From a virus: a stretch of 29,522 nucleotides of DNA. The notes under the pieces are model-generated. The model was not told the DNA's origin. It ran no database searches and saw only the letters and a program-made list of their open reading frames with translations. The stretch is taken from the IMG/VR virus record IMGVR_UViG_3300023109_001452, positions 1 to 29,522 of that record. One strand, written 5' to 3'. Below are positions 1-29,522 of the stretch, piece by piece; position 1 is the stretch's first letter; every line of letters begins with the position of its first letter. A program made the translations under genes and the position numbers.

Positions 1-30
1 CCGTGGGTTCGAATCCCACCGCTTCCGCCA
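1..30 (+). tRNA. tRNA gene, 3' end only
   Basis: The window opens inside a tRNA. A 5-bp T stem (GTGGG, 3-7, with CCCAC, 15-19) closes the loop TTCGAAT at 8-14. The 3' acceptor strand CGCTTCC (20-26), a G discriminator (27) and an encoded CCA (28-30) follow. The 5' half and anticodon lie outside, so identity is not readable; a G discriminator fits Ser among others. Phages of this type often carry a few tRNAs. Confidence 0.9.
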
Positions 31-849
31 TTATAGGAAAGAATATTTATTCTGATTTATTATTTTTGAAATAATTTTCATGTATTTTTCTTTTCCTATT
101 TTATTAACACTTTTGCTATGAATTGCTACAGTTATCTCGTTATTACTTGATTTTTTATAAGAACCGTTTTCATCAGGTAACCATAAAGTACTAGCCATAG
201 GATATCCAATTATTTCTTTATAATTAGGATCATACATTTGTTCAAATAAGTTGTACAATGCAAACTCTGATATATTAAAATCTTGTAGATGATCTATATA
301 ATTAGATCGTTTTTTAAATGATTTTTCGAGTGCAATTAATATATTTGATTTAAACAAGTAAGGAGTAGTAGACGGTCTTACTGGAATATGCTCGTTATTA
401 TGCCAAAGGCGACAATATTTTATGTATGTCTTTTTAAAGATTACGCTTTCCTCTGACACATGACCCTTAGGATGAAAAATTGCGTAAGCGTCATAAGAAA
501 TTAAAATTTGTTGAGTATCTAAAATTACATGTTCTTTGAATTTAGACTGTCGGTGCACATGTAATTTTAATATTTGTTGGTTAACATATCCGTTTTTAAA
601 CATTTCTGAAGATTTTACAAAATCAGTTGCTTTCCATATTTGAAATTTAAAATTAGCTGTTTTTAATAGTGTTATAATGCCCATCTTTTTTAGACATTTG
701 CGTACATGCTTAACTTTGCTATTTTCTTCGTTTATAATAATATTATAATCTAACGAGTTTTTGAACGTTATTAAGCTTTGAATTTGATTCTTCAAAAGAA
801 ACAAATCTGTTTCACTATCATAACATATACACCATAAGTCTCTATCCAT
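31..849 (-). CDS. putative glycosyltransferase-like protein (DUF6492-like)
   Basis: This 272-residue protein begins with a short hydrophobic strand and an acidic loop (ICYDSETD, 8-15). The centre, GYVNQQILKL (87-96) followed by VILDTQQILI (108-117), recalls the 'WxxQQxxKL...YxxLDxD' core of DUF6492-type phage and bacterial glycosyltransferases, although the usual DxD is reduced to LDT. It would modify glycans, perhaps host surface polysaccharide or virion proteins. The stop codon touches the CCA end of the upstream tRNA gene on the other strand. It is much more AT-rich than its neighbours: three sampled 60-base lines gave about 24% G+C, against about 50% in the phosphoesterase next door. That suggests separate acquisition. 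No Shine-Dalgarno precedes the ATG; a TAAATA box lies 4 nt upstream. The family call is by resemblance only. Confidence 0.55.
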   Translation of the reverse strand: MDRDLWCICYDSETDLFLLKNQIQSLITFKNSLDYNIIINEENSKVKHVRKCLKKMGIITLLKTANFKFQIWKATDFVKSSEMFKNGYVNQQILKLHVHRQSKFKEHVILDTQQILISYDAYAIFHPKGHVSEESVIFKKTYIKYCRLWHNNEHIPVRPSTTPYLFKSNILIALEKSFKKRSNYIDHLQDFNISEFALYNLFEQMYDPNYKEIIGYPMASTLWLPDENGSYKKSSNNEITVAIHSKSVNKIGKEKYMKIISKIINQNKYSFL

Positions 850-853
850 GCAA

Positions 854-861
854 TATTTAGT
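854..861 (-). promoter_or_regulatory. late-type box for the AT-rich glycosyltransferase
   Basis: Minus-strand ACTAAATA ends 4 nt before the ATG at 849. It abuts the divergent sigma70 -35 box. No ribosome-binding site is present. Confidence 0.35.
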
Positions 862-889
862 TGACAGTCTTTGTAGATAATGCTATAAT
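861..889 (+). promoter_or_regulatory. sigma70-type promoter, perfect consensus
   Basis: TTGACA (861-866) and TATAAT (884-889) are separated by 17 bp, the full bacterial consensus. It drives the phosphoesterase operon starting at 923. Confidence 0.9.
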
Positions 890-922
890 GAAGGTATAAA
901 TTAGACAACAGAGAATATAATT

Positions 923-1459
923 ATGGCTAGAGATATATGGGTAATTAGTGATACACACTTTGATCACGCTAACATCTTGACCTTCACTGACAAGGTAGGC
1001 AAACCTTGCAGAAATCAATTTTCTGATGTAGAAGACATGAACGAGCAGATGATTGCTAACTGGAACAGTGTAGTCAAGCCTGGTGACAAAGTGTACCACT
1101 TGGGCGATGTGTTGTTTGGCACTCGAAAGCAAGAGTGGATGGACACTAACATGCCTCGCTTGAACGGACAGAAGCGTTTGATAGTCGGTAACCATGACAA
1201 CATTAAGTTCCACGTCAATGGCGGTTGGTGGGGCAAGATTGACTTGTGGAGAATGTGGCCCGAGTTTGGCTTGTTGATGACTCACGTTCCTGTACACAAC
1301 AGTACATTAGGCGAAAGTCACAGATTCGGTGATGGGCCTATGTTGAACGTACACGGACACATTCATCAGAACGCAAGTCCTACAGCTAACCATAGATGTG
1401 TTAGTGTTGAGCAGATCAACTACACTCCTATAAATATCGAGGAATTAAGGATTGTATAA
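923..1459 (+). CDS. calcineurin-like metallophosphoesterase
   Basis: This 178-residue protein has the complete two-metal phosphoesterase signature in order: D10-T-H12 (SDTHFDH), G61-D62 (HLGDV), G89-N90-H91-D92, H121 (MTHVPVH) and the terminal G145-H146-I147-H148. It should hydrolyse phosphomono- or diesters with two divalent metals; the substrate is unknown. The size matches the short single-domain phage type. It is the first gene after a consensus sigma70 promoter (861-889) and has an AGAGAA-type weak ribosome-binding site. Its stop overlaps the start of the next gene by one base (TAATG), so the three genes to 1795 form an operon. It is about 50% G+C in two sampled 60-base lines, the high end for this window. 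Confidence 0.93.
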   Translation: MARDIWVISDTHFDHANILTFTDKVGKPCRNQFSDVEDMNEQMIANWNSVVKPGDKVYHLGDVLFGTRKQEWMDTNMPRLNGQKRLIVGNHDNIKFHVNGGWWGKIDLWRMWPEFGLLMTHVPVHNSTLGESHRFGDGPMLNVHGHIHQNASPTANHRCVSVEQINYTPINIEELRIV

Positions 1460-1611
1460 TGTCAAAGAAAGCACGCCGTCCTCAGGCACCTAAACAGCGA
1501 AACTTTGAAGCAAAGGCGGTAAGGGATCCACAAGGTCCCTTCCGTCCACAAGTAATTAAAAACAAGATTAAGAAGAAACCTAAGTACAATAAGATTGAGT
1601 GGGATGATTGA
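1459..1611 (+). CDS. small basic hypothetical protein (50 aa)
   Basis: An ATG overlapping the previous stop (TAATG) opens a 50-residue frame ending TGA at 1609-1611. The product is rich in Lys/Arg/Pro and Gln, starts MSKKARRPQAPKQ, has a lysine cluster (NKIKKKPKYNK) near the end, and closes with acidic WDD. No hydrophobic core is visible, so it is probably a disordered nucleic-acid- or protein-binding peptide. The evidence that it is real is the tight coupling at both ends: it overlaps the next gene by 8 nt. I do not recognise a family. Confidence 0.7.
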   Translation: MSKKARRPQAPKQRNFEAKAVRDPQGPFRPQVIKNKIKKKPKYNKIEWDD

Positions 1612-1795
1612 ACATCGTCTTTACAGCATAGAACGAGATAAAGAAGATCATCTCGTTCTATGCACACCTAAACGTGCTACTTGGTATCGCTTGCAAGGAT
1701 ACGAAGTATTTGACTTTCACGAATCATTAGGCATGGAACCTGAATATTATTCGGTTGACAAATCTGCCAACGATGTTATAATACATACATACTAA
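1604..1795 (+). CDS. hypothetical protein (63 aa)
   Basis: The ATG at 1604 overlaps the end of the preceding gene by 8 nt, a layout typical of translational coupling. A TTG at 1595 in the same frame would add three residues but has no better ribosome-binding site. The product (MIEHRLYSIERDKEDHL...) is a mixed, soluble small protein with a likely beta-strand start and aromatic middle (RATWYRLQGYEVFDFHE). I cannot assign a function. The 3' end of this gene holds the promoter for DNA ligase (1755-1782). Confidence 0.65.
   Translation: MIEHRLYSIERDKEDHLVLCTPKRATWYRLQGYEVFDFHESLGMEPEYYSVDKSANDVIIHTY
1755..1782 (+). promoter_or_regulatory. sigma70-type promoter for DNA ligase
   Basis: TTGACA (1755-1760), 16-bp spacer, TATAAT (1777-1782), lying inside the 3' end of the preceding small gene. 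It gives ligase its own start of transcription about 30 nt before its ATG. Confidence 0.85.
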
Positions 1796-1817
1796 GGCAT
1801 TAAGAGAGGCGCAATCA

Positions 1818-3125
1818 ATGAGAACACAACCACAAGATATTATCGAAAGACTAGAAGCAGACAACAGTCGACTAGCAAAAGAACAAGTAATTTTAGAAGC
1901 AACGGAAGAAGGACTAGACGAGTTCTTTGAAGGTGTTACTATGGCACTTGATCCGCTTGTGACATTTGGTGTTAAGCAAGTTCCAGAGCGTACAGATGTA
2001 TTAACTGGACAAGGACTGTCTTGGATTGTGTTTAAAGAACTTGCTGATAAACTTGCCAATCGTGAACTAACAGGGCATGCGGCACGTGATGCAATTGAAC
2101 TTGCAATGAGTGTTGCTACTACTGAACAGTGGAATGGTTGGTACCGTAGAATTCTTATCAAAGACTTGCGCTGTGGCGTAAGTGAAAAGACTGTAAACAA
2201 AGTAGTGCCAGGCACTGTGCCTGTGTTTACTTGTAGTCTAGCACATGACAGTGCGAAGCATGAAAAGAAAATGGTTGGTAAAAAGCAGATAGAAATTAAA
2301 CTAGATGGTGTGCGTGTTATTACAATTGTACGTGGCAACAAAGTAGAGATGTTTAGTCGTAACGGAAAACAGTTTCATAACTTCGGACACATTATTGCAG
2401 AGATTGAAGCTGTAATTAAAGATCACCCTGTGCCTTACCCGCTTGTATTAGACGGAGAAGTAATGAGTGCTAACTTCCAAGACTTAATGAAGCAAGTACA
2501 TCGTAAAGATGGCAATCAATCTACTGATGCTGTATTACATTTGTTTGATACTATTCCATTAGGTTGCTTTCAAGCAGGTAGTTGGGACAAGCCACAGAGC
2601 TTTAGGAGCCTTATTACTAATCATTGGGTACGTGATCATCAAGCAACACTACAGCACGTACAAGCGTTAGACTGGGAAGATGTTGATTTGGACACGACAG
2701 AAGGACAAGACCGCTTTGTAGAGCTTAATAAACAGGCTGTAGAAGGTGGGTACGAAGGTGTTATGATTAAAGACGTTGATGCTCATTATGAGTGTAAACG
2801 CACACACGCTTGGCTTAAAGCCAAGCCATTTATTGAAGTAAGTTTGGAGGTAGTAGATGTTGAAGAAGGAACAGGACGAAATGAAGGACGCCTTGGAGCC
2901 ATTGTCTGTAAAGGCACCGACGACGGGCGAGACATTAGCGTTAATGTGGGTAGCGGGTTCAGCGATAGCAATCGTGATGATTATTGGGCTAGCCGAAGTG
3001 ATGTCATTGGCAACATAGTAGAAGTAAGAGCAGACGCAATTACACAGAATCAAGACGGTACATATAGCCTGCGCTTTCCACGCTTTAAAACATTCCGCGG
3101 ATTTGCCGCAGGCGAAAAGATTTGA
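1818..3125 (+). CDS. ATP-dependent DNA ligase (T4 gp30-like)
   Basis: The 435-residue protein seals nicks by an enzyme-adenylate route. The nucleophile motif is E-I-K161-L-D-G-V-R (158-166 region), so K161 carries AMP. It is followed by FSRNGKQF (motif Ia area), VLDGEV (motif III), EGVMIKD (motif IV) and KRTHAWLKAKP (motif V). The C-terminal ~110 residues form the expected OB-fold (VVDVEEGTGRNEGRLGAIVCK...). The N-terminal ~150 residues are the alpha-helical DNA-binding part seen in T4-type ligases; T4 gp30 is slightly longer. The start has an AGAGAGG ribosome-binding site. A sigma70 promoter lies at 1755-1782 inside the previous gene. It sits beside topoisomerase genes, fitting an early replication block. 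Confidence 0.95.
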   Translation: MRTQPQDIIERLEADNSRLAKEQVILEATEEGLDEFFEGVTMALDPLVTFGVKQVPERTDVLTGQGLSWIVFKELADKLANRELTGHAARDAIELAMSVATTEQWNGWYRRILIKDLRCGVSEKTVNKVVPGTVPVFTCSLAHDSAKHEKKMVGKKQIEIKLDGVRVITIVRGNKVEMFSRNGKQFHNFGHIIAEIEAVIKDHPVPYPLVLDGEVMSANFQDLMKQVHRKDGNQSTDAVLHLFDTIPLGCFQAGSWDKPQSFRSLITNHWVRDHQATLQHVQALDWEDVDLDTTEGQDRFVELNKQAVEGGYEGVMIKDVDAHYECKRTHAWLKAKPFIEVSLEVVDVEEGTGRNEGRLGAIVCKGTDDGRDISVNVGSGFSDSNRDDYWASRSDVIGNIVEVRADAITQNQDGTYSLRFPRFKTFRGFAAGEKI

Positions 3126-3128
3126 ACA

Positions 3129-3386
3129 ATGATCAAGGTTCCGTTTGATACTCCATACCACGGCGACAGTATGCGGGCAACTCACGTATCTAGTGTAGAG
3201 TTAGAACGCACACTAGACAACGCATATAAAACTATGGAGTGGTTTAAGTTCTTATCAGACAAGGCAGAACGAGTAGAAATACTTGAAACATATAAAGATG
3301 CTCGAAAGCATGTGACTACAACTGTAGTAGGGTTTGAATTGGACGGGAAGCACGAAACTTACTACAGGTTGAAGTATAATAGTTGA
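3129..3386 (+). CDS. hypothetical protein (85 aa)
   Basis: This starts 3 nt after the ligase stop and is probably cotranscribed with it. The product is a soluble alpha/beta protein: a charged helix (residues ~24-60, VELERTLDNAYKTMEWFKFL...) precedes two short strands (TTVVGFEL, YYRLKY). No motif is recognisable. The stop codon TGA at 3384-3386 lies inside the -35 box of the next promoter. Confidence 0.75.
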   Translation: MIKVPFDTPYHGDSMRATHVSSVELERTLDNAYKTMEWFKFLSDKAERVEILETYKDARKHVTTTVVGFELDGKHETYYRLKYNS

Positions 3387-3411
3387 CTTTTGTGTTATCT
3401 GGCTATATAAT
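3383..3411 (+). promoter_or_regulatory. sigma70-type promoter for topoisomerase genes
   Basis: TTGACT (3383-3388), 17-bp spacer, TATAAT (3406-3411). The TGA stop of the gene upstream forms part of the -35 box. It reads into the topoisomerase pair. Confidence 0.88.
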
Positions 3412-3440
3412 ACATATATAATACAAAATAGAGGCATTTC

Positions 3441-5231
3441 ATGACTGATAACTTTAAACTATTATCGGATAAGGAGCATATCCGTAAACGCTTTTCAATG
3501 TACGGCGGATCACAAGTCTTACAACAAGAACAGGCGTTTATAAACACAGAATTTACCAAAGTAAATATTGTGGCAGGATTGCTTAAAATTATTAACGAGA
3601 TTATTGACAACAGTGTAGACGAACATGTTCGCACCAAAGGCGAATATGCTACACGCATTGATGTAGACATTGAAGCAGATGGTACAATTGTTGTAAGCGA
3701 CAACGGCCGTGGTATTCCCAGTGTACAAATTGACACACCAGATGGTAAAGAATATCAGATGGTAAGTGCGTTTACAAGAGCTAGAGCAGGTTCTAACTTT
3801 GATGATGACAATCGTGAGTCAATTGGTATGAACGGTGTAGGCTCAATGATTACATTTGTTACATCTAGCAAGTTTGACGCTAAAAGTAGCGATGGCAAAC
3901 TGCAAGTACAGATGGTAGGCAAGAACGGACAGATTGACCGCATCCGTACAAAAGAAACATCACTAAAAGGCACAACTGTAAAGTTTAAGCCAGACTATGA
4001 ATTCTTTGGTATGGAGAATATTGACGAAGCACACAGTGCAATGATTGAAGAACGTGTGCGTTCACTTGCACTTGCATTTGAAAATGTACGTTTCCGCTTT
4101 AACAAGAAGATTGTACGTCTTAAATTTGCAGACTACTTTGGCGAGTGTGATGTGTTTAACACCGAACGTGCTATATTTGGTATTGCTAAATCAGATGGCT
4201 CGCATCAGTCACACAGTCTAGTAAACGGATTGAGTGTAAAAGGCGGCACACATATTGATCACTTCTTGTCAACTATTATGCAAGAATTGCGTGACACACT
4301 AAAGCGCCGCAAGAAAGTAGACATTACGGCAGCACGTTTAAAGCAACACTTGCGAGTACATGCTATTGTAAACGGCTTTCCTGCACTAAAGTTTGATTCA
4401 CAAACAAAAGAACGTGTTACTAACTCAGCCGCTGAGTGTCGCGATGCAATTGGTGAGATTGACACTAAGAAGATTGTCAACAAGTTAATGAAGAATGAAG
4501 ACTTGATTGATGAGATTTGTGCATACACTAAAATGCAAGAAGACTTGGCAGCAAAGAAAGACTTAGGCAAACTTGAAAAGAAAAAGAAGATTAAAAGCGA
4601 CAAGTACTTTGCAGCTATTGGACACAAGACAGAACGTATCTTTGTAGTAGAAGGCGACTCGGCAAGTGGCGGCTTGATTAAATGTCTAGGACGCAAAGGT
4701 AATGCGTTCTACGCACTTAAAGGTGTACCGCTTAATGTGCTTGAAGTATCGCATCAGAAGTTTAGTGCAAACAAAGAGCTAACAGAACTGTATTCGATTA
4801 TTACAACTTATCCAGATGCTGAGATTTGTATTGCTACTGATGCTGACGCAGACGGAAGTCGTATCCGAGGACTTGTATCACTGTTTATGTTTAAGTATTT
4901 CCCAGAGCACTTAAACAACGGCAAGATGAAGATCCTGCGTACTCCTATTGCAATCGGCAAGAAGAACAACACTGTCAAAGAGTGGGCTTATACATTTGCA
5001 GATGTAAACAAGATTGATCACAAACTAGATGTAAGCTATGTAAAAGGCTTAGGTAGTTGGAGTGAAAAAGACTTGAAGCACATTATTGACACAGATACAA
5101 TGAATGAAATGTTACCAACAGTGAGCATTGCTGACACAGATCTCTTTACAAATTGGTTTAGTGGTAGTACAATTGATTATAGAAAAGAACAATTGCTTCA
5201 GAGCGCTCCTTTTGACATTATGAAGGTCTAA
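3441..5231 (+). CDS. DNA topoisomerase II large subunit (T4 gp39-like, with TOPRIM)
   Basis: This is the GHKL ATPase subunit of the phage type II topoisomerase, 596 residues. ATP-site motifs are EIIDNSVDEH (53-62; N57 binds Mg), SDNGRGIP (86-93) and GMNGVG (129-134). The cleavage-site TOPRIM domain follows in the same chain: VVEGDSASGG (402-411; E404) and DADADGS (467-473; D467/D469/D471). T4 splits this function into gp39 and gp60; here both halves form one ORF, as in many T4 relatives. It has its own sigma70 promoter (3383-3411) and an AGAGG ribosome-binding site. The breakage-reunion subunit follows 4 nt later. The pair relieves supercoils during replication. Confidence 0.95.
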   Translation: MTDNFKLLSDKEHIRKRFSMYGGSQVLQQEQAFINTEFTKVNIVAGLLKIINEIIDNSVDEHVRTKGEYATRIDVDIEADGTIVVSDNGRGIPSVQIDTPDGKEYQMVSAFTRARAGSNFDDDNRESIGMNGVGSMITFVTSSKFDAKSSDGKLQVQMVGKNGQIDRIRTKETSLKGTTVKFKPDYEFFGMENIDEAHSAMIEERVRSLALAFENVRFRFNKKIVRLKFADYFGECDVFNTERAIFGIAKSDGSHQSHSLVNGLSVKGGTHIDHFLSTIMQELRDTLKRRKKVDITAARLKQHLRVHAIVNGFPALKFDSQTKERVTNSAAECRDAIGEIDTKKIVNKLMKNEDLIDEICAYTKMQEDLAAKKDLGKLEKKKKIKSDKYFAAIGHKTERIFVVEGDSASGGLIKCLGRKGNAFYALKGVPLNVLEVSHQKFSANKELTELYSIITTYPDAEICIATDADADGSRIRGLVSLFMFKYFPEHLNNGKMKILRTPIAIGKKNNTVKEWAYTFADVNKIDHKLDVSYVKGLGSWSEKDLKHIIDTDTMNEMLPTVSIADTDLFTNWFSGSTIDYRKEQLLQSAPFDIMKV

Positions 5232-5235
5232 CCGA

Positions 5236-6573
5236 ATGACACAACAAGTAAACACACTTCCATTAGAAGATTTCTTTAAGAACGAATACATTGACTTTTC
5301 GGTATACGACAACGTGCGTAAGCTAGGAAACTATATTGATGGGCAAAAGAACGCAAGTCGCAAGATTGTACACACTGTACTACAGCAGAACATCGACAAG
5401 TTTACAAAAGTAAGCAACTTGGGCCCTAAGGTACAAGACTATGCACAGTACTTGCATGGATCGCTAGAAGGCACTATTGTTAACATGACTGCTGACTATG
5501 TAGGCAGTGGTAACAACGTGCCGCTACTAGAAGGCGATGGTAACTTTGGTAGTACATTTATTAATGATGCGGCGGCTACACGTTATATCTTTGCACGTAT
5601 GAATCCTATTCTAAAGCAACTATATGTCAAGGATGACTTTGTTAATCTTGAACATCAAGACTTTGAAGGTGCAAAGATCGAGCCACGCTACTATGTGCCT
5701 GTACTACCTATGCTTGCTATCAACGGCAGTGAAGGTGTGTCAATTGGCTTTGCACAAAAGATCCTTCCACGCAAGTCCAAAGAGATTATGAAGTGGGTAA
5801 AGCAACGTGCTGCCGGCGAGCGCATTACTGCTAATCTTACTCCTCATTGGGAAGGCATGAAGTGTACAGTAAACAAAGGCGAAAGTAAAGTACAGTGGGA
5901 GATTACAGGTAGCTTTACACGCAAAACTAAGCACCGTATAACTATTGATGCATTGCCCGTAGGCTACACACTCAAGCAGTATCAATCAGTATTAGACAAG
6001 CTCGTTGACGACAAAGTAATTAAGGACTTTGATGACTTGAGCGACAATGATGTGTTTGAGTTTGAGATCCAAGTAGATCGTGCGTTTGGTGAACGTACAG
6101 ATGAATGGATTATGACCAAGCTAAAGTTGATCAAGAAAGTAAGTGAAAACTTTACTTGTATCGACGAAAACAATAAGATTATTATCTTTAAAAGTCTTAA
6201 AGAGTTGTTAGAAGCATGGTATGTAAAACGTATTGAGTACAACGACAAGCGTAAACAGCACCTACTAGCTAGTATGCAAGAGGAAATGGATTACACTAAT
6301 GCTCGTGCAAAGTTTATCCAAGGTGTAGTAGACGGTGATATCGAGTTACGTAATGCTAAAGAAGCAGCAGTGATTACACAAGCCGAATCATATGATGCTA
6401 TTTTACAAGGTCGTGTTAAGGGCTTCTTAGGGTTGCCTATGCGTAGTTTGACAACTGAAGAAATTGCAAAACTACGTGCTAAAGCAAAAGAGCTAAAGGC
6501 TAAGATTGCAGACTACAGCAAGAAAACATTTGAAGATATTCTAATTGAAGATGTTAATGTAATTGTATTTTAA
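5236..6573 (+). CDS. DNA topoisomerase II medium subunit (T4 gp52-like)
   Basis: This is the GyrA/ParC-type DNA breakage-reunion subunit, 445 residues, close to T4 gp52. The N-terminal DGQKNASRKIVHT (35-47) matches the 'DGLKPSQRKILYT' motif that opens the winged-helix domain. The catalytic tyrosine is Y117 in DAAATRYIFARM (111-122), preceded by GDGNFGS (100-106). IGFAQKILPR is the usual tower-domain IGMATNIPPH equivalent. A long coiled coil near the C-terminus (EEMDYTNARAKFIQG...) forms the exit gate. There is no GyrA beta-pinwheel, so it should relax rather than supercoil. It is cotranscribed with the large subunit. Confidence 0.95.
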   Translation: MTQQVNTLPLEDFFKNEYIDFSVYDNVRKLGNYIDGQKNASRKIVHTVLQQNIDKFTKVSNLGPKVQDYAQYLHGSLEGTIVNMTADYVGSGNNVPLLEGDGNFGSTFINDAAATRYIFARMNPILKQLYVKDDFVNLEHQDFEGAKIEPRYYVPVLPMLAINGSEGVSIGFAQKILPRKSKEIMKWVKQRAAGERITANLTPHWEGMKCTVNKGESKVQWEITGSFTRKTKHRITIDALPVGYTLKQYQSVLDKLVDDKVIKDFDDLSDNDVFEFEIQVDRAFGERTDEWIMTKLKLIKKVSENFTCIDENNKIIIFKSLKELLEAWYVKRIEYNDKRKQHLLASMQEEMDYTNARAKFIQGVVDGDIELRNAKEAAVITQAESYDAILQGRVKGFLGLPMRSLTTEEIAKLRAKAKELKAKIADYSKKTFEDILIEDVNVIVF

Positions 6574-6581
6574 AGGTTCCT

Positions 6582-6589
6582 GATAAATA
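6582..6589 (+). promoter_or_regulatory. late promoter octamer GATAAATA
   Basis: GATAAATA, one base from the T4 late consensus TATAAATA, lies 24 nt before the fibre-like gene. The flanks TTCCTG (6577-6582) and CAGGAA form a possible stem around it. Confidence 0.75.
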
Positions 6590-6613
6590 CTACATAATAG
6601 ACAGGAATCATAC

Positions 6614-7702
6614 ATGACTGATATACGTAAAAGCCTTGAATCGTTAGCAGATGCAATTGAACAAATTAGTAATACACCTAAAGATTCAAAACCTATATTA
6701 GATAGGGAACTATCCGGTAATAAAATAAACGGTGGTACTATCACCAACTTTGCGAGTCAAGGTATTAAAGACGAGGCAACATCCGGTGTGGTTGTTGTAA
6801 AAAATGACGGAATACATGTTGACGCAATGCATGTCAACGTTGTTCAGAATGATTTAGCTGTCAAAGGAAATTTAACCGTTGACGGAGCAGTGCATGCAAA
6901 GAAACTGCACGTAGAAGAAATTACTTCTGATGTAAGGCACGAAAGATCAGATCCGTTATCCTTTGTAAATGTAAATAATTCTATCGCATATGGTAAGGGG
7001 TTAGTATGGCCCGGGGGAGAGTATACAAAACAGTTTATTCTACAACAGCGACCCGATAGATTCTTTTCAACAGAGTCATTAGATCTTAATCAAGGAAAAA
7101 ATTATTACATTGCGGGCCAGGAAGTTCTTTCTCAAACTGCACTAGGTAATTCTGTTACAAAGAGTAACATTAAACAATTAGGTACATTGTCTAAACTAGA
7201 TGTCGACGGTCCTCTCAATGTAGACAATTTTATTATATATGACGCAAACACTGAACGACTTGGGTTAGGCACAGACGTTCCTAACGGAGCACTAAGCATT
7301 TCTAATTTAGATCATGAACTTATAATTGATAGTAATGACAGAAATGAATTTGTAATTGGTTCTTATACTAACGTTGCTATTAATCTTATTACGGACGATA
7401 CCGAAAGACTTACGATCACTGAAACAGGATCAGTTGTTGTTCATGGTAAAACAACATTCAAAGATAAAATTAGTGTTGGTGTAAAGAACTTTAATACAGA
7501 TGCTGATATTACTACAGCAGGTCCTGTTCGTTTCCAAGGCAAGAAGTTTGAAGTATCAGATGAAATACCAACAAGTGGCAATTATAACGTTGGTGATATT
7601 GTATGGAATAGTAATCCTAGACCGGCTGCATATGTTGGATGGATTTGTATTAAAACTGGTTCGCCAGGCGACTGGAAGCCGTTTGCTCAGATTTCTTCAT
7701 AA
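6614..7702 (+). CDS. virion fibre-like structural protein (362 aa)
   Basis: The N-terminus (residues 1-35) is helical and may be a coiled coil. It is followed by strand-rich, Gly/Asn/Val-rich fibre-type sequence: DGIHVDAMHVNVVQNDLAVKG and NLTVDGAVHAKKLHVEEITS resemble repeated beta-hairpin shaft units. The C-terminal domain (GDIVWNSNPRP...GWICIKTGSPGDWKPFAQI) matches a tip motif found at the ends of many marine phage fibres ('GDWKPFG'). Upstream is a GATAAATA late-promoter box (6582-6589) 24 nt before the ATG, which supports late, virion-related expression. It could be a tail fibre, whisker or short capsid-bound fibre. Confidence 0.75.
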   Translation: MTDIRKSLESLADAIEQISNTPKDSKPILDRELSGNKINGGTITNFASQGIKDEATSGVVVVKNDGIHVDAMHVNVVQNDLAVKGNLTVDGAVHAKKLHVEEITSDVRHERSDPLSFVNVNNSIAYGKGLVWPGGEYTKQFILQQRPDRFFSTESLDLNQGKNYYIAGQEVLSQTALGNSVTKSNIKQLGTLSKLDVDGPLNVDNFIIYDANTERLGLGTDVPNGALSISNLDHELIIDSNDRNEFVIGSYTNVAINLITDDTERLTITETGSVVVHGKTTFKDKISVGVKNFNTDADITTAGPVRFQGKKFEVSDEIPTSGNYNVGDIVWNSNPRPAAYVGWICIKTGSPGDWKPFAQISS

Positions 7703-7705
7703 ACT

Positions 7706-7742
7706 CTTTATTTAATAAAATATAAAAGTACATTAAATAAAG
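7706..7742. repeat. AT-rich inverted repeat (stem-loop)
   Basis: CTTTATTTAA (7706-7715) and TTAAATAAAG (7733-7742) are perfect 10-base inverted repeats with a 17-base loop. They lie just after the fibre-like gene. It could be an mRNA end or stabilising hairpin; it has no G+C stem and no clear T-run. Confidence 0.5.
7732..7739 (+). promoter_or_regulatory. possible late promoter octamer ATTAAATA
   Basis: ATTAAATA sits 20 nt before the TTG start of the membrane protein, within the distance range of the other late boxes. It overlaps the right arm of an inverted repeat. Confidence 0.4.
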
Positions 7743-7759
7743 TATGAAAGGAGAAACGT

Positions 7760-8095
7760 TTGAAAAAAAATTCGGGGAGCAAGCTGCCACAAGACGAGAA
7801 GATAGAGTTACAAGTAGAGAAATGGGACGCTTTTGCTAGAATAACCCCAACTGTATTTTTAATAATATCAATAATACTAATATCCACTGGATATATATCA
7901 TTCGATACAGCCTTCTATTTAGGACTAGGGCTGTTTGCTGTTACCGCGGTAACTTGGTGGTTTTGGACTATATACACTATAAGACATTTGATACGCACAC
8001 TTAATAGAGCAAGTAGAAGTTTAGGTGAAGTAAGGGACGAATTTAAAGACGTAAAATTAAAAGTAGAGGCATTCCATAATGAACAACAACCTTAG
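7760..8095 (+). CDS. two-helix membrane protein (111 aa, TTG start)
   Basis: The start is a TTG placed 6 nt after a strong AAAGGAG (7747-7753); no in-frame ATG is available nearby. The 111-residue product has two adjacent transmembrane helices (about residues 28-48 and 51-75: ITPTVFLIISIILISTGYI, then FYLGLGLFAVTAVTWWFW). A charged C-terminal helix follows (RTLNRASRSLGEVRDEFKDV...), likely a cytoplasmic coiled coil. It overlaps the next gene by 17 nt, and that gene is also membrane-anchored, so the two may act together at the host membrane. Function unknown; roles in lysis control or superinfection exclusion would be guesses. Confidence 0.75.
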   Translation: MKKNSGSKLPQDEKIELQVEKWDAFARITPTVFLIISIILISTGYISFDTAFYLGLGLFAVTAVTWWFWTIYTIRHLIRTLNRASRSLGEVRDEFKDVKLKVEAFHNEQQP

Positions 8096-8558
8096 AAGAT
8101 ACGTGTTTATAAAAGCTATGCTTAATGTAGTTAGTGGGCTTAGTATGGTTACCATCATTACGTTAGGTATAATGTATATGAGCTTCGACAATGAGTTTGT
8201 ATTCACAGACACACATATCAGTGTTACAAATAATCCAATAACAAAAGACAAAGACATTGAGTTCTATATGGTAGGATCAAAGAAGTACGAGTGCAATAGT
8301 ACAGCCGCATATGGCGTAGCATATTCAGAAGATGGACACATGCACCAGCTAAACACATTTACAAAACGCTATATACAAAATACAGCACCAGGTGAACGTG
8401 TAGAAAACGGCTGGCACATGGCTGTACCGGATGATATGAAAGAAGGCGGCAAGTATCGTGTTAGCATGACAGGTGAATTTGATTGCATACATCTAATATT
8501 CAAAACACACAAAGCACAAACATTCGATAACATATATTTAAAAGTCGACCCACGCTAA
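8079..8558 (+). CDS. membrane-anchored extracytoplasmic protein (159 aa)
   Basis: A positively charged N-terminus (MNNNLRRYVFIKA) precedes one hydrophobic segment (about 14-34, LNVVSGLSMVTIITLGIMYMS). That is a signal anchor placing about 120 residues outside the cytoplasm. The outer part is beta-rich, with two cysteines (YECNST and FDCIHL) that could form a disulfide. It starts inside the preceding membrane-protein gene with AGAGG 9 nt upstream. No family is recognised. The layout suggests a two-protein envelope module. Confidence 0.75.
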   Translation: MNNNLRRYVFIKAMLNVVSGLSMVTIITLGIMYMSFDNEFVFTDTHISVTNNPITKDKDIEFYMVGSKKYECNSTAAYGVAYSEDGHMHQLNTFTKRYIQNTAPGERVENGWHMAVPDDMKEGGKYRVSMTGEFDCIHLIFKTHKAQTFDNIYLKVDPR

Positions 8559-8561
8559 ATA
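8554..8561 (+). promoter_or_regulatory. late-type box with leaderless geometry
   Basis: GCTAAATA ends exactly 5 nt before ATG 8567. T4 late boxes span about -13 to -6, which would put +1 on the A of the ATG. It overlaps the stop codon of the upstream gene. Confidence 0.4.
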
Positions 8562-8566
8562 ATTTT

Positions 8567-9166
8567 ATGTTAGTAATTGGCAACGGCGAAAGCCGCACGA
8601 ATATAAACATTGATAATATTGCATCTCAAAAGGTTGGATGTAACGCTTTATGGCGTGACTATTCTGTTGACTATCTAGTGTGTGTAGATAAGCGCATGGT
8701 GGAAGAATGTATAAGAGGTAACGTAAATACAAACGGTACACTAGTATACACTCGAAAAGATTGGTATTCTCGATACAAAGGGTTACGAATTAGAAAGTTG
8801 CCACCGTTGCCTTATAACGGCACAGAAAGATGGGACGAACCCTTTCAATGGGGAAGTGGACCATATGCTGTTCTTCTAGCAGCTATGTACGCAAAAGAGC
8901 GTTATGTTGACTTAATTGGTTTTGATTTACATAGTAAAACTAAGACAGTTAACAATGTTTACAAAAGCACTCCTAACTATGATGATGAATCTAAACGTGC
9001 TGTCGACCCTAGATATTGGATACATCAAATCGGAATAGTATTCAATTGTTTTCCTAAAATACAATTTACAATATATCAAGATGATTGGGAATTGCCTAAA
9101 GCCTGGAATTACCCAAATGTAATGGTTGACACGATAAGTAACATAAGTTATAATAGTAACAACTAA
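8567..9166 (+). CDS. putative glycosyltransferase / sialyltransferase-like (DUF115-type) protein
   Basis: The 199-residue protein starts MLVIGNGESR (nucleotide-sugar 'GNGxS' loop, 4-10). VGCNALWRDYSVDYLVCVDKRM (28-49) and then WGSGPYAVLLAAMY...VDLIGFDLHSK follow. This order (GNGxS, cNxLxxxx...DxxVxxD, SGxxAxxLA, LxGfDxx) is that of the CST-type sialyltransferase/DUF115 fold, so a glycan-transferring role is likely but not certain. There is no Shine-Dalgarno; the ATG lies 5 nt after a GCTAAATA box, which suggests a leaderless late transcript or read-through from the preceding gene. A second glycosyltransferase lies 0.5 kb downstream. Confidence 0.6.
   Translation: MLVIGNGESRTNINIDNIASQKVGCNALWRDYSVDYLVCVDKRMVEECIRGNVNTNGTLVYTRKDWYSRYKGLRIRKLPPLPYNGTERWDEPFQWGSGPYAVLLAAMYAKERYVDLIGFDLHSKTKTVNNVYKSTPNYDDESKRAVDPRYWIHQIGIVFNCFPKIQFTIYQDDWELPKAWNYPNVMVDTISNISYNSNN
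9126..9154 (+). promoter_or_regulatory. sigma70-type promoter for QueD-like/glycosyltransferase genes
   Basis: TTGACA (9126-9131), 17-bp spacer, TATAAT (9149-9154), inside the 3' end of the sialyltransferase-like gene. The next ATG is at 9231, giving a leader of about 70 nt. Confidence 0.85.
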
Positions 9167-9230
9167 ACAGGACTTGGCGTCAACCCTTCTAACTCTGCCG
9201 CCCATATAATTATTTAAACAGGAGATAATA

Positions 9231-9680
9231 ATGGGAAGATATTTAAGCACAAAACATTACGGACACAACATTGGACTGTCAGCGGTCTTTAGGCAACCTA
9301 ATGCAGATCATTCACACTGTCATTTGTTACACGGCTACAGTTTAGCGTTTACATTTACATTTGGATGTGATGAACTAGACAATAAAAACTGGGCTGTTGA
9401 CTTTGGCGGACTAAAGCCTTTGAAGAAGTGGCTAGAAGATCACTTTGATCACAAGACAGCAATTGATAAAAACGATCCGCATATGGATAAGTTTATGGAA
9501 CTACAAGAACTTGACCTAGCAGAGATTGTTGTAATGGATGGTGTTGGAGCAGAGAAGTTTGCAGAACACGCATTTAACTTTGCAGACAAACTAGTACGTG
9601 AAATGAGCGACAATCGTTGCTATTGCGTAAGAGTAGAGTGTGCAGAACACGGAGCAAACTCAGCGATATACGAGGCTTAA
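9231..9680 (+). CDS. 6-carboxytetrahydropterin / 6-pyruvoyltetrahydropterin synthase family (QueD-like)
   Basis: The 149-residue, single-domain protein has the family's Cys-His core H29-C30-H31-L-L-H34-G35-Y36, the D-H pair in HFDHKTA and the terminal glutamate in VECAEHGANSA. In QueD the product, 6-carboxytetrahydropterin, feeds 7-deazaguanine synthesis (queuosine, or 7-deazaguanine DNA modification in some phages). The zinc site is not canonical: the FxAxH histidine aligns with F20, and the second His of HGH is Y36. This matches a divergent bacterial clade with a 'SHCxxLHGY' pattern. It has AGGAG before the ATG and its own sigma70 promoter (9126-9154). No other Que or Dpd gene is visible in the window. 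Confidence 0.85.
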   Translation: MGRYLSTKHYGHNIGLSAVFRQPNADHSHCHLLHGYSLAFTFTFGCDELDNKNWAVDFGGLKPLKKWLEDHFDHKTAIDKNDPHMDKFMELQELDLAEIVVMDGVGAEKFAEHAFNFADKLVREMSDNRCYCVRVECAEHGANSAIYEA

Positions 9681-9681
9681 C

Positions 9682-10506
9682 TTGGTCAAAAAGTATCTCG
9701 AAGGTGAAACAAAAGAAGAACGCAAAACACGCAAAGCCCTAGAGAAGGTGCAGAAAAGTGTGGAAGATGTTCAAATTTTGCCGCAGAAAAGTGTAAGCAA
9801 CAAATACTATGTCTTGTGTTTAAAGCATGGTACAAAGTACTCTTCGAAATATGTAAACACTTTATACAGCATGGTTAAACGTCACTGTACACTAGACGTT
9901 GAAATGGTGTGTTTAACTGATGACATCACTGGTATTGATCCTGCTGTTAAAACATTAAAGCTACCGGAATATTTACAAGGTTGGTGGTGTAAGCCATATA
10001 TGTTTTCTAACGAACTTCCAATGCACGGCACTATTCTTTATATAGATTTAGATGTAGTAATCTCAGATAATATTGATAAACTATTTACATATCAATCAGA
10101 TAAATGGTGTACTATCAGAGATTTTACACGGAAAATGCGGCCAACCTGGGAAAAGTATAATAGTAGTGTTATAAAATTTAATAGTGGGCAGCTAAACAAA
10201 TATTGGGAAGCATTTAGAGACGACAGAAAAGCAATAGAACGAAAGTATCACGGTGATCAAGATTGGCTTTGGAACGTAACTAGCGGCACAGAACCGGCTG
10301 TTCTTTATCCTGACAATTGGATAATGAGCTGGAAATGGGAAATAAGAAAAAACAAAGACTTAAACTATAAACAGCCAAAAGGCACTCGTACACTAAGAAC
10401 AATAGAAAATGTTGTTCCTCCCAAAGATTGTGCAATATGCGTGTTTCACGGTGATCCAAATCCTGAACATTGCAACGATCCGTGGGTAATAGAAAATTGG
10501 CGTTGA
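9682..10506 (+). CDS. glycosyltransferase with DxD motif
   Basis: I place the start at TTG 9682, two bases after the QueD-like stop and 6 nt after GAGG (9672-9675). A GTG at 9640 in the same frame would overlap the upstream gene by 41 nt. The 274-residue protein has a charged N-terminal helix, then a GT8-like nucleotide-sugar fold: YYVLCLKHGTKYSSKYVNTL (42-61), VEMVCLTDD (73-81) and the metal-binding TILYIDLDVV (117-126; D122-L-D124). HGDQDWLWN and VFHGDPNP near the end resemble acceptor and catalytic motifs of such enzymes. It probably adds sugars to a surface or virion component. Confidence 0.82.
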   Translation: MVKKYLEGETKEERKTRKALEKVQKSVEDVQILPQKSVSNKYYVLCLKHGTKYSSKYVNTLYSMVKRHCTLDVEMVCLTDDITGIDPAVKTLKLPEYLQGWWCKPYMFSNELPMHGTILYIDLDVVISDNIDKLFTYQSDKWCTIRDFTRKMRPTWEKYNSSVIKFNSGQLNKYWEAFRDDRKAIERKYHGDQDWLWNVTSGTEPAVLYPDNWIMSWKWEIRKNKDLNYKQPKGTRTLRTIENVVPPKDCAICVFHGDPNPEHCNDPWVIENWR

Positions 10507-10531
10507 CAAACTTTAAGAAACGTGTTATACT
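10503..10531 (+). promoter_or_regulatory. sigma70-type promoter for UV endonuclease
   Basis: TTGACA (10503-10508), 17-bp spacer, TATACT (10526-10531). As at 3383, the -35 box contains the TGA stop of the upstream gene. It reads toward the endonuclease at 10646. Confidence 0.82.
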
Positions 10532-10652
10532 AGCTATACAATGGTACAAACAACTCAGGCAACATCCGCACTATGCATGGTACAATTGTATAGCGTGGGC
10601 AATTCACAATTCAGGCACACACGAACTCGACGGGAGTTATAGAAAATGGTAA
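10503..10652 (+). CDS. possible small coupled ORF (49 aa, TTG start)
   Basis: A TTG overlaps the glycosyltransferase stop (TTGA) and opens a 49-residue frame. It ends 7 nt inside the next gene (ATGGTAA overlap). The product (MTNFKKRVILAIQWYKQL...) is a basic amphipathic helix followed by a Trp/His-rich segment. Both ends show the overlap style used elsewhere in this genome, which argues for a real gene. Against it: no ribosome-binding site, and the TTG is also the start of a promoter -35 box. Transcripts from that promoter would begin downstream of the TTG. Confidence 0.4.
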   Translation: MTNFKKRVILAIQWYKQLRQHPHYAWYNCIAWAIHNSGTHELDGSYRKW

Positions 10653-11740
10653 CACAACGTATAGGCTTTGCATGCAAGTATATGCACCCAGATCAAACAC
10701 AGAAGAAGAAGGTGCTTGAAGAAATTCAGCGTCCGCTAAATACTCGTAGCACAACAGTACAATGGCTTAACAGACAAACTGTTGATGTAGCCGAGCAACG
10801 CTTGTGGGACATTATGGTCCATAACATTGCCGCATACAAAAAGTTGATTGAATATGTTGGAAGTCTTCCTCCAGAACTTAGAATGGTACGACTGGGCAGT
10901 GATGTATTACCTGTTTATACTCAGCGTGATTGGGCTTATTATTGGCAGCAACCAGATGTGGTCGCATACTGCGAACGAGAGCTTGCAAAAGTCGGAGACA
11001 CAGCAAGATTACTTGATGTCAGGTTATCCATGCATCCGGGGCAATTTACTGTACTGGCCAGTGATAATCCGGAAATTGTAGATAGGAGCATAGAAGAATT
11101 TGAATATCACACCAATGTCATCCGCTATATGGGTTACGGCAGACAATTCCAAGACTTCAAGTGTAACGTACACATCTCCGGTCGTCAAGGTCCAGCCGGT
11201 ATCAAACACGCCGTCGACAACAGGCTTTCCCCAGAAGCGAGAAACACGATTACGATCGAGAACGACGAGAACAAATGGGGACTCGAACACAGTCTCGAAC
11301 TTGTTGACACCTGCGCACTCGTTCTTGACATACACCATCACTGGTGCCGCGAAGGTGAATACATACAGCCCACCGACGATAGATTTGCTCGCGTAATAGA
11401 TAGCTGGCGTGGTGTGCGTCCTGCAATACACTACAGTTACAGTAGAGACACAGCACTACCCGAAGGCTTTGCACATGACACAATGCCTAATTTTCCAGCA
11501 CTACTAGAAGCAGGACACAAGAAAGGCAAACTACGAGCGCATAGTGATTACTATCCCAATCAACTTGTTAATGACTGGGCATTGAGTTTCTTGCCTTACA
11601 CAGATATTATGTGCGAGAGCAAGTGTAAGAATCTTGCTAGTATTGACCTATATAAATACAAAGAGGAGTTAAAACACTATGAGCTATTTGAACAAAATGT
11701 ACAGCCGCAGCAAGCCAGCAGAGAGCCCGTCTACGAATAA
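10646..11740 (+). CDS. UV-damage endonuclease (UvdE/UvsE family)
   Basis: The 364-residue TIM-barrel enzyme nicks DNA 5' to UV photoproducts, an alternative to nucleotide excision repair that suits a phage of sunlit water. Diagnostic stretches are IGFACKYMHP (6-15), the metal-binding RLSMHPGQFTVL (126-137; H130), TIENDE (203-208; E205) and DIHHHW (228-233). The length fits the family. It follows a sigma70 promoter (10503-10531) and has a GGGAG ribosome-binding site. A central patch (about 11150-11345) is richer in G+C than the rest of the gene, about 52% against about 40-45% in sampled lines. The last 62 nt overlap the next gene. Confidence 0.92.
   Translation: MVTQRIGFACKYMHPDQTQKKKVLEEIQRPLNTRSTTVQWLNRQTVDVAEQRLWDIMVHNIAAYKKLIEYVGSLPPELRMVRLGSDVLPVYTQRDWAYYWQQPDVVAYCERELAKVGDTARLLDVRLSMHPGQFTVLASDNPEIVDRSIEEFEYHTNVIRYMGYGRQFQDFKCNVHISGRQGPAGIKHAVDNRLSPEARNTITIENDENKWGLEHSLELVDTCALVLDIHHHWCREGEYIQPTDDRFARVIDSWRGVRPAIHYSYSRDTALPEGFAHDTMPNFPALLEAGHKKGKLRAHSDYYPNQLVNDWALSFLPYTDIMCESKCKNLASIDLYKYKEELKHYELFEQNVQPQQASREPVYE
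11651..11658 (+). promoter_or_regulatory. late promoter octamer TATAAATA
   Basis: A perfect T4 late consensus octamer, 20 nt before ATG 11679, inside the 3' end of the UV endonuclease gene. Confidence 0.65.
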
Positions 11741-11963
11741 GAATCCTAATCGTGTAGCAGGTGGATTACGTGCGCAAGGCGCTGACATGTTTGAAATGTT
11801 AGGCGAAGATGGATCAGTTCAAAAGATTCCTACTGAAGCATATGTACGCAGTTTGGAAGAGCAGTCAAGAAAACAGCGAGCCGCTATCACTGTATTAGAG
11901 CGTAAGCTGACTCGCTGTGAAACTGCAATTGAACAGTTAAAGGGAACGATTAGGCCTTCTTAG
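11679..11963 (+). CDS. hypothetical protein with C-terminal coiled coil (94 aa)
   Basis: The start is supported by GAGGAG about 13 nt upstream and a perfect T4-type late box TATAAATA at 11651-11658. The first 62 nt overlap the endonuclease gene in another frame. The N-terminus is Ser/Lys/Pro-rich and probably disordered (SRSKPAESPSTNKNPN). A central GGLRAQGADMFEMLGEDGSVQKIPT segment is followed by a heptad-like helix (residues ~56-90, YVRSLEEQSRKQRAAITVL...). It may be a small virion or assembly protein, since it appears to be late. No family is recognised. Confidence 0.75.
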   Translation: MSYLNKMYSRSKPAESPSTNKNPNRVAGGLRAQGADMFEMLGEDGSVQKIPTEAYVRSLEEQSRKQRAAITVLERKLTRCETAIEQLKGTIRPS

Positions 11964-11973
11964 AAAGGGCTAA
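11950..11973. terminator. possible bidirectional hairpin at convergent gene ends
   Basis: The 24 bases between the two overlapping stops (TTAGGCCTT...AAAGGGCTAA) can fold with TTAG pairing CTAA and CCTT pairing AGGG around one bulge. Both convergent genes end in it. No strong T-run follows, so it is weak as an intrinsic terminator. Confidence 0.3.
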
Positions 11974-12237
11974 TACTTCTTTAACTAGTTCGTCTTTCTT
12001 TTTACGTTTGTCAATGTCAACACCGTAATTAGCTTTTGCTAAATCTTCTAAGCCTTGCTTAGTTAATTTTGACAAACTTGCTTTAGTGACTTTTACAGTC
12101 TTTGCGTCAACTTCAACAACTTTTTCTACTTTTACTACTTTTGGTTTAGGAGCAGCTTTAACAGGCTCTGGCTTTACTGCTTCAACTGTTTTATCTACTT
12201 CCTTGATACCAAATAATGATTTCATAAATTTAATCAT
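11950..12237 (-). CDS. small basic protein with Rho_N/SAP-like C-terminal domain (95 aa)
   Basis: The N-terminus (MIKFMKSLFGIKEV) is followed by a Lys/Pro/Val-rich linker (residues ~20-45, PEPVKAAPKPKVVKVEKVVE). The last 45 residues (LSKLTKQGLEDLAKANYGV, then DIDKRKKKDELVKEV) match the helix-extended-loop-helix pattern of Rho N-terminal/SAP-like modules, which bind nucleic acid. The start has a strong GGAGG 6-8 nt upstream. A TGTAAATA box (12260-12267, minus strand) stands 22 nt upstream. The 3' end overlaps the convergent upstream gene by 14 nt. Confidence 0.8.
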   Translation of the reverse strand: MIKFMKSLFGIKEVDKTVEAVKPEPVKAAPKPKVVKVEKVVEVDAKTVKVTKASLSKLTKQGLEDLAKANYGVDIDKRKKKDELVKEVLALSKKA

Positions 12238-12259
12238 AATATCCTCCTATAGGAAACTA

Positions 12260-12273
12260 TATTTACATAAATA
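12260..12273. promoter_or_regulatory. symmetric divergent late promoter
   Basis: TATTTACATAAATA carries CATAAATA (12266-12273) for the plus gene at 12295 and TGTAAATA (12260-12267, minus) for the minus gene at 12237. The two boxes share 2 bp around a CA centre; spacings to the ATGs are 21 and 22 nt. Confidence 0.6.
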
Positions 12274-12294
12274 TTGCATATAAGGAGATTAGAA

Positions 12295-12462
12295 ATGGTT
12301 AAAGCATGGATTAAGAAAAGACTAGAAGAAAGAACAACACTTGACGGCGCAGTACTAATTGGTGCAGGAATTGCGTTTTTAATTTTTAAACCAATCGCAA
12401 GTTTAGTAGCATACGGTGCAATAGCATACGGTGCATGGACAATTTGGAAAAAAGAAGACTAA
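12295..12462 (+). CDS. small single-pass or hairpin membrane protein (55 aa)
   Basis: The ATG at 12295 lies 7 nt after AAGGAG, so I prefer it to an in-frame TTG at 12274. The product has a basic amphipathic start (MVKAWIKKRLEERTT) and a long Gly/Ala-rich hydrophobic stretch (about 17-50, GAVLIGAGIAFLIFKPIA...YGAWTIW), broken by KP, so one or two helices. It ends KKED. It is expressed from a CATAAATA box (12266-12273) that overlaps a divergent box for the gene to its left. It resembles small phage envelope or holin-like proteins in build only. Confidence 0.75.
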   Translation: MVKAWIKKRLEERTTLDGAVLIGAGIAFLIFKPIASLVAYGAIAYGAWTIWKKED

Positions 12463-12750
12463 TTATAATTTACTAATAGGCGTAGAGCTACTAGCAGTCA
12501 TATTCCATTTTTGCTTCTGTTCTACGCCTTTCTTTTGAGCAAATTTCTTACTATCGCAGTTCTCACATACGTGAAAGTAGGAATTGCTTAATCTTTTGGG
12601 ATCCATACTTCCTCTTGGACGATCAAACTCTGTATCACAGTTATCACAACGAAACTGGCAAATAGTCTGTTCACGCTTGTAGGCGTGTTCCTTGCCGGTT
12701 TTTGATTTACGAACATGCCGGGTTTGCTTTTTAAATTCTCTTATAAACAT
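12463..12750 (-). CDS. zinc-ribbon protein (95 aa)
   Basis: Two CxxC knuckles, C35-D-N-C38 and C62-E-N-C65, with F42 and H60 around them, make a treble-clef/zinc-ribbon core of about 35 residues. The first 30 residues are strongly basic (FKKQTRHVRKSKTGKEHAYK). The pattern recalls the zinc-binding part of HNH nucleases, but no H-N-H catalytic residues follow, so DNA or RNA binding is the safer call. The stop is directly back-to-back with the convergent stop at 12462. The start has no Shine-Dalgarno; a TGTAAATA box ends 5 nt before the ATG, predicting a leaderless late mRNA. Confidence 0.75.
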   Translation of the reverse strand: MFIREFKKQTRHVRKSKTGKEHAYKREQTICQFRCDNCDTEFDRPRGSMDPKRLSNSYFHVCENCDSKKFAQKKGVEQKQKWNMTASSSTPISKL

Positions 12751-12755
12751 AACTA

Positions 12756-12763
12756 TATTTACA
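12756..12763 (-). promoter_or_regulatory. late-type box with leaderless geometry
   Basis: Minus-strand TGTAAATA ends 5 nt before the zinc-ribbon ATG. The 14-mer ATGTAAATATAGTT here (12751-12764) is identical to the one upstream of the other minus-strand gene (12255-12268). Confidence 0.5.
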
Positions 12764-12783
12764 TTAAGATTATAAAATCATAC

Positions 12784-12791
12784 GATAAATA
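12784..12791 (+). promoter_or_regulatory. late promoter octamer GATAAATA
   Basis: GATAAATA 44 nt before the start of the giant structural gene, the longest leader among the late boxes here. Confidence 0.75.
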
Positions 12792-12835
12792 CTAATAACA
12801 ACACATTTTGTTTATAATAACCGGAGCATATTTAA

Positions 12836-15800
12836 ATGGCAAAACAAGAAATCGACATCGGCGTTGAAGGCAATGACGGAACTGGTGATAGTATTCGCGA
12901 ATCATTTCGCAAAGTTAATGAAAACTTTAACGAAATTTATGCTGTATTTGGCGAAGGTGGCCAGATTAGTTTCACAACATTAGGTGATACTCCTGATAAC
13001 CTTTTACCAAATACCGTTCCTCTAGTAAATGATGCTGCAACAGGGTTCGATCTTGTAGAATTTGATAGTGACAGTGCATTAAACTCTGCAGATGCAGACA
13101 GTGTATTAATTAGTTATACTCCTTCCAGAGATAAAATTATTTTAAGAACTTCGTTTAGAGAAGTATTTCAAGATAAAACTCCTAGGTTAGGAGCATCGTT
13201 AGATGCTCGAGGTGACGGACAAACTTCTGTTGGTATTGCAGTAGGTGAAATTTCCGAAGATGTAGTAACATCATTTAATAATGTTCATCAAGATGCAAAC
13301 AATATTACTATTGACGACTTGGTAATTACTAAAGGATATGCAGATAGTAGATATATTGCAGGCAATTTGCCTGTACGTCTAAGTGACGAGCCAGAAGATG
13401 CTTCAGAATATACGCTAACAATTAACAATTATTCTAATGGTAACTTAGTAATAAACAGTCATGGGTATGATAGAACAATTAACGGTGCTGAATATAAATT
13501 TAATGCTGAAGATACAGATCCAAATGGGTTAGTTACTAACACAGTATACTATCTAAGATATGCAAACACTAATGAATTAAGTATACATAGAACAAAAGAA
13601 GAAGCATCTATACAGGATCAAAATGCTGCTGATTTAAATAGAATTTACGTAACGGGTACCATTGCATCTGATGACATTCATACATTAGTAGATACAGGTT
13701 ACGATTCAAGTTTACAAGGGTTCTTTCTTGCTAACGAAGCAATACCTCGCAAGAGTGCTGTACGCAGACAAGGCGATGTCATGGAAGGTCCGTTAATCTT
13801 ACAGGACAGTCCGGGCGAATTATCAGGACTAACTTCAGATCCAAATGAGCTTCAAGCAGCAACAAAGTACTATGTAGATAACACTTCGTACTCGTCAGAA
13901 GATAATCTTTTTGTTAGTACACAAGGCGACGACAGTATGCGAGGAATACCTTCTGGTAAGGCAGGTACTTCTTTAAACTATGCATTTAGAACAATTAATG
14001 CAGCAGCAGAACGTGCAGAGGAAATGATCCGTGCTTCAGAAGCTGAGCCAGGTCCGTATTTTCAAACTATTACTGTAAATGACGGTGAAAGATCAGCTGA
14101 AGTAAGTGCTGTAGGTCTTAATACTCCATTAGCACAATTTACTAGTGCAAAGTCTATTATTGATAATAACAGATCGTTTATTATCAAGGAAGTAACAGCT
14201 TATTTAAATTTCCAATATCCAAACTTTGATTATAACGTCCAAACATGCGAAAGAGATCTAGGGTTAATGCTAGATTCAATTGGATTTGATATTGCAAAAA
14301 GTTTCAGCGATTCTTTAACTAATGCAAACTCGCTAACTAGAAGAGCAGCTGAAAGATACTATGCAAATGCTAGCGGATTAATTGCAATTACAAGACAGTA
14401 TACAGAAACTGTTGATGCAATTAATAAAGCAAAAGACATAGTTGCTGCGATAATGTTAAACAGACCATTAAACCAGTTAACTATATCTGATATTACACAA
14501 GCTGGAATTGCAAAAGTTACTACTACTATTCCTCATGGTCTATTATCAACAAACATTGTTAAAATAACAAATGTTGCAGGAATGACAGAAGTTAATGATA
14601 ACTTTTATTATATAAAGGTTTTAAATACTACAGAGTTCGAACTGTTTACTGATGAAATATTAGATACTCCTGTAGATTCTACAGCATTTACTGAATATGC
14701 TTCTGCAGGTATCATAGGACAAGTATACCAAACAGATGAAAAGCAATTCTTTAACGGAGTTACACAAACTGATCCAGCAAGAAATGGCATAAGTGATAAA
14801 TTTGATCTTGCTGTAGAAATTATAACAGACGGCATTGGCGAAGGACAAGTAGAAAATCAAGGTAAAACATATTTAATCTCTGTTGATCCAGGTAGCAATT
14901 CATATACTGATCAAGCTAATCCAAATAATAAAGACGTTATTCCCGGCAAGGTTGTTGTTGGTAAAATTTCCGGATCGCAAGGTCGTGTTGTAAACTACTA
15001 TACAAGTGATAACCCTGATAACCCAGACGCAACTGGCACAGTTGATGTTATAGAAATACATCTATTAAAACCAATTGACTTTTTGTTAAATGAAGATTTA
15101 GAATATGGTAACTTTGTTAATAGTAAGCACGTTACTATCTTTATCGAATCGGGACAATACGAAGAAGATTATCCAATTAAAGTTCCGGCAAACGTGTCTA
15201 TTAAAGGTGACGAGTTTAGACGAGTAATTGTTCGTCCTAAGAGACGAGTATCTCAAAGTAAGTGGGCAACTACATACATGTATCGTGATAGAGAGTTTGA
15301 CGGTATAACTGTTGCCGATGAAGGTGCTAGATTCTATAATCAAACTGGTGAATTCCAAGGACATTTTGGTTATCACTATTTAACAAACCCTGAAAAAGAA
15401 AAGAATGTTGGTATTTCGGTTAATAATTCAGGAAACTTTTTAAATGCTGCTGCAATTCTTCATGAAAACAAAAAGTTTATCCAAGAAGAAATTATTAGGT
15501 ATATTAATAATAATGTAAACGATATTTTATACGATAAAACACAATTTGGTTTAGACTTTGAAGATATCATTACAGGCATCACTTATGATATTATTTTAAG
15601 AACTACTTATTATGCAACAACATACGGATTAAAATTCCAAAGAGAAAAATCAATATACCGAGATCAGAAATTAAGAAATATTTGGGTTGATGCACTAACC
15701 GAAGCAAAATCTGTTGTTTCAGGGTATGCAGGCGTAGGAACACTTGCAAATGCAAGCTTCGACGAAATTATTAACATTATTGAAAACGGTGCATTAGAAA

Positions 15801-18800
15801 CAAATACCGGTGCAACCTTCCCAATACCTTTTGTTAATTATGAAGGTAGTACTACAAACGGTGTTAATGCTAAGAATCAATTAGTGGCAAATAGAGGGTT
15901 TATTGCTGCTGAAGCACTTGCATATTTAAACTCAATTACTCCAAGAAAGTACCTTAATCAAGATATAAGATTAAGAGATTTTGGTGCAATTGTTGATGCG
16001 TTATGTCATGATATTCTTTACGGAAGTAATTGGGCTGTAACAGATTTTGCAACAGATTTGTTTATTGAAAATGTAATTAGATTAGAAATTACAACAAGAC
16101 AAGAAACAATTGATGCGTTAGATCATTTAAAGACAGTAATTGAAGATGTTGTATTAGGTAATACAGTTATTCCTACTTCTGGAAATACCGAAACTCAAAC
16201 AATTAGTGGACCATTTGCAACTGCTACTGAAGTAGGAACACTTAATACTTACATTAACATTATTAGTACTCAGATAGACCGAGACAACTTATTATCACTA
16301 GCATCACCGCAACGTCCATTAACAGGACCAGCTGACGGAGCATTATTAACTGCAAAGTCTGCAATGGATGGAAACTTTAGTGGACTCTTAGCATCAACAC
16401 TTATCTTCAACGATAACAGTGCAGAAACAGCTCTTACATACGATGCTAGTAAATGCAGACGTGATGTTGGACTAATTATCGATGCGATGGCACAGGACTT
16501 AGTTAACGGAGGCGATGAATTTTCTACAGAAGTTCAGGGTGAATACTTTGACAGCTATATTATAAGATATAACAACGGCGGCTTTGGTGGACAAGAAAAT
16601 GCTACAAAAGCAGCAATTTTACAAATTCAAACAATTGTAGGAAGATTATTTGATGCAGCTTATAGCGTTAGTGATCTAGAACAAAATCCAAACGATGCAG
16701 GGTATATAGAACCTGACTTTAAATTTGGTGAAGGCGAAGTAGGTGCAGATGTTGTTGTACAAGGTCTATCAGAAAAAATAGTGTTTGCGTTTGATAAAAA
16801 TTATAATCCGCCATTAAGAAACGACGAGATGGACTGTTTCTTAATGAACGATGCTACTATCCTTCGTAACATGACAGTACAAGGACACGGAGGTTTCTTA
16901 TGTGTCCTTGACCCAGACGGACAAATTTTAACCAAATCACCTTATGTTCAAACAGGTTCGAGCTTTAGTAAATCAATTAATAAAAAGATATTCGGTGGTG
17001 GTATGTTTGTTGACGCATACACTGGTAACTTACCTGTATATATTCCCGAAACTATTCAACCAGAAGGAACAGACGGCCCGTCAGTAAGCGGTAAAATTAA
17101 TAACTTTGAATTATGGGTGCAGTCAGAAGAGGGACAAGGACTGTTCATTCGTCCACCGCAGCTTCCATGCCCATTCTATATAGAAGGCAGACGCTATCAA
17201 GTTAATGCAATATCAAGTTATAGTCAATCAAGCGGATGGTGTAAAATCTTCTTAGATAGTACTTCAAACGACGGTGCTGGTTATGACGAAACACAATTTG
17301 AAGAAAACTCAGGGCAAATAGAAAGAACTGTATATTTACAAACAGCTGGTAACCGTTCTATGCTAGGTAACGACTTTACACAGATTAACGATTTGGGCTA
17401 CGGCCTTGTTACTAATAATGGTGCGTTTTCAGAGATGGTTAGTATGTTTACATATTATTGCCATGCAGCATACTATGCAAAAAATGGCTCAGAAATTAGA
17501 TCATTAAACGGTTCTAATGGGTATGGTAACTTTGGACTTGTTGCTGAAGGTGCTGATCCTAACGAGATCCCAGATCAAGTAACATACGCACAGGATATGA
17601 CATTTCCAGTAAAAGGTTACACGTATACTGAAGGCGGCATTACTAGCAACGTACTAGGAGAAAGTTCAATTAGTGTTACTGATTGTAAGTTTCCTCCACA
17701 ACCAAACTCAATTTTGCAAATTGATCATGGTACTCAATTAATTAACGGTAGTAACGTAGATGTCGGAATTAAACGATATAGGATTGGTGCAGTTAATAGA
17801 ATAAGCACCGAAACCGGTGTAGGCGGAGAATTTGATAATACTGTTTATCGACTTCAAATATCTGGAAAACCAAATGGCGATAATGGAGACTTTTATTCAA
17901 ATCTTCAAGGAACAATTGCAGCTGGCGAGTTTATAGAATACAGAACTTCTGAGACTCATATATTTGATAAAGTACGTAATAAAGGAAGAATTGTTGAACG
18001 TCCATCTACCGCAGTAAACTTTGATGAAAGTGATTACGCAACATATAGATCAGTTAGCTTCTCTGGATTTAACAACTACGGCGACGAGCTATCTGCTACT
18101 CAAGTACAAACTACATTTAACATACCATACGACCATATTGAACTTCCGGTAGACTTTGCTAGTATAACTGGCGGCAATGGTAGCGCAGTAGGAGATTCTA
18201 ACATTGCAATTAGACTGGACGACGAAACTGGACTTGCAATTGACGAGTTAGAACTTGCAAGACTTACAAGAGATATTTACGGTAATCAAAACATTGCTCA
18301 ATCCAATCCTAATGCATATAACTTAATTGCTAACAATCTAAAATTTATACAAGAAGAAGTTCTTGCATGGATTAATGCTAATGGTATTGTAACTGGCTCT
18401 TATAATCAGCGTAAATGTTATAGAGACGTTGGCTTAATTGTCCGTGGTATTGCAATGGATTTAAGATATGGCGGTAATGCAAATACAGTACAAAATGCAA
18501 ACAAGTATTATGTAGGTGCAGTACTACAGTTACCAGAAAACCAAGATTCGGAAACAGTACAAGCAATTGACAAAGCAAAAGAAATACTAACACAGTATAT
18601 CTTAACAAAGACTGCATGGACTGCTATTAATTCAAACGGTGTTACACAAAGCACTAGTGGTAGTAATGCAGAATCAGGAACAGCTACAACTGCTGGAACA
18701 CTTATGGATGTTGTAGCAGACGGAATTGAAACTGGCCCTCAAACAATACCTAATGGTAGTAGTGTAACAGGTTATGCAGGTGGTATGATTTTTGCATACG

Positions 18801-21800
18801 CTGGTAGAACACATCAAATCAACGGTGTTACAGATAACGGTGATGGTTCCGCAATAGTATCAATTGAACTTATTCCGTTAGTAGACTTAACAAGTGGTGG
18901 GCAAGGACTAGGTGCTGCATTAACAGAAGATAAAGTGTTATATGTCGGAATACCAGTTGATACTACTGCTGAAATTACTGTAAGTATTTCGCTATGTCGT
19001 GCAACAGGGCATGACTTTACACAAATTGGTACTGGATCGTTTAACGATTCAAACTATCCAAATGTTATTTTAGGCGACCCGGCCAACGAATTAGCAGCAG
19101 CTTATTCGTCAGAGCCAAATGCAACTAGTGCGCAAGTCTGGGAAAGACGTAAAGGGCGTGTGTTCTGGATGTCAACTGACCAATATGGCTTCTTCCGTGT
19201 AGGTCAGTTCTTTAGTGTGGATCAAGCACAGGGTTCTATTGCATTCAGCGGAGAAATTGGCATTACAGGTGCTACAGAGTTAGGCTTTAAGAAAGGTGTT
19301 ACAGTTGATGAATTTTCAATTGATGACACAATGACAGACGAGTCAGATACTGCTGTACCTGTAGAAAAAGCAATTGTACGTTATATTGACAAACGCCTTG
19401 GTAGAAACAAAAATGACGTAAGTGTTTCAGATAGCTTAGGTCCTAATTACGTAACTGCTACAGGTTCAGTAGAAATGGAAAACGATCTTTTACTAGGCGG
19501 TAATAAGATTGAAAATCTAGGAACTCCTACTAACGGCACCGATGCAGTTACAAAAAGTTATGTTGATGCAGCATTACTTGCAAATGATAACTTTGATGCA
19601 CTAAGAGAAACTCCGCCAGCAGGATATGATCAACAAGAAGCAGGTGATATTGTTGTATATACTGGGTACAGAAAAATTATTACAACAGTACCAGCAGATA
19701 GTGGTGCAGGGTCTTTAGTATTTGCAGTAGGTGATGTTATTGAAGATGCAGGAAGCCAAAAAACTGCAACAATTAAGGATCTTGTTCAAACTACAGATGC
19801 TATTGTAGGAGAAAACGAACCAGGAACAAACGTTTGGATTATTACATACGAATTGGGTGCTGGGCCTGCTGGCGATTTTAACTTAGAGCAAGTTGAAGGC
19901 ACTGGTGCAAAAGCAACTGTAAGTGCAACTATTCTTAGAGGACCATTTGACGAAATTGCAAATGCTAGAAATACTTCAGCAAGTGATATCGAATTGACCC
20001 TTACTAGAAATGACGGGTTATTAGACAGCGCCGATACTGGTGCATTTGCAGAACTTGACATTCGAATTTCAGAAGGTGCAATTGATAATGCAAATGTTGC
20101 AGCTAATGCAGCTATTACTCAAAGTAAGTTGTTACTGAATAGAGCATCAACAAAAGATAATAGTACTGGATTATTTGGCAACGGTGATGATACTGGGCAG
20201 TCTAGTAGAGGACTTGCTGTTTTTGATTCAGAAAATTTCGTTGAAGAAGTTCAGTTAACACTAACAACTGGCATTACAGCAGCAGACGGAGACTACATAT
20301 ATCAGGGTAGTTTCGTTGGTGTTGTAGTAGGTAACTACACAACTAGTGTACTAGTAACTATTAAAACAGCCAATAACTGGATTTCTAGTGCAACTAATTT
20401 ACGTTTAGCAACAGTTAGTAACGGACAGATTGGTGTTAGTTCTTCACTAGGAACATCAGTTAGTAATGTTAAATCTTCAGGATTTATAGGACTTAATCCG
20501 CGTTCTGTCAAACTAACTGATATACAAAGTATTGCAACTGATACAGTAATTGGTAGATCTTTGAGTGGTGGCGGAGATACAGCAGAAATTCCGTTTGACA
20601 CAGTTGTTAAACAAGGTTTTGCCTTAGAAGATATTGACTTCTTGAATAGAAGCATTGATGAAAAAAACGGACAAAAATTAACATTTAACGGGTTGATTAA
20701 TGCAGTTGACGGCGAAGTACTGACGCAAGGAAATATAACAGGTGAAGTACAGGGTACTGTAACACAAGAAAATTCGTTGTATGCAGTAAACGTAACAAAT
20801 ACTATTACAGGAAATCCAGCTAATTTTGCAAACGGAAGCATCACTGGATCATCTACTGGTGCAATTGGCACTGTATCGTCTGTTTCGACTGAAAACTTAT
20901 TAGGTGCTGTTTTAGTTAGGCAGGATGAAGGCGTTTACGGTACAACAACAATTAGTGATGGTAGTGACAACAACAGTATAGCTCGAAGAACACCTACAGG
21001 ATCAATCCAAGCTACTGAAATTATTGTAGGTAGCAGCTCATCTGACGTAGTGCTTGCTAACTCGGGAGGTACACTAGTTGTTACTACACCCGGAGGTGGC
21101 GAGGTATTTAGAGCAGCAGGTGCAAGTAAGCCTACAGTGTTAACTGGCGGAAGTGTTGTAATAGGTGACCTAGCAAATACTGCTGCTAACGAAAGTACAT
21201 TCCATGCTAACAGTGCTTATGGTTCAATAGGTGGCGCAGGCACAACAGAAGAAACTAGTGCTATAGCAGCTCGTTGGGTATATACTTCATTCTTAGAAAC
21301 ACCAAATGAAAAAGGCACAGGTAGCACAGGCATTGGTATAGGTTCTAATACTGGATTTGACGAAAGTGCTGCTGATACCATTATTGGTGTAACTAACGGA
21401 ATTGTAAGATTTAACATTTCAAATGCTACTACGGGTATTACTAATAACTTAGCAGTCATTGGAAGTATTAGTTCAGGCACAAATGGCATTTCTATTAACG
21501 GAGCAGGAAATTTAGAAGTATTTAATGCTGCTGGAGCACCGGCAAGAGTATTCCTTGTAGATGGTACTACTGGTAATACTACTATTAGTGGTTCATTAGG
21601 AGTTACAAGCTCTATTAGTACAAACACTAGTTTAGCAGTTGGTACAAGTGCAACCTTTGGAGGCGGCTACGGATCAACAGGTGTTACAATTTCAACTAAT
21701 GGTAACATTAGTGCAAATGGTAACGTACAAGTAGACGGTAATTTAGAAGTTGATGGTAACATTGACTTGGGTAAAGAATCTACAGATACTATTACATTTA

Positions 21801-22294
21801 ATGGTAGGGTTGACTCTAGCATTATTCCAACTGGAACACGTAATTTAGGTAGTTCTACAAACTCTTGGAGTACTGTGTACGGTGGCACATTCTCAGGTAC
21901 AGCTACTACAGCAAAATATGCTGACTTAGCAGAAAACTACTTAGCTGATGGCGAGTACGAAGCAGGTACTGTTATTGCACTAGGCGGATCAGCAGAAGTA
22001 ACAGCTACAGTTACAATGAAGGATCATAGAGTAGCAGGCATTGTTTCAACTAACCCAGCACACTTAATGAACTCGCACTTAGAAGGTGAGCATGTAGTTG
22101 CTGTTGCACTAACAGGGCGTGTACCATGTAAAGTGATTGGTAAAGTTGCAAAAGGTGATATGCTAGTTTCTAGTAATGTTCCAGGATATGCTATGGTAGA
22201 CAACAATCCAAAACTTGGTACACTGATTGGTAAAGCAATTGAAGACAAAGTAGACGACGGTAAAGGTGTTGTTGAGGTACTAGTCGGTAAGTAA
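12836..22294 (+). CDS. giant virion structural protein (3152 aa, fibre/baseplate type)
   Basis: The N-terminus has a motif shared with a later gene here, NDGTGDSIRESFRKVNENFN (14-33), probably the baseplate or fibre attachment segment. From about 350 comes NLFVSTQGDDSMRG...FRTINAA, and near 770-800 FIESGQYEEDYPIKVPANV, typical of right-handed beta-helix (pectate-lyase-like) fibres. Five divergent ~90-residue helical repeats lie near 446-541, 880-963, 1020-1107, 1202-1273 and 1835-1929. A GTDAVTKSYVDA fibre motif sits near 2240. The last ~125 residues (KYADLAENYLADGEYEAGT...) match the C-terminal domain common on marine phage fibres, often annotated as Peptidase_G2/IMC-like and sometimes self-cleaving. 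Preceded by GATAAATA (12784-12791) and GGAG. Which appendage it forms is unknown. Confidence 0.88.
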   Translation: MAKQEIDIGVEGNDGTGDSIRESFRKVNENFNEIYAVFGEGGQISFTTLGDTPDNLLPNTVPLVNDAATGFDLVEFDSDSALNSADADSVLISYTPSRDKIILRTSFREVFQDKTPRLGASLDARGDGQTSVGIAVGEISEDVVTSFNNVHQDANNITIDDLVITKGYADSRYIAGNLPVRLSDEPEDASEYTLTINNYSNGNLVINSHGYDRTINGAEYKFNAEDTDPNGLVTNTVYYLRYANTNELSIHRTKEEASIQDQNAADLNRIYVTGTIASDDIHTLVDTGYDSSLQGFFLANEAIPRKSAVRRQGDVMEGPLILQDSPGELSGLTSDPNELQAATKYYVDNTSYSSEDNLFVSTQGDDSMRGIPSGKAGTSLNYAFRTINAAAERAEEMIRASEAEPGPYFQTITVNDGERSAEVSAVGLNTPLAQFTSAKSIIDNNRSFIIKEVTAYLNFQYPNFDYNVQTCERDLGLMLDSIGFDIAKSFSDSLTNANSLTRRAAERYYANASGLIAITRQYTETVDAINKAKDIVAAIMLNRPLNQLTISDITQAGIAKVTTTIPHGLLSTNIVKITNVAGMTEVNDNFYYIKVLNTTEFELFTDEILDTPVDSTAFTEYASAGIIGQVYQTDEKQFFNGVTQTDPARNGISDKFDLAVEIITDGIGEGQVENQGKTYLISVDPGSNSYTDQANPNNKDVIPGKVVVGKISGSQGRVVNYYTSDNPDNPDATGTVDVIEIHLLKPIDFLLNEDLEYGNFVNSKHVTIFIESGQYEEDYPIKVPANVSIKGDEFRRVIVRPKRRVSQSKWATTYMYRDREFDGITVADEGARFYNQTGEFQGHFGYHYLTNPEKEKNVGISVNNSGNFLNAAAILHENKKFIQEEIIRYINNNVNDILYDKTQFGLDFEDIITGITYDIILRTTYYATTYGLKFQREKSIYRDQKLRNIWVDALTEAKSVVSGYAGVGTLANASFDEIINIIENGALETNTGATFPIPFVNYEGSTTNGVNAKNQLVANRGFIAAEALAYLNSITPRKYLNQDIRLRDFGAIVDALCHDILYGSNWAVTDFATDLFIENVIRLEITTRQETIDALDHLKTVIEDVVLGNTVIPTSGNTETQTISGPFATATEVGTLNTYINIISTQIDRDNLLSLASPQRPLTGPADGALLTAKSAMDGNFSGLLASTLIFNDNSAETALTYDASKCRRDVGLIIDAMAQDLVNGGDEFSTEVQGEYFDSYIIRYNNGGFGGQENATKAAILQIQTIVGRLFDAAYSVSDLEQNPNDAGYIEPDFKFGEGEVGADVVVQGLSEKIVFAFDKNYNPPLRNDEMDCFLMNDATILRNMTVQGHGGFLCVLDPDGQILTKSPYVQTGSSFSKSINKKIFGGGMFVDAYTGNLPVYIPETIQPEGTDGPSVSGKINNFELWVQSEEGQGLFIRPPQLPCPFYIEGRRYQVNAISSYSQSSGWCKIFLDSTSNDGAGYDETQFEENSGQIERTVYLQTAGNRSMLGNDFTQINDLGYGLVTNNGAFSEMVSMFTYYCHAAYYAKNGSEIRSLNGSNGYGNFGLVAEGADPNEIPDQVTYAQDMTFPVKGYTYTEGGITSNVLGESSISVTDCKFPPQPNSILQIDHGTQLINGSNVDVGIKRYRIGAVNRISTETGVGGEFDNTVYRLQISGKPNGDNGDFYSNLQGTIAAGEFIEYRTSETHIFDKVRNKGRIVERPSTAVNFDESDYATYRSVSFSGFNNYGDELSATQVQTTFNIPYDHIELPVDFASITGGNGSAVGDSNIAIRLDDETGLAIDELELARLTRDIYGNQNIAQSNPNAYNLIANNLKFIQEEVLAWINANGIVTGSYNQRKCYRDVGLIVRGIAMDLRYGGNANTVQNANKYYVGAVLQLPENQDSETVQAIDKAKEILTQYILTKTAWTAINSNGVTQSTSGSNAESGTATTAGTLMDVVADGIETGPQTIPNGSSVTGYAGGMIFAYAGRTHQINGVTDNGDGSAIVSIELIPLVDLTSGGQGLGAALTEDKVLYVGIPVDTTAEITVSISLCRATGHDFTQIGTGSFNDSNYPNVILGDPANELAAAYSSEPNATSAQVWERRKGRVFWMSTDQYGFFRVGQFFSVDQAQGSIAFSGEIGITGATELGFKKGVTVDEFSIDDTMTDESDTAVPVEKAIVRYIDKRLGRNKNDVSVSDSLGPNYVTATGSVEMENDLLLGGNKIENLGTPTNGTDAVTKSYVDAALLANDNFDALRETPPAGYDQQEAGDIVVYTGYRKIITTVPADSGAGSLVFAVGDVIEDAGSQKTATIKDLVQTTDAIVGENEPGTNVWIITYELGAGPAGDFNLEQVEGTGAKATVSATILRGPFDEIANARNTSASDIELTLTRNDGLLDSADTGAFAELDIRISEGAIDNANVAANAAITQSKLLLNRASTKDNSTGLFGNGDDTGQSSRGLAVFDSENFVEEVQLTLTTGITAADGDYIYQGSFVGVVVGNYTTSVLVTIKTANNWISSATNLRLATVSNGQIGVSSSLGTSVSNVKSSGFIGLNPRSVKLTDIQSIATDTVIGRSLSGGGDTAEIPFDTVVKQGFALEDIDFLNRSIDEKNGQKLTFNGLINAVDGEVLTQGNITGEVQGTVTQENSLYAVNVTNTITGNPANFANGSITGSSTGAIGTVSSVSTENLLGAVLVRQDEGVYGTTTISDGSDNNSIARRTPTGSIQATEIIVGSSSSDVVLANSGGTLVVTTPGGGEVFRAAGASKPTVLTGGSVVIGDLANTAANESTFHANSAYGSIGGAGTTEETSAIAARWVYTSFLETPNEKGTGSTGIGIGSNTGFDESAADTIIGVTNGIVRFNISNATTGITNNLAVIGSISSGTNGISINGAGNLEVFNAAGAPARVFLVDGTTGNTTISGSLGVTSSISTNTSLAVGTSATFGGGYGSTGVTISTNGNISANGNVQVDGNLEVDGNIDLGKESTDTITFNGRVDSSIIPTGTRNLGSSTNSWSTVYGGTFSGTATTAKYADLAENYLADGEYEAGTVIALGGSAEVTATVTMKDHRVAGIVSTNPAHLMNSHLEGEHVVAVALTGRVPCKVIGKVAKGDMLVSSNVPGYAMVDNNPKLGTLIGKAIEDKVDDGKGVVEVLVGK

Positions 22295-22301
22295 CAAACA
22301 C

Positions 22302-22309
22302 GATAAATA
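22302..22309 (+). promoter_or_regulatory. late promoter octamer GATAAATA
   Basis: GATAAATA in the 39-nt gap after the giant structural gene, 24 nt before the next ATG. Confidence 0.78.
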
Positions 22310-22333
22310 TATAAAATAGGAAAAATTATTAAA

Positions 22334-23539
22334 ATGACTAACAGATTTCCATTAGTATTTGACACAGCAGGAAAAAGTCTAGAAGAACTACCTACTGGTG
22401 ATAATTTAGATTTAACAGGAAGTAGTGTTGTAAACGCTATAAACATTACAGCATCAGGAACACTGCAAGTTGGTAGTGTGTCGGCAAATAGCGTTTCAAT
22501 TAACGGAACGCCACTTGCTACTGTTGCTACTACAAACGACTACAACGACTTGACAAACAAGCCAATATTGTTCAGTGGCGACTACAACGACTTAACAAAC
22601 AAACCAGGCAGCGCAGCAGTTGAATGGACTGATATTGCTAATAAGCCTGTTATTGCTGCAAGATTAAGTCAACTTGTTAATGACACTAACTTTGTTACAA
22701 ATGCTCAAATTAATATTATTCCGTCACAAGTTACAGGGCTTTCTACAATAGCAAGTACTGGATCATTTAGCGACCTAGCAGATGTTCCAAACTTTGTAAC
22801 CAATGAACAAATAAACGGTGGAACATTAACAGTTGAAGTAAGTAACACTGGTGACTTACAAGGTAGTGTGTTTGGAAATGACAGTAGTATAATAGTAGAT
22901 CACATCAACAACGAACTAACTGCTTCTAAATTAACAACTGATTTAATTCAATCAAGAGATTTTTCATTAGTTGCAACAGATGACATCTATATAAAAACGC
23001 CGCAATTTTTTCTTTTACAAACACAATCGTTTGAAATACGAAACGATAACGCCGGAACACAAATCGAAGACGTAGACAGAATAAAATTTGTAGGTAATGT
23101 TGATTTTGAAGAAGCAACGGTTACTGGACTTCAATTAGAAACAGTAACGGGCGATTTGAAAGGTAGTGTTTTTGCTGATGATTCAAGTACAATAGTTGAT
23201 TCCATTAACAATGTTGTAACAGCATCGACAATTAACGGAAACACAATTACTAGTACTTCATTAGTAACAGATAATATATCTAGCTCAGGCCCGCTCACAG
23301 TAACATCAAATGGCGGTATACAATTACTACCAAACGGAATATTTAATGTACCAAACGCTAGTACAATTTCATTAAGTGCAACAAGTACTATTGCTATTGG
23401 AGCAACAGATAATTTAACACTGACATCAGCATCTGGTAATGTTGTTGTACAAGATCATATAAGTATTACAAACTTAAAAACATTAGTTGCTGGAGCAGCT
23501 GACTATGCTGCATTCCAAGCGGCAATTGCGGCATTATAA
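22334..23539 (+). CDS. tail-fibre-like structural protein with short repeats (401 aa)
   Basis: The protein opens with TNRFPLVFDTAGKSLEELPTG, a common start in marine phage fibre proteins. It continues with three DYNDLTNKP/EWTDIANKP repeats (residues ~68-105) that are typical of fibre shafts. Two longer repeats begin TGDLQGSVFGNDSSIIVD and TGDLKGSVFADDSSTIVD (about residues 173 and 272). The C-terminus is beta-rich and ends in a short helix (YAAFQAAIAAL). It has a GATAAATA box 24 nt upstream and an AGGA ribosome-binding site. It lies between other structural genes and is probably part of a fibre or collar; no enzymatic motif is seen. Confidence 0.85.
   Translation: MTNRFPLVFDTAGKSLEELPTGDNLDLTGSSVVNAINITASGTLQVGSVSANSVSINGTPLATVATTNDYNDLTNKPILFSGDYNDLTNKPGSAAVEWTDIANKPVIAARLSQLVNDTNFVTNAQINIIPSQVTGLSTIASTGSFSDLADVPNFVTNEQINGGTLTVEVSNTGDLQGSVFGNDSSIIVDHINNELTASKLTTDLIQSRDFSLVATDDIYIKTPQFFLLQTQSFEIRNDNAGTQIEDVDRIKFVGNVDFEEATVTGLQLETVTGDLKGSVFADDSSTIVDSINNVVTASTINGNTITSTSLVTDNISSSGPLTVTSNGGIQLLPNGIFNVPNASTISLSATSTIAIGATDNLTLTSASGNVVVQDHISITNLKTLVAGAADYAAFQAAIAAL
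22538..22606 (+). repeat. direct repeat encoding DYNDLTNKP
   Basis: Two 27-base copies (22538-22564 and 22580-22606) differ at two positions and are spaced by 42 bases, one 14-residue shaft unit. A third, diverged unit (EWTDIANKP) follows. Confidence 0.8.
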
Positions 23540-23550
23540 CGGAGACACAA

Positions 23551-24252
23551 ATGACAATAGAATATATTAATACCGGAACAATAGCAAACGACGGAACAGG
23601 CGATGCTCTCCGCGAAGCGTTTATTAAAATTAACGATAACTTTGAAGATTTAGATCTACGTGCAATTGAACAAACGCAAATTTCAAATATAGGAGAAATT
23701 GGTGCTAGCGTTTATGCAGGTACTAACGACGGTGTTGCAGAATTTAAAAGATTTATTGCAGGTACAAACGTAACTATAAATGAAAACTCTACAAGAATTA
23801 CGATAGATGTCAACGATGCATTAGACGAGTTATTAATTATAAGTGATAATGGCACATTAACTGTGGCATCAGGGCAAAGTATGAATGTTATCGGAGGTAA
23901 CGGAATTACTACTGCTACTAATGGTCAAACGTTAAATATCGATCTCGATAATGTAAATATTGTTTCTAGAGATACAGCGCCAGTGTTATCGGCAAATTTA
24001 AATGCTAACAGTAATGATATTGTTAATATCGGAACAGCAAGTGCTAATACTTTTAACGGATCGTTAGAAGGCTTAGTTTACGGTTTTGATGTTCGAGAAT
24101 TTGGCCCGTACTTGTCTGGATTTGATTTTGGTACTGTGCGTAATACATATAACAACGCATTAGAGTTTATTTTAAGTAATGTAGATGTTGACTTAGGACC
24201 TATTGATCCAGAGCGCACAGACTTAACAATTGACTTAGGCTTCCTATCGTGA
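23551..24252 (+). CDS. baseplate/fibre-associated structural protein (233 aa)
   Basis: Residues ~8-34 (NTGTIANDGTGDALREAFIK, then INDNF) repeat the N-terminal motif of the giant structural protein, suggesting a common docking partner. The middle is strand-rich with Asn/Thr/Gly patterns (GGNGITTATNGQTLNIDLDN; SANLNANSNDIVNIGTASAN), typical of trimeric fibre sequence. The C-terminus (RNTYNNALEFILSNVDVDLG, ending TIDLGFLS) is likely globular. It has GGAG 7 nt before the ATG, lies 11 nt after the previous gene, and lacks its own late box, so it is cotranscribed with the gene before it. Confidence 0.82.
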   Translation: MTIEYINTGTIANDGTGDALREAFIKINDNFEDLDLRAIEQTQISNIGEIGASVYAGTNDGVAEFKRFIAGTNVTINENSTRITIDVNDALDELLIISDNGTLTVASGQSMNVIGGNGITTATNGQTLNIDLDNVNIVSRDTAPVLSANLNANSNDIVNIGTASANTFNGSLEGLVYGFDVREFGPYLSGFDFGTVRNTYNNALEFILSNVDVDLGPIDPERTDLTIDLGFLS

Positions 24253-24258
24253 TAATCC

Positions 24259-24266
24259 GATAAATA
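24259..24266 (+). promoter_or_regulatory. late promoter octamer GATAAATA
   Basis: GATAAATA in a 33-nt gap, 19 nt before the ATG of the Ig-domain structural gene. Confidence 0.78.
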
Positions 24267-24285
24267 TGTTATAGAAGGAATAACT

Positions 24286-27105
24286 ATGGCATTTTTATGG
24301 AATCAAGCGTCGAACACAGTACTCGCAACTTTAGTTGAAAATGTTACTTCGACTATAGAGTTACCAGTTCAAGACGAATCTACAATTAGTTTAATAGGTG
24401 GAAAGTTGCCCCCGGGTATGCGTATATCTGGAACTTCAATAGTAGGAACTCCTAGAGAGGTTGCAAGAGTAACAGATTTTAGATTTGTATTTAGAGCTTC
24501 CAACAACTCAACTATAGAAGACAGAACGTTTAAAATAACAGTGACTGGTGCAGATGAACCGGAATGGAGTACGCCTGCTGGAAAGTTAGCAGTTGGCAAT
24601 AATGACACTTTCTATATACTTGATAGTAGTCCAATTGACTTCCAGATAATTGCAACAGATGACGATATTGCAGCTGGCCAAACTTTAGAATTTTTTATAA
24701 AGGACGGGGATGGTGAACTGCCTCCAGGTACAGAACTTACTAGTGACGGCAGAATTATTGGCATAGTAGATCCGTTATTGGCTATTGAAAGAGGTGAAAT
24801 ATACTCTAGCGGCTTTTACGATACAAGTCCATACGATCTACAATCGGGCGGATACGACTTTGGTATTCGAAGTTCAAACGGCTTTGATAGTTTCTTTTAC
24901 GATACAACTGTCTGGGATTTTAGTTATAAAGAACGTCCTCCTAAAAAATTAAATAGAAACTATCAGTTTACAGTCAATGTAAGTGACGGTGATCTCATTG
25001 CAAGACGAACTTTTAAAATCTTTGTTGTTGGAGATGACTTTTTTCGAGTTGATAATACGTTGCTGCAAGTTGGCACGGGAACATTTACTGCTGATAATAC
25101 AAACTTACGTACTCCAATTTGGATAACACCCGGCGACTTAGGCATTAAACGTGCTAACAATTATGTAACTCTTAAATTAGATATTATCGACACAAATAGT
25201 GCAGTAGGATTTGTAAACTATGAAATAGAATCTACTAATCTAGGAACATACAAGTTAAAGTCCACCGGTGAAATAATTACAACTGGTAGATATGAAATAT
25301 CAGGAATTTTGCCTAAATTTATTGATAGCGGGCGTGGTCCAGATAGTTACAGTGGAATAGTTCCAAACCCTATTACTGCTGACGAGTGGGAAGTTTTAAC
25401 TCCTGAAACTGTTAGTACTTTACCGCCAGGCTTAGAGCTAGACACATCAAACGGCGAAATTGCAGGCAGAATTCCTTATCAAGCAGAAGTTACTAAAGAA
25501 TTCAATTTTACAATTAAAGCAACTCGATATACTCCAGACGAACCTGACATAAATGTTTTTACACTAAAAACTTTTAAACTTAAAATACTAGGAGAAATTA
25601 ATTCTGAAACAACATGGATTACTCCATCTGATTTAGGCACACTTACATCAAATTCTATTAGCGTTCTTAGAGTCGAAGCTTCGACAAATGTGTCTAGAGC
25701 AAAAGTACTTTATAGTTTGGCAGAGGGAAGATTGCCTCCAGGATTGAGACTGACATACGACGGAGAAATTGTTGGCAAAGTAAATGCATATGGCCAAAAT
25801 GTGTATAAAGGACTTTGGAAAAGTAATAGGAGTTATAACTTTGGAGATGTTGTAAGACACGAAGGAAACTTATATACAACACCTAGTACACATTCTAGAT
25901 CTGTATTTGATGATACATTATGGATTGAATTTAGTTTCTCTGCTGTTGGATTAACTACAATTGATAGCGACGACACAACTTACGATGGAGCCGAAACTAC
26001 AATTGACAGATCATATACGTTTAGTGTAAATGCAGAAGATCAGTACAAATATAGTATTGTTAAAAAAGAGTTTACTATTAAAGTAACAGATCCAGAAATT
26101 ATAAAATATAGTAATATATATTTAAAACCTTTCTTAAAACAAAACATAAAACAAGAATTTAGGAACTTTATTTCAGATCCTGAAATTTTTAATCCTGACT
26201 ATATTTATAGACCAGGAGATCCAAATTTTGGAATTCAAAGTGATATTAAGGTTCCAGTATATTATGGTATTGAAAATAGAACAGTTAGCGAATTTGTTGC
26301 AGCCTCTGCTAAAAATCATAAAAGAAAAAAATATAGAGTAGGCGAGTTAAAAACTGCACAAGCAAAAACAGAAGGCACTAATGACATTGTATATGAGGTA
26401 TTGTACTTAGAAATAGTTGATCCTAGTGATACTGATATTGGAAGAACTAGAAAACAATTTAATATTAAAACTACAAAAAATATCACAGCTGATATACAAA
26501 GTAAAGTTCCTAGAAATATGTTTTATGAATATACAGAACGTCCCTCATTTATTATTAATACTAAGGACGGTCCGACTGATGTAGTATTTGGCGAAGATTT
26601 TTTTATCGAAACTAGAGACGACGGTGTTTACAATTTGACCTGGACACTAGGCATAACAATTGATAGCAGAACTGAGTCCAATCTATTAAAGATATTAGAA
26701 GGACTAAGTCCAGTTTACGACAATGGTCCGGAATATACAAATGTAGTTAAAGCTGATACAACTGCAATTGACGTATCGATGAATAAAGATAATGTACGAT
26801 ACATTAGTAATATTAATAATATGAGAGACAACATTCGCGAAGTAGGTATAACAAACAGAAACTTTGTTCCACTTTGGATGCGTAGCCCACAAACAGGAAG
26901 TGTAAACGAGCTAGGGTATACTCCTGCTATTGTATTGTGCTATTGTAAACCGGGCTTTAGCGAAATTGTAAAAAGTGCAGTTGAAGCAAATAATTTTGAT
27001 TTTAAAAAATTTAATTTAGATATAGATAGATATATAATTGACAGTACAGACGAGTCGAGTCAAGAAAAATATGTAGTATTTCAAAATTACAGATTTAACG
27101 TATAA
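24286..27105 (+). CDS. large structural protein with Ig-like (He_PIG) domains (939 aa)
   Basis: Four LPPG motifs near residues 40, 144, 378 and 481, each followed by a short strand and a G-x-I-x-G turn (such as LPPGLRLTYDGEIVG), mark putative-Ig He_PIG domains; the matching C-terminal strands read FKITVTG and FTIKVTD. Within the fourth unit, residues ~507-550 (LWKSNRSYNFGDVVRHEGNL...) resemble a small CBM5/12-type carbohydrate-binding fold with spaced Trp and Tyr. Residues beyond ~610 are different and probably globular. Such proteins decorate baseplates or tails of marine T4-like phages and may hold the host glycan. GATAAATA lies 19 nt upstream, with an AAGGA ribosome-binding site. Confidence 0.82.
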   Translation: MAFLWNQASNTVLATLVENVTSTIELPVQDESTISLIGGKLPPGMRISGTSIVGTPREVARVTDFRFVFRASNNSTIEDRTFKITVTGADEPEWSTPAGKLAVGNNDTFYILDSSPIDFQIIATDDDIAAGQTLEFFIKDGDGELPPGTELTSDGRIIGIVDPLLAIERGEIYSSGFYDTSPYDLQSGGYDFGIRSSNGFDSFFYDTTVWDFSYKERPPKKLNRNYQFTVNVSDGDLIARRTFKIFVVGDDFFRVDNTLLQVGTGTFTADNTNLRTPIWITPGDLGIKRANNYVTLKLDIIDTNSAVGFVNYEIESTNLGTYKLKSTGEIITTGRYEISGILPKFIDSGRGPDSYSGIVPNPITADEWEVLTPETVSTLPPGLELDTSNGEIAGRIPYQAEVTKEFNFTIKATRYTPDEPDINVFTLKTFKLKILGEINSETTWITPSDLGTLTSNSISVLRVEASTNVSRAKVLYSLAEGRLPPGLRLTYDGEIVGKVNAYGQNVYKGLWKSNRSYNFGDVVRHEGNLYTTPSTHSRSVFDDTLWIEFSFSAVGLTTIDSDDTTYDGAETTIDRSYTFSVNAEDQYKYSIVKKEFTIKVTDPEIIKYSNIYLKPFLKQNIKQEFRNFISDPEIFNPDYIYRPGDPNFGIQSDIKVPVYYGIENRTVSEFVAASAKNHKRKKYRVGELKTAQAKTEGTNDIVYEVLYLEIVDPSDTDIGRTRKQFNIKTTKNITADIQSKVPRNMFYEYTERPSFIINTKDGPTDVVFGEDFFIETRDDGVYNLTWTLGITIDSRTESNLLKILEGLSPVYDNGPEYTNVVKADTTAIDVSMNKDNVRYISNINNMRDNIREVGITNRNFVPLWMRSPQTGSVNELGYTPAIVLCYCKPGFSEIVKSAVEANNFDFKKFNLDIDRYIIDSTDESSQEKYVVFQNYRFNV

Positions 27106-27109
27106 CCCA

Positions 27110-27117
27110 GATAAATA
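27110..27117 (+). promoter_or_regulatory. late promoter octamer GATAAATA
   Basis: GATAAATA in a 28-nt gap, 16 nt before ATG 27134. Confidence 0.78.
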
Positions 27118-27133
27118 AGTGTAGGAGAACACT

Positions 27134-27751
27134 ATGGCAGATAGCGACAACATTATACCAGAACAAATTGATGAAACATATCCGGTAGCAGGACAAGATA
27201 ACGATTCTCAAGGGTTTCGAGACAACTTTGCAATAATACAATCAAGTTTGTCATCTACAAAAACTGCATTACAGGATTTAGAATCAAAAGTATTATTAAA
27301 AGATGCTTTAACTAATACTATTTTAGATAATGACCTACAAGGAAATATAATTTCTAATGGAGTTATTAAAGGTGTATCACAAGAACACTTTAACACCGGA
27401 AACATCACAGGCAGCAATGATACAATTATAGAATGGTCAACAGCAGCATATCAAGATGTTACACTAGCAGCAAATGGATTAACACTTTCATTAAGTGGCT
27501 GGCCAGACTCGGGTGTTTATGCTAAAATGAGACTTGCGATAAGAAGTAATACCGGCGATAACCGTACTGTTAATTTTAGTGCAGGTGCTGGGACTATACG
27601 TGTTAATCAATCTAACTGGGACACAGCATTAACTGCTGGCGATTTTGTAGTTGAGAGTGCTACAAGTCCAACGATTATTGATGCTTGGACAGTAGATGGT
27701 GGAATTACTGTTTTCTTAGAGTATATTGGCAACTTTACAATTTTATCTTAA
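27134..27751 (+). CDS. structural protein with fibre-docking N-terminus (205 aa)
   Basis: The start MADSDNIIPEQIDETYPVAG runs into QDNDSQGFRDNFAIIQ, a motif seen at the N-terminus of many marine T4-like baseplate or fibre proteins and related in pattern to the NDGTGD...F motifs of two other genes here. A short coiled coil (residues ~38-58) follows. The rest is a beta-sandwich-like domain (NTGNITGSNDTIIEWS...WPDSGVYAKMRLAIRS...) with no catalytic motif. GATAAATA is 16 nt upstream and AGGAG precedes the ATG. It is the last of the structural run. Confidence 0.82.
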   Translation: MADSDNIIPEQIDETYPVAGQDNDSQGFRDNFAIIQSSLSSTKTALQDLESKVLLKDALTNTILDNDLQGNIISNGVIKGVSQEHFNTGNITGSNDTIIEWSTAAYQDVTLAANGLTLSLSGWPDSGVYAKMRLAIRSNTGDNRTVNFSAGAGTIRVNQSNWDTALTAGDFVVESATSPTIIDAWTVDGGITVFLEYIGNFTILS

Positions 27752-27752
27752 C

Positions 27753-27992
27753 ATGTTCAATCCGCTAGTAGATAACTTTTCAAAACTATCCGATAACGAA
27801 GTAGAAGAAAAAATTTCTGAACTTGGCAGGAAATACTGGATGACTCGTAATCCAGAAGTTCAAATGCAAATTTCAACTATACTCGAAATGTATAAATCAG
27901 AAGCAAATGTTCGCAGAGCAATCGAATATAATCGTCAAAAAAATGAACAAAATGGTGAATCAGGACTTGACAGTTTAATCAATGTAAGTTAA
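27753..27992 (+). CDS. small helical hypothetical protein (79 aa)
   Basis: I start at ATG 27753, one base after the previous stop; an in-frame TTG nine codons earlier would overlap that gene. No Shine-Dalgarno is present, so translation is probably coupled. The product is nearly all helix (NFSKLSDNEVEEKISELGRK, then SEANVRRAIEYNRQK) and polar, with an acidic-basic pattern like small assembly chaperones. I do not recognise it. Its position after the structural genes suggests a late role. Confidence 0.72.
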   Translation: MFNPLVDNFSKLSDNEVEEKISELGRKYWMTRNPEVQMQISTILEMYKSEANVRRAIEYNRQKNEQNGESGLDSLINVS

Positions 27993-27996
27993 AATA
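27989..27996 (+). promoter_or_regulatory. possible late-type box with leaderless geometry
   Basis: TTAAAATA ends 5 nt before ATG 28002 of the DnaE-like gene, which lacks a ribosome-binding site. The sequence departs from the consensus at one core position. Confidence 0.35.
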
Positions 27997-28001
27997 AGTG
28001 T

Positions 28002-28535
28002 ATGCTTATAAAAACAGACGAACTCGGTATCCCGAGGTTTACAAACAAAAACTTAGTTAGTATGATCTATTCAGGACATGCAGATAAAATACATGTGATT
28101 CTCTGTCAAAAAGAAATTGAAACAGAAAAATTTAATAATGCATTAGAAGAGATCGGATTAGATCCTTTACATTGGTATGTGCCATTAAATGTAGATAAAC
28201 AAGACTTTGACGATGTCTGTCAAGGACATTGGTTTATGCCGGATGAATATAAAAATCTTGATGTTTGGAAATACTTAGTTAATAAATGTGAAGAAAAAAA
28301 TCAATGGCCCGAAAATATTAGTAGGATTACAGCAGAGTATAGAGAATTTGAATCACGTAAAATGATTCCTCTTTTACAGTATATAATATATCTTGTAGAC
28401 TTTATGCGTGAACACAATATCGTATGGGGCGTAGGTCGAGGTAGCTCGGTAGCATCATATGTGCTATACTTAATAGGTATACACAAAATAAACTCAATCC
28501 AATATGACCTCGACTGGAGAGAGTTCCTGAGATAA
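28002..28535 (+). CDS. DNA polymerase III alpha (DnaE)-like fragment protein (177 aa)
   Basis: Residues ~77-177 follow the start of the C-family polymerase palm: FMPDEYKNLDVWKYL (78-92), then helices corresponding to DnaE '...YFLIVxDFIxWAK', then VGRGSSVASYVLYLIGI (144-160) and YDLDWREFL (168-176). DnaE has VGPGRGSGAGSLVAYxLxI and FDLLFERFL here. In DnaE the catalytic PDFDVD follows directly; here the chain stops, so it cannot polymerise. The N-terminal 75 residues are not recognisably DnaE. Roles such as template binding, regulation or clamp contact are open. No Shine-Dalgarno; a TTAAAATA box lies 5 nt before the ATG, suggesting a leaderless start. Confidence 0.7.
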   Translation: MLIKTDELGIPRFTNKNLVSMIYSGHADKIHVILCQKEIETEKFNNALEEIGLDPLHWYVPLNVDKQDFDDVCQGHWFMPDEYKNLDVWKYLVNKCEEKNQWPENISRITAEYREFESRKMIPLLQYIIYLVDFMREHNIVWGVGRGSSVASYVLYLIGIHKINSIQYDLDWREFLR

Positions 28536-28538
28536 GTA
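28531..28538 (+). promoter_or_regulatory. variant late promoter octamer GATAAGTA
   Basis: One base off GATAAATA, 26 nt before ATG 28565, overlapping the stop of the DnaE-like gene. Confidence 0.5.
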
Positions 28539-28564
28539 AGTATATAATTGATTAGGAGATTAAT

Positions 28565-28912
28565 ATGGTACAAAAATCAAAAGGCCAAAAAGTATATAGA
28601 ACAATGCAAGGTAAAAATGTTGACATGGACATGCTTCGTAAAAGAAACGAGCTAACTCCAGCAGTAGGCAATGCAAAAGTTAATGCTAGAGGCGACGAGC
28701 TTGGCACTGGTGGTAAAATTGTGCGTAAGCGTGAAGATGTAGTAAAAGAATATTATGACAACCATAAAGGTGTAGTAGATCAACCAGCAGTTAAACAATC
28801 TAATTTACCAAAAAAAGATTTAACTGATGATTGGGTCGAACCGGAAGCAGCAGTAGATGCTGATGAATGGATCGAAGATGAAGACGGCGATTTTGTAAAA
28901 AAAGGTGAATAA
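28565..28912 (+). CDS. conserved small T4-like phage protein, acidic C-terminus (115 aa)
   Basis: The first 65 residues are basic and contain NVDMDMLRKRNELTPAVGNA, then KVNARGDELGTGGKIVRKRE, a sequence style I associate with a conserved protein of marine T4-like phages whose function is not known. The C-terminal 30 residues are acidic (EPEAAVDADEWIEDEDGDF). It has AGGAG before the ATG and a GATAAGTA box (28531-28538), one base off the late consensus. Its stop overlaps the co-chaperonin start by one base, so the two are translated together and may both serve head assembly. Confidence 0.75.
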   Translation: MVQKSKGQKVYRTMQGKNVDMDMLRKRNELTPAVGNAKVNARGDELGTGGKIVRKREDVVKEYYDNHKGVVDQPAVKQSNLPKKDLTDDWVEPEAAVDADEWIEDEDGDFVKKGE

Positions 28913-29313
28913 TGGCTACGAATATTAATACTATTAAAGGCACGCCGCGAGCAGCAGGCAATCGTGTTCTTGTAACAGACATGCACTTTGGTGAACAAAA
29001 GACTGCAAGCGGATTAATTATTAAAGATGACGATGGCACTACAAGAGGCATTTATCCTCGCTGGGCTAAAGTATACGACAAAGGTCCAAAAAATAATGAT
29101 CTATATAATATAGGTGATTGGATTTTAGTAGAACACGGTCGTTGGACAAGAAGTGTCGCATTAGAAACAGACGACAACATCGATTTAGAAATTAGAATGA
29201 TCGAAGCTGAAAGTATTTTAGGATATTCAGCAGAAAAACCAAGTGGCATACAAATCGGCGGAGAATATGCCGATGGTGAACACGCTACTATTGATCCATC
29301 AGCATTTATGTAA
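28912..29313 (+). CDS. GroES-like co-chaperonin (T4 gp31-type)
   Basis: The 133-residue protein follows the Cpn10 layout. NRVLVTDMHFGEQKTASGLI (17-36) is the first strand plus the flexible mobile loop that binds GroEL. GIYPRWAKVYDKGP and IGDWILVEHGRW then match the beta-barrel strands 'GxVxAVGxG...VGDxVLF'. T4 gp31 replaces host GroES for folding the major capsid protein; this one is likely to do the same. The C-terminal ~30 residues (GIQIGGEYADGEHATIDPSA) are an extension beyond GroES. It overlaps the previous gene by one base. Confidence 0.85.
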   Translation: MATNINTIKGTPRAAGNRVLVTDMHFGEQKTASGLIIKDDDGTTRGIYPRWAKVYDKGPKNNDLYNIGDWILVEHGRWTRSVALETDDNIDLEIRMIEAESILGYSAEKPSGIQIGGEYADGEHATIDPSAFM

Positions 29314-29322
29314 GAGGAAAAA

Positions 29323-29522
29323 ATGAATCCATTTGAAGATATTGAACGCTTTGGTACAGCATGCGACCAACCAGCAAGTGAAGCAAACTACAAAATGTAT
29401 CTAAGTCTTATTGACGAAGAAGTAGGTGAGCTTGTAGAAGCTGTAGCAGCAGATGACAAAGTTGAACAGCTCGACGCACTCATCGACATATTAGTTGTTA
29501 CTATGGGCGCAGTACGTGCCGC
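29323..29522 (+). CDS. MazG-like nucleotide pyrophosphohydrolase (5' part only)
   Basis: The gene runs off the window after 66 codons. The sequence MNPFEDIERFGTACDQPA, then an ISL-type helix (YLSLIDEEVGELVEA), then EQLDALIDILVVTMG gives the two metal-binding pairs of the all-alpha NTP-PPase fold: EExxEL (E in DEEVGEL) and ExxDAxxD (EQLDALID). It would hydrolyse nucleoside triphosphates to monophosphates. Phage MazG-like enzymes are thought to shift nucleotide pools or alarmones. It has AAGAGG 5 nt upstream and follows the co-chaperonin by 9 nt. Confidence 0.8.
   Translation, partial: MNPFEDIERFGTACDQPASEANYKMYLSLIDEEVGELVEAVAADDKVEQLDALIDILVVTMGAVRA

Follow-up and report, generated by a model that had tools for sequence, protein, structure and literature searches.

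A giant phage fibre protein with five helical modules predicted to resemble phycobiliproteins

A giant fibre protein with five diverged helical repeats

The window analyzed here, the whole 29,522-nt stretch of IMG/VR record IMGVR_UViG_3300023109_001452, carries an ORF that encodes a giant fibre protein (P0001; Table 1). When the first 152 amino acids of this protein were scanned, the PF07880 domain of the T4 gp9/gp10 N-terminal family was detected above its cut-off (33.5 bits; cut-off 25), with a match to residues 3-40 only; PF07880 was not listed when the whole 3,152 amino acid protein was scanned with Pfam. This N-terminal segment is probably the baseplate attachment of the fibre, which probably hangs, as a beta-rich structure, from the baseplate of a T4-like phage. 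A comparison of the whole protein with PDB sequences returned one weak unrelated match only.

A preliminary description of this DNA had reported a fivefold divergent helical repeat within this ORF, and our analysis located all five segments at the reported places. Each pair of copies was scored by pairwise Smith-Waterman alignment against 1,000 shuffles. For nine of the ten pairs no shuffle reached the real score, with z values of 20.0 (copies 1 and 5), 18.5 (3 and 5), 15.6 (1 and 3), 10.4 (4 and 5), 9.7 (2 and 3), 7.7 (2 and 5), 7.1 (3 and 4), 6.9 (1 and 4), and 5.8 (1 and 2). The pair formed by copies 2 and 4 was not significant (258 of 1,000 shuffles reached its score), and these two are linked via the other copies. 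Iterating a five-copy profile on relatives recovered the same five and no sixth in the window protein. A plain blastp self-comparison of the fibre protein listed no matches. A chance origin of the repeat was ruled out by the shuffles.

As the preliminary description had it, one half of the unit departs from the pattern in each of copies 2 and 4: copy 2 carries FGLD in place of the CxRD motif and copy 4 lacks the FI-x-x-E element. The repeat pattern was upheld and its extent revised, as the unit is longer than described, with one further helix downstream (near residues 656, 973, 1133, 1305, and 1953 in copies 1 to 5). This helix is present in the structural model for copies 1 to 4 and was placed from sequence only in copy 5, giving a full repeat unit of ~120-155 residues. 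Copy 1 has an E1_FCCH-type domain (557-630) ahead of this helix.

Table 1. Features of the giant fibre protein and their positions in the window.
Feature	Position	Strand	Evidence or remark
Giant fibre protein P0001, 3,152 aa	12836..22294	+	PHROGs tail-fibre families phrog_9851, 5342, 4527
T4 gp9/10-like N-terminal segment, residues 3-40	12842..12955	+	PF07880; phrog_677 baseplate wedge tail fibre connector
Shaft segment left of site A, residues 353-427	13892..14116	+	Kept in relatives
Copy 1, site A	14138..14839	+	Last helix near residues 656-668, past the E1_FCCH domain
CERD motif of copy 1 (C471)	14246..14257	+	
E1_FCCH domain, residues 557-630	14504..14725	+	Flanked by the final two helices of copy 1; Pfam PF16190 E 8.7e-8; helices in AlphaFold2 model
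Shaft segment between sites A and B, residues 764-850	15125..15385	+	Relatives; strands in model
Copy 2, site B	15437..15799	+	FGLD replaces CxRD
Copy 3, site B	15848..16279	+	RLRD replaces CxRD; ~130 residues of long model match phycobiliproteins
Copy 4, site B	16337..16801	+	
CRRD motif of copy 4 (C1207)	16454..16465	+	
Shaft segment right of site B, residues 1328-1580	16817..17575	+	Holds empty site D (near 1481-1489)
Copy 5, site C	18299..18739	+	Last helix near 1953-1965, read from the sequence
CYRD motif of copy 5 (C1861)	18416..18427	+	
Conserved C-terminal domain, residues 2997-3147	21824..22276	+	phrog_22593 and phrog_19602

Insertion sites and copy number in relatives

The proposal that the helical modules interrupt an otherwise beta-rich fibre held on two counts: where a site is empty in a relative, the two flanks run straight into each other, and in an AlphaFold2 model of residues 353-1545 helical bundles separate stretches of beta-strand. 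The change of copy number suggested as a check was also found, relatives carrying from 1 to 11 copies. The modules of relatives sit at recurring sites, some of which are empty, and given this pattern the copies are insertions into a beta-rich shaft. Site A holds no module in loci L014 and L015; at site B, L037 and L039 have no module and a 10-residue gap, L071, L073 and others have a single module, and the window has three; site C holds none or one; and site D, empty in the window, holds two in, for example, L040, L041, L045, L046, L051, and L054. In a tree, each site of the close relatives of the window formed its own clade (support at least 0.994; 26 of 59 rows). Locus counts are not independent, since L001 is the window itself, L002 matches it exactly over this stretch, and the same contig can recur under more than one locus (e.g., L018 and L028), as it does for several loci. 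The 87-row module alignment leaves out part-profile matches, near-identical modules, and 14 rows from named phages (L020-L027), and the long alignment leaves out L025. Beyond these relatives, a scan of cellular species genomes with copy 5, which reaches close relatives only, confirmed no relative among 162 pattern matches, and a search of plasmids with the module of a relative gave four chance-level matches (E 4 to 10).

The shaft segment between sites A and B is probably a beta-helix. Pfam placed Pectinesterase on it at E 0.053, short of the cut-off of that family, and since parts of the model (981-1046 and 1151-1193) have pLDDT below 50, we infer this architecture rather than read it from the prediction.

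Taken as insertions, the modules probably duplicated long ago and then diverged to 12-30% identity, with relatives gaining or losing them one site at a time; a site in the window holds 0 to 3, and one array elsewhere reaches 11. Each module would fold as a compact helical bundle projecting from the shaft as a knob, and such knobs would add length, joints, and contact surface to the fibre. The earlier suggestion of "knobs or joints" along the shaft is compatible with these predicted structures, and we infer that the knobs act in spacing or host-surface contact.

Predicted fold and sequence relationship to phycobiliproteins

The preliminary description did not identify the fold, which our analysis assigns to a phycobiliprotein-like globin domain, with CxRD as a bilin-attachment motif. 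The AlphaFold2 model of a single module (pLDDT 83.2, pTM 0.76) was compared with the PDB using Foldseek, and 34 of the best 36 rows were named phycobiliprotein or phycobilisome/light-harvesting entries, and 8u0f, an entry with the title bacterial fluorescent protein, supplied the other two; prob reached 0.99 at best, and E was at least 0.001 in every row. With the long model (residues 353-1545; mean pLDDT 69) as query, the first Foldseek row was an unrelated transporter (prob 0.08), and phycobiliproteins occupied ranks 2-5 (prob 0.99-1.00); all PDB Foldseek E-values exceeded 0.001. Helical bundles can reach middling Z by chance in structural comparisons. With VIA, the module model reached Z ~11, with a photocobilin as the top row and mostly phycobiliproteins in the remainder of the 50 listed. 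The copy-3 region of the long model matched a phycobiliprotein or phycobilisome entry in 49 of the 50 listed rows (best Z 15.7; 2vjh_B, Z 15.6, rmsd 2.9, 134 residues), 8u0f being the other. The predicted structures have the globin-like fold with colinear helices seen in phycobiliproteins. No clear equivalent of the N-terminal X-Y helix hairpin, through which light-harvesting subunits pair, is seen in the predicted modules: many VIA alignments begin at chain residue 28-34 and others reach residue 1-6, those of the long model doing so by borrowing helices of the preceding copy.

Homology to phycobiliproteins was also found at the level of sequence profiles. Alignment of the module profile with 64 cyanobacterial phycobiliproteins (hhalign) gave Prob 90 and 94, with E-values of 2e-7 and 1.5e-7, and the real score of 45.4 compares with 11.5 for a reversed control and at most 18.7 for 100 column shuffles. 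In a ranking of 13 families (the 13 of 20 clusters of cyanobacterial proteins that were scored), the alpha and beta subunits came first and second (37.9 and 31.5; next 15.8). Among 24 phage records, four have giant proteins in which PF00502 (Phycobilisome) exceeded its curated cut-off, in some by summing neighbouring modules, and none of 17 further records did so (4 of 41 other phage records in total); the window protein is below this cut-off. Weaker matches to the same family, under the cut-off and with E as high as 1, also turned up in E. coli, Thermus, and Deinobacterium controls.

An alternative is that the modules are generic helical bundles that merely resemble the globin fold, the likeness of CxRD being a convergence. 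Helical bundles match many folds, and single-sequence matches of the modules to phycobiliproteins are weak: two PDB-wide sequence searches returned two matches each up to E 10, one of each pair being a phycobiliprotein with CxRD aligned, at E 0.56 and 0.18 (weak alone), and a Pfam scan of 87 modules matched PF00502 in three (best E 0.092) and other families at lower E, such as Phage_antitermQ in four (best E 0.0014). Against this, fold search and sequence profile converge on one family with the motif in register, and the curated Pfam model exceeds its cut-off in four relatives, so that we judge convergence improbable. The reading we favour, and consider likely, is that the five copies are phycobiliprotein-like domains, of the bilin-binding-globin fold, set into a giant beta-rich fibre at recurring loop sites and reused there as knobs.

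Compared with phycobiliproteins such as phycoerythrin and phycocyanin, the modules share the predicted fold, the colinear helices, the register of CxRD, and profile-level homology; they differ in being repeated inside a phage fibre and more divergent, with no clear X-Y hairpin and with window copies under the Pfam cut-off. They also resemble the bilin-binding globins of the BBAG/photoglobin clade, globins that bind bilins outside the antenna for which passages of Rockwell et al. (2023; PMC10151467) give a CXRD or CXQD motif, although those are bacterial proteins tied to bilin-gene clusters. The same modules occur in giant tail-fibre or structural proteins of cyanomyoviruses (phrog_4527 and phrog_5342; S-RSM4, S-PM2, and S-RIM32), proteins of ~2,900-7,300 amino acids that the records seen annotate as tail fibre, baseplate, or structural protein, with the module unnamed. 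Among the literature matches listed (titles and abstract starts, with few subscription papers and no bioRxiv preprints), none described a phycobiliprotein-like domain in a phage fibre.

The CxRD cysteine and phage pigment genes

The full CXRD motif occurs in 110 of 164 distinct modules and in three of the five window copies (1, 4, and 5), copies 2 and 3 having no Cys. Module Cys residues fall mostly in the motif column (116, against 11 in the next column), and the Cys is kept in 68 of 77 modules from the analyzed stretches of 16 isolated cyanophages, which do not cover every match (e.g., the second proteins of P-HM1 and P-HM2). In five Prochlorococcus phages, the whole motif is present in only 4 of 11 modules. 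As many copies keep CxRD, cofactor binding in a subset of modules is plausible.

This Cys could instead serve inter-chain disulfides or metal binding that lock the fibre, as might be suggested by a single conserved Cys per module and 12 Cys in the 3,152 residues. However, conservation extends to the Arg and Asp of the motif (77% and 89% of the 164 modules), neither of which a disulfide would need, and no second conserved Cys was found in the module; we give this explanation little credence.

A further possibility is that the modules are working biliproteins, in which the conserved Cys holds a covalent bilin supplied by host or phage enzymes, giving a pigmented virion fibre that serves in adsorption, in redox or light response, or in fibre stability. 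In favour, passages of Rockwell et al. (2023; PMC10151467) have the CXRD Cys attaching the bilin, its R and D bonding the bilin, and related globins taking bilins without lyases. Passages of Sullivan 2010 (PMC3037559) say of phage pcyA/pebS that their role "remains a mystery" and describe the role of cpeT as "unresolved". In our comparison, CpeT was found in 13 of 16 module-bearing and in 0 of 5 module-free marine records, an association that, like the others here, is post hoc and ignores kinship. Phage CpeT, in a 2017 study, reportedly bound phycoerythrobilin and did not pass it to a host subunit.

Several observations count against working biliproteins, beginning with the two window copies that lack Cys and the Prochlorococcus phage modules, of which only 4 of 11 have the whole motif. 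Bilin reductase is not associated with the modules (5 of 16 module-bearing vs 3 of 5 module-free records; p 0.33), and the gene is present in P-SSM2, S-SSM7, and Mosig, where no modules were detected. When the module-bearing records are divided by host, all 5 Prochlorococcus phages have the reductase, against 0 of 11 others, a split that we do not rely on because it is post hoc, takes the host of S-RSM4 from the phage name, and leaves P-SSM2 with the gene and no detected modules. The CpeS lyase was found in 0 of 24 phage records; four other cyanophages carry an S-type lyase gene, according to parts of PMC10665884, and T-type lyases are said, in parts of PMC10452541, to serve Cys153 and not the CXRD Cys. 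On balance, we regard pigmented modules as doubtful. Equally tentative is the broader idea that cyanophage-type virions might wear antenna-like biliproteins on their fibres, with bilin covalently held at the CxRD Cys, and that phage pebS, pcyA, ho1, and cpeT might partly load these fibres instead of, or besides, the host antenna.

Under our favoured reading of inserted phycobiliprotein-like knobs, a light-harvesting fold has apparently been put to new use again and again within giant phage fibres, and a module of marine T4-like phages that is unnamed in the annotations seen gains an identity. The three copies with the motif suggest a testable reason for the pigment genes of related phages. If the fibres take bilins, phage-made pigments would have an acceptor in the virion; if they do not, the fold would have turned into a purely structural or adhesive knob.

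Insertion sites of a repeated module in the giant fibre protein

The window spans an entire IMG/VR virus record (29,522 bases), which is probably a fragment; its T4-like genes encode topoisomerase subunits and baseplate-connector-like N-termini. All module copies are located within a single ORF (12836-22294) encoding a 3,152 amino acid protein, of which residues 1-152 score above the threshold for the T4 gp9/10 N-terminal family and other parts match PHROGs tail-fibre families. The tail-fibre identity of such proteins is already known. The window also carries a UvdE-type UV-damage endonuclease gene at 10646-11740 (PF03851, E 1.4e-35) and, at 28002-28535, a short ORF of 177 amino acids that resembles a portion of the alpha subunit of bacterial DNA polymerase III (PF07733, E 3e-11), a fragment unusual for a T4-like phage.

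The fivefold repeat proposed in the preliminary description was borne out, as nine of ten copy pairs scored above all 1,000 shuffles (the exception being copies 2 and 4), and an iterated profile recovered the identical five copies in the window protein and no sixth. A profile search of 74 sequences (the window plus loci L001-L073 with related fibres, duplicates included) detected the module in 72 of them, but not in L025 and L036. Relatives do vary in copy number, a check raised in that description: fibres carry 1 to 11 modules, the eleven of L028 being spread over residues 216-1879. The module copies are insertions that interrupt the fibre, as had been supposed, and in L037 the site B flanks are continuous without an insert. 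Site occupancy, read with flanking segments as anchors, is listed in the table.

Occupancy of the insertion sites in the window fibre and in related loci (L numbers)
Site	Modules	Residues between flanks	Where
A (copy 1)	none		L014, L015
B (copies 2-4)	none	10	L037, L039
B	one	161-163	L071-L073
B	one	about 310-320	many relatives
B	three	477	window
C (copy 5)	one		window
C	none		most relatives where the site is placeable
D (near residues 1481-1489)	none		window
D	two		e.g. L040, L041, L045, L046, L051, L054

Among the close relatives of the window (26 of 59 tree rows), each site forms a separate clade (support at least 0.994), and module identity is 59-84% within a site versus 12-30% between sites, which argues for old duplications that were kept in place. 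In copy 1, an E1_FCCH domain (PF16190; 14504-14725) separates the final two helices, and L037 is about 86 residues shorter than the window at this location. The L071 contig encodes a further, smaller protein (open frame from 17623, 758 amino acids) with two modules.

Predicted fold and sequence relationship of the module

A copy 5 model (AlphaFold2, alignment of 87 modules; pLDDT 83.2, pTM 0.76) retrieved almost solely phycobiliproteins in the top Foldseek rows against the PDB, every E being above 0.001; among predicted viral proteins, the best rows, all of them tail or structural proteins, came from Synechococcus phages and from unnamed or uncultured phages, a single row falling below E 0.001. 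VIA-align superposed about 105 residues with a Z near 11, photocobilin occupying the first row and phycobiliproteins the majority of the others. A second AlphaFold2 model (residues 353-1545, 27 sequences) had a mean pLDDT of 69, with module blocks mostly at 70-92 and dips to 45-68. Its copy 3 region (1001-1148, in some rows with copy 2 helices) matched 2vjh_B (Z 15.6, rmsd 2.9, 134 residues) and 7lj0_B (Z 15.2, rmsd 2.2, 130 residues), the best VIA row reaching Z 15.7; of the 50 rows, 49 carry phycobiliprotein or phycobilisome names, and the remaining one has the title bacterial fluorescent protein. Since this match takes in the last helix, the unit is the whole globin-like core. Plain Foldseek of the 353-1545 model was noisier, placing phycobiliproteins (prob 0.99-1.00) at ranks 2-5 amid unrelated low-probability rows. 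The fold predicted by these models is phycobiliprotein-like.

Sequence evidence agrees with this predicted fold. Against all PDB sequences, the module profile gave two matches at E <= 10, including phycocyanin at E 0.56, and copy 5 alone gave two, with phycoerythrocyanin beta ahead at E 0.18 (best stretch 56 residues, ungapped, Cys on Cys); these matches are weak on their own. Profile-profile comparison with 64 non-redundant phycobiliproteins from cyanobacterial loci yielded Prob 90 and E 2e-7 (Prob 94 and E 1.5e-7 at default settings). Among 13 protein families from these loci, alpha phycobiliproteins scored highest (37.9), followed by the beta subunits (31.5), with the third family at 15.8; the real score of 45.4 compares with a maximum of 18.7 in 100 column shuffles and 11.5 for a reversed alignment.

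Of 24 records, eight have giant phage proteins matched by the Pfam Phycobilisome model (PF00502) at E <= 1. Four exceed its cut-off: S-RSM4, and, only once the contributions of adjacent modules are added up, DSL-LC03, S-PM2 and S-RIM32. In 17 additional phage records the model matched at E <= 0.1 in seven and over the cut-off in none, and it also gave sub-cut-off matches (E <= 1) in three non-cyanobacterial control genomes. The Pfam scan found no such match in T4, RB49, KVP40, Aeh1, HTVC008M, P-SSM2, S-SM2 and S-SSM7, nor in S-ShM2 and P-SSM7, which bear modules. Three of 87 single modules touch the model (best E 0.092), and the window copies have no significant match to any Pfam or NCBIfam family. 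Because the window protein falls below the curated cut-off and bilin binding by its modules is putative, we class the module as a phycobiliprotein-like domain rather than a phycobiliprotein. Among the titles and abstract openings listed in literature searches, none described such domains in phage fibres.

Distribution, gene company and putative bilin binding

With copy 5 as query, matches were found in 79 of 50,697 phage records, whose names begin with Synechococcus (56), Cyanophage (12), Prochlorococcus (10) or Marine (1). A profile search of 25 chosen phage records found modules in 16, with up to 13 matches per genome and in proteins of up to 7,312 amino acids. In P-HM2 (L024, 3607-16971), two modules lie in a protein of approximately 4,450 amino acids whose annotation is gp7 baseplate wedge initiator. 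Many tRNA genes are annotated on the same strand inside the giant fibre CDS of S-PM2 (L023, 14221-19048), likely an annotation quirk.

In phycobiliproteins, the bilin is described as carried by the Cys of a CXRD motif and held by its R and D (PMC10151467). Of 164 distinct modules in which none of the three motif columns is missing, 110 have the whole motif, and Cys outside the CXRD column is uncommon. In 16 isolated cyanophages (fetched stretches), 68 of 77 distinct modules keep the Cys and 46 the whole motif (4 of 11 in the five Prochlorococcus phages). From sequence, it is plausible that CXRD-bearing copies carry a bilin, given the retained motif and the company of CpeT, although other copies have lost the motif: the window keeps it in three of five, the others reading RLRD and FGLD. 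By post hoc statistics that ignore kinship, CpeT occurs in 13/16 module-bearing versus 0/5 module-free marine T4-like records (p 0.0028), or 13/16 versus 0/3 among 19 cyanophages (p 0.021), whereas bilin reductase is unlinked to modules (5/16 versus 3/5 of the same 21 marine records, p 0.33), which speaks against a bilin. In an equally post hoc count that ignores kinship, Table 3 of Sullivan 2010 (PMC3037559), combined with Pfam results for 14 of its 16 phages, places CpeT in 11/11 with modules and 0/3 without, Syn1 being scored by Pfam alone. Also against a bilin, CpeS is absent from 24 records and T-type lyases reportedly prefer another cysteine (PMC10452541); related bacterial globins are described as binding bilins without lyases (PMC10151467), so a missing lyase does not decide the question. 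Among 39 IMG/VR records searched (33 under 90 kb), bilin reductase was found in four and CpeT in none; two large viral contigs (L049 and L050; 236,751 and 357,559 bases) encode both a fibre with modules and a bilin reductase.

Taken together, these computations show that phycobiliprotein-like domains were inserted long ago at fixed sites of a giant fibre, in variable number, where they may act as protruding knobs, spacing the fibre and contacting the host or adjacent fibres.
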